DNA of 64,000 nucleotides from Stanieria cyanosphaera PCC 7437 (GTDB taxonomy: Bacteria; Cyanobacteriota; Cyanobacteriia; Cyanobacteriales; Xenococcaceae). The DNA lies in NCBI RefSeq assembly GCF_000317575.1, contig NC_019748.1, positions 62,001 to 126,000 of the forward strand, in the 5' to 3' direction. A program made the translations under genes and the position numbers. Positions within the stretch are counted from its first letter, which is position 1, and the number at the start of each line of letters is the position of its first letter. Below, piece after piece: positions 1 through 64,000 of this stretch. The notes beneath the pieces were generated by a model. The model ran no database searches and had not been told where the DNA came from. It saw only the letters and a program-made list of their open reading frames with translations.

Positions 1-1109
1 ATGAAGAAAATTATTTTTTTAAATTATCTCAATATCAAACTCAACTAGAAACTTTATACGCTCAAAACCTTGATTTTATCCAACCAGAAAGTCGTCGTAA
101 CGAAGTACTAAATTTTGTGAGCCAGGGATTGAAAGATTTTTCCATTTCCCGTGTTAATTTAGATTGGGGTTTTCCCTTACCCAGCGATCCCAACCATACA
201 ATTTATGTGTGGTTTGATGCTTTGTTGGGTTATGTTACTGCCTTATTAGAGCCAGAACAAGAACCTACTTTAGCGAACGCTTTATCTCAATGGTGGCCCA
301 TTAACCTGCATCTAATTGGTAAAGATATTTTGCGTTTTCATGCAGTTTATTGGCCCGCAATGTTGATGTCTGCCGAATTACCCTTACCAAAGCGAATCTT
401 CGGTCATGGTTTTCTCACCAAAGACGGCAAAAAAATGAGTAAAACTCTTGGCAATACGGTCGATCCCTTTGCCTTAGTCAATAAATATAGTTCAGATGCT
501 GTTCGTTATTACTTTTTAAAAGGAATTGATTTTGGTAAAGATGGGGATTTTAATGAAACTCGGTTTGTAGAACTGCTTAATGCTGATTTAGCCGATAATT
601 TGGGTAACTTGCTCAATCGTACTTTGGGTATGTTGAAAAAATACTGCCAAAGTAATGGTCCTCAACTTACCGAAGCTGACTTAGATTTAGAACATCCCTT
701 AAAAAAAATTGGTACGGGTTTAAGCGATCGCGTTTTTCAAGCCTATGAAGCCTTGCAGTTTAGTCAAGCTTGTGAAGAAATCTTTAATTTAATTAGAGCA
801 AGTAACAAACATATTGATGAATCTGCACCTTGGAGTTTATACAAACAAGGTAAACAAAAAGAAGTGGAACAGATCTTGTATGCTGTTCTAGAATCAGTTA
901 GACTATCAGCTTATTTATTATCCCCAATTATTCCCAATCTTAGTAACGATATTTATCAACAATTAGGATTTTCTTTTGATTTCAATCATAAAACACACAA
1001 TTTAGCGGATGACATTTTAATACACCATTCTCAGTGGGGAAAGCTTACTGCTAATCAAAATTTAAGTAAAGCTCGTCCTATTTTTTCCAAACTAGAATTA
1101 CCTTCATAA
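1..1109 (+). CDS. metG: methionine--tRNA ligase, 5' end outside window
   Basis: Class I aminoacyl-tRNA synthetase that charges tRNA(Met) in the cytoplasm. The reading frame is already open at base 3 and has no start in the window, so about 368 C-terminal residues are present; the first GTG in frame (117) is internal. Visible are the catalytic-domain stretch with YVWFDALLGY, the KMSKS loop in the form KKMSKTLGN near base 430, and the helical anticodon-binding domain. The protein ends soon after that domain, so it lacks the C-terminal Trbp111-like tRNA-binding domain that some bacterial MetG carry. The HIGH motif lies upstream of the window. Identification is firm. Confidence 0.95.
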   Translation, partial: EENYFFKLSQYQTQLETLYAQNLDFIQPESRRNEVLNFVSQGLKDFSISRVNLDWGFPLPSDPNHTIYVWFDALLGYVTALLEPEQEPTLANALSQWWPINLHLIGKDILRFHAVYWPAMLMSAELPLPKRIFGHGFLTKDGKKMSKTLGNTVDPFALVNKYSSDAVRYYFLKGIDFGKDGDFNETRFVELLNADLADNLGNLLNRTLGMLKKYCQSNGPQLTEADLDLEHPLKKIGTGLSDRVFQAYEALQFSQACEEIFNLIRASNKHIDESAPWSLYKQGKQKEVEQILYAVLESVRLSAYLLSPIIPNLSNDIYQQLGFSFDFNHKTHNLADDILIHHSQWGKLTANQNLSKARPIFSKLELPS

Positions 1110-1110
1110 A

Positions 1111-1134
1111 ATTGATTGTAACCAACCAATCAAT
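1111..1134. terminator. weak hairpin downstream of metG
   Basis: An 8-base inverted repeat, ATTGATTG at 1111-1118 and CAATCAAT at 1127-1134, starts two bases after the metG stop. There is no T-run after it, so it may be an mRNA 3'-end stabiliser or a weak terminator. Confidence 0.35.
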
Positions 1135-1211
1135 TCAACAAAACTTGGTGAGCAAGGGGGGTAATTCAACTAATAAAATAACTTTTTTCTTAACAAAGAG
1201 GCATTAAAAAA

Positions 1212-1820
1212 ATGTTAGATAATTTCGAGAGCGACCCAATTTTTACCCCGGAACAAATCTTAGAAAATCGGGGTCGCGTTGCCATCTTTATTGATGGTTC
1301 AAATCTATTTTATGCAGCACTACAGTTAGGTATTGAGATTGATTACAGTAAATTACTCTTTCGTTTAACGGGAGGTTCTAGGTTATTACGCTCTTTTTTC
1401 TATACAGGTGTAGATCGAACTAATGAAAAGCAACAGGGGTTTTTACTCTGGATGCGTCGCAATGGTTATCGAGTTATTGCTAAAGACTTAGTTCAACTCC
1501 CCGATGGCTCAAAAAAAGCTAATTTAGATGTAGAAATTGCAGTCGATATGATGGCATTAGTAGGATCGTATGACACCGCAATTTTAGTTAGTGGGGATGG
1601 GGATCTAGCCTATGCCGTCGATGCGGTTAGTTATCGAGGTGCTAGAGTAGAAGTAGTTAGTTTACGCTCAATGACTAGCGATAGTTTAATTAATGTTGCC
1701 GATCGCTATATAGATCTAGATCAAATTAAAGAAGATATTCAAAAAAATACGAAACTTCATGAACCATTACGCAGTTTTTCTGGCTTTAGTCTCTTAGATG
1801 AGGAAAAATCCGCTCAATAA
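1212..1820 (+). CDS. LabA-like NYN domain protein
   Basis: A 202-residue protein of the NYN/LabA (DUF88) family, which has a PIN-like nuclease fold. The acidic pocket is visible: an Asp in IFIDGSNLFYA near residue 28, DVEIAVDMM near 105 and SGDGDLAYAVDAV near 127. Cyanobacterial LabA acts in circadian negative feedback, and other members are putative RNases; which applies here cannot be told. The ATG has a purine-rich stretch (AAAGAGG) about 11 bases upstream. The end overlaps the lptC start by 23 bases, so the two are probably cotranscribed and translationally coupled. No frame damage is seen. Confidence 0.85.
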   Translation: MLDNFESDPIFTPEQILENRGRVAIFIDGSNLFYAALQLGIEIDYSKLLFRLTGGSRLLRSFFYTGVDRTNEKQQGFLLWMRRNGYRVIAKDLVQLPDGSKKANLDVEIAVDMMALVGSYDTAILVSGDGDLAYAVDAVSYRGARVEVVSLRSMTSDSLINVADRYIDLDQIKEDIQKNTKLHEPLRSFSGFSLLDEEKSAQ

Positions 1821-3033
1821 TCAGCAATTGCTCGGGGGAAAAACTTTTCGTCTGGGTTTTTGGCTCGTTGGTATTTTGTTATTTAATCTGACTGGTTGTC
1901 AACACGTTGATTGGACAAGGCAAGGTAACCTCCCTGTCCCCCAACGTCAAACACAATCTCCTTCAGCAACCCAGCCACAAGTCGAACCAAAATCCCCCGT
2001 TTCTGCTCGTTCTGATACTCGTCTAGTTTTAAATAATGCCGTCTTGGAACAATCTAATGTTGAAGGTGGTACTTTATGGAAACTTAAAGCAGTCAATACT
2101 GTTTATAGTGACGATCAAAAAATTGCTTATTTAGACCAAGTAACTGGGAATTTACTGCAAAATGACCAGCTTATTTTGCAATTGAGTGGTAAAAAAGCGG
2201 AAGTCCGGGATAATGGCACAATTATTTTTCTCAGAGATCAAGTAATTGTTACAGATCCTCGCAATGGTGCAATTCTCAGAAGTGATGAGATTGAATGGCG
2301 ACCAAAAGAAAATCTTTTGATTGTGCGTCAAAATTTAACTGGAACTCATCCTCAGTTATCTATTACGGCGAAAGAAGGTAGATACTATACCGATACTTCG
2401 ACTTTGGCATTGCAAGGAAATATAGTTGCAACCAGTCAAAAACCCTCTTTACAGTTAAAAACTGAGCAGCTTCAGTGGCAAATTCCTCAGCAAAAAATCA
2501 AAAGCGATCGCAATTTAGAGCTTGTTCGTTATCAGGGAGAAAGCGTAACTGATCGGTTGGTTGCAGACAAAGGGGAAGTAGATTTAGCCAAAAATACGGT
2601 TACTTTGCATAATAATATTGAATTAGTTTCTCTTCAACCCCAATTACAAATTGCGACCAATAGTATTAGCTGGAACTATCAAACTCGAATTGTTAATACA
2701 TCTCAACCAATTCAAATTCTTGAACGTCAAGATCAATTAACTGTGACGGGAAATCAAGGAGAAATTGATCTACAACAGCAAGTTGCTCGTTTAGATAACG
2801 GTGTCAAAGGAATTAATCCTAGTAAGCGATCTGAGTTGTATGCTCGTCAATTAATCTGGAATATTGCTACAGAAACAGTTGAAGCCGTAGGCAATGTTAT
2901 TTATGAACAAGCTGACCCTCAAATTAATTTAACAGGAGATCGAGCAGTTGGAAAACTAACAGAAAATAAAATAATTGTTAGTAGCGATAATCAAGACAAT
3001 AAACAAGTAACTTCAGTTATAAGCGATCGCTAA
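1798..3033 (+). CDS. lptC: LPS export protein LptC-like lipoprotein
   Basis: A 411-residue protein with an N-terminal signal segment ending in the lipobox LTGC near residue 33, so a membrane-anchored periplasmic protein. The rest is beta-strand-rich and repetitive, with phrases such as NAVLEQSNVEGGTLWKLKA and KAEVRDNGTIIFL that fit the LptC/OstA-like fold. The LptC family bridges the LptBFG transporter and the LptA bridge in lipopolysaccharide export; cyanobacterial members are roughly twice the length of the E. coli protein, as here. No other lpt gene is nearby. The start lies inside the preceding NYN gene and has no clear ribosome site, which suggests coupled translation. Confidence 0.8.
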   Translation: MRKNPLNNQQLLGGKTFRLGFWLVGILLFNLTGCQHVDWTRQGNLPVPQRQTQSPSATQPQVEPKSPVSARSDTRLVLNNAVLEQSNVEGGTLWKLKAVNTVYSDDQKIAYLDQVTGNLLQNDQLILQLSGKKAEVRDNGTIIFLRDQVIVTDPRNGAILRSDEIEWRPKENLLIVRQNLTGTHPQLSITAKEGRYYTDTSTLALQGNIVATSQKPSLQLKTEQLQWQIPQQKIKSDRNLELVRYQGESVTDRLVADKGEVDLAKNTVTLHNNIELVSLQPQLQIATNSISWNYQTRIVNTSQPIQILERQDQLTVTGNQGEIDLQQQVARLDNGVKGINPSKRSELYARQLIWNIATETVEAVGNVIYEQADPQINLTGDRAVGKLTENKIIVSSDNQDNKQVTSVISDR

Positions 3034-3066
3034 TATTTTGATTAATTGATCTAGCAACAAAAAAAC

Positions 3067-3085
3067 GAGGTCTTGTTTGTACCTC
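3067..3085. terminator. short hairpin between convergent genes
   Basis: GAGGT at 3067-3071 pairs with ACCTC at 3081-3085 in the gap between lptC (+) and the DUF2973 gene (-). An A-run precedes it on the plus strand, so it reads best as a minus-strand terminator. It is a weak call because the stem is only five pairs. Confidence 0.3.
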
Positions 3086-3162
3086 ATCAAGCGTAAAAAT
3101 TGCTACAGCATTTCTATTTAAGTTGAAAAAATCGAACAGAAATGCTTTTTGAATTTTGTAAT

Positions 3163-3492
3163 TTATTCTTCCAAATCAGATTTATTAGGAGAAGAATTAT
3201 AAATTGAATCTAGTTGCTGACGAGCATCTTCTACTGAGACAGAACGCATAACTAATAAAGGTTCATTAATAATCTTACCTTGTGCGTCTAACAATTCTGG
3301 ATGAAGTGGCTTTTTAGCAACTTGATTGGTTTTGGTTTGACCTTTACTTTGAGAGTTTTGAGCCGAAACATTATTAGGATACAGTCTTTGACTTTCTGAA
3401 CTCAAATTAATTAAACTACGAATTAGATTAGCAATTGCCAAAAAAGCTACAATTGTAAAAGCAAAAATGTATATTAGCTGTAACATAAACAT
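3163..3492 (-). CDS. DUF2973 family membrane protein
   Basis: A 109-residue protein with one N-terminal membrane segment (residues about 3-27), a polar linker and a conserved-looking tail containing HPELLDAQGKIINEPLLV. This pattern matches DUF2973, a family confined to cyanobacteria with no known function. It lies 63 bases downstream of the DUF2605 gene on the same strand; the two families are usual neighbours in cyanobacteria, so an operon is likely. The function is unknown. Confidence 0.8.
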   Translation of the reverse strand: MFMLQLIYIFAFTIVAFLAIANLIRSLINLSSESQRLYPNNVSAQNSQSKGQTKTNQVAKKPLHPELLDAQGKIINEPLLVMRSVSVEDARQQLDSIYNSSPNKSDLEE

Positions 3493-3555
3493 TTTCCCCC
3501 AAAAATAACAAAAATTACCCTACTTTTTAACTACGTTTTTTATCTAAATTGATAA

Positions 3556-3873
3556 TTAAGATTGAGAATCTTGAGCTTTAAGTTCGCGCCATCTTCTCGC
3601 TACATCCCAACATTGAGCCACTAAATGATGCCACGGAACGAGCATCCGAGACTCGATTCCAGCTTGACCGTCAGTAGCTTTAAATAACATTTGGGCAGTA
3701 CTAACCTCTTGTTGACTTTTTTTGACTTGTTCTAGTAATTGAGCTTGTTCCTCAACTGTAAAAAAAGATAATCTTTCTGATTCTAATAAAGAACGCGATC
3801 GCGAAAACCAATATTGAAAATCTTCTAGAAGAGGTTCGAGAACTGTTTTAAGCAATTCTTGTTCTGAAGACAT
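3556..3873 (-). CDS. DUF2605 family protein
   Basis: A small soluble, mostly helical protein of 105 residues with the stretch PLLEDFQYWFSRSRSLLE near the N-terminus and a Trp-rich C-terminal half (PWHHLVAQCWDVARRWRELK). It matches the cyanobacterial DUF2605 family, whose function is unknown. It is the first gene of a likely two-gene unit with the DUF2973 membrane protein downstream, so the two may act together at the membrane; that is inference only. Confidence 0.8.
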   Translation of the reverse strand: MSSEQELLKTVLEPLLEDFQYWFSRSRSLLESERLSFFTVEEQAQLLEQVKKSQQEVSTAQMLFKATDGQAGIESRMLVPWHHLVAQCWDVARRWRELKAQDSQS

Positions 3874-4046
3874 AAATTTTAAAATAGCTTGTTATCTCAC
3901 TACATATATTAGCGTTTTTTACATATCTTAATAGAATCTCTGATGATTTTAATTATTAAGTTCACAATTCAAAGACTTAGTAACACCAGTATCATAGAAA
4001 GAAACAAGACTTATAGCTGTTAGTAAAATCAAAAGAGTTAATTTGC

Positions 4047-5870
4047 ATGGTTAAACAGCCGATGCCCACCGCAGAAGAATCAAATTTCATTAGATTACCG
4101 CGCACAAGTGAATCAGAAAATCTCAAGAAAATCCGCCACACAACCTCCCACATCATGGCAATGGCGGTGCAGAAGCTGTTTCCGAAAACACAAGTAACCA
4201 TTGGTCCTTGGACAGAAAATGGCTTTTATTACGACTTTGATAGTCCTGAACCTTTTACCGATAAAGATTTAAAAGCAATTAAGAAAGAGATGATCAAGAT
4301 CATCAATCAAAAATTGCCTGTCATTCGGGAAGAAGTCAGTCGAGAAGAAGCTAAACAGCGTATTGAAAAGTTAAACGAACCTTATAAACTAGAAATACTT
4401 GAGGGAATTCAAGAACCGATTACACTTTACCATTTGGGTGAGAGATGGTGGGATTTGTGTGCTGGCCCTCATGTGGAAAGTACCGCAGATATTAATCCCA
4501 AAGCCATTGACTTAGAAAGTGTAGCTGGTGCTTATTGGCGTGGAGATGAAACTAAAGCCCAACTACAACGGATCTATGGTACAGCTTGGGAAACTCCCGA
4601 ACAGTTAGCCGAATATAAACGTCGTAAAGAAGAAGCCTTAAGAAGAGATCATCGTAAGTTAGGTAAGGAATTAGGACTATTTATTTTTGCCGATCCTGTT
4701 GGTCCTGGTTTACCTTTATGGACTCCCAAAGGAACAATCTTGCGATCGCAGTTGGAAGATTTTCTCAAACAAGAACAGATCAAACGTGGTTATCTTCCTG
4801 TTGTAACACCGCATATTGCCAGAATCGATTTATTTAAAACTTCAGGACACTGGCAAAAATACAAAGAAGATATGTTCCCGATGATGGCAGAAGATGAGGA
4901 AGCAGCCAAGCTAGAACAGGGATTTGTCCTCAAACCAATGAACTGTCCTTTTCACATCCAAATTTATAAAAGTCAGTTGCGTTCTTATCGGGAATTACCC
5001 ATCAGATTAGCTGAGTTTGGAACTGTTTATCGTTATGAACAATCAGGAGAATTAGGCGGTTTAACTAGGGTGAGAGGTTTTACTGTCGATGATTCTCATT
5101 TGTTTGTCACTCCTGAACAATTAGATGATGAATTCCTTAAAGTAGTAGATTTAATTCTGGCTGTCTTCAAGAGTTTACAACTGAAGAACTTTAAAGCACG
5201 TCTTAGTTTCCGTGATCCTGAATCAGATAAATATATCGGTTCGGATGAAGTTTGGTCAAAAGCCGAAGGCGCAATTCGTCGTGCAGTACAAACCTTGGAG
5301 ATGGATTATTTTGAAGCACCAGGAGAAGCTGCTTTTTATGGCCCAAAACTAGACTTTATTTTTGAAGATGTTTTAGAACGGGAATGGCAGTTAGGAACAG
5401 TACAGGTAGATTATAATCTTCCAGAACGCTTTGATTTAGAATACATTGCGGAAGATGGCTCTCGTAAACGCCCAGTCATGATTCACCGCGCACCTTTTGG
5501 TTCTTTAGAAAGGTTGATTGGTATTTTGATTGAAGAATATGCAGGAGACTTTCCTTTGTGGTTAGCACCTACTCAAATTCGTTTACTACCTGTAAACGAT
5601 AGTCACATGGATTTCGTACAGGAAATAACAACTAAGATGCTAGCAGCAGGAATTAGGGCAGAAGCGGATACCAGTAGGGAACGCCTCGGTAAAATGATCC
5701 GTAACGCCGAAACTCAAAAAATTCCTGTAATGGCAGTAGTTGGAGACAAAGAACTTGAAGGAAACGCTTTAAATATACGTACTCGTGTTTCGGGAGAATT
5801 AGGAGCAATTCCTGTGGCAGAAGTAATCAATAAGTTAACTGATGCTATCTCTTCTCACAGTAATTTGTAG
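4047..5870 (+). CDS. thrS: threonine--tRNA ligase
   Basis: Class II synthetase that charges tRNA(Thr), 607 residues. The order is the N2 editing domain (TTSHIMAMAVQ near residue 33 and CAGPHVES near 140), the catalytic core with zinc ligands in MNCPFHIQIYK and motif 2 in YRYEQSGELGGLTRVRGF, motif 3 in HRAPFGSLERL, and the C-terminal anticodon-binding domain. The N-terminal TGS domain of the long bacterial form is absent, which is usual for cyanobacterial ThrS of about 600 residues. The ATG at 4047 fits homologue length. The gene stands alone and is followed by a good terminator. Confidence 0.96.
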   Translation: MVKQPMPTAEESNFIRLPRTSESENLKKIRHTTSHIMAMAVQKLFPKTQVTIGPWTENGFYYDFDSPEPFTDKDLKAIKKEMIKIINQKLPVIREEVSREEAKQRIEKLNEPYKLEILEGIQEPITLYHLGERWWDLCAGPHVESTADINPKAIDLESVAGAYWRGDETKAQLQRIYGTAWETPEQLAEYKRRKEEALRRDHRKLGKELGLFIFADPVGPGLPLWTPKGTILRSQLEDFLKQEQIKRGYLPVVTPHIARIDLFKTSGHWQKYKEDMFPMMAEDEEAAKLEQGFVLKPMNCPFHIQIYKSQLRSYRELPIRLAEFGTVYRYEQSGELGGLTRVRGFTVDDSHLFVTPEQLDDEFLKVVDLILAVFKSLQLKNFKARLSFRDPESDKYIGSDEVWSKAEGAIRRAVQTLEMDYFEAPGEAAFYGPKLDFIFEDVLEREWQLGTVQVDYNLPERFDLEYIAEDGSRKRPVMIHRAPFGSLERLIGILIEEYAGDFPLWLAPTQIRLLPVNDSHMDFVQEITTKMLAAGIRAEADTSRERLGKMIRNAETQKIPVMAVVGDKELEGNALNIRTRVSGELGAIPVAEVINKLTDAISSHSNL

Positions 5871-5893
5871 TTCTTACCTCGATTTTAATGATT

Positions 5894-5932
5894 AACCCGT
5901 CCTGTTGATTTGAAAATCTGGATGGGTTTTTT
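5894..5932 (+). terminator. Rho-independent terminator of thrS
   Basis: AACCCGTCC (5894-5902) pairs with GGATGGGTT (5920-5928), with one G-T pair, followed by a run of six T. It starts 24 bases after the thrS stop. The rest of the 5871-6201 gap holds one GCGATCGC site and the operator-like repeat of the next gene pair; nothing else is seen. Confidence 0.8.
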
Positions 5933-6164
5933 GATTAATTTGGCACAACTCTTAATCTCATGTACGAATACGCATTTTTCAATTGGGTAGACCACGTTAA
6001 TTTTTTAAGGCAATAGGGAATAGTTTGGTTTAATTAATCTTGTAGTCTATTCACCTGAAAATCGCTGTAAGTATTTATAAGTCTGTTGCGATCGCAAAAA
6101 TATTAAGTACATAGGCAGAATTATCTGTATATTACAATCAGATTCAGCCAAAAATCGCAAAAAG

Positions 6165-6188
6165 TGTCATATTCTAAATATAATGACA
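6165..6188. promoter_or_regulatory. inverted repeat, likely vapBC operator
   Basis: TGTCAT (6165-6170) and ATGACA (6183-6188) form an inverted repeat with an AT-rich centre ending 13 bases before the antitoxin ATG. AbrB-type antitoxins of VapBC pairs commonly bind such repeats in their own promoters, so autoregulation is inferred. Confidence 0.5.
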
Positions 6189-6201
6189 TTTTATAAAATA
6201 A

Positions 6202-6438
6202 ATGACACAAACTATTACTAAAGTCAATAAACAAGGACGGATTGTCATCCCGATTGAATTACGCCAGCAATTAGGGCTGGTAGCAGGATCGAAACTCATT
6301 GCAAGGCTAGAAGGAAATCGAATTATTTTAGAAAAACCCGATGATGTCTTTCAACGTCTGCGCTCAACCTTCAATTCGTCAGATTCGATAGTAGAAGAGT
6401 TAATTGCAGAGCGAAGGGCTGAGACTGCTAATGAGTAG
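6202..6438 (+). CDS. vapB: AbrB/SpoVT-type antitoxin (VapB-like)
   Basis: A 78-residue protein whose N-terminal half is a swapped-hairpin AbrB DNA-binding domain (TKVNKQGRIVIPIELRQQLG). The C-terminal tail is the expected toxin-binding region. The downstream PIN-domain gene starts eight bases before this stop, which is the usual coupling of a VapBC toxin-antitoxin pair. An inverted repeat sits just upstream of the start. The ATG lacks a clear ribosome site. The call is firm for the family; activity as an antitoxin is inferred from context. Confidence 0.85.
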   Translation: MTQTITKVNKQGRIVIPIELRQQLGLVAGSKLIARLEGNRIILEKPDDVFQRLRSTFNSSDSIVEELIAERRAETANE

Positions 6439-6811
6439 TTGCTTTGTTCTTGATGCCTCAGCGATTTTAGCACTGCTTAACAATGAGTCAGGGGCAGATC
6501 GAGTTCAGTTCGTTTTGGAAGAAGCAACTTGTTTCATGTCAGTTGTTAATTGGTCAGAAGTTGCCCGAAAATTAGTAAGTAAAGGGCAAGCAGTCAAACC
6601 AGTAGCTGAAAGTTTGCAGGCTGTTGGGTTAGAGTTCAAAAGTTTTGATTACAGTTTAGCTGTGGCAACGGCTCAAATTGAAGCTCCACCGCTTTCGTTA
6701 GGAGACAGAGCGTGTTTATCTTTAGCTGCTAAGTTGGGAGCAATAGCATTAAGCGCAGATCAAATTTGGTTGACTTTTAACACTGGCATGACTGTCGAGT
6801 TAATTCGCTAA
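6431..6811 (+). CDS. vapC: PIN-domain toxin (VapC-like)
   Basis: A 126-residue PIN-domain protein and likely Mg-dependent RNase. The first acidic residue lies in FVLDASAILALLNNE, the middle one in NWSEVARKLVSKG, and the later ones in LSLGDRACLSLAAKLG. The last canonical Asp region reads ALSADQIWLTF. The ATG at 6431 overlaps the antitoxin stop and gives the standard VapC N-terminus; a longer in-frame reading from 6404 adds residues that do not fit the family. The pair is probably a bicistronic type II toxin-antitoxin module. Confidence 0.85.
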   Translation: MSSCFVLDASAILALLNNESGADRVQFVLEEATCFMSVVNWSEVARKLVSKGQAVKPVAESLQAVGLEFKSFDYSLAVATAQIEAPPLSLGDRACLSLAAKLGAIALSADQIWLTFNTGMTVELIR

Positions 6812-6883
6812 ATTGAGTAAAGCGATCGCTTTCTAGATCATGTTCTATTGAATAGTTATGTTAAATTATTTAAAATTTAAACT

Positions 6884-9817
6884 TTAAATCGGAAAACGTT
6901 TCATCATCGCGATCCCTTCTTGGGCATTATTAACTAAAGTTGAGGAAGCATGAGGCATTTGAGGAATTTGCCAAAGAACGTCTAGAGTCCGTCGCAGCAT
7001 TCGGACAATATCACCTTCATCCAGATTAGTACTGTCACATAATTCATTCCATTCGATGCCTAATACCCATTGTTGGGCGAGTCCAATTAATTCATATTCT
7101 CTCCAAATTGGTAAACCTACTCCATAACGATGTTGAACTTGGAACAGATGAGGACGAATTTCTCTTAAAATTGAAGTTTTTGCTGATTTATTAGCATCTT
7201 GTCGTTTTTTAATCCCTAAAGCTTCTAATACTTCTGGCGGTGGCGGAAAGTCGCACCAGACATCACCACGAGGAGTTTCTGTAATTAGGGCGCAAACAGC
7301 AGCAGCTAGTTGAGGAGGTTCTAAAACTTCTAATTCTCCCGACAGAAAAGCTAAAGCTAGCCATAGTTCATTATCTCCGCGAATAGTAGCAGCAGCTTGT
7401 CCTAAAGCAGTAGGGGTATATTCTTCAAGAGCTTGAAATTCTTGTAATACTTTAATCAAACTTAGAAATTCATCCCAATAATAGGATTGATTGGATTTGT
7501 GTTTTTGGTATTGAATTTGGGTACGGTGAAGTTTTTCGCGCAATTCTATTCTTTGTTTGTGGCGTTTCACCATTTGACCAGGATTATCCCATTGTTGAAG
7601 GGGATGATTGTCTAATTGAGTTTGTAATTGGTCAATTTTTTGTTGCTGTTCGATCACTTCAGCAGGCGCGATCGCAGGAATTAAGTTATGTTCGATTTGT
7701 TTACAAACTGCTAGAGTCTGAGGATTACCTGGTTGTCCTTTACCCAAACGTGGATTTTCTAAGGAAGGTAAGGGAATTTCTTTGATTATTTCTGGAGCAA
7801 GAAAACCTTCATTAATTTCAGTGATATCAGCATTAGCTGCGATATACCAATAGTTATCAATTCCTAAGCAAACTAAATTATCTGCTTGACCGCAACCTGG
7901 AATTTTAGTAATTACTACTGCTGCTAAAGGTGATGAGACTCGCACGTGTTTGCCCTTTAAACCAACGATTCGACCTGGTTGAATATCTGGGATCAAAGGT
8001 TTAATTGCGTTCTTTCTAACCGCTTCTGCTTGTTGCTGAAGAATGTCTAGCAGTCGATGTTCTTCTTTAAGGCGATCGCGTATTTTTTCATAACTGGTAA
8101 ATTGTCCAATCGGAATTGGTGCAAGTTCAACATCGAGTTTAGTTAATTCAGTAGTGTAAATAGCGATCGCTTGTTGCTCGGGGGCTAATCTTTTACGCGC
8201 CAGATATTCGGCAAAACTTCTTTCTAACAGTTCTTTGATTTCAGTTATGGTATGTTTTTGCAGTAAATTTAGTACCATTCCATAGGAAGGAGTAAACCAG
8301 CTTCTGAGGGGTTCTGCTTGAGAAGTAGCTAGATAAGCAGCTTCTTTCGCGCCTTCAAAGGGAGTTTGGGTTGTAACAACATAACCAACTTCATCTTTGC
8401 CTCTTCTGCCTGCCCTGCCTGCAATTTGTAAAAATTCGGAAGGAGTCAACATACTATGTCCGTCATCAGTGCGTTTGGATAAGGCAGAAATAACGGTAGT
8501 TCTAGCAGGCATATTGATTCCTGCTGCTAAAGTAGCAGTGGCAAAAACGATCTTGACTAAACCTAATTCAAATAAACGTTCGACTAATTCTTTCCAAACT
8601 GGTAATAAACCTGCATGGTGAGAAGCAATCCCTCTGGTTAAAGGTTCGATTTGTTCGATTCTAAGAACTTGGGATAGTTGGGCAAGTAATTGAAACAATA
8701 AGTATTTTTCGTTGGGATGGTTAGCAAAATAATTCCATAAGTCGTTTGCTGCATTGGGATTAGCTGCCAAATAGCCCCAAAGTAAAGATTTGAGATGAGG
8801 ATTACTTTGTTCTAAAGTCTGTAATAAAATTTGTTGTAGTTCTAGATTTTCACTAAGAATAAACTGTAACAAAATTGCTTCGATTTGTTGAGCTTCTTCG
8901 GGAGTAACCAAATTGAGATTATCTAGATTATTAACTGCCTGATCGCATCCGCGCCGACTAAAGATGATGTAGATCGCTGGCAGCATATCTTTAGCTTGTA
9001 GCTGTTGAATTGTCTGGATAATACTAGGACATTCTCTATTTTTTGAACGTCGAGAATTACCACCTTTTTCGCGAGAAGTTTTTTCGCTAGCTTTTAATTT
9101 AGGATTGAGTTTAGTTTGTTGGGCATTTAGTAAAGGAAATAATCCTTTTCTGTTACTAAAATAAAATCGTAGGGGAACAGGACGAAAATCAGAATTAACT
9201 AACTCGCAACTAATTACTGGTTCTTTAGTTTTAATAGCTGTGTCGCTTCTAACTCGATTAATCCAATCAGTAAATTCTTCAGCATTACCAATTGTTGCAG
9301 AAAGGGCAACTAACTGAATCTGAGTAGGACAATAAATAATTGATTCTTCCCAAACAGTACCTCTTCCGCGATCGCTCAAATAATGACATTCATCTAATAC
9401 TACTGCTGCAACATTCTCTAAAGAAGTTCCTACTTCCCCAATCGGAGTTTCATACAACATATTACGAAAGATTTCCGTGGTCATCACTACTACTTGAGCA
9501 TTAGGATTAATTAAAATATCTCCAGTAATTAATCCAACTAGCTTTTCATTTTCTGCGCCAAATTGACCTAAAAAATCACGAAATTTTTGGTTAGATAGAG
9601 CTTTTAAAGGTGTAGTATAAAAAATCCTCTTGCCTTGACTCAAAGCAAGATAAATAGCGTATTCTCCCACCAAAGTCTTGCCCGAACCTGTCGGGGCGCA
9701 GACAACTACTGATTTACCTCGATCTAAAGCTGCGATCGCGTCTTTTTGGAAATCATCAAGTTCAAACGGAAATAATTTGTGGAGATTCAACTCAGAATTT
9801 TGAGAAATTACGTTCAC
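6884..9817 (-). CDS. Ski2/Mtr4-like DEAD/DECH-box RNA helicase
   Basis: A large superfamily 2 helicase of 977 residues. Seen in order are motif I CAPTGSGKT near residue 40, motif II DECH in VVLDECHYLSDRGRG, motif III ALSATIGN, motif V in FATATLAAGINMPARTTVIS and motif VI QIAGRAGRRGKDE. A middle insert with glutamine-rich helices follows the first RecA domain, and the C-terminal part fits the DSHCT helical domain of Ski2/Mtr4 enzymes. In other organisms these helicases feed RNA to 3'-5' decay machines; the role in cyanobacteria is not settled. The start is GTG at 9817. It is a single gene, flanked downstream by the VapBC pair. Confidence 0.9.
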   Translation of the reverse strand: MNVISQNSELNLHKLFPFELDDFQKDAIAALDRGKSVVVCAPTGSGKTLVGEYAIYLALSQGKRIFYTTPLKALSNQKFRDFLGQFGAENEKLVGLITGDILINPNAQVVVMTTEIFRNMLYETPIGEVGTSLENVAAVVLDECHYLSDRGRGTVWEESIIYCPTQIQLVALSATIGNAEEFTDWINRVRSDTAIKTKEPVISCELVNSDFRPVPLRFYFSNRKGLFPLLNAQQTKLNPKLKASEKTSREKGGNSRRSKNRECPSIIQTIQQLQAKDMLPAIYIIFSRRGCDQAVNNLDNLNLVTPEEAQQIEAILLQFILSENLELQQILLQTLEQSNPHLKSLLWGYLAANPNAANDLWNYFANHPNEKYLLFQLLAQLSQVLRIEQIEPLTRGIASHHAGLLPVWKELVERLFELGLVKIVFATATLAAGINMPARTTVISALSKRTDDGHSMLTPSEFLQIAGRAGRRGKDEVGYVVTTQTPFEGAKEAAYLATSQAEPLRSWFTPSYGMVLNLLQKHTITEIKELLERSFAEYLARKRLAPEQQAIAIYTTELTKLDVELAPIPIGQFTSYEKIRDRLKEEHRLLDILQQQAEAVRKNAIKPLIPDIQPGRIVGLKGKHVRVSSPLAAVVITKIPGCGQADNLVCLGIDNYWYIAANADITEINEGFLAPEIIKEIPLPSLENPRLGKGQPGNPQTLAVCKQIEHNLIPAIAPAEVIEQQQKIDQLQTQLDNHPLQQWDNPGQMVKRHKQRIELREKLHRTQIQYQKHKSNQSYYWDEFLSLIKVLQEFQALEEYTPTALGQAAATIRGDNELWLALAFLSGELEVLEPPQLAAAVCALITETPRGDVWCDFPPPPEVLEALGIKKRQDANKSAKTSILREIRPHLFQVQHRYGVGLPIWREYELIGLAQQWVLGIEWNELCDSTNLDEGDIVRMLRRTLDVLWQIPQMPHASSTLVNNAQEGIAMMKRFPI

Positions 9818-9884
9818 GCGAGGTTCTGTTCAGACTGTAAGCCACTATAAATAAGTTAGATATATTGTTACATCTTTACTAAAT

Positions 9885-10125
9885 TATGACTAATCACCAG
9901 TCATCAGTCATCAGTTATCAATAGAGACGTTCCATGGAACGTCTGTACACCAGTTACCAGTTACCAGTTACTAATTACTAATGATGAGGGATGAATAATC
10001 AACCTCACCGAAGGTGCGCGTAGCGACCAACAAAAAAACACTACTAACCGATAACTCCATCTGTGTAAAGGCTGTGGACAAACAATTAACCTAAGCGAAG
10101 CGCACTACCGTAGGCCTCAACAAAA
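9885..10125. repeat. composite dispersed intergenic repeat, copy 1
   Basis: The 317-base gap 9818-10134 holds no gene. It contains stacked direct repeats of the CAGTCATCAGT and CAGTTACCAGTTACTAATTA type, a perfect 18-base palindrome at 9926-9943 (GACGTTCC and its complement), and two HIP1-free GC-rich pieces (GGTGCGCGTAGCGACCAAC near 10012 and AAGCGAAGCGCACTACCGTA near 10094). The same pieces occur reverse-complemented at 37281-37452, so this is a mobile or recombining composite repeat. Confidence 0.7.
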
Positions 10126-10134
10126 CCAAATTAA

Positions 10135-11007
10135 TTATTTTTTCTGCTGTCGATTCAGTAAACGTTTCTTAGTTAATAAAGAACTAAAAAGTCCCTGACT
10201 AGGACTAAAGAAAAATCCTAATAAGAAAAAACCACAAATAATTAAGACAATCGCTGCCCCAGAAGGCAAATCAAAATAATAGCTTAGATACATTCCTGTG
10301 ATAATAGAAATTATGCCTAAGATAGAACCAACAATCATCATTTGATGTAACTCTTTAACTAATAAATATGCTGTAATTGCAGGTCCTACCAACAAAGACA
10401 TAACTAACAACACCCCAACAGTTTGCATACTAGCAACTATGGTAATAGTAATAGCAGAAATCAAACCTAAATATAATAAATTTACTGGTAAACCACAGGC
10501 TTTTGCCCCCAAAGGATCGAACGTGTAAAATTCTAATTCTTTATAAAAAAGTTTAGTTAATAATAAAATAACTCCTGTAATAATTACTGTTTGCCAAACA
10601 TCCGCAGAAGTAATGCCTAAAATATCACCAAATAATAAACTCGTTAAATCAACTTGATTCGTTCCTAAAACCGTAATTAAAATGACTCCTAAAGCCAAAA
10701 AAGTACTAAGCGTTAGAGCCATTGCTGCATCAATTTTTATCCGCGATCGCGATTCAATGATCATCACAACTAAAGCACTAAGTACACCTGCTACAAATGC
10801 CCCAATTGATAAATTAATGTTTAGAAAAAAAGCGAGGGAAATTCCAGGTAAAACAGCATGAGAAATGCAACCAGCCATCATGCCCATTTGTTGTAAAATG
10901 AGGTAACTTCCGACTACCGCACTAAGAATACCTAAAAAAAAGCCAAGAACTAAAGCCTGGCGCATAAATTCAAAACCGAGAGGTTCAATTAGCCAATGAA
11001 GTAGCAC
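10135..11007 (-). CDS. znuB: zinc ABC transporter permease
   Basis: A polytopic inner-membrane protein of 290 residues with about eight hydrophobic segments, of the ABC-3 permease family that imports Zn, Mn or Fe. Family-typical stretches include GCISHAVLPGISLAFF and VGPAITAYLLVK. The start is GTG at 11007, and it overlaps the end of the ATPase gene by 19 bases, so the two are coupled. The substrate is inferred as zinc from the His-rich binding protein and the Zur-like boxes next door; manganese is the main alternative. Confidence 0.87.
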   Translation of the reverse strand: MLLHWLIEPLGFEFMRQALVLGFFLGILSAVVGSYLILQQMGMMAGCISHAVLPGISLAFFLNINLSIGAFVAGVLSALVVMIIESRSRIKIDAAMALTLSTFLALGVILITVLGTNQVDLTSLLFGDILGITSADVWQTVIITGVILLLTKLFYKELEFYTFDPLGAKACGLPVNLLYLGLISAITITIVASMQTVGVLLVMSLLVGPAITAYLLVKELHQMMIVGSILGIISIITGMYLSYYFDLPSGAAIVLIICGFFLLGFFFSPSQGLFSSLLTKKRLLNRQQKK

Positions 11008-11738
11008 TGTTCTGTTGAATTAGTAGAGAAGATATTTATTTTTTTACCATAAGCTTGTTGTAAATTTTCTGGGTTTAAAACTTCTGCTTTTGACCCAACT
11101 GCGATTAATTCTTGATTTAATAATAATAATTGGTCATAATGAGCGATTGTTTCACCTAAATCATGACTAATTACGAGTAGAGTTTTATTTTGGGCTTTAA
11201 GTTCACTAAAAACTTCAAAAATAACCTCTTCAGTATTGCGATCGATATTGTTAAATGGTTCATCAAAAAAGAATAAATCCGCTTGTTGTGCGATCGCTCT
11301 AGCTAAAAATACTCGCTGTTGTTGTCCTCCCGATAATTCCCGAATCTGACGCTGACGATATTGCCACATTCCTACCCTTTCTAAAGCATTTTTGACAATC
11401 AGTTTAGATTGGCGTGAAGGCTGGCGAAACCAACCTATAGTTGGAATACGTCCCATCATTACTACTTTTTGAACAGTAATCGGATAATCCCAATCAATTT
11501 GTGTCCGTTGCGGTACGTAAGCTACTCGTTTTAGTTGACGTTTGAGAGGTTGAGAACCAAATTTAACTATTCCTTTGGCTGAAGGCACAAGTCCCAAAAT
11601 TGCTTTGACTAAAGTACTTTTACCTGCCCCGTTTGGGCCTAATAAACCTGTTACTTGTCCTGGTTGCAAACAAAAAGATACAGCTTTAATTGCCCATGTA
11701 TCGCGATAATTTACTGCCAAGTCGTACACTTCCAGCAC
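10989..11738 (-). CDS. znuC: zinc ABC transporter ATP-binding protein
   Basis: The ATPase of the metal importer, about 249 residues. Walker A is GPNGAGKST, the signature is LSGGQQQR and Walker B is ADLFFFDEP, followed by the H-loop region LLVISHDLG. I chose the GTG at 11738 because GAGG lies six bases upstream; an in-frame TTG at 11750 has no ribosome site. The 3' end overlaps the permease start. The gene is divergent from the binding-protein gene across a short promoter with two Zur-like sites. Confidence 0.88.
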   Translation of the reverse strand: MLEVYDLAVNYRDTWAIKAVSFCLQPGQVTGLLGPNGAGKSTLVKAILGLVPSAKGIVKFGSQPLKRQLKRVAYVPQRTQIDWDYPITVQKVVMMGRIPTIGWFRQPSRQSKLIVKNALERVGMWQYRQRQIRELSGGQQQRVFLARAIAQQADLFFFDEPFNNIDRNTEEVIFEVFSELKAQNKTLLVISHDLGETIAHYDQLLLLNQELIAVGSKAEVLNPENLQQAYGKKINIFSTNSTEQCYFIG

Positions 11739-11755
11739 AGTAGACCTCAAAAAAA

Positions 11756-11797
11756 ATTAGAATCATTATCATTATAAAATTAGAATCGTTATCATTG
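11756..11797. promoter_or_regulatory. two tandem Zur-like boxes between znuC and znuA
   Basis: Read on the minus strand, two copies of a TGATAA-centred site occur, TGATAATGATTCTAA and TGATAACGATTCTAA, about 22 bases apart. Each keeps the left half of the cyanobacterial Zur palindrome TGATAATNATTATCA and part of the right. Their place between the divergent zinc importer genes supports zinc-dependent repression of both directions. Which site serves which promoter is not known. Confidence 0.65.
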
Positions 11798-11809
11798 AGA
11801 ATTTGTTTT

Positions 11810-12871
11810 ATGAAAAAAACTCTTAGAATCACAAATATCTATAAATTAATACTTTTAGTCTTGACGGTGGGATTAGGTAGCTGTAGTAAAATCAATTCAG
11901 AAACTCAAGCGATCTCGCTTTCGCGAGGCGCCTTCGCGATCGCTCAAGAAAAACCTAAAGTAGTAGCATCTCACAGTGTGTTGTGCGATTTTGCCCAAAC
12001 AATTGCTCAAGATACCATTGATTTAACTTGTTTAATTGAACCTGCCCAATCATCCCATACTTATCGCCCTACCCCTTCAGCCAAAACAGCGATTGAACAA
12101 GCACAACTAATTTTGTATGGAGGCTATGAATTTGAACCAAGTATTATTCAGTTGATTGAAGCGAGTACAGCTACTGTACCAAAAATTGCGGTTCATGAAG
12201 CGGTAGTAACTGAACCAATTATGAGTCAACATGATCACGGGCATGAAGATGAACACCACGAAGAAGAGTCTCACGAACATGAACATAATGAAACCACCAA
12301 AAAAGAAGCCCAATTAAAACCAGACTCCCATATTTGGCATAATGTGTGGAATGCAGTAGAAATGGTAGAGTTGATTCAGTCTCAATTGATTTCACTTAAT
12401 CCTACTCAAGCTGAACTTTATCTACAAAATGGAACAGCCTTAACTGAAAAGCTAACTGATTTAAATGGTTGGATTAATCAACAAATTGCTACTATTCCTG
12501 AAGGACAAAGAATTTTAGTTACTACCCATGATTCTTTAAACTACTATGTTCAAGCTTATCCACTAGAAGAATATAAAACTCTCCAAGGTTTAAGTACCGA
12601 AGAATCTCCCACTGCCTCGAAATTAAGAGATTTAGTCACAGAAATTAGACAGGCAAATATTCCTACTATTTTTGCTGAAGTAACAGCTAACGATAAAGTA
12701 ATTAATAGTATTGCTCGCGAAGCCAATGTTAAAATTTCTGAGCAAAAACTCTATACTGATGGTCTAGGTGAAGCAGGAACTCCTGCGGGTACTTATATTG
12801 GTATGATGGAAAATAATACTTGTGCGATCGCGGTAGGATTAGGAGGCAAATGCGAACCGTTTCAGCCTTAA
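11810..12871 (+). CDS. znuA: zinc-binding lipoprotein of ABC importer
   Basis: The periplasmic metal-binding protein of the importer (cluster 9 family), 353 residues from the ATG at 11810; an in-frame TTG at 11795 lies in the operator and is unlikely. A lipobox (LGSC) ends a signal segment near residue 25. Metal ligands are expected at HSVLCDF, the HTYRPTPS region, and the HDSLNYY and EVTAND regions. Between them lies a His/Asp/Glu-rich loop (HDHGHEDEHHEEESHEHEH) typical of zinc-specific members. A HIP1-rich palindrome at 11908-11944 is translated in frame between lipobox and mature domain. Confidence 0.9.
   Translation: MKKTLRITNIYKLILLVLTVGLGSCSKINSETQAISLSRGAFAIAQEKPKVVASHSVLCDFAQTIAQDTIDLTCLIEPAQSSHTYRPTPSAKTAIEQAQLILYGGYEFEPSIIQLIEASTATVPKIAVHEAVVTEPIMSQHDHGHEDEHHEEESHEHEHNETTKKEAQLKPDSHIWHNVWNAVEMVELIQSQLISLNPTQAELYLQNGTALTEKLTDLNGWINQQIATIPEGQRILVTTHDSLNYYVQAYPLEEYKTLQGLSTEESPTASKLRDLVTEIRQANIPTIFAEVTANDKVINSIAREANVKISEQKLYTDGLGEAGTPAGTYIGMMENNTCAIAVGLGGKCEPFQP
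11908..11944. repeat. GC-rich palindromic repeat inserted in znuA
   Basis: A 37-base GC-rich stretch, bounded by AGCGATCT and GCGATCGCT and containing CGCGAGGCGCCTTCGCG, forms nested inverted repeats. It contributes about 12 in-frame residues (ISLSRGAFAIA) to the linker after the lipobox. Its composition differs sharply from the AT-rich gene around it, so it looks like a small palindromic element that landed without breaking the frame. Confidence 0.6.
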
Positions 12872-12924
12872 ATATTGGCTCAAAATGGTGCAATTGCAGT
12901 TAGTTAAGTACCAGAACAAAATAT

Positions 12925-13596
12925 TTAAACTACAAAAATGTCCTCATGGGTAAGCTTTAATCCCGTTGTTAAAGTAGCTATTTGGATTGGTGCGATTGAA
13001 CCATTACCATCCGCATCAAACCATAACGCACCATTAGAACTATTATAAATAAAGCGATCGCTACTATCGGCAGCAGCACTACCAATTCTAAATTGACTAG
13101 GATCAATTACATCACCTGCTACTAAACCGCCACCAAATTTATGTCCTGATACTTTAATCAAATCTTGGCTGACATTAAAATCAGTAATAGTATCTATCCC
13201 TTCTTTAGAATTATCAAAATAAAAGGAATCTTTTCCTTTGCCACCAGTTAAAAGATCGTTTCCTGCGCCTCCAGCAATCAAATCATTACCATCATTACCA
13301 CTAAGGGTATCTTTACCTTTTCCCCCTCGCAAAGAATCATTTCCTCTGCCACCAGTTAAAAAATCGTTTCCTTCTCCGCCAATAATCGAATCATTACCAT
13401 CATTACCAGAAAGGGTATCGTTACCTTTTCCTCCTTGTATTAAATCATTGCCATTAGAACCGTTAATCTTAGCATTGCCATTAACACTATTGGCACTAAT
13501 TTTGATACTTTTATTATCAGTTAAAGAGAACAATATATCATTCTGATTAACACTGACAGAAATACTTGCACTAGATGAACTAAAACTAAACGCCAT
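12925..13596 (-). CDS. RTX calcium-binding repeat protein
   Basis: A 223-residue protein with roughly eight glycine/aspartate nonapeptides (GGKGNDTLSGNDGND style) between residues about 50 and 125, the beta-roll that binds calcium in RTX proteins. The C-terminal part (FYFDNSKEGIDTITDFN, then LWFDADGNG) is the usual cap after the repeats. There is no N-terminal signal peptide, so export would be by a type I system, none of which lies nearby. The ATG has a good ribosome site (AAGGAAG). The N-terminal 45 residues are Ser/Asn-rich with no recognised domain. Its role could be surface or matrix related. Confidence 0.85.
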   Translation of the reverse strand: MAFSFSSSSASISVSVNQNDILFSLTDNKSIKISANSVNGNAKINGSNGNDLIQGGKGNDTLSGNDGNDSIIGGEGNDFLTGGRGNDSLRGGKGKDTLSGNDGNDLIAGGAGNDLLTGGKGKDSFYFDNSKEGIDTITDFNVSQDLIKVSGHKFGGGLVAGDVIDPSQFRIGSAAADSSDRFIYNSSNGALWFDADGNGSIAPIQIATLTTGLKLTHEDIFVV

Positions 13597-13862
13597 AGTA
13601 AACTTCCTTTCCTTGTTTTGAACTGAAATGGCGATCGCTTCTAGAGAAAATTATTTATTAAAAAAAAATTTAATAGTTTTATCCTCAATGTATAAATATT
13701 GATTGGTAAAATGTTGCCAAATTGGCTAAAAATTTATTGAGTTTTTTTAGCTTGGCTCAATCGAAGTATTCAAGCAAACTAACTAATAGAGTGAGTGGTT
13801 TTTGTGAAATAAGAATAATAATTTAAATTGTTAATTGAATCAAGCATAGTAAAAATTTAAAA

Positions 13863-14624
13863 CTAATAAAGTCTCAGCTTTAATAATAAATTGTTTAATT
13901 CACCTTTAGCTGAAGGTTCATTAGGTAAAAAACTATTTTCAAAAGCTTTTTTCAACTCATTTTGTAATTTTTGATATTCTTGAGTATAAAACTCCAAATC
14001 AATTTTTTGTAATAATGATGTTTCAGACTTTGCTAGTTTTTGAGCAATTAAATCATTAAGATAAGGTAATTGAAACTCTTGATTAAGTTTAATTAAATCA
14101 GCCTCAATTTTTCCTGTATTCATTAAATAAATTCCTGTCAATAAAACCCGATAAACGTATAGCAATGGCTTAACCTGATAAACATTAGTTTTTGTAAATA
14201 ATCGCCACTGAGTTTGAGCAAAGCCTAGATAATGATAATAATGATTACGAGTAATACACTTACAAGCGATCGCTTTTAATTCTTGATGTTCTGGAGTTGT
14301 ATAAACGATTAACGGCGAGTAAAGTTGCTCTAAAACATAACCATTTCTTTTTAGTAATAATGTCAAGAATTTTTTAAGCTCATGAGTCACTAAATCAATT
14401 AGTACCCCTTCTTTACTTTCCGACTTTTCAATAGTTTCTTGAACAGGATATAAGCCAACTATTTCTCTTGCAGGTAAGATATGAATTCCTCGTAGATCGT
14501 AATCAGAGTCTGGAGAAGGAAATCCATATAAATGCGCGCCACTAATAGTCAAAAATACTAAAGGATAAGGTTGTATTTGAGCTATTTGAGTTAATAATTT
14601 TTGATGCATTATTATGACAGACAT
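13863..14624 (-). CDS. nucleotidyltransferase-superfamily protein (COG3541-like), second of tandem pair
   Basis: A protein of about 253 residues with the polymerase-beta nucleotidyltransferase signature: the GS-like motif GAHLYGF followed by the acidic pair in PDSDYDLRGI. The C-terminal two thirds is helical. It resembles the COG3541 group of predicted nucleotidyltransferases; the substrate is unknown. ATG at 14624 or 14609 are both possible; an earlier TTG at 14633 is less likely. It lies about 20 bases after a paralogous gene on the same strand, so a two-gene operon is likely. The gene is AT-rich. Confidence 0.75.
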   Translation of the reverse strand: MSVIIMHQKLLTQIAQIQPYPLVFLTISGAHLYGFPSPDSDYDLRGIHILPAREIVGLYPVQETIEKSESKEGVLIDLVTHELKKFLTLLLKRNGYVLEQLYSPLIVYTTPEHQELKAIACKCITRNHYYHYLGFAQTQWRLFTKTNVYQVKPLLYVYRVLLTGIYLMNTGKIEADLIKLNQEFQLPYLNDLIAQKLAKSETSLLQKIDLEFYTQEYQKLQNELKKAFENSFLPNEPSAKGELNNLLLKLRLY

Positions 14625-14643
14625 TTTAAACAATTCAACATTT

Positions 14644-15603
14644 TCAAAAAACCATTGCTTTTCTTGCTTCTATTAACAAAGCGTTCGCTTTTTCATAATC
14701 AGGACGTTCAGGCAATGAAGTATTACTCAAACTATCACTAAATTTTTGATGTAAATCTAATCGCCACTTATTGACTTCTTGCCAAGGCATAGACTCATTA
14801 CGAATTGCCAACAATTCTTCACGATATTGTTCTATTTTGACTGGAACATATCCTTCTTTCAAAATGGTAATCCCAGATAACAATAATCGAATTAAATGCA
14901 TAGCGTGTTTCGGTCTGATTGTTCCTTGATTTCGCAAATCTTGCTCCATTTTTTTGAACTGGGAGATTACATAACCGTTATAAGTTTGATAAACTAACTG
15001 AGATAAAAATATTTTTTGATTAGCTAATAAGTTCTCAGCAATAGGAGTTATTTTTTCTACTAAGGGAGTATATAAACACTCCAAAATATTAGGGTTAGCT
15101 TTTAAGGCTAAAATAATAAATTTTTGGAATTCCCAATAGCATTCTTGATTATCCTGATTTTCTAATTGTTCGGGTATCCCATACAAAGACCAATGCAAAT
15201 CAGCAGGAGGTAAATAAATTCCTCTTAAATCTGTATCAGAATTTTCTTGGTCTAAGCCAAATGCTTTTGAACCGACTACACAACGATAGATAACATAGTC
15301 ATAAAGATTTAACTCTGCCAACATATCACTAGCATTTTGTAATCCTTGTTTTTGATATTGTTTACGAATGCTAAATTCATGGCGATTTAAGATTATTTCC
15401 ACATCATTAGACAGACGAATTTTATAAGCGTAAGAGTTGTCTATAGGAGAATTGATAATTACACCTACTCCACCCTGGGGACAAATAACTTCATTGTGTT
15501 TATTTTTAACTTCAATACGACTAACAACTTGTGTGCCAACAGGAATAATTAGATTAGGATTCAAAATATTTTTATCAATTACTAAAAAATAGAACAAATC
15601 CAA
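14644..15603 (-). CDS. nucleotidyltransferase-superfamily protein with extra N-terminal domain, first of tandem pair
   Basis: A 319-residue paralogue of the next gene. Residues about 18-80 form a small beta-rich domain (GTQVVSRIEVKN, then AYKIRLSNDVEIILNRHEF), then the nucleotidyltransferase motif GSKAFGL and the acidic pair in NSDTDLRGIYLPP near residue 125, and a helical C-terminus. The start is a TTG at 15603 preceded by AGGA four bases upstream; the first ATG in frame lies after the beta domain, so a shorter form lacking that domain cannot be excluded. COG3541-like; substrate unknown. RNA end modification or small-molecule nucleotidylation are both possible. Confidence 0.75.
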   Translation of the reverse strand: MDLFYFLVIDKNILNPNLIIPVGTQVVSRIEVKNKHNEVICPQGGVGVIINSPIDNSYAYKIRLSNDVEIILNRHEFSIRKQYQKQGLQNASDMLAELNLYDYVIYRCVVGSKAFGLDQENSDTDLRGIYLPPADLHWSLYGIPEQLENQDNQECYWEFQKFIILALKANPNILECLYTPLVEKITPIAENLLANQKIFLSQLVYQTYNGYVISQFKKMEQDLRNQGTIRPKHAMHLIRLLLSGITILKEGYVPVKIEQYREELLAIRNESMPWQEVNKWRLDLHQKFSDSLSNTSLPERPDYEKANALLIEARKAMVF

Positions 15604-15778
15604 AGTATCCTATTTTTAGCAGTAGTATAGGTATTCTTAAATTGATTTCAACAAAGCATTTTTAAACGCGATCGTATCTTATGGTAAAAGATACCACTTA
15701 GACAAAACCTGCTACCAACTACCCGATCGCGTCATAATATACAGATGGATAACAACCTTTAGTTCAATCGTTAAGACT

Positions 15779-18655
15779 GTGACAGAAGTAAAGAGCTACA
15801 AAGATACCGTAAATCTGCCCCAGACAGAATTCAACATGAGGGCAAACGCCAAGACGCGCGAACCAGAATTACAACAATTTTGGGCAGAAAACCAAATTTA
15901 CGAACAACTGTCACAACATAATCCAAATGATCTATTTATTCTTCACGATGGCCCTCCCTATGCTAATGGTTCGCTACACATGGGTCATGCTTTAAATAAA
16001 ATTCTCAAAGATATTATCAATAAATACAAATTATTGAGAGGGCATAAAGTTAAATATGTTCCTGGTTGGGACTGTCATGGACTCCCGATTGAATTAAAAG
16101 TGCTACAAAGCATGAAATCGAAAGAAAGGGAGGGTCTAACCCCGATCAAATTACGCCACAAAGCCCGCGATTTTGCCCTGAAAACCCAACAAGAACAGTG
16201 CGAAGGTTTCAAAAGATATGGAATCTGGGGAGACTGGGAACATCCCTATTTAACCATGACTCCTGACTATGAAGCAGCCCAGATTGGTGTGTTTGGGCAA
16301 ATGGCATTAAAAGGTTATATTTATCGCGGATTAAAACCAGTTCATTGGAGTCCTAGTTCTCATACGGCTTTGGCTGAAGCGGAATTAGAATATCCTGAAG
16401 GGCATACTTCCCGTAGTGTTTATGCTGCCTTTCCTGTAATCTCTTTGGGAGAAGACGCAAAGGAATTAGAACAGTATTTACCTAATTTAAGTGTAGCGAT
16501 TTGGACTACTACACCTTGGACTATTCCAGGAAATTTAGCAGTTGCAGTTAATGGGGATTTAGAATACGCAGTTGTTGATGTAGGGACAATTCATGAATTG
16601 TCTCTACAGTATTTAATTGTTGCTAAAGATTTAGTCGAAAAATTATCTGCAACTCTCGGTACTAACCTGACAGTTAAAACAACCTTACTAGGGAAAGCTT
16701 TAGAAGGAATCACTTATCGTCATCCTTTATTCAATAGAGAAAGTAAAGTTGTTATCGGAGGCGATTATATCACTACCGAATCTGGTACAGGTTTAGTTCA
16801 TACTGCCCCCGGACATGGACAAGAAGACTATATTGTCGGACAGAAGTATGGTTTACCGATTCTTTCTCCTGTAGATGATAAAGGTTATTTTACTGAAGAA
16901 GCAGGTAAATTTGCAGGGTTAAATGTTCTCAATGGTGGTAACGAAGCGATTATTGAAGCTTTAAAAGATGCTGGTTCGCTACTAAAAGAAGAACCTTATC
17001 AACATAAATATCCTTACGACTGGCGTACCAAAAAACCAACTATTTTTCGGGCGACAGAACAATGGTTTGCCTCGGTAGAAGGATTTAGAGAAGAAGCTTT
17101 AAAAGCAATTTCCTCTGTGCAATGGATTCCTGCCCAAGGAGAAAATCGCATCACTCCGATGGTAGCAGAACGTTCGGATTGGTGTATTTCTCGTCAGCGT
17201 AGTTGGGGTGTTCCTATTCCTGTATTTTATGATGAGGAAACGAATGAACCCCTTTTAACCGAAGAAACAATTAATTATGTCCAAAGGATCATCGCAGCAA
17301 AGGGTTCGGATGCTTGGTGGGAACTACCTGTAGAAGAATTGTTACCAGAACAATATCGTTCTAACGGGCGCAAGTATCGTAAAGGTACGGATACAATGGA
17401 TGTCTGGTTTGATTCTGGTTCGTCTTGGGCAGCGGTAGCTAAAGCCAGAAATTTAAAATATCCTGTCGATATGTATCTGGAAGGATCGGATCAGCATCGC
17501 GGATGGTTTCAATCTAGTTTACTTACCAGTGTCGCGACTAATGGCATTGCACCCTATCAAACCGTTTTAACTCACGGTTTCGTCTTGGATGAAAAGGGAC
17601 GTAAGATGAGTAAATCTTTGGGTAATGTCGTCGATCCCAAAATCATCATCGAGGGTGGTAACAATCAAAAACAAGAACCGCCTTACGGTGCAGATGTTTT
17701 AAGATTATGGGTATCTTCGGTTGACTATTCTTCTGACGTTCCCATCGGTCAAAATATTCTCAAACAGTTAGGAGATATCTATCGTAAGATTCGCAATACT
17801 GCCCGTTTCTTACTCGGTAACTTACACGATTTTAATCCTGAAACCGATGCAGTTGCCTATGCAGACTTACCCGAACTAGATAAGTATATGCTGCATCGTA
17901 TGACAGAAGTGTTTGCCGATGTCACCGAAGCCTTTGAAAGTTTTCAATTCTTCCGCTTCTTCCAAACCGTACAAAATTTCTGTGTGGTAGATTTATCCAA
18001 CTTCTATTTAGATATTGCCAAAGACAGACTATATATTTCTGATCCAAATTCCTTCCGTCGTCGTAGCTGTCAGACAGTATTAGCCATTGCAGTAGAAAGT
18101 CTCGCAAAAGCGATCGCGCCTGTATTATCTCACATGGCAGAGGATATTTGGCAATCTATCCCCTATGAAACTAGTTATAGATCGGTTTTCCAAGCTGGTT
18201 GGGTGGAGATGAAAGACGAATGGAAGAAACCAGAATTAAATCAATTTTGGACAAAAATTCGTCAGTTAAGAGACGAAGTTAATAAAGTAATGGAACAAGC
18301 TAGAACAGCAAAAGCGATCGGTTCTTCTCTCGATGCTAAAGTTTTATTATATGTTGCCGATTCTGATCTAAAACAACATCTAGAAGCTTTTAATCCTACT
18401 GATAGTTTTAGTGGCAATGGGATTGATCAGTTGCGTTACTTCTTCCTTGCTTCTCAAGTAGCATTGGTAGACTCTTCTGAAACAATCGATAAAGCTGAAT
18501 ATAACAGTAAAAGCGATCGTTTAGGAATTGCTATTGTCAAAGCTGATGGCGAAAAATGCGATCGCTGTTGGAATTATTCTACTACCGTAGGAAGTTTTAA
18601 AGACGATCCGACGATATGCGATCGCTGTAATGCTGCTTTGAAAGGAGAGTTTTAA
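15779..18655 (+). CDS. ileS: isoleucine--tRNA ligase
   Basis: Class I synthetase of 958 residues that charges tRNA(Ile). It shows the HIGH motif as HMGH in PPYANGSLHMGHALNK, the CP1 editing domain with TTTPWTIPGN near 240 and the GTGLVHTAPGHG stretch, the KMSKS loop (KGRKMSKSLGN near residue 610) and a C-terminal zinc finger with two Cys pairs (CDRCWNY, then CDRCNA). The start is GTG at 15779; the following residues match the expected N-terminus. Length is normal and the frame intact. Confidence 0.96.
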   Translation: MTEVKSYKDTVNLPQTEFNMRANAKTREPELQQFWAENQIYEQLSQHNPNDLFILHDGPPYANGSLHMGHALNKILKDIINKYKLLRGHKVKYVPGWDCHGLPIELKVLQSMKSKEREGLTPIKLRHKARDFALKTQQEQCEGFKRYGIWGDWEHPYLTMTPDYEAAQIGVFGQMALKGYIYRGLKPVHWSPSSHTALAEAELEYPEGHTSRSVYAAFPVISLGEDAKELEQYLPNLSVAIWTTTPWTIPGNLAVAVNGDLEYAVVDVGTIHELSLQYLIVAKDLVEKLSATLGTNLTVKTTLLGKALEGITYRHPLFNRESKVVIGGDYITTESGTGLVHTAPGHGQEDYIVGQKYGLPILSPVDDKGYFTEEAGKFAGLNVLNGGNEAIIEALKDAGSLLKEEPYQHKYPYDWRTKKPTIFRATEQWFASVEGFREEALKAISSVQWIPAQGENRITPMVAERSDWCISRQRSWGVPIPVFYDEETNEPLLTEETINYVQRIIAAKGSDAWWELPVEELLPEQYRSNGRKYRKGTDTMDVWFDSGSSWAAVAKARNLKYPVDMYLEGSDQHRGWFQSSLLTSVATNGIAPYQTVLTHGFVLDEKGRKMSKSLGNVVDPKIIIEGGNNQKQEPPYGADVLRLWVSSVDYSSDVPIGQNILKQLGDIYRKIRNTARFLLGNLHDFNPETDAVAYADLPELDKYMLHRMTEVFADVTEAFESFQFFRFFQTVQNFCVVDLSNFYLDIAKDRLYISDPNSFRRRSCQTVLAIAVESLAKAIAPVLSHMAEDIWQSIPYETSYRSVFQAGWVEMKDEWKKPELNQFWTKIRQLRDEVNKVMEQARTAKAIGSSLDAKVLLYVADSDLKQHLEAFNPTDSFSGNGIDQLRYFFLASQVALVDSSETIDKAEYNSKSDRLGIAIVKADGEKCDRCWNYSTTVGSFKDDPTICDRCNAALKGEF

Positions 18656-18742
18656 TCAACTGGAGGGGTAATGTAAGAATTATCCCTTGTCCTACAGACT
18701 TTTGTTATATTAGGAAGCTGTGGAATATTAGACTGACATCGA

Positions 18743-20917
18743 GTGGAGAAGCAAACACCAACATTTATCGATCTTTTTGCAGGAATTGGAGGATTTCGAC
18801 TAGCTTTTGAACAGGCTGGATATAAGTGTGTCTATTCTTGTGAAATAGATAGTGCTTGTCAAGAGGTTTATTTTAATAACTTTGGTGAAAAACCCAAAGA
18901 TGACATTACTAAGATAGACATTGAAAAAATACCAGATTTTGATGTTTTAACCGCAGGTTTTCCTTGTCAACCATTTAGTATCTGTGGCAAAAGACAAGGT
19001 TTTGAAGATACACGAGGTACGCTATTTTTCCATATCTGCAAAATTATAGAAGCTAAACAACCTAGTGTAGTGCTTTTAGAAAATGTAAAGCATTTAGTTC
19101 ATCATGACCGAGGAAGAACTTTAGATATAATTCTTTATTCTTTAGAAGATTTAGGATATTTAGTCGATTATAAAATACTTAATTCTAAAGATTTTGGTCT
19201 TCCACAAAATAGAGAAAGAATTATAATTTTTGCAACTAAAAATAAAAAATTTGATTTTAATCTTATCGAGACAAATAACTGCATAAAAAAATTAGAAGAG
19301 TATCTTTGTAAACAGGGATATTTTGAATATTTAAAAAAGCAAGAATACACCCTAATTGAAAATCCTAAAAAACAATCTTCAGGATTAATTTTTGTTGGAT
19401 ATAGAACTAATAAAACAACTTGGAAAAAAGGAGTTAGACCTAATACACAACATCTTTCTAGAGTACATCATCAACCAAATCGTATTTATTCTGTGGAAGG
19501 AGTTCATCCTACTATCCCGTCTCAAGAAACATCAGGAAGATTTTTTATTTATATACCAAAAGAAAATAAAGTTCGCAAATTAACAATTAAAGAATGCTAT
19601 CGAATTATGGGGTTTCCCAATAGTTTTAAAATTCATGATTCAGTTGCAGAATGTTACAAGCAAATTGGCAATTCTGTATGTATTCCCATGATTTATCAAT
19701 TAGCCGTTCAAATAAACAAGCAAAATTTAATGAGATCGAAAGAAAAAATATATAACCATAATATTAATTTTTATCAGCGTAAACCAGTACAGCTTGAGAT
19801 TTTAGAAGTCGCTGTTATGAATCATAAACAAAAATTATTAGAAATATATTATCAATCATCAGATTTGGAAAATAATAATCAATTACCAGATCCGATAATT
19901 GAATATATTAATGTTATTGCCCAAAATTGTTCTAAGCAGAAAGGCGTTTATACAGTATTAATAACTCTATTAATACATAAAATTCTCGAACCGACTCAAG
20001 ATATTAGATATCATCAAACAAGTATGGCTGGAGGATTTTCTGGTAGAACAATAGACACTCAATATATTACACCCACGCTTAAAGAATTAGGACTACCAGC
20101 TATGGCAGAAAGTGGTTGGTTAACTCGTTCTCTAGAACAACCTTATCCTTATACTCTAAAATACGAAGGCAAAATTAATAATAAATCTGTCAAAAATGCT
20201 TTCTTAAGTATTATTGATTTTGTAGAGGAACATCCTGATAAAACAGAACTAATTACTAAATTACTAATTTATCAAATCAAACAAGCTACACAATCTAATC
20301 GGATTGCCATTGTTAAGTTAGCAAATCCTGAAAAATTAAATATAATAACAGTTATTAATTGTCTAGATACTCATTTTAGCTATAATTATAAAACTTTTGG
20401 AGCATCTAAATTACCTGTAATAGCTTTTTATGCAATTTATCAAAGATTAATTCAAGAAGTTGAAAGATATAAAGAATGTATTTTAAAAGATTTAGGCAGC
20501 CATACTGCATCAGATCGTACTTCTAAAACAGCAGGAGATATAAAAATTTTTGATAAAAGTAAAAAACTTATTGAAGCTATAGAAATTAAGTATGGTAAAC
20601 CAATTAGTTTACAACTAGTTCTAAATGCTAAAGATAAAATATTAAAATATAGTCCCAGAAGATACTATATATTTTCTTCTGTTGATATTTACAAAGAAGA
20701 TGAAATTAAAATCAAAAATGAAATTGAATTAATTGCTCGGAATCATGGTTGTCAAGTTATTGTTAATGGAATTATTCCAACACTTAAATATTATTTGAGA
20801 TTAATTACATCAGTAGAAAATTTTATTGAAAATTATTCTAGATTAGTAGAACAAGATCGAGAATTACAAGCTATCCATAAAATACAGTGGAATAATATAT
20901 TAAAAACTCTTGAATAA
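18743..20917 (+). CDS. DNA C5-cytosine methyltransferase fused to a restriction-endonuclease-like domain
   Basis: A single chain of 724 residues. Residues 1-330 are a complete C5-methyltransferase: motif I DLFAGIGGF, motif IV GFPCQPFS with catalytic Cys75, motif VI LLENVKHL with Glu113, motif VIII QNRERIIIFA and motif X QIGNSVCIPM. Residues about 360-724 are a different domain with a PD-(D/E)xK-like core: Asp599 in AGDIKIF, then Glu614 and Lys616 in AIEIKYGK. The overall pattern recalls SacI-type endonucleases (low confidence). It would thus both methylate and cut one site. The start is GTG. Internal ATGs at 19730 and 19817 could give a separate nuclease. The gene is very AT-rich and I find no GCGATCGC in it, suggesting recent transfer. 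Confidence 0.82.
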   Translation: MEKQTPTFIDLFAGIGGFRLAFEQAGYKCVYSCEIDSACQEVYFNNFGEKPKDDITKIDIEKIPDFDVLTAGFPCQPFSICGKRQGFEDTRGTLFFHICKIIEAKQPSVVLLENVKHLVHHDRGRTLDIILYSLEDLGYLVDYKILNSKDFGLPQNRERIIIFATKNKKFDFNLIETNNCIKKLEEYLCKQGYFEYLKKQEYTLIENPKKQSSGLIFVGYRTNKTTWKKGVRPNTQHLSRVHHQPNRIYSVEGVHPTIPSQETSGRFFIYIPKENKVRKLTIKECYRIMGFPNSFKIHDSVAECYKQIGNSVCIPMIYQLAVQINKQNLMRSKEKIYNHNINFYQRKPVQLEILEVAVMNHKQKLLEIYYQSSDLENNNQLPDPIIEYINVIAQNCSKQKGVYTVLITLLIHKILEPTQDIRYHQTSMAGGFSGRTIDTQYITPTLKELGLPAMAESGWLTRSLEQPYPYTLKYEGKINNKSVKNAFLSIIDFVEEHPDKTELITKLLIYQIKQATQSNRIAIVKLANPEKLNIITVINCLDTHFSYNYKTFGASKLPVIAFYAIYQRLIQEVERYKECILKDLGSHTASDRTSKTAGDIKIFDKSKKLIEAIEIKYGKPISLQLVLNAKDKILKYSPRRYYIFSSVDIYKEDEIKIKNEIELIARNHGCQVIVNGIIPTLKYYLRLITSVENFIENYSRLVEQDRELQAIHKIQWNNILKTLE

Positions 20918-20953
20918 TTTTAAGCTATTTAAAACAATTGGGGTATAAATAAT

Positions 20954-21160
20954 ATGAATAATAAAAAAATACCTGATATCGAAACAAGAAAAAAATCACT
21001 ATCTCGTCTTAGAGAAGTTTGTTTAATGTTAGATGTTTTAAACATGACTTTGGATGAAGCGATAGCAAGTGCTGAAGCCGATCTTCGTAATAACAATATT
21101 AATCGCCGTCGTCGCCAAGAAGCAGAACGTTTATTTGCTGATTATAAAAAAAACAATTAA
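20954..21160 (+). CDS. small charged protein downstream of the methyltransferase-nuclease
   Basis: A 68-residue, highly charged, helical protein (MNNKKIPDIETRKKSLSRL at the N-terminus; an Arg run NRRRRQEAERLF near the C-terminus). It starts 36 bases after the restriction-modification gene on the same strand and shares its AT-rich composition. No known domain is recognised. It lacks an evident helix-turn-helix, so it is not an obvious C-protein. It could be a small regulatory or structural partner of the upstream enzyme, or an unrelated passenger. Confidence 0.55.
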   Translation: MNNKKIPDIETRKKSLSRLREVCLMLDVLNMTLDEAIASAEADLRNNNINRRRRQEAERLFADYKKNN

Positions 21161-21178
21161 TAAATTTATAAATTTATT
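21159..21178. terminator. AT-only perfect palindrome between convergent genes
   Basis: A perfect 20-base palindrome made only of A and T overlaps the stop of the 68-residue ORF and sits about 34 bases from the end of convergent cbiD. It may act as a weak bidirectional terminator. Confidence 0.35.
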
Positions 21179-21211
21179 ATGATTAGTTTTATCTGAATTT
21201 GTAATTTACTT

Positions 21212-22303
21212 CTATTTTTTATTACTAGATAAAAGTGTTATTAATTTTCTAGCAGTTACATCCTGACTAATAATTTTCCCTTGACGATTAAATAAAATAG
21301 TACCGATTTTTAGAGAAACATCTGCGTATTTTTGAACATAAGCAACAGCATTTTGGCTAATTTTTTCTGCTAATAAAGGAAATACAGATTCAGCTAATTG
21401 CAATTTTACTAGTGTTTTATAAGCAGCATCGGCGGTTTTTGCTGTTAAAATAGCTTGAATTGTCTCAAGATTACCACCAACAGAAGCCACCGCAGCACTA
21501 ATAATTTCTAACTTGGCATCAGCTATATGACTAGATGTATTAAATATTCCGCCAGCTAGTTTAATTAATTTACCTTGATAACCAAGCAAAAGCACAGAAT
21601 TAGCACCGCGTAAACCTGCTTCTACTAGCATTGCACCAATCCAATTACCAGTTTGAACAATAGTTTCTTCAGGAATACATAATTGTTTGGCAACGTGCAT
21701 CCCATTGCTACCCAGACAAAAAACTAAATTTGCATGGTTTTGAACTTTATTTTGTAGATCGAGACGAAATGCTTCTAAATGATCGGCAGCCGATAAAGGT
21801 TGAGAAATACCGCTAGTTCCTAGTAAAGAAAGTCCTTCTAAAATCCCAAAAGCTTCGTTGGAAGTCCTTTGAGCTAGTTGACGACCAAATGGTAATATAA
21901 TAGAAACCGTTACAGTTTGATCTTGTGGAATTAGTGGTAATAAATTAGCCTCAAATAAACGACGAGCATAATTATAAATAGCAGGTTTACCTGTTACTGT
22001 TTTTCCTAAACCTTCACCAGCTTCTACAATCAAAGCCTCAGAAACACGCTGACTCAACCTCACCCATGCCCAAATTGGTGTATTGCGAGTTAAGTCCAAA
22101 TTATCCCCTGGATCGCTGAGGGTAATTGCTAAAGCACTGGTAGAATCTAAACTAGCTACTTGTTCAATAGGTATTTCTGCGCTTTCTGGTAAGAGATCGA
22201 GAGTAACGATGGGTTCGGCATTCATTTTCTCTTGTAAATGCAACAAGGCAGCCTTAGCAGCAGCGACAGCAAAAACAGGTAAGGTATAACCAGTACGAGC
22301 CAT
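21212..22303 (-). CDS. cbiD: cobalt-precorrin-5B (C1)-methyltransferase
   Basis: An enzyme of the anaerobic (early cobalt insertion) corrin pathway that methylates C-1 of cobalt-precorrin-5B, 363 residues. The N-terminus MARTGYTLPVFAVAAAKAAL, the DPGDNLDLTRNTPIW region and LGYQGKLIKLAGGIFNTSSH are characteristic of CbiD. ATG at 22303 fits the family start. It is divergent from cbiJ, the next but one enzyme of the pathway, with 163 bases between; the shared gap may hold a common control region, though no cobalamin riboswitch could be recognised there. Confidence 0.92.
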   Translation of the reverse strand: MARTGYTLPVFAVAAAKAALLHLQEKMNAEPIVTLDLLPESAEIPIEQVASLDSTSALAITLSDPGDNLDLTRNTPIWAWVRLSQRVSEALIVEAGEGLGKTVTGKPAIYNYARRLFEANLLPLIPQDQTVTVSIILPFGRQLAQRTSNEAFGILEGLSLLGTSGISQPLSAADHLEAFRLDLQNKVQNHANLVFCLGSNGMHVAKQLCIPEETIVQTGNWIGAMLVEAGLRGANSVLLLGYQGKLIKLAGGIFNTSSHIADAKLEIISAAVASVGGNLETIQAILTAKTADAAYKTLVKLQLAESVFPLLAEKISQNAVAYVQKYADVSLKIGTILFNRQGKIISQDVTARKLITLLSSNKK

Positions 22304-22466
22304 TGATTAAAAATTAATGATTTTAGCTTAGATTGAGAAAAAAGTGTTTTAAAAGCAGAGGAGCGACAGATGCAGAGGAGAATTGGAATAATAGTAGATT
22401 GCTCTTTTGATTCTACTCTTCTTTTCTTGACTGTATCATGATTGATGAAAAAAAAGATTGATATGA

Positions 22467-23201
22467 ATGCGAGTTTTGATCTTAGGTGGAACGGGTGATG
22501 CTTTTGAATTAGCCGTCAAAGCTTCAACTATTGAAGGGATAGAAGTAATTCTTTCCCTAGCAGGTAGAACTAGTCAACCAGCCAAAATTAACGTACAGAC
22601 GAGAATCGGCGGATTTGGTGGAATAGAAGGTTTAGTTAACTATCTCAAAAATAATGCGATCGCTCTACTTATTGATGCAACCCATCCCTATGCTGCCCAA
22701 ATTTCTTTCAATGCAGCCACAGCAGCCCAAATCTGTAACATTCCCTATCTCATCTTAGTACGTCCACCTTGGCAACCAACCAAACAAGATGATTGGATCG
22801 AAGTAGAAAATCTTCAAGCTGCTGCCGATCTACTACCTACTTTAGCAAAAAGAGTCTTTTTAACTATTGGTAAACAAGAACTATCTACTTTTGCTCATTT
22901 ACAAGAGATCTGGTTTTTGATGCGTATGATCGATCCTCCCACATCTGATCGATTAATCCCCAAAGGAGAAATATTATTAGATAAAGGGACTTTTGCTGTA
23001 GCAGAAGAAATCAAGTTATTGAAAAAATATCAGATTCAAGCGATCGTTAGTAAAAATAGTGGTGGTGAAGCAACTTATGCCAAAATTATTGCTGCTAGGG
23101 AATTAGGGTTACCTGTAGTGATGGTTAAACGTCCAATAATTCCAGAAAGCGATCGCTTTAGTAATGTAGAAAGTGTTTTGAAGTGGTTGAATCATTTTTA
23201 G
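22467..23201 (+). CDS. cbiJ: cobalt-precorrin-6A reductase
   Basis: An NADPH-dependent reductase of the corrin ring (CbiJ/CobK family), 244 residues. It begins with the dinucleotide-binding stretch LILGGTGDAFELA, followed by the family motifs IGGFGGIEGL and IDATHPYAAQIS near residue 72, and ends with SKNSGGEATYAKI and PVVMVKRP. An ATG at 22463 in another frame is not used. It is divergent from cbiD. Together they show cobalamin-type corrinoid synthesis by the anaerobic route. Confidence 0.92.
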   Translation: MRVLILGGTGDAFELAVKASTIEGIEVILSLAGRTSQPAKINVQTRIGGFGGIEGLVNYLKNNAIALLIDATHPYAAQISFNAATAAQICNIPYLILVRPPWQPTKQDDWIEVENLQAAADLLPTLAKRVFLTIGKQELSTFAHLQEIWFLMRMIDPPTSDRLIPKGEILLDKGTFAVAEEIKLLKKYQIQAIVSKNSGGEATYAKIIAARELGLPVVMVKRPIIPESDRFSNVESVLKWLNHF

Positions 23202-23293
23202 AATTTTCAACCAATAAGATTGACTACTATTGGTAATTCTCAAAACTTCAATTCAGTCGGTTCAAAAGTCTAATTATTTTAATTGCAAAGTTA

Positions 23294-23389
23294 GTATTTG
23301 CACAGACGTTGCCAAATTAAGATATGGAGAGTAATTGAGCGTGCTGGACAAGAAGAAGGTGTAATTGCTGTTTATAGATCGAGTTTATG
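23294..23389 (+). pseudogene. possible C-terminal remnant of a lost gene
   Basis: A short open stretch ending IWRVIERAGQEEGVIAVYRS and closing with a TGA that overlaps the ATG of the methyltransferase remnant (ATGA arrangement). It has no start of its own and reads like the last 25-30 residues of a protein once cotranscribed with that methyltransferase. I do not recognise the family. Confidence 0.35.
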
Positions 23390-23867
23390 ATTCAATCTTT
23401 CAAAAACAAAATAGAATACGGAGATTTTCAAACTCCAGTAGATTTGGCTGAAAAAATTTGCTCTAAGAGAGTCGAACTTGGTATTAATCCCGACGTAATT
23501 ATAGAGCCAACCTGTGGTGTAGGCAATTTCATTACAGTTTCTGCAAAGTATTTCAAATCTGCGAGAAAAATTATAGGCTTTGAAATCAATCAAAATTACA
23601 TTAATAAAATTATTTAGCTCCTAAAACTTGGAATTATTTAGAGTCTCATGCAAAATATTTAGATGCTAGAAAAAGCAAAATATATCAAAATAATCCTCGA
23701 TTTTCTATTTTTGGAGTTGGCAATTATACCTTTTCACCTTGGAAAATAGCAATTTGCGGACTATATAAAAAACTCAACTTTCGGCTTATTGGGACAATAA
23801 TAAGATAGATATCCAACATAATTATTATTATTTTTCAATAGAAAATCAGTCGCTACTATCCAAATAA
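23387..23867 (+). pseudogene. remnant of a DNA N6-adenine methyltransferase
   Basis: The first 76 residues (23387-23617) carry a SAM-binding motif, VIIEPTCGVGNFI, typical of amino-methyltransferases, then hit a stop. Without the central NPPY-type catalytic region the homology resumes in the same strand (about 23640-23800) with a C-terminal block, FSIFGVGNYTFSPWKIAICG then LYKKLNFRLIG, followed by one more frame change and a stop at 23867, overlapping the convergent monooxygenase end. So the gene has lost its middle and is frameshifted. It is likely a dead restriction-modification gene. Confidence 0.75.
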
Positions 23868-25055
23868 ATAATGAACTTGAGTAACACCTTGACGTAACTG
23901 TTGTTGTCTTTTTAACCAAGACTGACGAATCCAAGGGCGGATCACAGGTGCAAAACGACTAGCTAACCATCGCAGCAAAGCACTTCCACGTAATTTTTCT
24001 GCTTGGGCGATTTCTTGCTGTTGTAGTTGTTGAATGCGGATAATTTCAGGTTCGCGTTCGGCTTGAATGAGTGGTAAAATGAGACCGCTCTCGTTGTGGT
24101 TAACGGGTTTGGATAATAAAGGGATTAAATAATTTGCAGCTACAATCACATCGCGTAATGCCATATTGATACCTTGGGCGCGGATTGGTGAGAGGGGATG
24201 AACTGCATCACCTAATAATAGTAATCCTGGTTGATGCCATTGAGGACAACGACCAACAACGACAGATAGTAAAATTGGTTGAGTAATAGTGTGGCTATAG
24301 TTTTGCAAATGTTGGGCTAACCAAGCAGGAGAGTTGGCAATTAGCATCTGAGTCCAATCAATTTCTTTCCAGTTAATTGAGTCGTCAGCGTGTAAACCCC
24401 AACCTAATTGAAGTTCATTTTCGGAACTGCGAAACAAACCAAATCCATTGCGATCTTTGAGAATTGAGTAAAAAATATTTTCTGATTCCAGCAAAGAACC
24501 AGCAGCTAGTTTAAACCACAAAATATCAATATTGTTGGAGAGTTTTTCTAATGACAAACCGGCTTTTTGTCGAACCACAGAATTGCGTCCATCACAACCA
24601 ATAACTAAATCGGCAAGAATTTGTTCTTCTCCGAGTGTGACACCGATAACTCTTCCTTCCTGCTTAATTAAATCACGAACGGGTTTACCTGGTAAAAATT
24701 CAAACTCTTGATAATTACTTGCCTTTTGAATTAATGCTTCCAGTAAATGAGGTTGTGAAACTAAAGTACAAGGTTGCTCATCAACTTCCATTGGTTCATC
24801 TACCCGAAAAAGCGATCGCTCTTCTAAAATAAATTCCCACCCATCAAGAGCTTTATGAGGAATCTGAGCGATTAATTCTGACAATCCCATTTGTTTTAAG
24901 GCATCTAAACCACTGGGCATTAATGCCTCACCTCGAAATACTCGCCGAAAATCACGCGAAGCTTCAATTAGTTTGACTTGGATGCCATGTTGAACCAACA
25001 AAAGTGCTAACGTCGCTCCTGTTGGGCCGGCTCCCACAATTACAACTTGAGTCAT
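23856..25055 (-). CDS. FAD-dependent monooxygenase
   Basis: A 399-residue flavoprotein of the aromatic hydroxylase group (UbiH/PHBH-like). It has the N-terminal Rossmann motif VIVGAGPTGATLALLL, the DG motif VIGCDGRNSVVR near residue 155 and the second FAD motif LLLGDAVHPLSPIRAQG near residue 285. The substrate cannot be told from sequence: such enzymes hydroxylate aromatic or polyprenyl rings. The gene is monocistronic; a dispersed repeat lies directly upstream. Confidence 0.85.
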   Translation of the reverse strand: MTQVVIVGAGPTGATLALLLVQHGIQVKLIEASRDFRRVFRGEALMPSGLDALKQMGLSELIAQIPHKALDGWEFILEERSLFRVDEPMEVDEQPCTLVSQPHLLEALIQKASNYQEFEFLPGKPVRDLIKQEGRVIGVTLGEEQILADLVIGCDGRNSVVRQKAGLSLEKLSNNIDILWFKLAAGSLLESENIFYSILKDRNGFGLFRSSENELQLGWGLHADDSINWKEIDWTQMLIANSPAWLAQHLQNYSHTITQPILLSVVVGRCPQWHQPGLLLLGDAVHPLSPIRAQGINMALRDVIVAANYLIPLLSKPVNHNESGLILPLIQAEREPEIIRIQQLQQQEIAQAEKLRGSALLRWLASRFAPVIRPWIRQSWLKRQQQLRQGVTQVHYLFG

Positions 25056-25065
25056 AGCTTAATAA

Positions 25066-25195
25066 ATATAGCAGTTTTCACGCTCTATGAGGTACATCGT
25101 GGTTTTTCTTGATTGTTAATAGTTGATTGCTAATTGTTAATGGTTGATTATTCATAATTAGTAATTAGTAACTGGTCACTGATAACTGTATTGAA
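25066..25195. repeat. composite dispersed intergenic repeat, copy 2
   Basis: It opens with TATAGCAGTTTTCACGCTCT followed by ATGAGGTACATC, which is repeated almost exactly at 28484. Then come TTGATTATTCAT, AATTAGTAATTAGTAACTGG and CACTGATAACTGT segments shared with the 37281-37452 copy. No coding content is seen. Confidence 0.65.
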
Positions 25196-25217
25196 TGGGG
25201 GTGGCGTTGCTCCCCCA
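25196..25217 (-). terminator. hairpin downstream of the nitroreductase gene
   Basis: TGGGGG and CCCCCA arms flank a ten-base loop, beginning 12 bases after the minus-strand nitroreductase stop. A strong GC stem with only a short T-rich stretch following; probable terminator. Confidence 0.55.
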
Positions 25218-25228
25218 CATAAAACTAT

Positions 25229-25888
25229 TTAATCTATGTATTCCACAACATCCTCGATTGAGTAACGAACTTTAGGTAGATAAGCATATTTATCATCCTC
25301 GGCTCGATATCCAGCAGGACAAACTACTACGGTGGCGTATCCTTGGGCAGGAAGTCCCAAAATTTCATCGTATTCAGCAGGAGAAATTCCTTCCATTGGA
25401 CAAGTATCAATTTCTAACATAGCTGCACAAGTCATAAACTGCCCCAAAGCTATGTAAGTTTGTCGGGCAGACCATTCATTAAGATTAAGAGGATAAGGTG
25501 GCTGTTGTAAAAATCCTTTAACTACCTTACCAAAACCCTCAAGATTTTCTACTGTGGTATTGCGAACTTCTGCCATTCTTTCAATATAGCGATCAACTTC
25601 TTGAGCATCAACGTCTTTTTTGATGGCTAAAACAACTAAATGAGAAGCATCTACAACTTGTGTTTGTCCCCAAGAATGTTTTACCAATTTTTGGCGAATT
25701 TCAGGGTTGTCAACTACAAAAAATTTCCAAGGCTGTAAACCAAAAGACGAAGGAGCAAGTACTAAACTCTGTTCTAATACTCGCCAAATCGATTCGGGAA
25801 TCTTTTTAGTTGGGTCAAACTTTTTGGTAGCATAACGCCAATAAAGTTGTTGCAGAATGAGATCGGGGCTTATGGTTGTGTCAATCAT
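25229..25888 (-). CDS. NAD(P)H-dependent nitroreductase family protein
   Basis: An FMN-binding oxidoreductase of 219 residues in the nitroreductase family. FMN-contact regions are RYATKKFDPTKKIP near residue 17, LAPSSFGLQPWKFFVV near 45, and the late GLPAQGYATVVVCPAGYR segment. It resembles the NfsB/YdgI-like group that reduces nitroaromatics or quinones; the natural substrate is unknown. The gene is monocistronic with a hairpin after it. Confidence 0.88.
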   Translation of the reverse strand: MIDTTISPDLILQQLYWRYATKKFDPTKKIPESIWRVLEQSLVLAPSSFGLQPWKFFVVDNPEIRQKLVKHSWGQTQVVDASHLVVLAIKKDVDAQEVDRYIERMAEVRNTTVENLEGFGKVVKGFLQQPPYPLNLNEWSARQTYIALGQFMTCAAMLEIDTCPMEGISPAEYDEILGLPAQGYATVVVCPAGYRAEDDKYAYLPKVRYSIEDVVEYID

Positions 25889-25994
25889 GCATCAAGTTGC
25901 TAAACTGTTTTCAGTTTAACGATAGACATAAAACTAATGTTGCTGCATGAATTACAGGATTGAAACTTTAAAAATTTTCTTTAATTAGTTTTAA

Positions 25995-27542
25995 TTGAAC
26001 GATTGTCTGGATCATAATTGCTTTAATCTAAACTTTAATCAACCAGACGTGTTAGATATTCTTGACCTCGATATTTCTTTAGACAAAACTACTTATCAAA
26101 CCAAAATACAAGACTTAATGCGTCAGTTGCATAGTTTACAAACTCAATGCTGGCGACAAAAATTACCTGTGGTAGTTGTTTTAGAAGGATGGGCAGCAGC
26201 AGGAAAAGGAGGATTAGTCAAAAAAATTACCAATTATATGGATCCTCGCGGTTTTGCCGTTCATCCCATTTTGCAGCCTTCTCTAGAAGAACAGAAATAC
26301 CCGATTTTATGGAGATTTTGGCAAAAATTACCACCCAAAGGCAAAATTTCTTTTTTTTATCATAGTTGGTACACCCACGTTTTAGAAGATCGTTTATTTA
26401 AGCGTTTAAGCTCAGAAGATGTGCCAGGAATGATGAGGGACATCAATGCTTTTGAACGACAATTAGTTGATGATGGAGTTGCGATCGCAAAATTTTGGAT
26501 TCATCTCAGTCGTAAAGAATTAAAATCTCGTCTTAAAAAATATGCTGCTGATGAACTAGATGCTTGGCGAGTTCGTCCTGAAGATTGGCAACAGGCTAAA
26601 AATTACCATCACTATCAGCAATTAGCTGAAGAAATGCTGATTTACACTAGCACTGGTGCTGCTCCTTGGACTTTGGTGGAAGGTAATTGTCGGCGTTGGG
26701 CTAAAGTAAAAGTTTTATCTCAGTTGGTGGCAAGTATTTCGGCCGTTTTATCTAAACAAGCAACTAATCAATTCACTATTCCTAATAGTCCACCACAAAG
26801 TCAATTATTATCAACTGAACCAGATTTTTTGGCTCAGGTAGATTTAAATCTTTGTTTAGAACAAGAAGAATACAAACAACAACTGCGTCGAATTCAAGTC
26901 AAACTGCATCAACTACAACTACAAATTTATCAACATCAAATACCTGTGTTGGTTTTGTTTGAAGGTTGGGATGCTGCGGGTAAAGGAGGCGCAATAAAAA
27001 GACTGACTGATACCTTAGACCCCCGTAGCTATAAAGTATCTACCTTCGCTGCACCAACCAAAGAAGAACATCAGTATCATTATCTTTGGCGTTTTTGGCG
27101 ACAACTACCCCAAAGAGGCACGATTGGTATTTTTGACCGCAGTTGGTATGGTCGAGTTTTAGTAGAAAGAATTGAAAGTTTTTGTAGCGATCGCGAATGG
27201 CAACGAGCATATCAAGAAATTAATGAATTTGAAGCAATGGTGACTGGTGCTGGTTATGTCTTAGTCAAGTTTTGGCTACATATTAGTCCCGAAGAACAAC
27301 TCCAACGTTTTGAACAAAGAAAAAACGATCCTTTTAAACATTACAAATTAACCGAAGAAGATTGGCGTAATCGGGAAAAATGGTCTTTGTACGAAGTAGC
27401 GATTAATCAAGCGATCGCTCGTACCAGTACTCCTGCTGCACCTTGGACAGTTATTGCTGGCAACGATAAATATTATGCTCGACTCAGTGTGATTAAAACC
27501 GTGGTAACTGCGATTGAAAGACAACTAAAAAGATGCAAGTAA
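25995..27542 (+). CDS. pap: two-domain PPK2, polyphosphate:AMP phosphotransferase
   Basis: A 515-residue protein with two PPK2 domains in tandem. Domain 1 has Walker A GWAAAGKGG near residue 65 but HSWYTHVLEDR in place of the usual DRSWY. Domain 2 has GWDAAGKGG near 325 and the canonical FDRSWYGRVLVER. In characterised two-domain PPK2 enzymes the C-terminal domain is the active one, phosphorylating AMP to ADP with polyphosphate, and the degenerate first domain here fits that. The TTG at 25995 gives the longest frame; a GTG at 26049 just before LDILDLDISLDK is an equally plausible start. No ribosome site decides. Confidence 0.88.
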   Translation: MNDCLDHNCFNLNFNQPDVLDILDLDISLDKTTYQTKIQDLMRQLHSLQTQCWRQKLPVVVVLEGWAAAGKGGLVKKITNYMDPRGFAVHPILQPSLEEQKYPILWRFWQKLPPKGKISFFYHSWYTHVLEDRLFKRLSSEDVPGMMRDINAFERQLVDDGVAIAKFWIHLSRKELKSRLKKYAADELDAWRVRPEDWQQAKNYHHYQQLAEEMLIYTSTGAAPWTLVEGNCRRWAKVKVLSQLVASISAVLSKQATNQFTIPNSPPQSQLLSTEPDFLAQVDLNLCLEQEEYKQQLRRIQVKLHQLQLQIYQHQIPVLVLFEGWDAAGKGGAIKRLTDTLDPRSYKVSTFAAPTKEEHQYHYLWRFWRQLPQRGTIGIFDRSWYGRVLVERIESFCSDREWQRAYQEINEFEAMVTGAGYVLVKFWLHISPEEQLQRFEQRKNDPFKHYKLTEEDWRNREKWSLYEVAINQAIARTSTPAAPWTVIAGNDKYYARLSVIKTVVTAIERQLKRCK

Positions 27543-27585
27543 TGTTACAACGGATCGCTTTAGTAGTCACCTTGAGAAAGAGATT

Positions 27586-28455
27586 ATGAGTCGACTTGTA
27601 GAAACAGTGATTGCTAGCTTACAAGATCTACTGAGCGAAGCGATCAAAGCATTACCAGGATTACTAACAGGGATCATCATTGTCTGCTTAACTCGTTATG
27701 TTGCACAATTTATTGAAAAAATAGCTGAGCGCACTGGAAAAAAAGCTCTTCGTAATCCTTCTTTACAAATTTTACTGACTAAAACTGCTCAAGTAGGAGT
27801 TTGGACTAGTGGCATTTTACTAGCTTGTGTAGTCGCTTTTCCTGGTTTAGCTCTAGGAGATATTATTGCTACTCTAGGAATTGGTACGGTAGCAATTGGA
27901 TTTGCCTTTCAGGATATTGCTAAAAACTTTTTAGCAGGAATTATTCTTTTGGTTGAAGAACCTTTTCGCATGGGAGATGAAGTTGTTATTGATGACTACC
28001 AAGGTAGAGTAGAACACATTAGTATTCGGACTACGGAAATTCGGACTTATGAAGGAGAAAAAATTCTTTTACCCAATGCTACTGTTTTCACTAATGCCGT
28101 TAGAGTCAAAACAGCTTATGTCTCCAGAAGAACCGATTTAGCCGTGGGAGTCGATTATAATACGTCTTTAGCCGAAGCATCTCAAGTCTTGGCAGGCGCG
28201 ATCGCGTCTGTTCCTGGTGTTTTATCGGAACCTTCACCAGAAGTTGATTTAGTTGAATTTGGTGACAGTTCAATCAATTTAATCGTGCGTTACTGGACTT
28301 TACCCCAACAAAAACAAGCCCGTCAAGTCAAAACCAAAGCAATTCTGGCAATTAAAACTGCTTTTGACGCTGCTCGAATTAATATTCCTTATCCAATCAG
28401 AACTTTATATTATTACAACCACAATCAATATCACGATTGCTTACCCGTCAAGTAG
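27586..28455 (+). CDS. MscS-type mechanosensitive channel
   Basis: A small-conductance mechanosensitive channel protein of 289 residues. Three membrane segments lie in residues about 15-125; the pore-lining helix and hinge are in ATLGIGTVAIGFAFQDIAKN, followed by the beta domain (EEPFRMGDEVVIDDYQGRVE) and the C-terminal alpha/beta domain. It protects cells from hypo-osmotic shock. It starts 43 bases after the PPK2 gene with GAGAAAGAGA upstream, so the two may share a transcript. Confidence 0.92.
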   Translation: MSRLVETVIASLQDLLSEAIKALPGLLTGIIIVCLTRYVAQFIEKIAERTGKKALRNPSLQILLTKTAQVGVWTSGILLACVVAFPGLALGDIIATLGIGTVAIGFAFQDIAKNFLAGIILLVEEPFRMGDEVVIDDYQGRVEHISIRTTEIRTYEGEKILLPNATVFTNAVRVKTAYVSRRTDLAVGVDYNTSLAEASQVLAGAIASVPGVLSEPSPEVDLVEFGDSSINLIVRYWTLPQQKQARQVKTKAILAIKTAFDAARINIPYPIRTLYYYNHNQYHDCLPVK

Positions 28456-28480
28456 AGTACTGTTCACACTTGTAGAGGCT

Positions 28481-28640
28481 TAGTATATAGCAGTTCTCAC
28501 GCTCTATGAGGTACATCCGTTCGATACGGATTGAGCGTTAATGGTTAATTGTTGATTATTCATCCCTCATAATTAGTAATTAGTAATTAATAACTGGTGT
28601 AGAGACGCGACATGTCGCGTCTCTACTGGTAACTACAGTT
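28481..28640. repeat. composite dispersed intergenic repeat, copy 3, with 26-base palindrome
   Basis: It shares TATAGCAGTT(C/T)TCACGCTC and the following ATGAGGTACATC with the copy at 25066, and AATTAGTAATTAGTAATTAA with the other copies. A perfect 26-base palindrome at 28600-28625 (arm TAGAGACGCGACA) occupies the place where the copy at 9885 carries the different palindrome of 18 bases. Confidence 0.7.
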
Positions 28641-29192
28641 GTTTCTTCCCTGTTTATTCTCGATTTTGAAAGAAACTATTTAAATAAAGATATTGGAGCT
28701 ACTATCAAAAGTTAGTTGCAACCCGAGCTTTAATACCTGGGTCTAGCCAAAAATAAGCAAAAACCACAGGGAAAGCATAATTTAGCCAAGATTTATTTTT
28801 GATTAAGGTTAAATTAAGGATAAAAATTTCTAATAAAAAAATAAAGGATTCTCTCGTAGGGGAAATACTCCAATATAACTATTAATAAGTTCGGCAATCC
28901 GTCTTAAGCCAATATTCCATTGTAACTGTTTTTGCTTCATTATGAAAATAGCAGCTTATCAGTTACAGCTTAAAATTACCAAAACCGAACTGCTGTAAAT
29001 GTAGACAAATCTTGTTTAAAAAACAATTTGAACTTTCTATTGATAACTAACGTCTAAAAGAATAGTTGAATAAAGAGCAAACTTATTACAAACGCGATTT
29101 GGTTGAAACAAATTAACAAATTGTGATTAATTCTTTATTCAAACTTAATTAACAGGACTTTTAATTTATTTTAAGGAGTCATAACGGTACCA
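28641..29192. other. gap upstream of sigma factor gene
   Basis: The 737-base gap 28456-29192 holds repeat copy 3, a frameshifted minus-strand ORF (28705-28940) and about 250 AT-rich bases before the sigma gene. AAGGAG at 29173 is the best ribosome-site candidate for the sigma gene, although rather far (14 bases) from its ATG. No RNA gene was recognised. Confidence 0.5.
28705..28940 (-). pseudogene. frameshifted small membrane-protein gene
   Basis: From an ATG at 28940 the frame reads MKQKQLQWNIGLRRIAELIN and on to ENPLFF, where a run of seven T changes frame. In the shifted frame it continues LLEIFILNLTLIKNKSW, then NYAFPVVFAYFWLDPGIKA, and stops at 28705. The two halves make one plausible protein of about 78 residues with a hydrophobic centre. 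It is either a pseudogene or a sequencing slip in the T-run. The family is not recognised. Confidence 0.4.
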
Positions 29193-30176
29193 ATGCCCAC
29201 AGCTAAACTCAATCAAAAAAATGATAAAACCAACTACTCAGCAGATTTAGTCAGAACTTATCTGCATGAGATTGGTAGAGTACCGTTGTTAACCCACGAA
29301 CAAGAAATTGTTTATGGGAAACAAGTGCAAAAAATGATGACCCTGTTAACTAAAAAAGAAAAATTGGAGCATAAACTAGGCAAAGAACTGAGTCTGAAGG
29401 AGTGGGCAAATCAAGTCAATCTGAGTGAAGCAGAACTTGACAGGGCGATAAAACAAGGACAACGGGCAAAAAGAAAAATGATCGAGGCGAATTTGCGCTT
29501 AGTAGTCGCGATCGCGAAAAAATATCAAAAGCGCAATATGGAATTTCTCGATTTGATTCAAGAAGGTAGTTTGGGTTTAGAACGAGGAGTAGAAAAATAC
29601 GATCCTACTAAGGGTTATAAATTCTCTACTTACGCTTATTGGTGGATTCGTCAAGCGATCACTAGAGCGATCGCACAACAAGCTCGAACCATTCGTTTAC
29701 CTATTCACATTACCGAGAAACTCAATAAAATAAAGAAAACTCAACGGGAACTTTCTCAAAAACTAGGACGTAGTGCCACTCCTGCGGAAATTGCCCAAGA
29801 GTTAGAGCTAGATACTGCACAAATTCGCGAGTATTTAAATGTAGCTCGTCAACCCATTTCTCTGGATGTGAGAGTTGGTGATAATCAGGATACAGAACTA
29901 TCCGAACTCCTAGAAGACGAAGGAACATCTCCTGACAATTATGCTACTCAAGAATTATTGCGACAAGATTTGTTACATCTGATGGCAGATCTTACCCCTC
30001 AACAAAGAGAAGTTATTGCTCTGCGTTTTGGTTTAGAAGATGGTAAGGAACTATCACTTGCCAAAATTGGTCAGAGGATGAATCTTAGCCGAGAAAGAGT
30101 ACGCCAGCTAGAACATCAAGCACTAGCTCAACTCAGAAGAAGAAGAGTTAACGTCCGCGATTATATCGCTAGTTAA
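29193..30176 (+). CDS. group 2 RNA polymerase sigma factor (RpoD family)
   Basis: A sigma-70 family factor of 327 residues. Region 1.2 ([21 protein letters not shown]), region 2 ([19 protein letters not shown], then [20 protein letters not shown]), region 3 ([19 protein letters not shown]) and region 4.2 ([20 protein letters not shown]) are all intact. It lacks the long N-terminus and non-conserved insert of the primary factor, so it is one of the cyanobacterial group 2 factors (SigB-SigE type), most of which respond to light, stress or nutrient state. Which one cannot be fixed from sequence alone. Confidence 0.92.
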
Positions 30177-30267
30177 ATTTTTCTGAGCCAATTTGTAATT
30201 ACCGATTGATAAGTCTTTTAGACAAAAAGTATCTATAAATCGGTTAAAAATTAAGAAAATCAACACC

Positions 30268-30304
30268 AACCCCTGCTAAATGTCCTAATATTTTAGCGGG
30301 GGTT
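30268..30304 (+). terminator. terminator-like hairpin after sigma gene
   Basis: AACCCCTGCTAAA (30268-30280) pairs with TTTAGCGGGGGTT (30292-30304) with one T-G pair across an 11-base loop, about 90 bases after the sigma gene stop. The stem is strong but the T-run is short. Confidence 0.6.
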
Positions 30305-30396
30305 CGTGGCACAATAAGCCTCATATTTAATTAATATTGTCTAGAAAGGTGTCGGCTAGACTAAAGATTATTTAAAAAGTGGTGTAGGAGTCGATA

Positions 30397-32046
30397 ATGA
30401 CACTATTAAATGAAACCTGGAATGGAAAAAATAATACAAATATCTCTTTGACTAGTAATAGTAGATTAAATGGGCTTGGTTCTGTTCCGAATGTAGAAGC
30501 AATTGAAGGCTGGTTAATTGATAAAATTGCGGAAATGTTGGCTCTAGAACCCAATCAGATAGATGTTCAACAAGAATTTAGTGAATATGGTTTGGATTCA
30601 GTAGAAGCGATTAATCTTTCAGGTGAGTTGGAAAATTACTTAGGCTGTCGTCTTTCGCCAACTCTGTTGTGGGATTATCCTAATATTGAAACTCTTGCTC
30701 AGTATTTAGCCGACACTACTACTGGCAATAAATCTAATTCAGCTAATTTCAATAACTCGATTGAGGAAGTTCAAGCAGACAATGGACGGAGTAGTTTCGA
30801 TTCTCTCCCCCAAACAGAACCAGAAAAGCAATTAAATATTCCTCCAGAATATTATCGCTTTGAATCTTTTCCTGAATATCAAAAACTACAATTACAAATT
30901 CAACAAGTTGAGGCGTTAGGAAATGGCAATCCTTTCTTTATTCCTCAAGAACAAGTAGTTAATGATACAACCATTATTAATGGCAGAGAATTAATTAATT
31001 TTGCTACTTATAATTATATTGGGATGTGTGGCGATCGCGTTGTCTCTCAAGCAGCCCAAGATGCAATTGAACGCTATGGTACTTCTGCCTGTGCTAGTCG
31101 TCTTATTGCTGGAGAAAAACCAATTCATCGTCAATTAGAACAAGCGATCGCAGATTTTATTGGTAGTGAATCTAGTATTGTTTTTGTAGGTGGTCACGCT
31201 ACTAATGTAACTACTATCGGTCATTTATTTGGCAATAACGATCTGATTTTGTATGATTCTCTCAGCCACAATAGTATTCTTCAAGGTTGTTTTCTGTCGG
31301 GAGCAAGTTTAGTTGCCTTTCCTCATAATGACTTTGCAGCTTTAGAAGAAATTTTGCGCGATCGCCGAGAACGTTATCAAAGGGTCTTAATTGCGATCGA
31401 AGGTGTTTATAGTACTGATGGTGACATTGCCAATCTACCTAAATTTATTGAGTTGAAAAAACGCTATAAAACTTTCTTAATGGTAGATGAAGCCCATTCG
31501 ATTGGCACAATTGGTAAAACTGGGCGTGGAATCGGAGAATACTTTAATGTCAATCCCCACGATGTCGATCTGTGGATGGGTACTTTAAGCAAATCTTTTG
31601 CTAGTTGTGGCGGTTATATTGCTGGTTCTCACGCCTTGGTGGAATATCTTAAATATACTGCTCCTGGGTTTGTTTTTAGTGTGGGAATGTCGCCTCCCAA
31701 TGCAGCAGCTACTTTAGCAGCAATTAATGTTTTAAAAGCCGAACCAGAAAGAGTAGCAATTCTACAAGCTAGAGCTAAATTATTTCTGGATTTAGCCAAA
31801 GAACGAGGATTAAACACAGGAATGAGCGAAAACTCTCCTGTTATTCCTATTATTGTGGGAGATTCTTTGAAGTCAATTCAACTTTCTCAAAATTTATTTA
31901 AACGGGGCATTAACGTTCCTTTTATGATTTATCCTTCTGTCCCTCAAAATGAGGCGCGTTTGCGGTTTTTTGTCACTTGCAATCACACAATCGCACAAAT
32001 TCAGTTGACGGTAGATACTTTAGCAGAAGAAATCGCGAAACTTTAA
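30397..32046 (+). CDS. acyl carrier protein fused to an alpha-oxoamine synthase-like PLP enzyme
   Basis: A 549-residue two-part protein. Residues about 30-110 are an acyl/peptidyl carrier domain with the phosphopantetheine site in EYGLDSVEAINLSGELE. Residues about 180-549 are a fold-type I PLP enzyme of the alpha-oxoamine synthase family (relatives: BioF, KBL, serine palmitoyltransferase): FATYNYIGM, GGHATNVTTIGHLF, VDEAHSIGTIGKTGRG and the PLP lysine in TLSKSFASCGGYI. It should condense an amino acid with the acyl chain held on its own carrier domain. ATG at 30397 has AGGAG seven bases upstream. No polyketide or fatty-acid genes lie nearby, so the acyl donor is unknown. Confidence 0.87.
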   Translation: MTLLNETWNGKNNTNISLTSNSRLNGLGSVPNVEAIEGWLIDKIAEMLALEPNQIDVQQEFSEYGLDSVEAINLSGELENYLGCRLSPTLLWDYPNIETLAQYLADTTTGNKSNSANFNNSIEEVQADNGRSSFDSLPQTEPEKQLNIPPEYYRFESFPEYQKLQLQIQQVEALGNGNPFFIPQEQVVNDTTIINGRELINFATYNYIGMCGDRVVSQAAQDAIERYGTSACASRLIAGEKPIHRQLEQAIADFIGSESSIVFVGGHATNVTTIGHLFGNNDLILYDSLSHNSILQGCFLSGASLVAFPHNDFAALEEILRDRRERYQRVLIAIEGVYSTDGDIANLPKFIELKKRYKTFLMVDEAHSIGTIGKTGRGIGEYFNVNPHDVDLWMGTLSKSFASCGGYIAGSHALVEYLKYTAPGFVFSVGMSPPNAAATLAAINVLKAEPERVAILQARAKLFLDLAKERGLNTGMSENSPVIPIIVGDSLKSIQLSQNLFKRGINVPFMIYPSVPQNEARLRFFVTCNHTIAQIQLTVDTLAEEIAKL

Positions 32047-32053
32047 ACCAGAT

Positions 32054-32072
32054 AGGTGGGCAATGCCCACCT
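32054..32072 (+). terminator. hairpin terminator after the ACP-PLP gene
   Basis: AGGTGGGCA and TGCCCACCT arms flank one base and run into TTTT, starting nine bases after the stop. It is followed by CAGTTATCAGTTATCA repeats; the rest of the gap to 32343 shows no gene. Confidence 0.6.
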
Positions 32073-32343
32073 TTTCAGTTATCAGTTATCAATTACCAAT
32101 TACGAACCCATTTAATATCTTTATAAACAAGATGATACCAATTCTCAAAAGTATCTGGAGACTTAGTTGAGACTTATTCTTGACATATCGTCATTTCAGG
32201 TTTGTTATCTATCTAGCAATTTTTGATAAACGGTATGACTAGCAACTCAGGTTAATTACTCGATTAAAACAACCTGACGATCGCTTTTTTAACACAATTA
32301 ATAAAAAGAAAGATCAATGTTTTCTAAATACGAACAATCTGAA

Positions 32344-33177
32344 CTATCTCATAGCTAGGGTTTGCTTGCGATTTGGTGGAGGAAAAATGCGATCAATCTC
32401 CTTTAAATCTTCTTCTGTTAAATTAATATCCAAAGCTGCGCGGTTTTCCCTGACATGATTGAGATTGGTAGCTTTAGGAATAGAAATAACATTATCTTGT
32501 CTTAATAACCAATTCAAAGCGATTTGAGTTGGGGTAGCATGATGTTGTTTTGCGATCGCAGCTAACTTAGGATGGTTGATAAAAGCCTTTTGCTCTATAG
32601 GAGAATAAGCCATGATGGGAATGTGACGATCTTTGCACCAGGGTAATAAATCCCATTCAATACCGCGACGCATTAAGTTATAGAGAACTTGATTAGTAGC
32701 AATTACATCTCCTCCAGGTAAAGATAATGCCTCTTCCATATCATCGACATCAAAGTTACTGACACCGTAATCTAAGATTTTTCCTGCTTGTTTGAGATGT
32801 TGTAGTGCTTCTAAAGTTTCCGATAGAGGAATCGATCCGCGCCAGTGAAGTAAGTATAAGTCTATATAGTCTGTTTTGAGTCTCGATAAAGAGCGATTAC
32901 AAGCTTTAATTACACCCTGGTAACTGGCATTGTAAGGATAAAATTTGCTGACTAAAAATACCTCTTCTCGACAATCAGAAATAGCCTCTGCTACTACCTT
33001 TTCTGCACCACCTTCACCATACATTTCCGCAGTATCAATTAAAGTCATTCCCAAATCTATTCCCAGACGCAGCGCATCGATTTCCGCTTGTTTTTGACTG
33101 GCTTTTTCCCCCATGCGCCACGTTCCCTGTCCGAGTATGGGTATTTCTCTTCCTGATGGTAGCTGTAGTGTTTTCAT
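32344..33177 (-). CDS. aldo/keto reductase
   Basis: An NADPH-dependent oxidoreductase with the TIM-barrel fold, 277 residues. The catalytic tetrad is visible: Asp in DTAEMYGEGGAE (with Tyr five residues on), Lys in LVSKFYP and His in LLHWRGS. The C-terminal cofactor loop reads IPKATNLNHVRENRAAL. It resembles the YeaE/AKR prokaryotic group. The physiological carbonyl substrate is unknown. Confidence 0.92.
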   Translation of the reverse strand: MKTLQLPSGREIPILGQGTWRMGEKASQKQAEIDALRLGIDLGMTLIDTAEMYGEGGAEKVVAEAISDCREEVFLVSKFYPYNASYQGVIKACNRSLSRLKTDYIDLYLLHWRGSIPLSETLEALQHLKQAGKILDYGVSNFDVDDMEEALSLPGGDVIATNQVLYNLMRRGIEWDLLPWCKDRHIPIMAYSPIEQKAFINHPKLAAIAKQHHATPTQIALNWLLRQDNVISIPKATNLNHVRENRAALDINLTEEDLKEIDRIFPPPNRKQTLAMR

Positions 33178-33247
33178 TATTTAGTTGCGAACGCCATTCT
33201 ATTTTTGATTATGACGGGATTTTTGAAGAGGTGGAAAGGAGAGATCG

Positions 33248-33514
33248 CTACTTCTGATTCAGTATTCCTTTAGCAACCATTTCTTCAGCTAGCAATTTAG
33301 GAGAAACAACTAAGACATTCTCTACTCGTTTGCCAAACGGAAAGCCAAAATCTTTTTTATCTCCAGTAAGTAAATGGGTACATTTTTGCGCGATCGCTCC
33401 TCCTAAAATCGGAATATCTTTTGAATTTATTTCTACTGGTAAATTAAGCAATAGCTGATTAAGGGGTTTTTGATTGATGGTTAATAATCGCGATCGCCTT
33501 AAACAATCTTTCAT
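33248..33514 (-). pseudogene. PIN-domain toxin remnant, N-terminus missing
   Basis: An 88-residue frame carrying only the C-terminal half of a PIN nuclease: DIPILGGAIAQKCTHLLTGD then KKDFGFPFG and a C-terminal helix. The N-terminal strand with the first catalytic Asp is absent, and the sequence before the ATG belongs to the promoter of divergent mazE. The most likely explanation is that the toxin gene was cut when the neighbouring module arrived or by deletion. It could still be expressed, but not as an intact PIN enzyme. Confidence 0.65.
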
Positions 33515-33520
33515 TTAAAA

Positions 33521-33540
33521 TAGATACAATGTAGATACAA
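33521..33540. promoter_or_regulatory. direct repeat in the mazE promoter
   Basis: TAGATACAA occurs twice (33521-33529 and 33532-33540) with an 11-base period, 20 bases before the mazE ATG. The one-helical-turn spacing suits binding by a dimeric AbrB/MazE-type antitoxin; the function is inferred. Confidence 0.45.
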
Positions 33541-33559
33541 ACTAATTGTTAAAGTAAAT

Positions 33560-33799
33560 ATGTCAACAGTAGCCAAATGGGGAAATAGTCTAGCGATACG
33601 CATTCCCAAAAATATTGCCGACAAAATTAATTTAAAAGAAGGAACTGCTATTTCTATTGATGTTACTGATACCAACATTGTCATTACTCCCAAACAACCG
33701 AACTACACCCTTGAAGAATTACTCGCTGGAGCAAATAGTGAAGACTTTGAAGGAGAATATGATTGGGGAGAGCCAGTAGGTGAAGAAATCTGGGAGTAA
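33560..33799 (+). CDS. mazE: MazE-type antitoxin
   Basis: A 79-residue protein with an AbrB-like N-terminal domain (VAKWGNSLAIRIPKNIADKI) and an acidic C-terminal tail (NSEDFEGEYDWGEPVGEEIW) of the type that inserts into MazF. It overlaps the toxin gene by 20 bases. The promoter holds a direct repeat that may be its operator. Confidence 0.9.
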   Translation: MSTVAKWGNSLAIRIPKNIADKINLKEGTAISIDVTDTNIVITPKQPNYTLEELLAGANSEDFEGEYDWGEPVGEEIWE

Positions 33800-34130
33800 A
33801 CAATATATTCCGGACAGAGGCGATATTATTTGGCTAGATTTCAATCCTCAGATCGGACGTGAGCAAGCGGGACATCGCCCTGCTATTGTTATATCTCCGA
33901 AAAAGTTTAATTCTCTTTCTTCTCTGGTTTTTGTCTGTCCGATTAGTAGCAAAATTAAGGGATTTAGTTTTGAAGTTTTATTAACTGAACAGATGCAAAC
34001 TAAAGGAGTTGTTTTAATTCATCACCTCAGAAGCGTTGACTGGAAAACTAGAGGAATTAAATTTGTGGAAACAGCACCTATCTCAATAGTTGAAGAAATA
34101 TGTGCCAAGTTAAAGCCATTAATTTTCTAA
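33780..34130 (+). CDS. mazF: MazF-type mRNA interferase toxin
   Basis: A 116-residue toxin of the PemK/MazF family that cleaves RNA at short motifs. Family signatures are RGDIIWLDFNPQIGREQAGH then RPAIVIS near residue 13, VCPISSKIKG near 52 and LIHHLRSVDWKTRG near 79. The GTG start lies within the antitoxin gene (20-base overlap), the usual coupling that keeps toxin below antitoxin. The frame is intact. Confidence 0.92.
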   Translation: MKKSGSKQYIPDRGDIIWLDFNPQIGREQAGHRPAIVISPKKFNSLSSLVFVCPISSKIKGFSFEVLLTEQMQTKGVVLIHHLRSVDWKTRGIKFVETAPISIVEEICAKLKPLIF

Positions 34131-34264
34131 TCTTCTAATCCAAACATTCATCAATTCATTGACGAGTCACAAACGATCAAGGAATATCTACTCTGTAAAA
34201 CTCATTGGTGAGTTAATTTGGATTTGGTTTGAGTAGTTTCTTGTCAATAGAATCAAAAAAACTT

Positions 34265-35533
34265 TTACTCTTTGCTATCTATGATGGAAGAGTTTAATTG
34301 GATTTCTAAATAATCTGCGATCGCTTTAGCAATACCTGGTTTGGAAATCATTTTCAGGGGTGGCGTTTGATTAGTAACTAAATAAGCAATTTGTTCGCCG
34401 TTGACACCTTTTTCATCGCCACGATTAGCTATTACTACTTGATAACCTTGATTTAATCGCGCGCGTGCTATCTCCATTAATTGTTCATGACTGATATTTT
34501 CCTGATACTTAAAAGTCACCATTTCAAGATGAGGAAATTTTGCTCTTACTTCGGCAATTACTTTAGCAGTAGGAACAAGATTAATAGTTTTTAAAACGCC
34601 ACTAGGAATTTTGCCAGGAAAAACTGTTTCTGGTTGATAATCAGCTACGGCTGCGGAAAAAATACCGAAACGATAAAGTTTACTTGCTAATTCGGCTAGA
34701 ACTTGTTCTCGATATTCTGCATAAGTATTAATAATTTGCTGAGGAAGAAAAGCAGGAGGCAAAAAACTACTTTTTCCGTGGATTAACTTAACATTTGCTC
34801 CTCGAAGATATAATTCTTGAGCAATTTCTATTCCAAGTTGACCAGTAAAACGATTAGTCAGAAGGCGAACATTATCAATCGGAACGGGTGTAGCTCCCCC
34901 TGTAACCAAAATTCTAATTCCTTGAAGAGATGAATTATTAACCGCTCGACACACTGCACTAACTATATCTTCTTCAGCAGGAAGATTATTTTTTCCATAA
35001 TCAATCCGAGGTGGTATGATTTTGACTCCCATTGTTTGTAGCTGCTGAAGCGATTCAGTCAAAATTGAATTATGAAGACTACCATGCATAGTGGGAGCAA
35101 GTAAAATTTGGGTTTTTCCCCTCTCCATCCTGCCAATTGCTGAACCTAAAGTAGAACTAATTACTCCATCAGCAATCCCATAGCGCATTTTATTAATCGT
35201 ATTATAAGTAGCTGGAGCAACTAAATAGGCAGCAAAAGGATCAGCATCGCTCAAATGTTCGGCAGCAGCAGTTAATTTTGTAACGACTGGATTAGTAGTA
35301 CTCCACTCTAAAGTATCAATGGTAGTATATCTAAGAGCTTCAAGAGAAGCAAAAGCAACGACATCAGCACCCTGACGACGTAAAGCACGGGCAACAAAGG
35401 GTGCTTTCATGGCAGCAATGCTACCAGTAATTAATAAAGCAATTCTTTTTCCTTGGAGATGAGTTCCTGCTAAAGATATTTCCCTATCACCTAAATCCGA
35501 TTCTGGTGGCGGACTAAAATCCCAATCTCTCAT
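34265..35533 (-). CDS. CoaBC-like phosphopantothenoylcysteine decarboxylase/synthetase
   Basis: A 422-residue protein with the architecture of bifunctional CoaBC. The flavoprotein half (residues about 28-190) has ALLITGSIAAMKAPFVARAL and VAPATYNTINKMRYG, where CoaC normally reads PA(S/T)ANT, and PTMHGSLHN where PAMN is usual. The CoaB half (about 205-410) has ILVTGGATPVPIDNVRLLTN and the nucleotide-binding C-terminus. So it may be CoaBC itself or a diverged paralogue; the altered PASANT and PAMN motifs argue for caution. It has an N-terminal extension of about 27 residues. Confidence 0.75.
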   Translation of the reverse strand: MRDWDFSPPPESDLGDREISLAGTHLQGKRIALLITGSIAAMKAPFVARALRRQGADVVAFASLEALRYTTIDTLEWSTTNPVVTKLTAAAEHLSDADPFAAYLVAPATYNTINKMRYGIADGVISSTLGSAIGRMERGKTQILLAPTMHGSLHNSILTESLQQLQTMGVKIIPPRIDYGKNNLPAEEDIVSAVCRAVNNSSLQGIRILVTGGATPVPIDNVRLLTNRFTGQLGIEIAQELYLRGANVKLIHGKSSFLPPAFLPQQIINTYAEYREQVLAELASKLYRFGIFSAAVADYQPETVFPGKIPSGVLKTINLVPTAKVIAEVRAKFPHLEMVTFKYQENISHEQLMEIARARLNQGYQVVIANRGDEKGVNGEQIAYLVTNQTPPLKMISKPGIAKAIADYLEIQLNSSIIDSKE

Positions 35534-35647
35534 TAATTTCTAGTTCAGAAGTTTTTTATATAGTAAGGATAATTGATGAATTACCCCTACCGATTTCAAA
35601 CGCATAATTTTAGATTGATAATTGTTTGCGATCGCTTTACCTAAAAA

Positions 35648-37195
35648 TCAAGCGACTTTACTGGGTTGACGATAAGTAATTGATTTAGTTAATTGATTAT
35701 TAATTTGTTCGCGGACAATTTCACGATATTCGGCAAAGTGTTCTAAATAGGCGCAGACAATCAGATAAAAAGGAAGCAAGCGAATATTATGCAGCATAAT
35801 TCCTACTAAGTTACGCCAAAATTTCCAGCGTGTCGGACGAAGAATTCCCTGTCGCCAAAACAAAGTTAAAATTGCTGAAACAGCTTTGGAATCTAAACGA
35901 CGTTTACCCGAATGTTTGGGAACCCCTAACTTCATAAAATAGCGATAAACCCGATCGAGATAGCGTTCTGGCTCGTAAAGTTGCCAAAAACCGTTAATAT
36001 ACTCTTGGGCAATTTCTTCCATCGGGCGAGTAGGAATAAAATTCATTAAAGTAGTTTGATTGATATTTGCCCCTTGATCGAGTAATCTTCCTTCTTTTTC
36101 TAAGCGATGCCAAAGCGCAGTATGAGGTAACGCCTGTAACATACTAAACATTGCCATCGGAATAGCTGTCTGTTCGACAAAACGTACAATGCGATCGCCT
36201 GCCCCTGGTTTTTCCCCATCAAAACCAATGATAAAACCTGCCATCACTTGCAATCCTGCCCTAGTAATTTTATCTACTGATTCACTAAGAGGATCGCGGG
36301 TATTTTGAAATTTTTGAGTCAAAGCTAAACTATTTTCATCGGGCGTTTCAATTCCGAGAAAGACTTTTTTAAAGCTGCAATCGACCATCAATTCCATTAA
36401 TTCGGGATCTTGTGCCAAATCAACCGAAGCTTCTGTATCAAAACTAAAAGGATAGTCTTTAGCTTGCATCCATACTTTTAATTCTTTTAATAACAATTTG
36501 ACATTGCGTTTATTGCCAATGAAGTTATCATCGACCATAAATACACCACCACGCCAACCCAGATTGTAGAGATGTTCTAATTCGCTCAATAATTGCTGTG
36601 GAGTTTTTGTCCGAGGTTTTCTACCATACAGAACGATGATGTCACAAAATTCGCACTGAAAAGGACAGCCCCGTGAAAACTGAACTGACATATTATCATA
36701 AGCATCAAATTCTAATAAATCGTACCGAGGTATGGGCGTTTTCGTAACGTCAGCTTTTTCAGGAGTTCTAAAGATACCTTTGGTTTCCCCTTGTTCGATT
36801 GCTTCGACAAACATCGGCAGGGTAATTTCCCCTTCATCTAGCACTAAATAATCTGTTCCTACTGCTTCTACTTCTTCGGGTGATGTGGTAGCATAAGGCC
36901 CTCCTACAGCTACTGGTTTTCCTCTTTTTTTAGCTTCTTTGATTTGAGTTAATAAATCTTCTTTCTGAACAATCATGCCAGAAATAATGATTAGTTCTGC
37001 CCAATCCCATTCTGAATCGCTAACTGAGCGAATATTTCGATCTACTAGTTTAAGTTCCCATTCTTGAGGCAAAATTGCTGCTACGGTAATTAATCCTAGG
37101 GGTGGTAGTAATACTTTACGATCTACTAAACGTAGGGTTTTTTCAAAAGACCAAAAACTTTTAGGAAATAACGGATAAATCAATAAAACTCTCAT
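35648..37195 (-). CDS. B12-binding radical SAM protein (DUF4070 type)
   Basis: A 515-residue enzyme with an N-terminal cobalamin-binding domain (LLPPLGLITVAAILPQEW, then VAVGGPYATTSPEEV), a radical SAM barrel with the 4Fe-4S motif SRGCPFQCEFCDI near residue 177, and a C-terminal DUF4070-like region. The family contains the hopanoid C-2 methylase HpnP and many uncharacterised cyanobacterial relatives, so methylation of an unactivated carbon is possible but not shown. No hopanoid genes lie in the window. The frame is intact. Confidence 0.85.
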   Translation of the reverse strand: MRVLLIYPLFPKSFWSFEKTLRLVDRKVLLPPLGLITVAAILPQEWELKLVDRNIRSVSDSEWDWAELIIISGMIVQKEDLLTQIKEAKKRGKPVAVGGPYATTSPEEVEAVGTDYLVLDEGEITLPMFVEAIEQGETKGIFRTPEKADVTKTPIPRYDLLEFDAYDNMSVQFSRGCPFQCEFCDIIVLYGRKPRTKTPQQLLSELEHLYNLGWRGGVFMVDDNFIGNKRNVKLLLKELKVWMQAKDYPFSFDTEASVDLAQDPELMELMVDCSFKKVFLGIETPDENSLALTQKFQNTRDPLSESVDKITRAGLQVMAGFIIGFDGEKPGAGDRIVRFVEQTAIPMAMFSMLQALPHTALWHRLEKEGRLLDQGANINQTTLMNFIPTRPMEEIAQEYINGFWQLYEPERYLDRVYRYFMKLGVPKHSGKRRLDSKAVSAILTLFWRQGILRPTRWKFWRNLVGIMLHNIRLLPFYLIVCAYLEHFAEYREIVREQINNQLTKSITYRQPSKVA

Positions 37196-37280
37196 AAATA
37201 ATTAAGTGTATGATGTTAACCAATAGATTAAAGTCATTTCAATTTAATTTGTTGTTAAAAGCTTATAACTTAAGAAAATA

Positions 37281-37452
37281 TTTGTTTTTGGTTGGTCGCG
37301 CAGCGCGCCTTCGGCTGATGATGACGCGTCATCATCGGGGTTGAGACCTACGGTAGTGCGCTTCGCTTATGTTAATGGTTGATTATTCGTCCCTAATAAT
37401 TAGTAATTAGTAATTAGTAATTAGTAACTGGTCACGGATAACTGTATTTAGG
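37281..37452. repeat. composite dispersed intergenic repeat, copy 4
   Basis: The 407-base gap 37196-37602 carries GGTTGGTCGCGCAGCGCGCC near 37293, a palindromic ATGATGACGCGTCATCAT, then TTGAGACCTACGGTAGTGCG and CTTCGCTTA, which is the reverse complement of the piece at 10090-10120, and a tail of five AGTAATT units. The remaining 150 bases before the next gene are AT-rich with no recognisable feature. Confidence 0.7.
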
Positions 37453-37602
37453 TGTATCTAATCAATTTAAGAATTGCTATAACTAAATTATTTTACAATC
37501 TAAATTTTCATTTTTTTGTAGATATTGATTTTTAAAGTTACATTAATTTTTAGTAAATTGACAACAATTATTTTTATTTAAACAATCAATTAAATAAATT
37601 TT

Positions 37603-38130
37603 ATGAACCTTAAAAATAAAAGTTTGATCATACGTCCAGAAACTACTTTAGACTATGAAAGTATTTCAATAGTTAATGATTTAGCCTTTGGACAACAAAA
37701 CGAAGCTAAACTAATAGATAAAATTCGTAACAGCGATCGCTATATTTCTGAACTATCTTTAGTAGCCGAACTAGAGCATAAAATCATTGGTTATATAATG
37801 TTTAGTTGGATTGATTTAGTAGCAGAAAAAAACCTTAAAGTTTTGGCTTTAGCACCCCTTGCCGTCTTACCACAATCTCAAAATCAAGGAGTAGGTAGCG
37901 CGCTGGTAAACCAAGGGTTATTAATTGCAGATAACCAAAATATACCCTTAGTAATTGTGTTAGGACATCCTAACTTTTATGCAAAATTTGGCTTTGAACC
38001 ATCACTAAAGTATAACATTGAATCGCCTTTTGAGATTCCGAAAGAAGTATTTATGGTCAAACTCCTCAAAAGCTATCAACAAGATACTTGTGGTAAAGTA
38101 GTTTATCCTTCAGCTTTTAATGATTTATAA
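37603..38130 (+). CDS. GNAT family N-acetyltransferase (YhbS-like)
   Basis: A 175-residue acetyltransferase. The acetyl-CoA binding motif A is in LAPLAVLPQSQNQGVGSALV near residue 90, followed by VIVLGHPNFYAKFGFEPS near 120, which is typical of the YhbS group (COG3153). The acceptor is unknown. The gene is AT-rich and preceded by a repeat-rich gap. Confidence 0.9.
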   Translation: MNLKNKSLIIRPETTLDYESISIVNDLAFGQQNEAKLIDKIRNSDRYISELSLVAELEHKIIGYIMFSWIDLVAEKNLKVLALAPLAVLPQSQNQGVGSALVNQGLLIADNQNIPLVIVLGHPNFYAKFGFEPSLKYNIESPFEIPKEVFMVKLLKSYQQDTCGKVVYPSAFNDL

Positions 38131-38287
38131 ATTAAAACAAGAAGTTATACATCTTTGTCTATGACTTGAATAGGTTTAAATCTAATGCTAACTAAGAGTT
38201 GTTAGTTAAATAATCACAAGTTTTAGTCAGTTTGTTAAGTTTTCTTTACAAAAAATAGTTAAGATATTGAGTAATAATTATCAAAAA

Positions 38288-38320
38288 AAGATGCTCAACC
38301 TAGGTATAATTAAGCATCTT
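38288..38320. terminator. inverted repeat in the gap before the small ORF
   Basis: AAGATGCT (38288-38295) and AGCATCTT (38313-38320) form an eight-pair stem with a 17-base loop that contains TATAAT. An A-run precedes it, so it could terminate minus-strand transcripts or mark a promoter; no clear choice. Confidence 0.4.
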
Positions 38321-38467
38321 AAGTAAAACTTATGGTATTAACAAGAAATTTAAACTATTCTAATTGTCTAGTTATAGTTATTTTCTTGTAATACTAAATA
38401 TACGGGTAAAGTTTTTACCTAACTAAAAAATATTGAAGCTAAAAATCATTTTGATAGGGGTTTTTTT

Positions 38468-38599
38468 ATGGAAATTAATGACTTAACTCTATGGACAATC
38501 ATTTTATTTAATGCAGGATTTTGTTTGTTTTTGCCTAGAATCGTGACGTTAAATTGGTCAAAAGTTTTTACTACTAAACCTAATTCAGCCAGCAACTAA
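38468..38599 (+). CDS. possible 43-residue membrane peptide
   Basis: A short frame beginning MEINDLTLWTIILFNAGFCL and continuing FLPRIVTLNW before a polar Ser/Asn/Lys tail. A single hydrophobic helix is predicted by eye at residues 7-24. AGGGG lies about eight bases before the ATG. Cyanobacteria encode many single-helix photosynthetic or NDH subunits of this size, but I do not recognise this one. The gap 38131-38656 otherwise holds only the hairpin at 38288. Confidence 0.45.
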   Translation: MEINDLTLWTIILFNAGFCLFLPRIVTLNWSKVFTTKPNSASN

Positions 38600-38656
38600 T
38601 TGAATTATCACTTCATCTTTGAAATAACTTTTTGGTTAATGCATCAAAACTGAATC

Positions 38657-39307
38657 TTAATTGTTTTCTGGTACAGTCTGTCCAAGTTTAGGTTCTGTAC
38701 CTGCCATTAAACGTTGAATATTACTGGTGTGACGGATAATAACATAAATACCGGCGATCGCGGAAAAAACTAAATATGGTATTGGTTGATGAAGTAAAAT
38801 CATGATCAGATTAACTGCGATCGCTCCTGTAATTGAACTGAGAGAAACAATCCGAGAAATTGCTAACATTATTCCAAACGCAGACAAAGTACCTAAAGCT
38901 ACTAAAGGATTCATCACTAATAACACTCCCAAAGCAGTAGCAACAGATTTTCCACCAGTAAATTGCAGCCAAATCGATTTACTATGACCGATTAAAGCAG
39001 CCAAAGCAGAAACAACAATTAACCAAGGCTGCCAACTTGCGGGTACAATTTCAATAGAAGCATAGTAATAAAATAATTTAACTAATAAAATCGCGACCGC
39101 ACCTTTAAGTAGATCGATGATTAAAACTGCGATTGCTGCTTCTTTACCAACACTTCTAAGTACGTTAGTCGCACCAGTACCACCAGAACCATATTCACGG
39201 ATATCAATTCCTTTTAGATAACGTCCAGCTAAATAACCAGTAGGAATTGAACCTAATAAATAAGCAACAATTACAAACAACCCACCCACAATGATAGAAT
39301 TCATCAT
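38657..39307 (-). CDS. plsY: glycerol-3-phosphate acyltransferase PlsY
   Basis: An inner-membrane enzyme that transfers an acyl group from acyl-phosphate to glycerol-3-phosphate, the first step of phospholipid synthesis. About 216 residues. The PlsY signatures YLLGSIPTGYLAGR, YGSGGTGATNVLRSVGK, GHSKSIWLQFTGGKSVATA and the late HTSNIQRLMAGTEPK are all present, with five or more membrane segments. I place the start at the first of two adjacent ATGs (39307/39304); a TTG at 39328 is less likely. Confidence 0.93.
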   Translation of the reverse strand: MMNSIIVGGLFVIVAYLLGSIPTGYLAGRYLKGIDIREYGSGGTGATNVLRSVGKEAAIAVLIIDLLKGAVAILLVKLFYYYASIEIVPASWQPWLIVVSALAALIGHSKSIWLQFTGGKSVATALGVLLVMNPLVALGTLSAFGIMLAISRIVSLSSITGAIAVNLIMILLHQPIPYLVFSAIAGIYVIIRHTSNIQRLMAGTEPKLGQTVPENN

Positions 39308-39485
39308 AATTTTTGTATCATTTAGCAATTACCAAAGATAAATTATCAACTATTTAAGTAACTGAAGAATTAGGAATTTTCTATTTTTTGCCCAAGCAAC
39401 TCTTAAGAATTGAAAATTTCTGGTTGAATCCTTGGTAACCTAAATGATGTAACTTAATATTTTTAAATTTAAATTTTTACAAAAA

Positions 39486-39923
39486 GTGCCAGATAACTAT
39501 TATTTTGCTCCCATGGGCTGGCATGATTTGCTTTTTCGTTTAGGTATTGCTTTAATTGTTGGTACGATTATTGGTTTGGAAAGAGAAAGCAAGAATAAAC
39601 CTGCTGGTCTAAGAACTAATATGTTAGTTTGTTTTGGCTCGGCTTTATTAGTTCTTGTTCCGATTGAAATTGGTGCAGCCCAACAAAATTTAGATGTTTT
39701 AGGTCGAATTATTGCTGGAATTATTACTGGTATTGGTTTTATTGGGGGAGGAACAATTTTACGGGAATCTAAAGTTAAGGGTTTGACTTCTGCTGCTACG
39801 ATTTGGATGTCTTGCGTTCTGGGGATTACCATTGGTTGTGGTTTATGGTTATTAGGATTGGGGGGAGCTTTAGTAACTTTTATAATTTTGTCTGTTTTTT
39901 CTAAATGGGAAGATTATCTCTAG
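39486..39923 (+). CDS. MgtC/SapB family membrane protein
   Basis: A 145-residue membrane protein with four to five helices and the family motifs GTIIGLERESKNKPAGLRTN, GRIIAGIITGIGFIGGGTIL and GLTSAATIWMSCVLG. MgtC proteins are linked to survival at low magnesium and to ATP synthase or proton balance in pathogens; the cyanobacterial role is unclear. This is the short form lacking the C-terminal ACT-like domain. The GTG at 39486 gives the longest form; ATG at 39513 is a good alternative. Confidence 0.9.
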   Translation: MPDNYYFAPMGWHDLLFRLGIALIVGTIIGLERESKNKPAGLRTNMLVCFGSALLVLVPIEIGAAQQNLDVLGRIIAGIITGIGFIGGGTILRESKVKGLTSAATIWMSCVLGITIGCGLWLLGLGGALVTFIILSVFSKWEDYL

Positions 39924-39938
39924 AATTGCAAATTAGTC

Positions 39939-40541
39939 TTAATTTTGTCGGGTTTTGCGCTTGATAATCCACGAGCCAGTCATAATAATGAGTGCCACAA
40001 TGACAATAGTAGAAATTGGCCCAAGAAACTTTTTCACTTGCTCGTAATTTTCCCCTAATAAATATCCTGCATAGGTTAACAAACTCACCCAAACAGCAGT
40101 CCCAATAGTTGAATAGATTAGAAAAGTCCAGAAAGACATTCTATTAATTCCAGCAGGTACAGAAATATAAGTGCGAATTCCTGGAACAAGTCGACCCAAA
40201 CCTGTGGCTAAATTACCTCGACGATCAAACCATTGTTTGGCTTGGAGAACATCTTCACCAGAAACAGTTAACCACTGACCGTATTTATCAGCCAGAAATT
40301 GAATTCGCTTCAAGCCTAAACGTTTACCTAAATAATACCAAGGTAACGCGCCTAAAATTGAACCAATTATTCCTGCACCAACTACATGAGCAAAGTCTAG
40401 TTTACCTTGGGTGACGACAAACCCTGCTAGGGGCATAATTAGCTCAGAAGGAATAGGTGGAAAAACGTTTTCTAGAAACATTAAAAATCCAATCCCAAAA
40501 TAGCCAAGAGAGTTAACTGTATTTACAATCCATTCAAGCAT
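39939..40541 (-). CDS. DedA family membrane protein
   Basis: A 200-residue polytopic protein of the DedA/VTT family with the signatures FLENVFPPIPSELIMPLAGF, GSILGALPWYYLGKRLG and RLVPGIRTYISVPAGINRM. These proteins act in phospholipid flipping and undecaprenyl-phosphate recycling in other bacteria. It converges on the MgtC gene, with 15 bases between stops. Confidence 0.92.
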   Translation of the reverse strand: MLEWIVNTVNSLGYFGIGFLMFLENVFPPIPSELIMPLAGFVVTQGKLDFAHVVGAGIIGSILGALPWYYLGKRLGLKRIQFLADKYGQWLTVSGEDVLQAKQWFDRRGNLATGLGRLVPGIRTYISVPAGINRMSFWTFLIYSTIGTAVWVSLLTYAGYLLGENYEQVKKFLGPISTIVIVALIIMTGSWIIKRKTRQN

Positions 40542-40889
40542 GAGTTTTTTATGTGATTGTTTTGTAGGGATGTAGAGACAACCGATTCATCTCTCCCCTG
40601 AAAGGGTATTTTAACCGTAGACAATATGTTTGCTCTTCTTAAAAAAGAGAGACTACATATATACAGAAAATTGACAAGTATAGCAGTACAAAGAAAGATT
40701 AGGACATTATTGTAAATCGTAGGGGCGTTCTTGCCAATCGCCCTGACAAGATTTGCGTGTCCTAACCTAAATACGTAGTGTTATAGTTAGGATAATTAAA
40801 TTTTTGTCTAAATTAATCAAATAAAACTGAAATATTTGCCCAATTTTTAGCGAAATTAACTATAAAATTGTGGTTTTTTCCTTCTTGCT
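40542..40889. other. gap with repeat fragments between dedA-like gene and ATPase fossil
   Basis: No gene is seen. There is a TGTAGGGATGTAGAGACA piece near 40563 and a short GTAGGGGCG ... CGCCCT hairpin repeat at about 40730-40753 of the same kind as at 45480. The rest is AT-rich. Confidence 0.5.
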
Positions 40890-41721
40890 CTAATCCGAAT
40901 CAAAAGCTTCTTCTTTGACTTCTGGTTGTTGGTGAAGAATCTCTTGATGGTTAATTCCCGCTTTAGCACCTGCCACTAACAAAGCTACTTCCATCGGATC
41001 GCCAATTACCTTGTTTTCTTGTCGATCCTGTTCATGGGGTAAGACAGCATTGTTACACAACACGGCAACTTCTAAAAGTGCTTTGAGGGTTTCTTGGGAA
41101 TCAGGTTCAATTCTGTTACCTTCTAAATTAAATTCCCCTTGGGCTGCCAATCCTTCTCCCGTAACTTCAATCCTGCCTTGAGCCACTGCAATTTCTGTCA
41201 CTGTCATGCGGTTCTCGGTTAAAGTACCTGTTTTATCAATAAAAACACACTAGTTGCTCCCAAGGTTTCTACCGCAGAAAGACGATTAATTAAAGCATTA
41301 CGTTTTGCCATGCGCCACATTCCTCGTGCCAAGGCAACCGTTGCCACAATCGGTAATTCTTCTGGTACAGCGGCCACCGACAGTGCGATCGCTGTTTCAA
41401 CCATGACATATAAATCTCTACCACCAAGAGTTCCCACTACAACTATAACAGTCGCGATCGCAAGTGTAATCCAAATTAACCTGCGTCCCAAACTATCGAG
41501 TCGTTTTTCTAAAGGAGTAACTTCTTCTTCTGCTTCGGCAGTAAGGGAAGAAATATGACCTAATTCAGTATCCATCCCAATTGCCACAACTACTCCTTCC
41601 CCCGAACCTCTAGTAATTGCCGTGCCTTTAAACAACATATTGGTGCGCTCGGCAAGAGGTAATTCTCGTTTGAAGAAGAACTAGCTACCTCTAAATTGAT
41701 TGGGTTGGCTTTGGTAGACAT
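40890..41721 (-). pseudogene. fragment of a P-type cation-transporting ATPase
   Basis: Three pieces of one P-type ATPase survive in shifted frames. 41721 to about 41640 has a short N-terminal piece, then a frame change to LPLAERTNMLF. 41638-41219 encodes KGTAITRGSGEGVVVAIGMD and a membrane segment with PEELPIVATVALARGMW. At the phosphorylation site a run of five T shifts the frame, so the expected DKTGTLTEN is broken; the next frame (to 40890) gives TVTEIAVAQGR and ends at EEAFDSD. The N-terminal third and the C-terminal half are absent, so it is a dead Ca/Na-type (P2-like) pump. Confidence 0.85.
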
Positions 41722-41745
41722 AAGTTTGGGCCTATTATTTCAGAA

Positions 41746-42318
41746 CTAGATCATTCCCAGATCCATACCTGTATAGGGATATTTAGTTGGTGCATAGTAA
41801 ATGTTCCAGTCTCTAATCAGCCGATTTTGTAAAATAGCTTCTGCTTTCTTGACCTCGCTTTCAGTTCCTTCCAACATCACCACATAGTTACCTTGGGAAA
41901 GCAGATCTTTGTAGTATTGAGCTTGATCTTCAGGTAAACCCCAACCTACCAATGCTCCAATCACACCACCGCCTGCTGCACCAACACCACTACCTAATAA
42001 AGTGTTGGCTAAGACAATTCCTACTTCGGCTGCTGCACCAAGTCCTGGAATTGCCACTACACCTAAACCTCCCAACAAACCTAAAAAACTACCAATTAAA
42101 GTACCACCAGTAGCTCCTGCGATCGCACCTTCTTGAACTTGTTGCTCAACTGAACTTACTTCTTTTCCACCCATAGGCTCTTGCGAATCAGCATTTTGAG
42201 CAATCACAGAAATTTTATCCATGTTGAAACCTGAATCTCTCAATTCTATAAGAGCAATTTCAGCATGTTCACGAGTAGGAAAAGTACCGAGCGCGTGTTG
42301 ATATTGTTCACTAGCCAT
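41746..42318 (-). CDS. glycine-rich general-stress-like protein
   Basis: A 190-residue protein. The N-terminal part (residues 5-45: HALGTFPTREHAEIALIELR) resembles the general stress protein 17M/YflT fold and the C-terminal part repeats a similar alpha/beta unit (YVVMLEGTESEVKKAEAIL). Between them lies a long Gly/Ala-rich hydrophobic segment (about 75-135) that probably forms a membrane hairpin, as in glycine-zipper proteins. A role in envelope stress is inferred only from composition. Confidence 0.75.
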   Translation of the reverse strand: MASEQYQHALGTFPTREHAEIALIELRDSGFNMDKISVIAQNADSQEPMGGKEVSSVEQQVQEGAIAGATGGTLIGSFLGLLGGLGVVAIPGLGAAAEVGIVLANTLLGSGVGAAGGGVIGALVGWGLPEDQAQYYKDLLSQGNYVVMLEGTESEVKKAEAILQNRLIRDWNIYYAPTKYPYTGMDLGMI

Positions 42319-42441
42319 TATTGTTTTCTCTTCAATTAATTCTGTTTCAATTTTGCTCTTCCAATTATGAATAAATCATCTTTCTGTAGAGGTAAAAACT
42401 GAACCCCAGAATAATTATGAGAGAAAGTTTTTAGAAGTAAA

Positions 42442-42816
42442 CTATTTGGACTTTTGTTGAAAGCGATCGCTCTTATTCGACCAATAGTCAGCGCATTCGA
42501 TAGATTCGGTTGTCGAAACTCTGGATGGATGTAATGCACATTTAAGATAGGGATTATGAGAAAAAAACCGACAATTTTTACAAGTAGTTTGCTCGTCAGT
42601 TTCAAACAATGAACGGTCTTTAATTTTAGTTAAATTAATTTTTCGATAAAAGCCGAGTATCGCTGCTAATACCAATAAACCTCCAGGAATTACGATTAAT
42701 GCTGCTGGTGGAACAGCCAAATTTTCACCGGTATTTCTATTGATATTGCTTGGTTCGCTAATAACTGCTTCTTGTTTACTTTGGGGATTAGGAATATTTA
42801 AAAATTGATAATTCAT
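42442..42816 (-). CDS. small membrane protein with C-terminal Cys cluster
   Basis: A 124-residue protein with one membrane segment (residues about 37-57, AALIVIPGGLLVLAAILGFY) and a C-terminal domain holding CKNCRFF, CALHP and ECADYW. The CxxC-plus-two-Cys pattern could bind zinc or an iron-sulfur cluster. It is a cyanobacterial hypothetical; I do not know the family name. It is followed by the stress-like gene on the same strand. Confidence 0.7.
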   Translation of the reverse strand: MNYQFLNIPNPQSKQEAVISEPSNINRNTGENLAVPPAALIVIPGGLLVLAAILGFYRKINLTKIKDRSLFETDEQTTCKNCRFFSHNPYLKCALHPSRVSTTESIECADYWSNKSDRFQQKSK

Positions 42817-43291
42817 GATTTACACAATTTAACTCTATTTAAGAAATTATCAAAAAGTTAATCTCAATTTATTTGCTATATTGATTTGTTAAAAAATTGA
42901 TTTTTAATATTCAATCTTTAATAATATTTTATTTAAAATACAAATTATTCTTCTTTTAAGACTGACTAGTTGTTAATATTTTGTTTTATTGCTATCATTT
43001 TTTATTTTAAACAAAAATGTCAAGGAACAAATCAACAACGACAAAAAATTTATTTTTTCTTAATTTATCATATAAATATTAAAAAATAAAACGATTTTTC
43101 TCTGACAAAAGTATTAAAATATTTTTAGTTTAAATCTAACTTAAGATATATTTTTTTAGACACGATTTTTTTTTATATTAACAATAATAAATTTCAATTG
43201 CAGTTCAAATACAAAATCAAAATTACATCATATTAAAACTTGATTCTCAAGTAATTAAATTTTTTAAATAGCAACTAGAGGTATTGCCAAG
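42817..43291. other. AT-rich intergenic gap
   Basis: A 475-base stretch between divergent genes, extremely AT-rich with long T and A runs. No gene, RNA or repeat could be supported. GAGG at 43279 is the likely ribosome site of the SDR gene downstream. Confidence 0.5.
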
Positions 43292-44164
43292 ATGCAAACT
43301 AATGAACGTCGTCCTACTCCTGAAGATATTCCTGGTCAAAAATTAGATTATCCTGCCTCTCAAAGAGAGATGACACCTCAACCCGATAGCGATCTTTCTA
43401 ACTACAGTCCAGCAAATAAATTGTCAGGAAAAGTTGCCATCATTACTGGTGGAGACTCGGGAATTGGAAGAGCAGTGGCGATCGCTTATGCAATGGAAGG
43501 CGCAGAAGTTGCTATTTTCTATAATGAAAATGATCAAGATGCTCAAGATACCAAAAAGATGGTCAAGGAAATTGGCAATAAAGACTGTCTTGTTCTCAAA
43601 GGTGATGTTCGTAACTATGAAGACTGCCAAACTGCCATCCAACAAGTTATAGACCGCTTTGGCAAACTTAATATTTTGGTTAATAATGCTGCTTATCAAA
43701 TGACTCAGCAAAAATTTGAAGACATTTCTTTAGAACAGTTTCGTCGCACGATGGAAACTAATGTATTTGGTTATTTTTATATGGTCAAAGCAGCCCTTGC
43801 TCATTTACAAGCAGGAGATGTAATTATTAACACAGGTAGTATTGTCGGTAAAATGGGTAAAGGAATGCTAGTTGATTATGCTACTTCAAAAGGTGCGGTA
43901 CATACCTTTACAAAATCTCTCGCTTTAAATTTAGGCGATCGCGGTATTCGAGTTAATTCTGTAGTTCCAGGACCAGTTTGGACTCCTAATATTCCTGCTA
44001 CTATGCCAATAGACAAAGTAGATAATTACGACACCGATGGCATTCTTAAACGAGCAGCACAACCAGAAGAACTTGCACCAGCTTACGTTTTCCTAGCTTC
44101 TTCAGATAGTAGTTTTGTAACTGGTGCATTATATGACGTTACTGGCGGACAACTAGCTGCTTAA
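43292..44164 (+). CDS. SDR family oxidoreductase
   Basis: A classical short-chain dehydrogenase of 290 residues with an N-terminal extension of about 45 residues ([19 protein letters not shown]) as in the YghA/YhdF group of stress-linked aldehyde/glucose dehydrogenases. Cofactor motif [22 protein letters not shown] motif [11 protein letters not shown], catalytic Ser in NTGSIVG and YATSKGA are present. Its end overlaps the convergent hisS stop by four bases. Substrate unknown; a role in osmotic or oxidative stress is suggested by relatives. Confidence 0.9.
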
Positions 44165-45447
44165 GGCGATCGCAATTGTTGAATTTTTTGATTCAATTTC
44201 TCTGCGGAACTGAGTAATTGAGTTTGTGCGACCGCAGTTTGTTCTCCTGAGGCTAACCATTTCAGATTAACTGTCTGATTTACTGCCTCTGCATCTCCAA
44301 TTACTAAACAAGCTACTGCACCACTGCGGTCTGCTCGTTTAAACTGTTTACCAAAAGCACTACCACTTAAATCTAATTCCACCGTAAAATTAAGACTACG
44401 TAGTTTTTGGCTTAAAACCAAAGCCTGTGCTTCTGCTTGTTTACCTCTAGAAATTAAATAAAAATCAGGTTGATGAACAGGTGCTTGTTGTAACTGTTTA
44501 AGCAGTAAAACCAGCCGTTCCATCCCAATTGCCCAACCCACAGCAGGAGTATCAGGGCCATTTAATTCGGCAACTAAACCATCGTAACGACCACCACCAC
44601 AAACAGTTGCTTGCGCCCCTAAATCATCTGATTTTATTTCAAAGGCAGTGTGAGTGTAGTAGTCTAAACCTCTAACTAAACAGTGATTAATTTGATACTC
44701 AATCCCCAAATCAGTTAGTAACTGTTGAACGGTATCGAAGTGTCTTTTAGATTCATCTCCCAAATGCTCGATAATTTTAGGAGCATTTTGAGCTATTTTT
44801 TGAGTTTTCTCATCCTTACTATCTAAAATTCTTAAGGGGTTACGAGTTAAACGGTCTTGAGAATCTTGGTCTAACTCCTGCTTGTAAGGAATCAAATAAT
44901 GAACTAAAGCCTCTCGATAGTTTTGACGATCCTCACCATTACCGACCGAATTGAGATCGAGTTTTAAACTTTTTAAGCCTAAACTTTGTAGTAAATCAGT
45001 AGCCAAAGCAATTACTTCTACATCAGCGCGAGGAGAAGAACTACCCAACAACTCCAAACCAATCTGATGAAACTGTCGCTGACGACCAGCTTGAGGACGT
45101 TCATATCGAAACATAGCCCCAGTGTACCAAAGACGTTGTACTCCACCTTGGGCATAAAGATTATTCTCAATAAAAGAGCGTACTACTCCTGCTGTACCTT
45201 CAGGACGAAGCGTAATCGATTTATCGCCACCTCTGCTGGTAAAAGTGTACATTTCTTTCCCCACTACATCGGTCGCTTCACCAATTCCTCTCTCAAATAA
45301 ATCAGTTTGCTCAAAAATAGGAGTCCGAATTTCTTGATAAACCGCCTTGGCAAGAATTTCTCTAGCTTTATCTTCGATTAACTGCCAATAACCAACTTCT
45401 TCAGGCAGTATATCTTTTGTTCCTCTTAATGCTTGAATTGCTCCCAT
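44161..45447 (-). CDS. hisS: histidine--tRNA ligase
   Basis: Class II synthetase of 428 residues that charges tRNA(His). Motif 1 region [19 protein letters not shown], motif 2 [19 protein letters not shown], the two histidine-recognition motifs [15 protein letters not shown] and CGGGRYDGL, and motif 3 [11 protein letters not shown] are present, followed by the anticodon-binding domain. It is intact and converges on the SDR gene with a four-base overlap of stops. Confidence 0.96.
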
Positions 45448-45460
45448 TTTTTTCAGTTAT

Positions 45461-45560
45461 CAGTAAACAGTTATTCAGTAGGGGCGTATAAACTCTGGAA
45501 GAAAACTCCAGAGACAGCCTCTTGCGAACCGCCGTTCGCCCGTACCTCAGTTATCAGTAT
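45461..45560. repeat. intergenic hairpin repeat between ABC ATPase and hisS
   Basis: Nested inverted repeats: CTCTGGA (45493-45499) with TCCAGAG (45507-45513), GCGAAC (45524-45529) with GTTCGC (45534-45539), and an outer GGGCG/CGCCC pair (45482-45486 and 45537-45541). Flanked by CAGTTATCAGT direct repeats on both sides. The folded shape recalls a small mobile palindromic element. Confidence 0.6.
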
Positions 45561-45593
45561 CTCAAGAACTACGGATTTTAATTCAAATTAGCT

Positions 45594-46442
45594 CTAATTC
45601 AATTGATGTCCAGTCAGTTTGACAAATATATCTTCTAAATTAGAATCACGTACCATGACACCCGTTTTATCAGGTAAAGAATCGAGATATTGATTTGCTT
45701 GAGCTACAGTAGGGAAAAATTGATAATCAATGCGGTCGCCTTGTTGTTTAACCACAATAGCTTTACCATAATGGAAACGAAACTGCTCAAGTGTACCTAA
45801 TTCAATTAGTTTACCTCGATCCATAATCCCAATGCGATCGCATAAAAATTCTACTTCCTCCATATAGTGAGTAGTCAATAGAATAGTCATACCCTGCTGA
45901 TTAAGATCTTGAATGATTTCCCAGAGACGACGACGAGTTTGTGGATCTAACCCTACTGTCGGTTCATCTAAAAACAGAACACTTGGTTGATGAAGTAAAG
46001 CTCTAGCAATCTGTAAACGGCGTTTCATCCCACCAGAAAGAGTTTTGACTAAAGCATCTTTTTTATTTTCTAAGGCGACATATTCTAACCAGCGATTGAT
46101 TCTTTGCTGTCTTTCGGGGTTAGGGATATGATGCATTCGCCCATGAAACTCTAAATTTTCCCAAACCGAAAGCTCTCCATCTACACTAAGTTGTTGTAAA
46201 ACAACACCAATGTTTCGCTTGACTAAAGTTGAATGATGCGTTATATCATAACCAGCTATTTGAATTTTACCCTTACTAGGTTTGGAGAGAGTAATTAACA
46301 TTTTAATCGTAGTAGATTTTCCCGCTCCATTTGGTCCAAGTAGACCAAATATTTCTCCTTTTTTAATTGAAAAAGAAAGATTATCAACTACAGATACTTG
46401 ATTATAAATTTTATAAACGTTTTCTAAAGCAACGGCCGTCAT
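45594..46442 (-). CDS. ABC-2 type transporter ATP-binding protein
   Basis: A 282-residue ATPase of the CcmA/NatA type. Walker A LLGPNGAGKSTTIK, signature LSGGMKRRLQIAR, Walker B VLFLDEPTVGLDPQTRR and switch His TTHYMEEVEFL are visible, with a C-terminal extension of about 60 residues (DSNLEDIFVKLTG) typical of daunorubicin-resistance-like exporters. The membrane partner is not adjacent, so it must be encoded elsewhere. The exported substrate is unknown. Confidence 0.9.
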   Translation of the reverse strand: MTAVALENVYKIYNQVSVVDNLSFSIKKGEIFGLLGPNGAGKSTTIKMLITLSKPSKGKIQIAGYDITHHSTLVKRNIGVVLQQLSVDGELSVWENLEFHGRMHHIPNPERQQRINRWLEYVALENKKDALVKTLSGGMKRRLQIARALLHQPSVLFLDEPTVGLDPQTRRRLWEIIQDLNQQGMTILLTTHYMEEVEFLCDRIGIMDRGKLIELGTLEQFRFHYGKAIVVKQQGDRIDYQFFPTVAQANQYLDSLPDKTGVMVRDSNLEDIFVKLTGHQLN

Positions 46443-46563
46443 TGATCTGCTTAATTTTTATATTTTTAAGTTAGATTACAACAAGACAATGTTATGATTT
46501 TGCCAACCATATTTATTTAATTCAAACTACTAATAACTAATGTAAATTAATCAGTTAATCAAG

Positions 46564-46839
46564 TTAATCAAAAATCACATTATCTAAATCGTCTTCTATT
46601 GGTTCAATTTCTGTTAAAGTTTGCCAGCCAGCTTGCCAGAGAGAACGATCTTTTAATTGTAGAGCATTAATCCAAAAACGAGTTTGAGGATCGCAAGAAG
46701 CTACCATTTCAGCAAAAATCCATTTACCTCGATTTTGTCGATTGATAACTTGAAAATGCCTCCAACCCCAGGTTTTTTGGTTTGCTGTCCACTTAGAACC
46801 AAGTAAATAAGGGAACTTTTGTTTTTGTTTTTTCGACAT
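46564..46839 (-). CDS. TIGR02450 family Trp-rich protein
   Basis: A 91-residue protein with nine or so tryptophans, beginning MSKKQKQKFPYLLGSKW and containing TWGWRHFQVINR and EMVASCDPQTRFWINALQL. This matches the small Trp-rich family TIGR02450 of cyanobacteria and some proteobacteria, of unknown function. I use the ATG at 46839; an upstream TTG at 46854 lacks a ribosome site. Confidence 0.85.
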   Translation of the reverse strand: MSKKQKQKFPYLLGSKWTANQKTWGWRHFQVINRQNRGKWIFAEMVASCDPQTRFWINALQLKDRSLWQAGWQTLTEIEPIEDDLDNVIFD

Positions 46840-46906
46840 TTTAACTTCTAGCAATAATAATGATAATCTAGTCGCAATAATGTATTTTACTAATTGTGAT
46901 CTTTTT

Positions 46907-48403
46907 ATGAAGATAAACTCTGTTGTTCAACAATTATTTATAAATCAAGTGTATCAAGTCCCTGCACTCGCAGTAGCTTTATTACTATCGGCTCAATTAA
47001 CTCCAGCAATTGCTCAAGAAAATACAACTTTATCTCCAAATGGTAATAGTAGTAATACAGGAGCAACAACTAATTCTTCTTCAAGTGGCAATTCTAATTT
47101 TTCAGTTAGTGAAACTGATTATACCCTTGGCGCGGGTGACCAAATTAGATTAGATATTTTTCAAGTTGCAGAATATAGTGGTGAATATCCAGTTTTAGTA
47201 GACGGAACAATTAGTCTTCCTTTAGTAGGCAGAGTTAATGTTAGTGGTTTAACTCTTAAAGAAACATCTGAATTAGTTTCTGAAAAATATAAACTTTATT
47301 TAAAACGTCCTGTAGTTACTGTTGGTTTGCTTGCTCCTCGCCCCCTCAAAATCGGAGTTTCGGGAGAAGTAGATAATCCTGGTTCTTACGAGTTTGCTCT
47401 TAGTACAGAAAACAACAAATTTCCTTCTGTTACTGACATGATTGAACAAGCTGGAGGTATTACTACTTTAGCCGACGTTCGTAACGTTCAAGTTAAAAGA
47501 ACTATCCAAGGTAGAGAAACTACTTTTAATTCCGATTTGTGGGCTTTATTAACTCAAGGTAGATTAAATCAAGATATATCGCTACGCGATGGAGATACGA
47601 TTTTTATTCCAACTGTAGCAGAAATTAATTCTGACGAACTAAATAGATTATCTCAAGCGAGTTTTGGTCTACAAACCGACCAACCAATTAAAGTTGCTGT
47701 AGTAGGGGAAATTTATCGTCCTGGTTCTTATACAGTTCAACCAGAAAAATTAGCTAATAATAGTAATACTCAAAGTGCCAAGGAAGGTTCTGTACCTCCT
47801 AGACTTACTCAAGCAATTGGCGTAGCAGGAGGAATTAAACCTTTAGCGAATGTAAAGGAAGTACAGGTAAAACGTAAAGCTTGGGATGGGACAGAAAAAC
47901 TCATTGCTGTAGATCTATGGAGTCTAATCCAAGAGGGTAGCTCGGGTCAAGACGTTATTCTTCAAGAAGGAGATACTATCGTTATTCCTCAAGCTGAGCA
48001 ACTAGCTGCAGAAGATTCAGAACAATTAGCTGCTGCTAGCTTTTCTCCTGGAGCAATCAAAGTTAATGTTGTAGGTGAAGTTGCTACTCCAGGGCCAGTA
48101 GAAGTTCCACCCAATACCCCATTAAACCAAGCGATCTTAGCAGCAGGTGGCTTTAATAATCAACGTGCTAAGACAGGCAATGTGGAATTAGTTAGACTTA
48201 ACCCTAACGGTACAGTCACCAAACGTCAAATTCAAGTAGATTTTGCTAGTGGCATTAATGATGAAAATAATCCTACTTTGAGAAATAATGACGTTGTTGT
48301 AGTTAGTCGTTCGGGATTGGCTAAGGTAGGTGATACTGCCGGTTCTATATTTAATCCTATTGGGGGAGCTTTAGGTGTTTTAAGATTTATGTTTGGGTTC
48401 TAA
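46907..48403 (+). CDS. polysaccharide export protein (Wza-like, SLBB domains)
   Basis: A 498-residue periplasmic/outer-membrane export protein. A signal segment ends near TPAIAQE; there is no lipobox. The export domain (YTLGAGDQIRLDIFQVAEYS, then GTISLPLVGRVNVSGLTL) is followed by three SLBB-like repeats, at GVSGEVDNPGSYEFALS, VVGEIYRPGSYTVQP and VVGEVATPGPVEVPPN. It should form the outer channel of a Wzy-type exopolysaccharide exporter. ATG at 46907 gives the signal peptide; ATG at 46880 is possible. The Wzc-like kinase gene follows after 108 bases. Confidence 0.9.
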   Translation: MKINSVVQQLFINQVYQVPALAVALLLSAQLTPAIAQENTTLSPNGNSSNTGATTNSSSSGNSNFSVSETDYTLGAGDQIRLDIFQVAEYSGEYPVLVDGTISLPLVGRVNVSGLTLKETSELVSEKYKLYLKRPVVTVGLLAPRPLKIGVSGEVDNPGSYEFALSTENNKFPSVTDMIEQAGGITTLADVRNVQVKRTIQGRETTFNSDLWALLTQGRLNQDISLRDGDTIFIPTVAEINSDELNRLSQASFGLQTDQPIKVAVVGEIYRPGSYTVQPEKLANNSNTQSAKEGSVPPRLTQAIGVAGGIKPLANVKEVQVKRKAWDGTEKLIAVDLWSLIQEGSSGQDVILQEGDTIVIPQAEQLAAEDSEQLAAASFSPGAIKVNVVGEVATPGPVEVPPNTPLNQAILAAGGFNNQRAKTGNVELVRLNPNGTVTKRQIQVDFASGINDENNPTLRNNDVVVVSRSGLAKVGDTAGSIFNPIGGALGVLRFMFGF

Positions 48404-48422
48404 AAACCTTTTCTATCAAATT

Positions 48423-48460
48423 ATGCTGCTCTTACTCTGACATAATTATTAGAGCAGCAT
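48423..48460 (+). terminator. strong hairpin between export gene and tyrosine kinase gene
   Basis: ATGCTGCTCT (48423-48432) pairs perfectly with AGAGCAGCAT (48451-48460) across an 18-base loop. There is no T-run. It sits 20 bases after one gene and 50 bases before the next of the same strand, so it may tune read-through or mRNA processing. Confidence 0.55.
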
Positions 48461-48511
48461 TAAATCAAGTTCAATATCCTGAAAGATTCCGTGTTGTGAG
48501 GAATATCAATA

Positions 48512-50881
48512 ATGCAAAATGCGGGCTCTGATCGCTCTGTTTATCTCAATAAAATCAATGGCAATGGTCATGGCAATGGTAATTATTTATATTCTATGCC
48601 TCCTGTCATCGATAATACTGCGATTGAAGAAAATGAAGACAGTATCGATCTGCGTCAACTTTTAAACGTAGTTAAACATCGTTTACGCCTAATTACTGCT
48701 GTAACACTTGGAGTTACAACTCTAACCGCTCTGTGGACATTTACTCAAGAACCTAAGTATCGTGGTAGTTTTCAAGTTCTAGTAGAACCAGTTACTAACG
48801 AACAAAGAGGAGAAAATTCCTTAGAAAATCCTCTAACTATTTTGGGGGGAGAATGGCAAGGCTTGGATTACGATACTCAAATTGAAGTCTTGCGTAGTCC
48901 AAACGTAATGACTCCGATCGTTAATACTTTAGAGCAAAAATATCCTGAAATTACTTACGATGAATTAATTAGGGAAAATAGATCTCCCTTAAAAATTGAG
49001 CGGATCGACGAAACTAAAATTTTAGAGATATCTTATACTGACCCTGATCCTCAAAAAATTCAATTTGTTTTAAATAATCTATCTCAAGCTTATTTAACTT
49101 ATTCCTTAGAAGAAAGAAGAGTCGAAGTTAAACAAGGAATCGAGTTTGTTAAACAACAATTACCTGGAGTTAGAGCTAGAGTAGATGAGTTACAGGAAAA
49201 ACTACAAAACTTTCGCCAAAAATATAATCTTCTCGATCCCCAGCAACAAGCAAGTCTTTTATCCAGAAATTTAGTTGATTTTGAAGAAAAGTTTTTTGAA
49301 GTCAAAACTAAACTTAATGAAACTAGATCTTTATACGCTAATTTACAGAGACAAATTGGCTTAGAACCCAATCAGGCGATCGCTGGTAGCTATTTAAGTG
49401 AATCTCCTCGTTATCAAAACTTACTAAACGAATTACAACAAGTAGAAGTAGAATTAGCCAAAGAATCGGCTCGTTTTCAACCAGCCAACCCGGTAGTTCA
49501 AGCTCTTGAAGACAAACGACAAGAGTTACTTCCTTTATTGCAACAAGAAGCAATTAGGGTTTTGGGAGATAAATTTTCTCAAGACATCCAAGATTCTTCT
49601 TCTTTAGCTTCTCCTAGTAGTCTTCGCTTAGAATTAAATAAGCAGTTTATTAATACAGCTAATGAGATTGAAACGTTGGAATTGCGTGAACAAGCATTAC
49701 AACAAGCGATCGCACAATTAAATGGCTTAACTAAACAAATGCCTGTGATTGCTCGTCAATACACCGATATACAACGTCAACTAATTGTTGCGACAGAAAG
49801 TTTAAACCGTTTTCTAGAAGCAGAAGAAAAACTTCAACTCCAAGCTGCTCAACAAGCTTTACCTTGGCAATTAATCGCTAAACCTTTACTAGAAGAAAAT
49901 CCTGTTTCTCCTAATCCTCCTCGTAATCTAGCATTAGGTTTAATTGGCGGAATTTGTCTAGGATTAGGTGCTGCTTTACTGGCAGAACGTTTAGATCCTG
50001 TTTTCCACGACACAGAAGAATTAAAAGATGCTGTTAAATTACCACTCTTAGGTTCTATTCCTTTACAAAAAGAATTAAAACCTCTTGAATTATTGACAAC
50101 AGCAGAAACTAAACCAGTCGGTTTACCTCAGTTGCAAATTGGTGATAGTGTTCTCAATTTAACCTCTCAAACTGAAGAAAAAGCAACTTCAAGAGGTCAA
50201 CGTAATTGGTATAATGCCTCTCCGTTTTTAGAAGCATTTCGTTCTCTCAGTACCAATATTAAACTATTAGGTTCCGATAGTCCGATTAATTCAATTGTAA
50301 TTAGTTCTTCAATTCCTTCTGAAGGTAAATCAACGATTTCTTCTCATCTTGCTCAAGCAGCAGCAGCAATGGGACAAAAAGTCTTGTTAATCGATGCTGA
50401 TTTACGTCGTCCTCAAGTTCATCGCTGGATGGGATTAGAAAACAAAGACGGATTAAGCAATGTCTTGGCAACTGGTTTAGATGTCAACGCAGCTATTCAA
50501 AAAGTTCCTCATTGGGATAATTTATCTGTTATGACAGCAGGAGATATTCCTCCAGATCCAACTCGCTTGCTCTCTTCTAAACGGATGCAAGATTTGATGG
50601 AACAATTAAAAAATGAAGGTCAATACGATTTTATTATTTATGATACTCCTCCAATTCTAGGATTTGCTGATGGAAGAATTCTGGCTGGTCGTACTAATGG
50701 AGTAGTATTAGTCATCAGAATGAATAAAACTGACCGCTCTTTACTGAAACAAAACATTGATAATTTGAAAATGTCTAATTTCCCAGTTTTGGGAATTATA
50801 GCCAATCAGGTTAATCGTAGTTCTAATGGTTCTTACTACTATCATCATTATTACGCGGAGCGAGACGAATCAAACAGTTAG
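48512..50881 (+). CDS. polysaccharide co-polymerase and tyrosine autokinase (Wzc-like)
   Basis: A 789-residue inner-membrane protein. Residues about 45-85 hold the Wzz domain and first membrane segment (NVVKHRLRLITAVTLGVTTL), a long coiled-coil periplasmic region follows, and a second membrane segment lies near 470 (LALGLIGGICLGLGAALL). The BY-kinase domain has Walker A ISSSIPSEGKSTISS, A' VLLIDADLRRPQ and Walker B DFIIYDTPP. The C-terminus ends in a tyrosine cluster (GSYYYHHYYAE), the autophosphorylation site. It controls chain length and export with the upstream Wza-like channel. No glycosyltransferase genes follow. Confidence 0.92.
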   Translation: MQNAGSDRSVYLNKINGNGHGNGNYLYSMPPVIDNTAIEENEDSIDLRQLLNVVKHRLRLITAVTLGVTTLTALWTFTQEPKYRGSFQVLVEPVTNEQRGENSLENPLTILGGEWQGLDYDTQIEVLRSPNVMTPIVNTLEQKYPEITYDELIRENRSPLKIERIDETKILEISYTDPDPQKIQFVLNNLSQAYLTYSLEERRVEVKQGIEFVKQQLPGVRARVDELQEKLQNFRQKYNLLDPQQQASLLSRNLVDFEEKFFEVKTKLNETRSLYANLQRQIGLEPNQAIAGSYLSESPRYQNLLNELQQVEVELAKESARFQPANPVVQALEDKRQELLPLLQQEAIRVLGDKFSQDIQDSSSLASPSSLRLELNKQFINTANEIETLELREQALQQAIAQLNGLTKQMPVIARQYTDIQRQLIVATESLNRFLEAEEKLQLQAAQQALPWQLIAKPLLEENPVSPNPPRNLALGLIGGICLGLGAALLAERLDPVFHDTEELKDAVKLPLLGSIPLQKELKPLELLTTAETKPVGLPQLQIGDSVLNLTSQTEEKATSRGQRNWYNASPFLEAFRSLSTNIKLLGSDSPINSIVISSSIPSEGKSTISSHLAQAAAAMGQKVLLIDADLRRPQVHRWMGLENKDGLSNVLATGLDVNAAIQKVPHWDNLSVMTAGDIPPDPTRLLSSKRMQDLMEQLKNEGQYDFIIYDTPPILGFADGRILAGRTNGVVLVIRMNKTDRSLLKQNIDNLKMSNFPVLGIIANQVNRSSNGSYYYHHYYAERDESNS

Positions 50882-51147
50882 AAGTTATGTGATTGGTGGG
50901 AAAAGACAGGAGGAAAAGACAAGTTAGAAGCAAGTAAGTTTATTTAGACCGATTAACGGACTCGATCTAAAACTCTGTCCTCGCTAAATGCGAACTCAAT
51001 CAAACACTCGCTCTCCAGAACATTAACAACAGGCGTTGATGAGTTTGTCTTTTCCAAAAAATGTGCAATTGAGCTACGCATAAGTTTACTATTAATTGTA
51101 AAGATATATTGCAATTTTTGCTTCAGGGCAAATAGATCAGTAAAGTC

Positions 51148-51681
51148 GTGGATACAACAATTATTTCTTCTACTTTCCTACTAACCATATTAATGACAGT
51201 AGGATTATTTTTCTTTATTCGAGCTTCGGTTAAAGACCGTACTAAAAAAATTCAATTTTTATCAACTGAATCAGAGGAAATTTTATGGCAAAAATTACAA
51301 CAATACTTTGAAACAAGAGCTTATCGAGTAATTGATTGGAATCAAGAACAAAAACAAGTTACCTTAGAAGGCTTTGTGCAGCCTAGTTGGTTTTTAGCAA
51401 TTTTTTTGACAATTCTAGCTGGGATAGGATTATCTTGTCTGGCGTTAGTAATTTTCTGGGTTTATCCCACTGTAGGTAATTTAGTTTGGGGACTCATTAT
51501 TTTAGCGCCCCTTGCAGGTATTTTTTATTGGCAAAAAGCAGGAAGATTAGAACAGGTTTCCTTATCAATCCAAACAGATTTAAAGTTGAAACCAAACCAA
51601 TCAAATCTTTTAACCGTAACTGCTCATCGAGATGAATTACTTCAATTGCAACAGAATTTATCTTTGCAACTAGTTGAGTAA
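51148..51681 (+). CDS. cofactor assembly of complex C (CCB)-like protein
   Basis: A 177-residue membrane protein with an N-terminal helix (residues 8-25) and two central helices (about 90-135) around a short loop. The pattern SEEILWQKLQQYFETRAYRV and EGFVQPSWFLAIFLTILAGI matches cyanobacterial proteins annotated as cofactor assembly of complex C subunit B, homologous to chloroplast CCB factors that attach haem c' to cytochrome b6. The start is GTG at 51148. The subfamily name is from memory and should be confirmed. Confidence 0.75.
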   Translation: MDTTIISSTFLLTILMTVGLFFFIRASVKDRTKKIQFLSTESEEILWQKLQQYFETRAYRVIDWNQEQKQVTLEGFVQPSWFLAIFLTILAGIGLSCLALVIFWVYPTVGNLVWGLIILAPLAGIFYWQKAGRLEQVSLSIQTDLKLKPNQSNLLTVTAHRDELLQLQQNLSLQLVE

Positions 51682-51772
51682 TATACCTTAGTACTAAAAA
51701 TAGAGACGCTTTAATTATTAACAACGTCTCTATTAGTTTTATAAAAAAAGACCAATTGATTGAGAATATCTC

Positions 51773-52099
51773 TCAACGACTGCTGGTAACTGCAACAGTT
51801 TTTTTCTTATCTTGTTCTTTAATTTCTAAAGATTGCAAACTAGGGAAAAGAAAATGATTTTCCTCAACATATTGCGCACCAAATAAACCTTTTTCTGCCC
51901 AAAAGTATCGATCTGTGGTATGCTCGTTTCTTCTGACTACTAATAAAGCTGGAGGAGCAATCCCCAAAGAGGCAATATATTTACGAGCTGCTGTTACTGG
52001 TTTATCATTGCCACTTTCAATATTATAATGAGGGACTAGCTCTAAAATTTTACGTCCTTCTTGACGACGGCGGCTTTTACGTTTACGTTTTCTTGCCAA
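51773..52099 (-). CDS. DUF3155 family protein
   Basis: A basic 108-residue protein beginning (M)ARKRKRKSRRRQEGRKILEL and containing DKPVTAARKYIASLGIAPPA, the hallmark of cyanobacterial DUF3155. The start is TTG at 52099: it matches the family N-terminus and has a near-perfect ribosome site (AGGAGG) about seven bases upstream, while the longer frame from 52186 has none. Its Arg/Lys-rich head suggests nucleic acid binding; the function is unknown. Confidence 0.82.
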   Translation of the reverse strand: MARKRKRKSRRRQEGRKILELVPHYNIESGNDKPVTAARKYIASLGIAPPALLVVRRNEHTTDRYFWAEKGLFGAQYVEENHFLFPSLQSLEIKEQDKKKTVAVTSSR

Positions 52100-52346
52100 C
52101 CCAGCACCTCCTATTTTTACCCTAAAACCTGTATTTATAGTTACAAAACCCGAGCAAATTGTATCGTGATAAGCAAAAAAAATCAACTATCTAAACGTCT
52201 CGATTAAGCCAAGGCAATTGTTGTAATATCTCAAGGTAGTTTAATCTTTTGACATACTAACGAACCTCAAAAAAAAGATATAAAAATTAATAAAGCTTAG
52301 TTGAAGTTCCCTCAAATTATTGTTCGACTACGATTTGTGTTTCTCG

Positions 52347-53669
52347 ATGTCTTATTCTTTTATTTCTGCTAGTGCCGAATTTACTGCTCTGTGTCAATCT
52401 CAACTAGAATTACTTAGTCGAGGGGTGGGAGCAGTTTGGAGTGCCGTTTATTTAACTGAAGAACTAGTAGAAAATAAACAAGGAAGATTAGTTCCTTTAG
52501 CGATTTATCCTCGAAATTTAATGCAGCAAGGACAAGAATTGCCTCCTGTTAGTCTCACTAACAATTTACAACAACTAACAACTCAAGTTCAATTATCTTC
52601 TCTTCCTTTACTTCAAGGAACAATTGTCGAAAAACAGATTATTAATCCAGAAAAAAAACTAGATTCTGAGGTTAAAAAACAGTTAGTGTTACCCTTAATC
52701 TATGACACAAGGGTGATGGGTGTATTAGTAACTCAAAAAGATGAAGATTGGCAACCGCAAGAATTAGAACAAATTGAAAAAATAGCTCAAACTTTAGCAC
52801 TTGCTCGTTTTTTAGATCATCGCTATCAATGGTATCAAAAACAATTAGCGAAACAAGAATCTTTACGTCAAATTGAGCAAGATAGATTAGATGATTTATT
52901 GCATCAAATACGCAATCCACTCACTGCTTTAAGAACTTTTAGTAAGCTTTTAATTAAAAGGTTGTTACCAGAAGATCGAAACCAATCGGTTGCTAAAAGT
53001 ATTTTACGAGAAAGCGATCGCTTACAGGAATTATTAGAACAATTTGAAACAGAAACTCAACAAAAAGAAGAAGAAAATAAGGCGTTAACTTTAAGTACAA
53101 CTTCTGTACGTTTAACAACTGATCTTCCTCAATCTAGTCATTTTTTACTGCCTGGTAATATTTCTGAATTAGAAGCAGTATCGATTTTAGAGGTTTTAAA
53201 AATTTTATTGATTTCTTTACAGGAAATTGCAGCAGAACAAGAAATAGAATTAATTGCTGAACTACCTCAAAATTTACCATTGGTAATAGCTAATGCTAAA
53301 GCTTTAAGAGAAGTTTTAAATAATTTAATTGACAATGCATTGAAATATACTCCAACTGGGGGAAAAGTTGTAATTTATATAATTGAAAAACAAGAGCAAC
53401 CGGAGCAAAGTTGGTTAGGAATTGCCATTAGTGATAGTGGTTATGGTATTCCTTTTGAAGAGCAACCCAAAATTTTTGAACGTCATTATCGTGGCATACA
53501 AGCTCAAAGCGATATTCCTGGGAGTGGTTTAGGATTAGCGATCGCCAAAGATTTAGTTGAAAAAATGGGAGGAAAAATTGAAATAATTAGTCCTAATCAG
53601 CTTGGAAAAAACACTAGCTTACCAGGGACAACTATGATTGTTTGGTTAGTTGTTGCTTCAGAAAACTAG
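52347..53669 (+). CDS. soluble sensor histidine kinase with GAF-like domain
   Basis: A 440-residue kinase with no membrane segment. Residues about 10-165 form a GAF-like sensor domain, then the H-box DDLLHQIRNPLTALRTF, N-box REVLNNLIDNALKYTPTGG, G1 ISDSGYGIPFEEQ and G2 GSGLGLAIAKDLVEKMGG. No response regulator lies next to it. ATG at 52347 is chosen; the TTG at 52320 gives nine more residues. It presumably senses a cytoplasmic signal; the ligand is unknown. Confidence 0.9.
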   Translation: MSYSFISASAEFTALCQSQLELLSRGVGAVWSAVYLTEELVENKQGRLVPLAIYPRNLMQQGQELPPVSLTNNLQQLTTQVQLSSLPLLQGTIVEKQIINPEKKLDSEVKKQLVLPLIYDTRVMGVLVTQKDEDWQPQELEQIEKIAQTLALARFLDHRYQWYQKQLAKQESLRQIEQDRLDDLLHQIRNPLTALRTFSKLLIKRLLPEDRNQSVAKSILRESDRLQELLEQFETETQQKEEENKALTLSTTSVRLTTDLPQSSHFLLPGNISELEAVSILEVLKILLISLQEIAAEQEIELIAELPQNLPLVIANAKALREVLNNLIDNALKYTPTGGKVVIYIIEKQEQPEQSWLGIAISDSGYGIPFEEQPKIFERHYRGIQAQSDIPGSGLGLAIAKDLVEKMGGKIEIISPNQLGKNTSLPGTTMIVWLVVASEN

Positions 53670-53712
53670 TCTTCACTTAACAATTAATCCTCTAACCAAA
53701 AAAAATGCTCAA

Positions 53713-54534
53713 CTATCCCTTGACACCGCTACCAATGTCAGTAGGAATAATGTATCTTTGAACTAACAGAAATAACAACAAAATTGGTGCGATCGAAATA
53801 ACCGAACCAGCAGCAATCAATCGCCAATCTAGAGAAAAAGTTCCCGCAAGATTAGCCACACCAATAGGCAAAGTATAATATTCAGGGCGGTCAAGAACAA
53901 CTAAAGGCCAAAGAAAATCACTCCAAGAACCAATAAAAACAAAGATAGCTAGCGTAACTAAAGCAGGACGAATAGCAGGAAGCATAATATGCCACCAAAT
54001 ACCTAATTCCGAACAACCATCGATTCTAGCTGCTTCTTCCAACTCTTTCGGCACACCTTGAAATGCTTGTCGTAATAAGAAAATGCCAAAAGCAGAAGCT
54101 AAATTGGGAAAAATAACCCCCAAATAAGTATTTCTTAAACCTAGATTAACTACTAAAATATAAAGGGGAATCATCACAATTTGGAAAGGAATCATAATAG
54201 TAGCAACTACCAACGCAAAGATAATATTTCTGCCTCGAAAATTGAGACGCGCTAAGGGGTAAGCTGCTAAAGAGCAAAATAATAAATTTAATCCTACCGT
54301 TAATCCAGCTACGATCGCACTATTAAGAAGATAAGTACCAAAAGGATAAGTCTGCCAAACTGACAGAAAATTTTTAAAAGTTGGTTGCCGAGGCAATAAT
54401 TGAGGTGGGAAACTAAAGATATCTTCGGTTGGAGATTTAAACGAAGTACCGACTAACCATAATAAAGGAAACAACATAATTACAGCGATCGCAATTAAAC
54501 TAACATAGGTCGCTAAAGACTTTTTTGCTATCAT
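53713..54534 (-). CDS. sugar ABC transporter permease (MalG-like), orphan
   Basis: A 273-residue inner-membrane permease of the carbohydrate importer family with six membrane segments and the EAA loop EELEEAARIDGCSELGIWWH that docks the ATPase. Its partner permease, binding protein and ATPase are not in the window, so they must lie elsewhere. ATG at 54534 follows a GTG at 54537. The sugar is unknown; glucosylglycerol and glycerol-3-phosphate systems use this family in cyanobacteria. Confidence 0.88.
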   Translation of the reverse strand: MIAKKSLATYVSLIAIAVIMLFPLLWLVGTSFKSPTEDIFSFPPQLLPRQPTFKNFLSVWQTYPFGTYLLNSAIVAGLTVGLNLLFCSLAAYPLARLNFRGRNIIFALVVATIMIPFQIVMIPLYILVVNLGLRNTYLGVIFPNLASAFGIFLLRQAFQGVPKELEEAARIDGCSELGIWWHIMLPAIRPALVTLAIFVFIGSWSDFLWPLVVLDRPEYYTLPIGVANLAGTFSLDWRLIAAGSVISIAPILLLFLLVQRYIIPTDIGSGVKG

Positions 54535-54641
54535 CACTCATCCTTTGTATTTAATTGAAATATTGAAATAATTGTCAATTTTGACAACTAAATTTACTGT
54601 TAGCTATATCCTATCGATTAGAAAAACCTTCTATAAAAAAC

Positions 54642-55553
54642 ATGAAAAATTGGAAATTAAAACAAAAATTTACAATCTTCCTATTAGCAATTTTGCTGAT
54701 TGGACTAACTTTAGTTGGTGGCGCATTAGCTACTGTTCTTAAACTTGCTACAGAAAACGAAATTGCTTCTCAGGCTTTAATTCTAATGGAAACAATGAAC
54801 TCGGTGCGGGAATATACCAATAATCAAATTAAACCAGAATTAATTGACCGAATTGACACAGAATTTTTACCAGAAACTATTCCTGCTTATTCTGCTAGAG
54901 AAGTCTTTGAAACTTTAAGACAGAAAAATACTAATTATCGCGATTTCTTCTATAAAGAGGCTACCATTAATCCATCTAATTTAAGAGATAAAGCCGATAA
55001 TTTTGAAAAAGGATTAGTTGAAAAATTTATTACTAATAAAAATAACAAAGAATTAACTGGATTTCGCTCTGCTCCTAGTGGCAAATTATTTTATATTGCT
55101 CGTCCCATTCAAATTACCCAAGCAAGTTGTTTAGAATGTCACAGTACTCCCGAAGCTGCACCTCCTAGTGTGATCGAAAGATACGGTTCAGTCAACGGCA
55201 TGGGTTGGAAACTGAATGAGATTGTAGGAGCTCAAACAATTTCTGTCCCTGCCAAAACAGTATTTGAGCGCGCTCGTCAATCTTTTATTTTGATTATGGC
55301 AATTATCTCTTTAGTTTTTATTGCAGTTATTCTACTCGTAAATTACTTGCTAAATCGTAATGTAATTCGTCCTTTAAATAGAATGGCAAGAGTAGCTGAA
55401 GAAGTAAGTACAGGTAATATGGATGCAGAATTTGCACAAACTTCTAAAGACGAAATTGGCAATTTAGCAGAAGCTTTTAAACGGATGAAATTAAGTTTAG
55501 CAATGGCAATGAGCCGACTTAGTCAAATCAATAAATATAAAAGAGAGCAATAA
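54642..55553 (+). CDS. membrane c-type haem sensor with HAMP domain (DUF3365/Tll0287-like)
   Basis: A 303-residue protein with an N-terminal membrane helix (residues about 11-30), an extracytoplasmic DUF3365 domain that ends with one c-type haem site (CLECH) in QASCLECHSTPEAAPPS near residue 166, a second helix (about 210-232) and a cytoplasmic HAMP domain (NRMARVAEEVSTGNMDAEF). It stops soon after the HAMP helix and has no kinase or cyclase. It resembles the cyanobacterial haem protein Tll0287, implicated in redox sensing. The output partner is unknown. Confidence 0.85.
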   Translation: MKNWKLKQKFTIFLLAILLIGLTLVGGALATVLKLATENEIASQALILMETMNSVREYTNNQIKPELIDRIDTEFLPETIPAYSAREVFETLRQKNTNYRDFFYKEATINPSNLRDKADNFEKGLVEKFITNKNNKELTGFRSAPSGKLFYIARPIQITQASCLECHSTPEAAPPSVIERYGSVNGMGWKLNEIVGAQTISVPAKTVFERARQSFILIMAIISLVFIAVILLVNYLLNRNVIRPLNRMARVAEEVSTGNMDAEFAQTSKDEIGNLAEAFKRMKLSLAMAMSRLSQINKYKREQ

Positions 55554-55560
55554 AGTTATT

Positions 55561-57027
55561 TTAAGATAATAATTTTCGTTTAAATTGAATTGCTTGTTGA
55601 GCATCGGGTATTTGTTCTGCTAGTGCATCAATCAAAGCTTCGGGAGATCTCGGCGCGTATTGAATTAAAATTTCTTCTACTATCAACGATGCCATTGGCC
55701 CAATACAATAAGCTAAATCTTGCTGACATCGTTTAATAAATTTGGGATCGAGCGAAGCTACAGGAGTGGAATTAGCTCTAGATGAACTAATTGATGTTTC
55801 CTGAGGATTCTGAGGTTGATTTGATAATCTTCTTTGATCAGATTGGGTAGAATTAACAATCATCGTCTCTTCCAAAGGATTGGTAGAAGAATTTGATGGT
55901 GACCAATCATTAACTAATTTAGTTTCTTCAATTAATGGTAACGGTTGAGCAGAAGATTGTGGAGATGAAGTAGAAGGTTTAATATTTTCTACTAATCTTG
56001 TTTCCTCTACTGAATGAAAAGAAGCAGATGAACGAGGTGAAACGGGAGTCGAAGCAGAACTAACAATAATAGTGTCTTCGTTTTGCAGTGGAATTGGTTG
56101 AGGATTTATTTGTGAGGGCGAAGAAGTCGGAAATGTCAAAGGTTGACCATGATTAAGTTGTTGAAGATTGAGTAAAACTTCTTGTACAGACTGATAACGT
56201 TGTAGCGGTCGGTCGGCAGTCATTTTATCCAGAATTTTACCAAATGCCGAGCTAACAGTGACATAATTACGCCATTGCCATTCCAAAGAATATTGGTCAA
56301 GCAACATAGTTGGTTCTCTTCCTGTTAACAAAACAATTGCTGTGACTCCTAAGGAATAAAGATCGCTACTAGGAGAACAACGACCCATACTAATCTGTTC
56401 TCTAGGAGCATAGCCAATTTTGCCCACAAAAGACATTTTCCCCACATAGGATTGATGATGAGAACTAGTTTGTTCTTCTAATAAAGAAATGTTAGTTAGT
56501 TTTCCTACACCAAAATCAATCAGGACTGGTAGTTCTTCACCATTAGGTTTCATAATATTGTCAGGAGAAATATCGCGATGAATAATACCACGTTGGTGAA
56601 TATACTCTAAAACTGGTAATAAATTCATCAACCATTGAATTACCTCTGGTTCAGCAAAACTTGTACCCTGTTGTCTTCTTTGTTTGAGTAAAGCAGAATA
56701 AGTCTGACCATTAACGTACTCTTGAACTAAAAAAAGTCGTCCTTGTCCTTCAAAACAAGCTAAAAACTTAGGAATTTGAGGATGGATAATTTGATGTAAA
56801 ATTTTAGCTTCTCGTTTAAAAAGTTCTCTTGATTTTTCTAGGTCGTATTGCCCAGAACCAAAAGGAGCAAATTCTTTTAAAACACAAGGTTCGTTAAAAC
56901 GATGGGTATCAAAGGCGAGATAAGTACGGCCTAATCCACCTTGACCTAAAATTTTCTGAATCAGATAACGATTGTCAATAATTGTGCCAAAAGGTATCTC
57001 CTCTTTACCTACTATTGAGTTAGACAT
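55561..57027 (-). CDS. Ser/Thr protein kinase with repeated TxxV linker motifs
   Basis: A 488-residue soluble kinase. The kinase domain (residues about 20-285) has the glycine loop LGQGGLGRTY, Lys51 in CVLKEF, the catalytic loop HRDISPDN near 150 (Ser where Lys is usual) and DFGVGK near 171. A Ser/Pro-rich linker (about 300-430) holds four copies of (E/D)-T-x-x-V, at Thr 319, 343, 369 and 388, spaced 24, 26 and 19 residues apart. The C-terminus is a small helical domain. ATG at 57027 is chosen over a TTG three codons earlier. It is divergent from the double-FHA ABC transporter, whose FHA domains could bind these threonines once phosphorylated. Confidence 0.88.
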   Translation of the reverse strand: MSNSIVGKEEIPFGTIIDNRYLIQKILGQGGLGRTYLAFDTHRFNEPCVLKEFAPFGSGQYDLEKSRELFKREAKILHQIIHPQIPKFLACFEGQGRLFLVQEYVNGQTYSALLKQRRQQGTSFAEPEVIQWLMNLLPVLEYIHQRGIIHRDISPDNIMKPNGEELPVLIDFGVGKLTNISLLEEQTSSHHQSYVGKMSFVGKIGYAPREQISMGRCSPSSDLYSLGVTAIVLLTGREPTMLLDQYSLEWQWRNYVTVSSAFGKILDKMTADRPLQRYQSVQEVLLNLQQLNHGQPLTFPTSSPSQINPQPIPLQNEDTIIVSSASTPVSPRSSASFHSVEETRLVENIKPSTSSPQSSAQPLPLIEETKLVNDWSPSNSSTNPLEETMIVNSTQSDQRRLSNQPQNPQETSISSSRANSTPVASLDPKFIKRCQQDLAYCIGPMASLIVEEILIQYAPRSPEALIDALAEQIPDAQQAIQFKRKLLS

Positions 57028-57318
57028 TCTTTTCAAACTCCCGACTGGTATTGCTGCTGCTATTTTTATTTAACCCTCTACAGCTAATTTAACTTAACTT
57101 TCAAGGTATTTTTTTGAAATTTCAGTAAGCTTAAAGATGATTGTATGATTAAAACTGTAATTTACTTAACAATTAGTAGGTTCGATCAGATAGTTTGATG
57201 CAGTATTTGCTCAGTAGCAAGAAATTAAAAAAAATCAATCAGAAGTAAACAAAGAGCTTTTTACCTGTCATAATTGCAGAAATTCTCATTGTCAGAATCA
57301 TTCCTAACCCCGAAGCCA

Positions 57319-59745
57319 ATGACTGGTAGTTTTGCTAGACAAACTGTTGTTAATACCGACCCGTTTATTGAATTAAGCAATGAAGGGCAAGCTCCAATCC
57401 GCTTTTATCTTAAAAAAGAGATTAATGCAATTGGTCGTGATCCTCAATGGTCAGATCTAAAAATACCAGAAACAGGTTGGACAGTTCTTTCCAGAAAACA
57501 AGCTGTAATCGAACGAGAAGGTAATGACTTTCGGATTTATGATGGCGATCGCACTAATCCCAGTCGCAATGGTATTTTTATTAACCAGACTCGCATCAAT
57601 GTTACTCAGGGATACCTGCTCAAAAATGGCGCGCAACTACAAATAGGTCAAGACCCCCGCTATCAGATTAACTTGACTTACCATAATCCTAGTGGTAGTC
57701 AAATGACGATGCCGACTAAACGTCGTTTGAGCTTAAAAGATTTAAAAGAGTGGCCTGTTGAGTTGGGAAGAGCTCCTCGTCCTAATTATTATTCTTCGAT
57801 GCAATTGGATGCTCCGACGGTTTCTCGTTTACACGTGACTATTTATCCAGATAGCAAGGGAGGACATATTCTGCATGACCATAGTACTAATGGTACTTTC
57901 ATTAATGGTAAACGATTAGATAAACGTAGTTTACTTCATCGTGGCGATACAATTCAGATTGGTCCATTTATTTTACTATACACCGGGGATGCTCTTGAGT
58001 TAAACAACGCTACCCATCAAATTCGCCTGGATGCTCACGAATTATTACGCAAGGTTAAAGATAAAAAAGGTCAAGAAAAAATTATCCTCAATAACGTTTC
58101 TTTAGTACTTGAACCTGGACAATTAATTGCCTTAGTTGGGGGAAGTGGTGCTGGAAAATCTACTTTAATGAAGTCTTTATTAGGTATTGCTCCGACTAAT
58201 TCAGGCAAAGTTTATCTTAATGGGGATGATCTTAGACAAAATTGGGCTATCTATCGTTCTCAAATTGGTTATGTACCTCAAGACGATATTATCCATCAGG
58301 ATTTAACGGTAGAAGAAGTTTTGACTTATGCTTGTCGTCTTCGTCTTCCTCCCGATATTGATATTCAAAAAATTGTTACCAAAACCTTAGAACAGATTAA
58401 ATTGTCTCATGTACGTCATACCTTAGTACACAGACTTAGTGGCGGACAAAGAAAGAGAGTCAGTATTGGCGTAGAATTACTAGCAGATCCAAAACTATTT
58501 TTCCTTGATGAACCTACCTCTGGTCTTGATCCTGGTTTAGATAAGGAAATGATGAATTTATTAAGGGAATTAGCCGATCAAGGTCGAACAGTAGTATTGG
58601 TTACTCATGCTACTGGTAATATTGAGGCTTGCGATCGCTTGACTTTTATGGGCTTAGGTGGTAAGTTGTGCTATTTCGGACCGCCTCAAGAAGCTTTAGA
58701 TTTTTTTGAAATGCCCTCAGAAGATTTTAAATATTTCGCCGATATTTATATCAAATTAAATGAAGGAAAAAATGAGGCAGATATTAGTAAGGTGGTAGAC
58801 CGATGGGCCCATAAATACCAGCGTTCTCCTCAATATTATGCTTATATTGCCACCTCTTTAACTGAAGGTAAAGACGAACAACAAACTACGGACGCTTCAG
58901 TTAGAACCGGCATTTCTCCTTTAAAACAATTGTGGCTACTATCTCAACGCTATTGGAAATTAGTCAATCGCGACCGCGTTAGTTTAATTCTAGCTTTAAT
59001 TTCTGGTCCAATTACGATCGCTTTAACAGCACTATCGCTTCACAACGAAGAACCCTTAACCAAATTAGCTACTCCAAGTATTACCCAAGCTCCCCTAGCT
59101 TTAAAATTACTATTTATTTTTAGTTGTATTGCCATTTGGATTGGACTGTCAAACTCAATTCGAGAAATTGTCAAAGAATTCGCTATTTATTTTCGCGAAC
59201 GACTATTAAATCTTGGTTTGCTACCCTATATTAGTTCTAAATTATTAGTACGTAGTGCGATCGCTTTGATGCAAACGTTGCTAATTACGATTGCTGTCTT
59301 GATTGGGTTCGCTTCGCCTGAGTCTGAGTTAATTCCCTGGTCAATTGGATTTGGTATTACTACTCTTTTAACTTTAATCGCTAGTTCTGCCCTCAGTTTA
59401 ATGTTATCAGCTTATGTCTCCACAGAAAATGAAGGGAATGGCATTCTTCCTCTAGTCATGATTCCTCAAATTATTTTCTCTGGTGTACTGTTTAATTTAG
59501 ATGGTTGGTCACAAAAAGTTTCTTGGTTAATGTTAAGTCGTTGGTCAATTGGAGCTTATGGCGCACTCGCTGATGTCAACGCTATGGCACCAGAAAATAA
59601 CTCCTTTGCCGATATTTTTCAAACCTCCGATGTTTATCAAGCTACTTGGGATAATTTGGCTTTAAATTGGGGAATTTTAGGAGTTCACACGTTTGCCTAT
59701 TTGTTGATCACTCTGATTTTGCAAAAACGCAAAGATATTTTTTAA
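57319..59745 (+). CDS. ABC transporter with two N-terminal FHA domains
   Basis: A fused half-size exporter of 808 residues. FHA domain 1 spans about 20-110 (IGRDPQWSDL, then RNGIFINQTRI) and FHA domain 2 about 150-230 (LGRAPRPNYY, SRLHVTI and HSTNGTFINGKRL). The ATPase domain follows with Walker A GGSGAGKST at 274-282, signature LSGGQRKRVSIG and Walker B LFFLDEPTSGLDP, then an ABCG-type six-helix membrane domain (about 535-800). FHA domains bind phosphothreonine, so transport is probably gated by a Ser/Thr kinase; kinases flank it on both sides. TTG at 57274 is an alternative start. The mycobacterial Rv1747 has the same architecture. Confidence 0.92.
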   Translation: MTGSFARQTVVNTDPFIELSNEGQAPIRFYLKKEINAIGRDPQWSDLKIPETGWTVLSRKQAVIEREGNDFRIYDGDRTNPSRNGIFINQTRINVTQGYLLKNGAQLQIGQDPRYQINLTYHNPSGSQMTMPTKRRLSLKDLKEWPVELGRAPRPNYYSSMQLDAPTVSRLHVTIYPDSKGGHILHDHSTNGTFINGKRLDKRSLLHRGDTIQIGPFILLYTGDALELNNATHQIRLDAHELLRKVKDKKGQEKIILNNVSLVLEPGQLIALVGGSGAGKSTLMKSLLGIAPTNSGKVYLNGDDLRQNWAIYRSQIGYVPQDDIIHQDLTVEEVLTYACRLRLPPDIDIQKIVTKTLEQIKLSHVRHTLVHRLSGGQRKRVSIGVELLADPKLFFLDEPTSGLDPGLDKEMMNLLRELADQGRTVVLVTHATGNIEACDRLTFMGLGGKLCYFGPPQEALDFFEMPSEDFKYFADIYIKLNEGKNEADISKVVDRWAHKYQRSPQYYAYIATSLTEGKDEQQTTDASVRTGISPLKQLWLLSQRYWKLVNRDRVSLILALISGPITIALTALSLHNEEPLTKLATPSITQAPLALKLLFIFSCIAIWIGLSNSIREIVKEFAIYFRERLLNLGLLPYISSKLLVRSAIALMQTLLITIAVLIGFASPESELIPWSIGFGITTLLTLIASSALSLMLSAYVSTENEGNGILPLVMIPQIIFSGVLFNLDGWSQKVSWLMLSRWSIGAYGALADVNAMAPENNSFADIFQTSDVYQATWDNLALNWGILGVHTFAYLLITLILQKRKDIF

Positions 59746-59812
59746 TTTTTAACTAAACTTAGTAATTCTTGGACTAGGCGAAGATCATAGCCATTTAGAA
59801 TTATCAGTAAAA

Positions 59813-61243
59813 TTAAAGTAAACGAGAAAGTAACTGATAAATTAAACGAAATACGGCTACTACTCCCATTACTCCTGCTGCTGCCATTACCCCAATCATA
59901 AAAATAGATTGTATGGCTAAATATCCTTGTAACAAAGGAATAAAATAAATAATTGCAGCACTAATTCCAGCAATAATTAACAAGTCAACTTTTTCAATAA
60001 TTCGGCGAAGTTGAGCAAAAATTAATCCACCCAAAATCATTCCCCAAATCCCAATAATGATATTGGAGCTAAGATTAAAAGTAGCTAGACTAGTCAAAGC
60101 AATATATAGTAATGCTCCTTCAAACCCCGTAAAAGCTGCACTAGCCAGAATTTCTAACAGGGAAAATTGCGGTAAAGATAATTGTATTTGTCTTTTCGGC
60201 TTACTGGAAATTGGCGGTGGTGGTGTTGGTGGTTGAGGTGTAATTGCTTGGGGTTGATTAAACTTTGGTTGGTTTTGAATGATAGAAAGAGTATTTAGTG
60301 CTTCTAAGACTTCTGTTGCAGATTGAAACCTTTCTGAAGGGGTAGGTAATAACATTCTGTTCAAAATCTTAGTTAAGCGATCGCTTGTCTGGGGTGCATA
60401 ATCTTGCCATTGCCAACAATTTTTGTAGTAATCATACATTTGTCCGGCTGGTTTACCTGTTAGTAGATTGATACAAGTAGCTGCTAAAGCATAAAGATCT
60501 GTGGAAGGATAAACCTGTGCGCCAGCCATTTGTTCGGGAGGAGCAAAACCCATCGAATAAATCCCTGTAGATTTGCCTGGAGTAGGATTATTGGCATTAG
60601 CTGCTACCTGTTTAACTGCACCAAAATCAAGTAAATATAATACCCGACTGCGATCGCGCATAATATTGGAGGGTTTAATATCACGATGAATCGAATTTTT
60701 TTGGTGAACAAATTGCAGAATTTTGAGAATCTCTATCAGTATTTCTGTTACTTCGGCTTCGGAAAAAGTTCCTTGGTTAGCTAAGAGAGTTTCTAAATCT
60801 TGTCCGTCAATATATTCTTGTACCAGATAAAAATACTGTTCTTCTTGATTACTTGTACTACTGGGAACTATCAGCGGAAAAAAAGCAAATAAATCGGGAA
60901 TTTGTGGATGTTTATTGCCTAATTGTTCCAGCACTTCTGCTTCACGTTCAAACAAACTTTGGGCAACAGCTAATTCTTGAGGCGTGAGATTTCCCGCAGG
61001 TTGAAACTGCTTAACTACACATTCTCGCATAGCAGGAGTATGGCGATCGCGAGCTAAAAAAGCTGCTCCAAATCCACCTCTACCTAGTAATCGCAAAGGA
61101 AGATAACGACCAGCCAAAATTAAAGGCATACCGCAACTTGTACAGTATTTTCCCTGGATAGTTTTTAGTTTAGTCGCATCGTCAAGGTCACTAAAAAAGT
61201 TACGCGGACGCGGACAATTAGGTCGAGTGCAGAGAATTTCCAT
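59813..61243 (-). CDS. membrane-anchored Ser/Thr protein kinase with zinc-ribbon head
   Basis: A 476-residue kinase of the cyanobacterial type. It opens with a Cys4 zinc ribbon (CTRPNCPRP, then YCTSCGMPL), has the kinase domain at about 45-310 (LLGRGGFGAAFLARD, Lys in CVVKQF, HRDIKPSNIM, DFGAVKQV, and PPEQM as the APE equivalent), a Pro-rich linker, and three or four C-terminal membrane helices (about 370-470). It converges on the FHA-ABC gene with 67 bases between stops. ATG at 61243 gives the zinc-ribbon start; a TTG at 61255 precedes it. Confidence 0.9.
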   Translation of the reverse strand: MEILCTRPNCPRPRNFFSDLDDATKLKTIQGKYCTSCGMPLILAGRYLPLRLLGRGGFGAAFLARDRHTPAMRECVVKQFQPAGNLTPQELAVAQSLFEREAEVLEQLGNKHPQIPDLFAFFPLIVPSSTSNQEEQYFYLVQEYIDGQDLETLLANQGTFSEAEVTEILIEILKILQFVHQKNSIHRDIKPSNIMRDRSRVLYLLDFGAVKQVAANANNPTPGKSTGIYSMGFAPPEQMAGAQVYPSTDLYALAATCINLLTGKPAGQMYDYYKNCWQWQDYAPQTSDRLTKILNRMLLPTPSERFQSATEVLEALNTLSIIQNQPKFNQPQAITPQPPTPPPPISSKPKRQIQLSLPQFSLLEILASAAFTGFEGALLYIALTSLATFNLSSNIIIGIWGMILGGLIFAQLRRIIEKVDLLIIAGISAAIIYFIPLLQGYLAIQSIFMIGVMAAAGVMGVVAVFRLIYQLLSRLL

Positions 61244-61306
61244 TTCTCTAAGCAACCAAATTTATGTTATGGTTCAAGATTCCTTCCAGTTTAACAATAC
61301 CTTATC

Positions 61307-62308
61307 TCAAGCGTTATGAGAGTTGGAAAGAATTTCCTTCAAATTAATAGTATTTTGATAAATGCTCTCGATAACTTTAAATTCTTCTTTGGTAGAAAAT
61401 TGAGGTAAAATTTCTCGACTAAAGGCTTCTGCTGCTTTAGAACAATAACGATTAGGATTAACTATTACCGATAAAACTCGGCGAACTATTACGTCCTTAA
61501 TAGTTGCTCGGTGTAAGACATTCATTTGCAACTCTTTTTCAATCGCTGTGGTTGAAACAAAAGCTGCTCCTAACCCTGACTGAACAGCATTTTTAATCGC
61601 TTCGATCGAATTGAGTTCCATTTCGATTTTAAGTCTTTTGGGGTCGATTTCATAAAGAGTCAATACTTTATCGATCACTTTACGGATCGTAGATTGAGAA
61701 TCGAGAGTAATAAATTGCAGTTTATATAAATCTTCTTTTTGAATTGTTTCTAACTGAGCTAAAGGATGAAACACTGGTAAGATCAAAGCCAATTCATCTT
61801 CAGCATAGGGAATAATTTTGAGAGTTTCATGTAACTCTGCTGGTACTTCGCCTCCAATAATAGCTAAATCTACTTGTCCGTTAGCAACTCCCCAAGAAGT
61901 GCGACGAGTAGAATGAACTTGTAATTGTACAGAGACATCAGGATAACTTTGACGAAACAAACCAATCATCCGAGGCAACAAATAAGTACCTGTAGTTTGA
62001 GAAGCACCCACAATCAAAGTTCCACCTTGGAGGTTTTGTAAATCTTCGATTGCCCGACAAGTTTCCTGACATAAAGCAATAATTCTCTCGCCATAACTAA
62101 GTAACAAATGTCCTGCTTCTGTCAACTGCGCCCTTCTTCCTCCTCTGTCAAAAAGAGGAACATTTAGCTGTTTTTCTAAATTTTGTACCTGAAGACTTAC
62201 TGCTGGTTGAGAAACATAAAGGCTGTCAGCAGCCCGTTTAAAACTCCCTTCAGCAGCGATCGCCTTGAGAATTCTGAGTTGGTCTAAAGTAAAAGGAATG
62301 TCAGACAT
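61307..62308 (-). CDS. rbcR: LysR-type regulator RbcR
   Basis: A 333-residue LysR-family transcription factor. The N-terminal helix-turn-helix ([20 protein letters not shown], then [20 protein letters not shown]) and the effector domain ([20 protein letters not shown], then [21 protein letters not shown]) are nearly as in the cyanobacterial and plastid RbcR (Ycf30) protein that controls the RuBisCO operon. The divergent nnrU-like neighbour is a common arrangement in cyanobacteria and supports the name. CmpR and NdhR/CcmR are relatives but differ in the DNA-binding part. Confidence 0.88.
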
Positions 62309-62492
62309 AAAATCTTGTTAACAGTTTTGTTAGTAATGAAGCAATTCTTGCTCCAAGGTTAAAAGCCTAATTAATTCAAAATATTACTTATTTAATTCCC
62401 TCAGCTTGACAGTATCATAATCGGGGGATCGTATTTGTATGAAATCGTTGTTAACATCGAGTATGGTAAATAATACATATATTTAGATATCA

Positions 62493-63209
62493 ATGACAGG
62501 AGCAAGTTGGTTTACCCCCAGTCATGGGATTATCATCAGTCTACTCTTCGGTTTTGCCCTTGCCCACAGTGGTTTAGCAGCCCTTCGTCCTTGGGGAGAA
62601 GCTAAAATTGGCGCAAGACTATATCGCATTTTTTTTGCTTTGGTGAGCATACCTTTTGCTACTATCCTGATTATTTATTTCTTTAATCATCGTTATGATG
62701 GCTTGCAATTATGGCAGGTTCAGGGAATACCAGGAATTAAGCCTGTAGTTTGGCTGCTTTCCTTGATTTCTTTTATTTTCCTCTATCCTGCTACCTTTAA
62801 TTTATTAGAAATTGCTGCGATCTCTCGTCCTCAAGTTCATCTCTACGAAACTGGAATTATGCGGATCTCTCGTCATCCTCAAATGGTAGGGCAGGTAATT
62901 TGGTGTATCGCTCATACTCTGTGGATTGGTACGACTTTTATGGTAGTAACTTCCCTCGGATTAATTGCTCACCATTTATTTGCCGTTTGGCATGGCGATC
63001 GCAGATTAGAACAACGTTATGGAGATGCTTTTCTTAAAGTTAAAGAACGTACTTCGGTAATTCCTTTTTTAGCCATTCTTGACGGTAGACAAACACTTAA
63101 ATTATCAGAATTTCTTCGTCCTGCTTATGTCGGTGTTTTGGGTTTTGTTTTATTATTTTGGTGGGGACATCCTTGGTTAATGCAAGTTACTGCTCAAGTA
63201 CCTTGGTAA
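62493..63209 (+). CDS. NnrU family membrane protein
   Basis: A 238-residue polytopic membrane protein with about six helices and the NnrU signatures FGFALAHSGLAALRPWGE, MRISRHPQMVGQVIWC and LIAHHLFAVWHGDRRLEQRYG. Family members are linked to nitric-oxide metabolism in denitrifiers and to carotenoid isomerase (Z-ISO) in phototrophs. In a cyanobacterium without denitrification a Z-ISO-like or other isoprenoid role is plausible, but this is inference. It is divergent from rbcR. Confidence 0.88.
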   Translation: MTGASWFTPSHGIIISLLFGFALAHSGLAALRPWGEAKIGARLYRIFFALVSIPFATILIIYFFNHRYDGLQLWQVQGIPGIKPVVWLLSLISFIFLYPATFNLLEIAAISRPQVHLYETGIMRISRHPQMVGQVIWCIAHTLWIGTTFMVVTSLGLIAHHLFAVWHGDRRLEQRYGDAFLKVKERTSVIPFLAILDGRQTLKLSEFLRPAYVGVLGFVLLFWWGHPWLMQVTAQVPW

Positions 63210-63296
63210 TTTATTCTAAGTTTGTGGCGAGCGATCCCAATTGGTTGTAGCATAATTTCAAGTTGATAAAATTATTGATAAAACAATTCAGAAAAA

Positions 63297-63638
63297 ATGT
63301 TGCTTTCGGTTAACGAACAAAGCTTTAATCAAGAAGTTTTAAAGTCTTCTCAGCCAGTTTTAGTTCATTTTTGGGCTCCTTGGTGTGGTTTATGTCGCAT
63401 GATCGAACCTTTGCTAATTCAATGGCAAGCTGAGTTCTCTGAGCCAATCAAATTAGTCAGTATCAATGCTGATGAAAATTTTAAACTAGCTAACAGTTAT
63501 CGTTTAAAAAATTTACCGACTATAATGTTATTTGAGCGCGGTAATTTATTGACTAAAGTTGATAATTTTCAGAATCGTGAGGGCTTAAAACAAACTTTGA
63601 CTAAAATTGTTTCTAATTATGCAGCCCAATCGGCATGA
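63297..63638 (+). CDS. thioredoxin-fold protein
   Basis: A 113-residue thioredoxin-like protein with the active site WAPWCGLCRMIEP; the usual Pro between the cysteines is Leu, which will change the redox potential. Other core features are kept: LVHFWAPWC, the YRLKNLPTIMLFE cis-proline loop and the terminal helix. It is monocistronic, 88 bases after the nnrU-like gene. The target is unknown. Confidence 0.9.
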   Translation: MLLSVNEQSFNQEVLKSSQPVLVHFWAPWCGLCRMIEPLLIQWQAEFSEPIKLVSINADENFKLANSYRLKNLPTIMLFERGNLLTKVDNFQNREGLKQTLTKIVSNYAAQSA

Positions 63639-63680
63639 TTTTAAATGAATATTTTTTTGTAATTAAAGTTTTCAAATTTT

Positions 63681-63726
63681 AGGATGAAAAAAACGGGAAA
63701 CTTTGTGTAAACCTTTTTTTCGTCCT
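63681..63726. terminator. hairpin after the thioredoxin gene
   Basis: AGGATGAAAAAAA (63681-63693) and its near-complement TTTTTTTCGTCCT (63714-63726) make an imperfect AT-rich stem flanked by A and T runs. It probably terminates transcription ahead of the pst promoter region. Confidence 0.5.
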
Positions 63727-63741
63727 GATTATTTTTAAGCT

Positions 63742-63771
63742 ATTTTAACAATAGATTAAGAAGAGGTTAAG
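63742..63771 (-). promoter_or_regulatory. Pho-box-like array upstream of pstB
   Basis: Read on the minus strand, CTTAACCT, CTTAATCT and GTTAAAAT follow each other at an 11-base period with three-base spacers. This matches the cyanobacterial Pho box (three tandem PyTTAAPyPy(T/A) units) bound by the phosphate-responsive regulator SphR/PhoB, except for the third unit. It lies 114 bases before the pstB ATG. Confidence 0.55.
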
Positions 63772-63884
63772 TAATTTCTTAACCATAAGTTAAAGCGATG
63801 GTAACCCTTGAGCGGTAGGATTAACTAACAGGTATATAGATTAAACATCAAGGCTTAGATTTTTTAAGTAAGAGCATTAATTTT

Positions 63885-64000
63885 ATGGTATACGGACAAC
63901 AAACAGCCAGTCAGACAGAGACTGTGCTAAAGGCGGAAAACGTCAACGTCTATTATGGGAATTTTTTAGCTTTAAAGGGTATTTATCTTGATATTCCCAA
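63885..64000 (+). CDS. pstB: phosphate ABC transporter ATP-binding protein, 3' end outside window
   Basis: The first 38 codons of a gene: after a short polar head ([19 protein letters not shown]) comes [18 protein letters not shown], which matches the start of PstB, the ATPase of the high-affinity phosphate importer. The Walker A motif would follow beyond the window. A Pho-box-like array lies upstream, in agreement. Another ABC ATPase cannot be wholly excluded from so short a piece. Confidence 0.8.

Follow-up and report, generated by a model that had tools for sequence, protein, structure and literature searches.

Directly behind ileS, the window (the whole stretch of 64,000 nucleotides analysed here, from a genome of 5.54 Mb in 6 contigs) carries one long open reading frame whose product begins as a DNA methyltransferase and ends in a nuclease-like domain. 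How is such a protein to be read: as a natural restriction–modification (RM) enzyme in a single chain, as a methyltransferase with a dead nuclease attached, or as one part of a system that includes the small ORF behind it? We favor the first reading and assign it a probability of about 0.85: a natural single-chain C5 type II RM enzyme, in which an HhaI-like methyltransferase (M) precedes an EcoT38I/SacI-like restriction endonuclease (R), and which originated from an M>R operon by stop loss. That the gene encodes a C5 single-chain RM enzyme can be stated with high confidence; we infer that both activities are present, that they share a site, that the nuclease dimerises and that evolution led from the split to the fused state. 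The locus comprises the following features:

15779–18658, + strand: ileS, the resident gene directly upstream of the RM gene (ORF and neighbourhood comparison)
18743–20917, + strand: RM gene for a single chain of 724 aa, in which a C5 methyltransferase is followed by a PD-(D/E)xK restriction endonuclease (ORF with GTG start)
18743–19720, + strand: C5-methyltransferase domain, aa 1–326, with the catalytic Cys75 at 18965–18967 and Glu113 (PF00145; M.HhaI)
19721–19816, + strand: variable linker, aa 327–358 (low conservation; pLDDT 46–61 at its start)
19817–19819, + strand: ATG of Met359, the old start of the R gene (retained in each of the 16 fused proteins from cyanobacteria that were compared)
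19817–20917, + strand: restriction endonuclease domain, very probably EcoT38I/SacI-like (AlphaFold2 model and EcoT38I match; free-standing beside methyltransferases elsewhere)
20537–20590, + strand: catalytic motif D599 ... E614-x-K616 (sequence and alignments; strand-strand-helix-strand core in the model)
20954–21160, + strand: small ORF (68 aa) from a cyanobacterial family with several copies per genome, 36 nt past the RM gene, a resident neighbour outside the RM system

For the N-terminal half, the Pfam search matched PF00145 at residues 7–325 (E 1.9e-94) over positions 2–323 of the 324 in the profile, and the nearest solved structure in a sequence search of the PDB is M.HhaI (E 3e-72), which marks the domain as HhaI-like. 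Motifs I–X of a C5-methyltransferase are in place, with Cys75 lying within AGFPCQP and Glu113 within LLENV. Together with the 724-aa ORF, the PF00145 match agrees with the initial annotation, which had described a full C5-methyltransferase continuing in frame into a PD-(D/E)xK-like part of about 365 residues.

The identity of that C-terminal part had to be approached through its relatives and its predicted structure. On their own, residues 331–724 gave no match above noise in Pfam, NCBIfam, PADLOC or the PDB sequences, and PDB sequence searches with the R domain and with profiles A2 and A4 returned no restriction enzyme, EcoT38I included; rows for Tako8 and imidazoleglycerol dehydratase in these searches were taken as chance. 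The presumed catalytic residues D599, E614 and K616 belong to the motif GDI-x-EIK. All 20 rows of an alignment of relatives (A2) share D599 and K616, and across the 71 rows of a second alignment (A4) D599 is invariant while E614 and K616 are conserved to at least 90%. An AlphaFold2 model of the R domain, built from 71 aligned rows, has a mean pLDDT of 90.2 and displays a strand-strand-helix-strand PD-(D/E)xK core, so that the Asp599, Glu614, Lys616 core proposed at the outset is found both as conserved residues and as a predicted structure, the combination expected of a PD-(D/E)xK type II endonuclease. Compared with solved structures, the model matches EcoT38I (PDB 7edb, 7e8r) over its whole length and with the same overall fold (Z 25.6, rmsd 3.7, 334 of 350 residues aligned, Foldseek E 4e-11); the best enzyme other than EcoT38I reaches Z 9.4. 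The two domains share 13% identity and no sequence-level match, and the window R domain differs from EcoT38I in being fused to its own methylase.

The initial annotation had further hinted at a SacI-like enzyme and proposed an HMM search of the C-terminal part. In Pfam, the window R domain itself has no match to the SacI family, PF09566; among its relatives, however, 3 of 20 match PF09566 (best 1.1e-5) and one, L036, exceeds the gathering cut-off. A profile of the R family aligned to two SacI-family proteins with an hhalign probability of 87% (E 4e-6), this profile including the bridging rows, whereas the narrower A1 profile reached 25%. The kinship with the SacI family is thus a distant one, traced through relatives and not by a direct match. 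EcoT38I recognizes GRGCYC and SacI recognizes GAGCTC; as these sites are related, the SacI hint was a good one, and it agrees with the EcoT38I fold. Taking alignments and model together, the C-terminal domain is very probably a restriction endonuclease of the PD-(D/E)xK type, akin to EcoT38I and SacI.

Could the junction of the two halves be an assembly artefact, a possibility that the initial annotation had named? A single intact ORF spans both halves in 19 of 80 loci (the best 80 of 89 relatives from an alignment scan, which come from many phyla, archaea among them), and fused frames also occur on chromosome-sized contigs (G284, G312, G095); on these grounds the fusion is real. In four more of these 80 loci the fused ORF is broken or cut (L061, L111, L131, L133), and a Staphylococcus epidermidis plasmid copy (L059) is fused as well. 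The survey of fused versus split homologues that had been suggested for this family uncovered fused, split and one-stop-apart arrangements. A quick tree, whose root is arbitrary and which by itself does not separate gain from loss, was built from 71 R domains after exclusion of near copies and broken rows; 21 of these domains are fused, 27 are split in the order M>R, 12 are split in the order R>M and 11 are paired with amino methylases. Its fused members form two groups, one of cyanobacteria (16 fused, together with the split Planktothrix and Baaleninema) and one of Bacillota (5). A single fused clade is rejected (AU p 0.00027, for a group named before the test and after seeing the quick tree). 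The junctions differ as well: cyanobacterial proteins have a variable linker, about 30 residues long, with 1 of 32 positions identical in the 16 fused proteins, and those of Bacillota have almost none. In four of 26 split M>R loci examined (L093, L097, L102, L117), R continues the frame of M, with one TAA and 3 nt intervening before the ATG of R; the remaining loci show an overlap of 4 to 125 nt or have the two genes in different frames. We infer that the same-frame, one-stop relatives show the starting point of the fusion, and the fused state appears to have arisen separately in cyanobacteria and in Bacillota, hence at least twice, by loss of the stop.

A methyltransferase accompanies R in 79 of the 80 best relatives of the 89, either beside it or fused to it; in the exception, L112, the contig is short and breaks off within the R frame. 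A C5-methyltransferase match falls within the locus in 68 of these 80, and in a further 11 an upstream ORF has an amino-methyltransferase-like motif, confirmed for L029 by Pfam (E 4e-53); in the wider set of relatives, the partner of L036 is a D12 adenine methylase by Pfam. As cognate partners should, M and R show correlated distances across 51 C5-linked loci (r 0.73, against at most 0.18 in permutations), and all of these loci conserve the target-recognition stretch LSRVHxQPNRIY. Within cyanobacteria, a protein search located the R domain in 35 of 386 genomes, the window genome included; the closest named R relatives are from pleurocapsalean cyanobacteria and a Richelia MAG. Phage records searched with R and viral contigs searched with A4 contained no R relative; phage methyltransferases stayed below 45% identity among the matches listed and contributed no site. 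Avoidance counts were uninformative and were rejected as evidence on the site: the observed/expected ratios of GRGCYC, GAGCTC and GWGCWC are 0.23, 0.18 and 0.05 in a 464-kb sample of G000, similarly low in G406 without an R gene (0.19, 0.16 and 0.04) and near those of no avoidance in the carrier G143 (0.80, 0.98 and 0.70), with the carriers G312 and G284 low and many unrelated palindromes equally low.

The mechanism that we propose for the single-chain enzyme starts with the HhaI-like domain, which would methylate the C5 position of a cytosine in a short site via its own target-recognition region. The C-terminal PD-(D/E)xK domain would recognize the same site when unmethylated and cut it as a dimer with the aid of metal ions. 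The variable linker would join two halves that each bring their own DNA-reading part; since each part is complete, the linker would have no task beyond tethering. Methylation should be possible for a monomer, while cutting would require two nuclease domains, and a newly made protein would thus protect the DNA before cutting it, an idea of control by dimer assembly that is stated for type IIC enzymes in a passage of PMC12707154. As regards origin, a head-to-tail M>R operon would have been fused through loss of the intergenic stop.

How does such an enzyme compare with known single-chain systems? Both parts reside in one 724-aa polypeptide, which corresponds to type IIC; type IIG enzymes have a gamma-class amino methyltransferase and use one specificity module for both activities, whereas here each half has a separate DNA-reading part, the methyltransferase is a PF00145 C5 enzyme, R relatives are free-standing and the EcoT38I match covers the whole length. 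Like the type IIC enzymes treated in part of PMC4081073, the window protein combines methylation and cleavage in one chain. Most of those are described there as gamma-class, with BtgZI as the M-first exception with an alpha-class methylase; BtgZI resembles the window protein in placing M first and a PD-(D/E)xK variant last, and the gamma- or alpha-class methyltransferases of that account contrast with the C5-methyltransferase of the window. According to passages of PMC3039593, each of the 12 proven type IIC enzymes listed in 2011 carried an m6A methylase; that head-to-tail M and R genes should also fuse in nature was a prediction for which no case had been identified at that time. The same passages describe RM.Eco29kI, a laboratory C5 fusion made by mutating a stop/start overlap, which likewise joins a C5-methyltransferase and its own endonuclease in one chain with separate DNA recognition by each; RM.Eco29kI, however, is engineered, contains a GIY-YIG nuclease and runs from R to M, whereas the window protein is natural, of the PD-(D/E)xK type and runs from M to R. 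Within the limited coverage of the literature searched, we found no description of a natural C5 M–R fusion. The present family supplies natural C5 single-chain cases, the earlier ones having been laboratory-built, and as split, one-stop-apart and fused relatives stand side by side in it, the fusion step becomes open to direct testing.

The alternative that survives best concerns the number of products: in addition to the full-length M–R chain, a free nuclease might be translated from the retained R start. Met at the old R start is kept in all fused proteins examined, and in the cyanobacterial ones Met359-Asn-His (359–361) is identical in 16 of 16, although it is located between the variable linker and variable flanks; the triplet is perhaps kept for the fold, as a helix begins at C-terminal residue 31 in the model. 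In four of the five fused genes of Bacillota, the Shine-Dalgarno-like site at the internal ATG is the strongest or second-strongest in the gene and surpasses that of the gene's own start: L114 with −8.8 kcal/mol (rank 1 of 59 ATGs), L118 with −8.8 kcal/mol (2 of 55), L125 with −10.6 kcal/mol (1 of 63) and L127 with −10.6 kcal/mol (1 of 36). The fifth, L059, falls behind with −5.1 kcal/mol and rank 9 of 51, and since L114 and L118 are near relatives, there are fewer than four independent cases. The internal site is encoded via EGDVI, EGEII, SGGIS and MEVN, in differing codon phases; this use of different amino acids and phases argues for a role in the RNA. That restriction systems can use internal starts is shown by McrBS, mentioned in a passage of PMC12707154. 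The window site, on the other hand, lends no support, with a dG of −0.5 and rank 7 of 24. Judging from these sequences, a free nuclease is a real possibility in Bacillota and, given the kept Met, a possible product in the window. Overall, we consider two products per gene conceivable but short of even odds, and the wider proposal of a C5 single-chain family with at least two stop-loss origins, in which the old R start is still used and translation sets the balance of chains, somewhat unlikely. If true, one gene would yield a self-protecting M–R chain and a free nuclease, and the family offers a test of restriction control by dimer assembly, as outlined in that passage of PMC12707154, against control by an internal start.

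A second alternative holds the C-terminal domain to be a relic in decay and the protein to act now as a solitary methyltransferase. It is suggested by residue 601, which is Lys in the window and Glu in nearly all relatives, an exchange that might lower nuclease activity, and by the broken R copies that are common among relatives (L023, L024, L025, L061, L111, L131, L133). The residue is, however, also other than Glu in the fused L059 (alignment A2), all of D599, E614 and K616 are present, 394 codons have stayed open despite the AT-rich DNA and the window protein is 75–79% identical to other pleurocapsalean copies. We therefore regard a dead nuclease as improbable.

The intact single-chain enzyme being preferred, it remains to place it in its neighbourhood, where the initial annotation had correctly located a small ORF 36 bases downstream, at 20954–21160 (+), and had proposed it as an accessory factor. 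At E ≤ 0.1, members of the family of this 68-aa ORF turn up in 44 of 386 genomes, with up to nine matches per genome; in 19 of these genomes the match is below 1e-5. By eye, 13 of 19 other loci of the family have an ORF of about 113 aa, of one family, directly upstream, and no C5 methylase is among the listed neighbours of these 19; the window genome holds one 113-aa copy, elsewhere. The loci L040–L058 record a multi-copy cyanobacterial pair of adjoining small genes of about 113 and about 67 aa with no Pfam family. In G406, which belongs to the same taxonomic family and has no R gene, ileS is followed by a 77%-identical 68-aa ORF, which indicates that this ORF is an older neighbour, the gap between it and ileS being where the RM gene sits in the window; the apparent tail of a 113-aa partner between the two genes of G406 shows that the spot has been rearranged. 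The idea of a system with a third part, the 68-aa ORF as regulator or complement of the RM enzyme, is invited by the 36-nt spacing on the same strand but can be dismissed as very improbable in view of this multi-copy family without RM genes and usually beside its 113-aa partner, of the gene order in G406, and of L064 and L069, where a fused gene follows ileS and a match to the 68-aa ORF, whose retention with homologues had been in question, is missing. About 2.2 kb past the RM gene and the 68-aa ORF, at 23387–23617 (+), a type II methyltransferase has left a remnant of 76 aa (PADLOC PDLC03310, E 3.4e-33, first 75 of 475 positions).

A recent acquisition of the gene, which had also been proposed, was not adopted. 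The region is AT-rich as noted (GC 24–31% against 35–43% around it), though 13.5–15.7 kb of the window is similar at 25–32%. Likewise, GCGATCGC is absent from the 2.4 kb, as a count confirmed, yet this carries little weight because the window has 64 in 64 kb and a comparable 3.8-kb gap at 14.3–18.1 kb; by estimate, 2.4 kb without a HIP1 site is expected about once in 11 at the window's density. Relatives at 75–79% identity are moreover present in other pleurocapsalean genomes. Within the best 80 of 89 relatives, ileS stands directly upstream of the R locus in the window, L064, L069, L093 and L097; across 30 ileS loci of the order, an RM gene follows in one, the window itself. In L064, the fused RM gene is flanked by an imperfect direct repeat of 84 bp from the 3′ end of ileS (2839–2922 and 5207–5290) with a score of 108 against a shuffle maximum of 30, which suggests insertion by target duplication at L064 only. 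This is reminiscent of the insertion of RM genes with long target duplication that was reportedly described by Nobusato in 2000 (cited in PMC3874152). The repeat is absent from the window (28 against a shuffle maximum of 30), L069, L093 and L097, and G406 has a weaker one after its 68-aa ORF (45 against 32). Several IleS frames themselves are unusual, measuring 1090–1254 aa with an insertion near the C-terminus (e.g., G402, G413, G129) where most others have about 960 aa.

G406 also contains, beside ileS (L195:1156–3132, −), a 658-aa ORF that combines a C5 methylase with a full HpaII nuclease (PF09561, E 1.8e-97). Like the window gene, it joins a C5-methyltransferase and an endonuclease naturally in a single ORF; its nuclease family is unrelated, so that C5 fusion is not confined to one nuclease family. 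PF09561 occurs in 5 of 244 genomes, two with fused-length frames (660 and 654 aa; G070 and G056, L282 and L283), one with a separate gene (366 aa) and two with partial ones, and in the two HpaII fusions with a placeable R start the Met is retained and no strong ribosome site is seen. Parts of PMC8099122 and PMC4389544 deal with HpaII genes in the split state and with a nuclease fragment of no relation. Finally, a 698-aa C5 methylase (L274:252–2345; G000:C1:4925751–4927844) bears a C-terminal part of 355 aa, which matches no Pfam family and for which neither the 243 other cyanobacterial genomes nor plasmids yielded a relative; judging from this architecture, it is perhaps another single-chain enzyme.

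Follow-up and report, generated by a model that had tools for sequence, protein, structure and literature searches.

The arrangement considered here has several described relatives. In the PknG system of Actinobacteria, the kinase has a disordered extension at its N-terminus whose threonines, once autophosphorylated, anchor the FHA domain of GarA or OdhI, and the FHA substrate has a motif of its own, the ETTS peptide (PMC8546545). In Mycobacterium, PknF phosphorylates Rv1747 on threonine, in an interaction that requires both of the FHA domains of Rv1747 (PMC3908365). A disordered linker connects those two domains, and the protein forms condensates that depend on PknF and on phosphorylation (PMC9312465). 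In DgcB, an FHA-GGDEF protein of Bdellovibrio, a phosphothreonine tail (LEKpTSIV) binds the protein's own FHA domain, the valine at +3 fitting a depression on the FHA surface; GarA, OdhI, and DgcB have FHA ligands of a common pattern, hydrophobic at -3, Glu at -2, and hydrophobic at +2/+3 (PMC6733907).

The locus described here lies within a stretch of 64,000 nucleotides (the window), part of a chromosome of 5,041,209 bp in a cyanobacterial genome (G000) of six contigs and 5.54 Mb, with Xenococcaceae/Pleurocapsales as its closest named relatives. As with PknF and Rv1747, a kinase gene adjoins the gene of a double-FHA ABC exporter, and the exporter is organized like Rv1747, with two N-terminal FHA domains, then a nucleotide-binding domain and an ABC2-type membrane domain, all on one chain. 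The known phosphorylation sites of Rv1747, T150 and T208, are on the exporter, whereas the motif array reported here is on the kinase, and the two genes are divergent rather than in an operon. Also unlike Rv1747, the exporter has no disordered linker between its FHA domains; it has instead a motif in its N-terminal tail. The kinase resembles PknG (with GarA or OdhI) in possessing an extension with several threonines, which in our case is predicted to be disordered and would contain the sites of phosphorylation, and just as the PknG substrate has its ETTS motif, the candidate clients here have tail motifs of their own. However, the sites in PknG are N-terminal and poorly conserved in sequence, while those described here are C-terminal, tandem, nearly identical copies of the GarA type, next to an FHA exporter. 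Furthermore, PknG has TPR and usually rubredoxin domains flanking the kinase domain. Pfam finds neither beside the kinase domain of the array kinase, which has instead a helical C-terminal domain that matches no Pfam family. DgcB shows the same preferences at -3, -2, +2, and +3, but has a single motif acting in cis and no kinase array, while here the kinase carries tandem copies. A preliminary description of the locus considered docking on the kinase to be a new variant. Docking of this kind has precedents in PknG with GarA/OdhI and in PknF with Rv1747; what appears to be new is a tandem array, conserved in sequence, on a kinase beside an FHA exporter.

Results

The gene at 55561..57027 (reverse strand, 488 aa) encodes what is, judging from its sequence, a Hanks-type Ser/Thr kinase, possessing a Pkinase domain (E=3.7e-33) and the catalytic Lys, HRD, and DFG. 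These residues (K51, H150-R151-D152, and D171-F172-G173) are invariant in the 24 relatives compared. The Pkinase match and AlphaFold2 put the catalytic domain at residues ~20-290 (56158-56970). The AlphaFold2 model, built on a 24-sequence alignment, is mostly confident in the kinase domain and shows a small helical C-terminal domain at ~428-487. Between the two domains is a Ser/Pro-rich linker (residues 291-425; 55753..56157, reverse strand), predicted to be disordered (pLDDT ~30-35 over residues 295-424) and impossible to align except at its motifs. No membrane segment is evident in the protein. The C-terminal four-helix domain (residues 426-488; 55564..55752, reverse strand) is conserved but has no convincing match in Pfam or NCBIfam. 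This helical domain of ~63 residues (FIKRCQQxLAYxIGPMAxLIxEE...) is common to many cyanobacterial kinases and is doubled in those of L052-L055.

Four motifs of the form (E/D)TxxV lie in the linker, at exactly the threonines that the preliminary description gave: DTIIV at Thr319 (context EDTIIV; 56062..56076), ETRLV at Thr343 (EETRLV; 55990..56004), ETKLV at Thr369 (EETKLV; 55912..55926), and ETMIV, followed by Asn, at Thr388 (EETMIV; 55855..55869), all on the reverse strand. The last is the best-conserved copy. A fifth, degenerate ET site in the linker, Thr411 (PQETSISS), was missing from that description and is not conserved. The remainder of the linker is Ser/Pro-rich, as had been claimed; the full 135 residues contain 12 Thr, 29 Ser, and 17 Pro.

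One might suppose from this composition that the array is an accident of low complexity in a Ser/Thr-rich linker. But shuffles of the 135-residue linker give on average 0.009 instances of (E/D)T-x-(I/L/V)-V (at most 2 in 20,000 shuffles), compared to the four seen, and the background in 1,154 other proteins from related loci (419,869 aa) is 0.016 per 135 aa, a figure that extends to the genome as an estimate from loci and DNA patterns, not from the full proteome. At least three motifs inside 120 aa are found in none of the 1,154 non-kinase proteins from related loci. Shuffles and protein background thus rule out an accident, and the motif is kept where the rest of the linker varies; the probability that remains to this explanation is negligible. 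No comparable array was found in the ~30 other kinases of G000 that were examined.

The linkers of orthologous kinases are hypervariable in both length and sequence. The conservation of the linker threonines, on which the preliminary description had depended, is nonetheless borne out, as the motif is retained in 1-4 copies, with the consensus hydrophobic-[ED]-[ED]-T-x-I-V-N. Strict motifs number 18 in 11 kinases of the array clade, against 0.08 expected, bearing in mind that counts over related genomes are not independent and that some loci are the same contigs retrieved twice. In a tree of kinase domains, the array kinases make up one supported clade (99/95) of 13 members, all from f1, the family (as defined by the search tool) that contains G000. 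Relatives from other families keep the C-terminal domain and lack the array, a few having the looser ETIF/TVFN or ETTII. The kinase linkers of L036, L038, and L039, which have no FHA-ABC neighbor, contain TVFN and ETIF, similar to the N-terminal tails of FHA-ABC proteins elsewhere (TVFG/TVFN).

How well do these motifs resemble known FHA ligands? Amongst 25 instances from the array clade (a tally that leaves out two matches that are not motifs, NSSTNPLEE and NSSTQPLEE), position -3 is hydrophobic in 18, where the background is 20%; position -2 is E/D in 23; position +2 is I/L in 23; and position +3 is V in 21 and V, L, or M in all 25. The kinase motifs therefore agree at all four positions with ligands of the GarA/OdhI/DgcB type. 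This agreement seems to us the strongest evidence for the idea of FHA docking and suggests that the idea is right in kind. Since the motif is kept in an otherwise variable linker, matches the ligands of GarA, OdhI, and DgcB, and is absent as an array from the other G000 kinases examined, the best reading is that FHA domains dock on the kinase. We consider it probable, though well short of assured, that the linker serves as a multivalent platform for such docking.

An evident candidate to dock there is the product of the divergent gene (57319..59745, forward strand, taking the conserved start ATG at 57319; ORF 57274-59745). Domain searches agree with the earlier view of this gene as two FHA domains fused to an ABCG-type exporter: in the matches, the pair of FHA domains is followed by an ABC ATPase and then by an ABC2 membrane domain, an ABCG-like order. 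The match to an NCBIfam pigment-permease model (E=7e-62) falls below the cut-off of the model. FHA1 (57430..57648, forward strand) keeps GR, S, and NG, but the customary His of SxxH is replaced by Gln, a point against the docking platform. FHA2 (57763..57963, forward strand) keeps all of the core FHA residues, and its best sequence match in the PDB is an FHA domain of Rv1747 (6cah). The positions of the Arg, Ser, and Asn that contact phosphothreonine are present in both, and a fold search returns the FHA domains of Slr1951, GarA, OdhI, Rv1747, and DgcB. The segment between FHA1 and FHA2 is short and mostly well predicted. Near the N-terminus is the motif QTVVN (57340..57354, forward strand; Thr at 57343-57345), only a loose match, since +3 is Asn where the ligands have a hydrophobic residue and the Thr has nothing acidic before it. 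T-phi-phi occurs in 30/36 aligned N-terminal tails of orthologous exporters, compared to a mean of 2.8 after shuffling.

With four ligands in a disordered tail and two FHA domains per exporter chain, kinase and exporter might go further and form a membrane cluster scaffolded by the kinase, a phosphorylation-dependent condensate like that of Rv1747, whose condensates depend on PknF (PMC9312465). This would be a stronger form of the docking platform. Most orthologous kinases, however, have only ~2 motifs, and the segment between the FHA domains of the exporter is short, unlike that of Rv1747. A cluster of this sort strikes us as unlikely.

The gene neighborhood favors the exporter as a partner of the kinase, up to a point. 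FHA-ABC is the divergent neighbor in nine members of the array clade, and all nine kinases have the motifs or close variants. The converse expectation, that TxxV motifs are kept only where FHA-ABC is a neighbor, fails: three members of the clade (G265, G068, and G150) retain 2-3 motifs although FHA-ABC has relocated away, while L077 and L078, loci of kinase and FHA-ABC from a family other than f1, have no array. Within the array clade, G120 has neither the FHA-ABC neighbor nor the array. The loss of adjacency fits a single event, in a four-member subclade (weakly supported, 86/81) of which three members keep the array. At an outgroup locus (L035), FHA-ABC is 1.5 kb off and the kinase has a single ETTII. 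In family f31, a relative of the kinase, FHA-ABC, and a Tll0287-like gene occur together, without the array. Given the motifs that persist without the neighbor in G265, G068, and G150 and the association without the array in f31, adjacency is neither strictly tied to the array nor dependent on it. Kinases adjoin a minority of FHA-ABC loci, and no ET-phi-phi arrays were found in kinases of other subfamilies beside FHA-ABC in distant cyanobacteria. One candidate array, at L117, was rejected, as its two regex matches do not form an array.

Other genes flank the pair. A Tll0287-like membrane protein with CxxCH and HAMP (54642..55553, forward strand) is a recurrent neighbor, adjoining this group of kinases in several families. 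It has no output domain, and it could supply sensory input to the kinase. On the other side, converging on the exporter gene, is the second kinase of the preliminary description, a membrane Ser/Thr kinase with a 4-Cys prefix and a hydrophobic C-terminal half (59813..61243, reverse strand). It is present as claimed but does not belong to the conserved unit: at a locus from the same genus (L023), an epimerase-like gene stands where it would be. Since it is not a conserved neighbor, this kinase was ruled out as a component of the unit, and it is probably an incidental neighbor. A lipoprotein resembling periplasmic binding proteins, not adjacent in the window, recurs beside loci of kinase and FHA-ABC (L024:3477-4355, L034:9460-10320, L035:10408-11280, L077:11549-12493, and L078:6538-7533).

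The motif also occurs away from the locus. A DNA-pattern search of G000 for [ED]T[IMV][IMV]-phi-N gives six in-frame matches within ORFs, of which only the kinase linker and the tail of a small FHA protein look disordered; the rest appear folded. The small FHA protein (L123; G000:C1:687799-688341) ends in the tail KDTIILNSDEI. Of 293 genomes, 26 of the 27 in f1 have it and practically none outside that family. The motif is present in 23/25 of the tails, with 34 copies compared to 0.6 by shuffling; some orthologues have two or three copies, in tandem in L134, L135, L137, L138, and L146. The tails average ~1.0 copies in genomes with the array kinase and 1.6 in those without (p=0.05, uncorrected for phylogeny), a slight difference on which we build nothing. 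A small FHA protein with C-terminal tail motifs resembles GarA/OdhI turned round. Separately, in an FHA-PAS-GGDEF protein (L013, G000:C1:841730-841954 region), KKTVINKETLINF lies directly behind the FHA domain, recalling the phospho-tail of DgcB.

The motif thus appears to be associated with FHA proteins in general, which bears on another explanation, that the motifs are merely the sequence that the kinase prefers to phosphorylate. Autophosphorylation would then tune its activity or the conformation of its tail, with no FHA docking, and a shared catalytic specificity would likewise put T-phi-phi on the tails of both the kinase and its substrates. Nevertheless, the pattern at -3, -2, +2, and +3 equals that of crystallized FHA ligands, and those disordered tails, other than the kinase's own, where the motif turned up belong to FHA proteins. 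We think this explanation improbable.

Since the tails of FHA proteins contain similar motifs, one cannot simply take the exporter for the array's only partner. Moreover, the relocated exporters of G265 and G068 no longer have the motif in their N-terminal tails, yet the kinases still bear the array; in these two genomes at least, this speaks for a different client. Perhaps the platform serves mainly the small FHA protein, acting as an adaptor like GarA or OdhI, and the adjacency of FHA-ABC is secondary. That protein and the array clade belong to one family, no other copy of the motif is closer than that in the protein's tail, and the array persists where FHA-ABC is no longer adjacent. On the other hand, tail motifs occur as well in members of f1 that lack the array kinase, and no gene-neighbor link from the small FHA protein to the kinase was found. 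We hold this possibility to be somewhat unlikely.

Discussion

Docking of FHA proteins on the kinase, the reading we prefer, can be put in terms of a mechanism. The kinase would phosphorylate the Thr of [ED]-T-x-I-V in its own tail, and FHA domains would bind the phosphorylated motifs, so that FHA substrates are delivered to the catalytic domain in the manner of PknG with GarA and OdhI. Chief among the candidate clients is the double-FHA exporter encoded by the divergent gene, and the Thr of QTVVN in its N-terminal tail would be the substrate. Once phosphorylated, that tail might engage the exporter's own FHA domain or a neighboring one, so that the exporter is gated or clustered. A second likely client is the small FHA protein restricted to f1.

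The preliminary description had the array recruiting or gating the exporter. Consistent with this, the motif is conserved and similar to FHA ligands, and the exporter gene adjoins that of the kinase in nine members of the clade, but an exclusive pairing of kinase and exporter is only partly supported. The array looks like the kinase's part of a wider system of FHA ligands, with at least two candidate partners. One may speculate that [ED]-T-x-I-V-N constitutes a lineage-specific phosphothreonine code, by which the array brings in an FHA-gated exporter together with a dedicated small FHA adaptor, the adaptor having tail motifs of its own, and that kinase, exporter, and adaptor form a single multivalent cluster dependent on phosphorylation. 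We view so broad a scheme as fairly unlikely.

To our knowledge, few clients of Ser/Thr kinases have been identified in cyanobacteria. Here, a conserved motif that can be read from sequence ties one of the more than 30 kinases of G000 to specific FHA proteins, so the prediction of clients is directly testable. If true, FHA docking on the tail of a kinase would extend from Actinobacteria to a cyanobacterial exporter.
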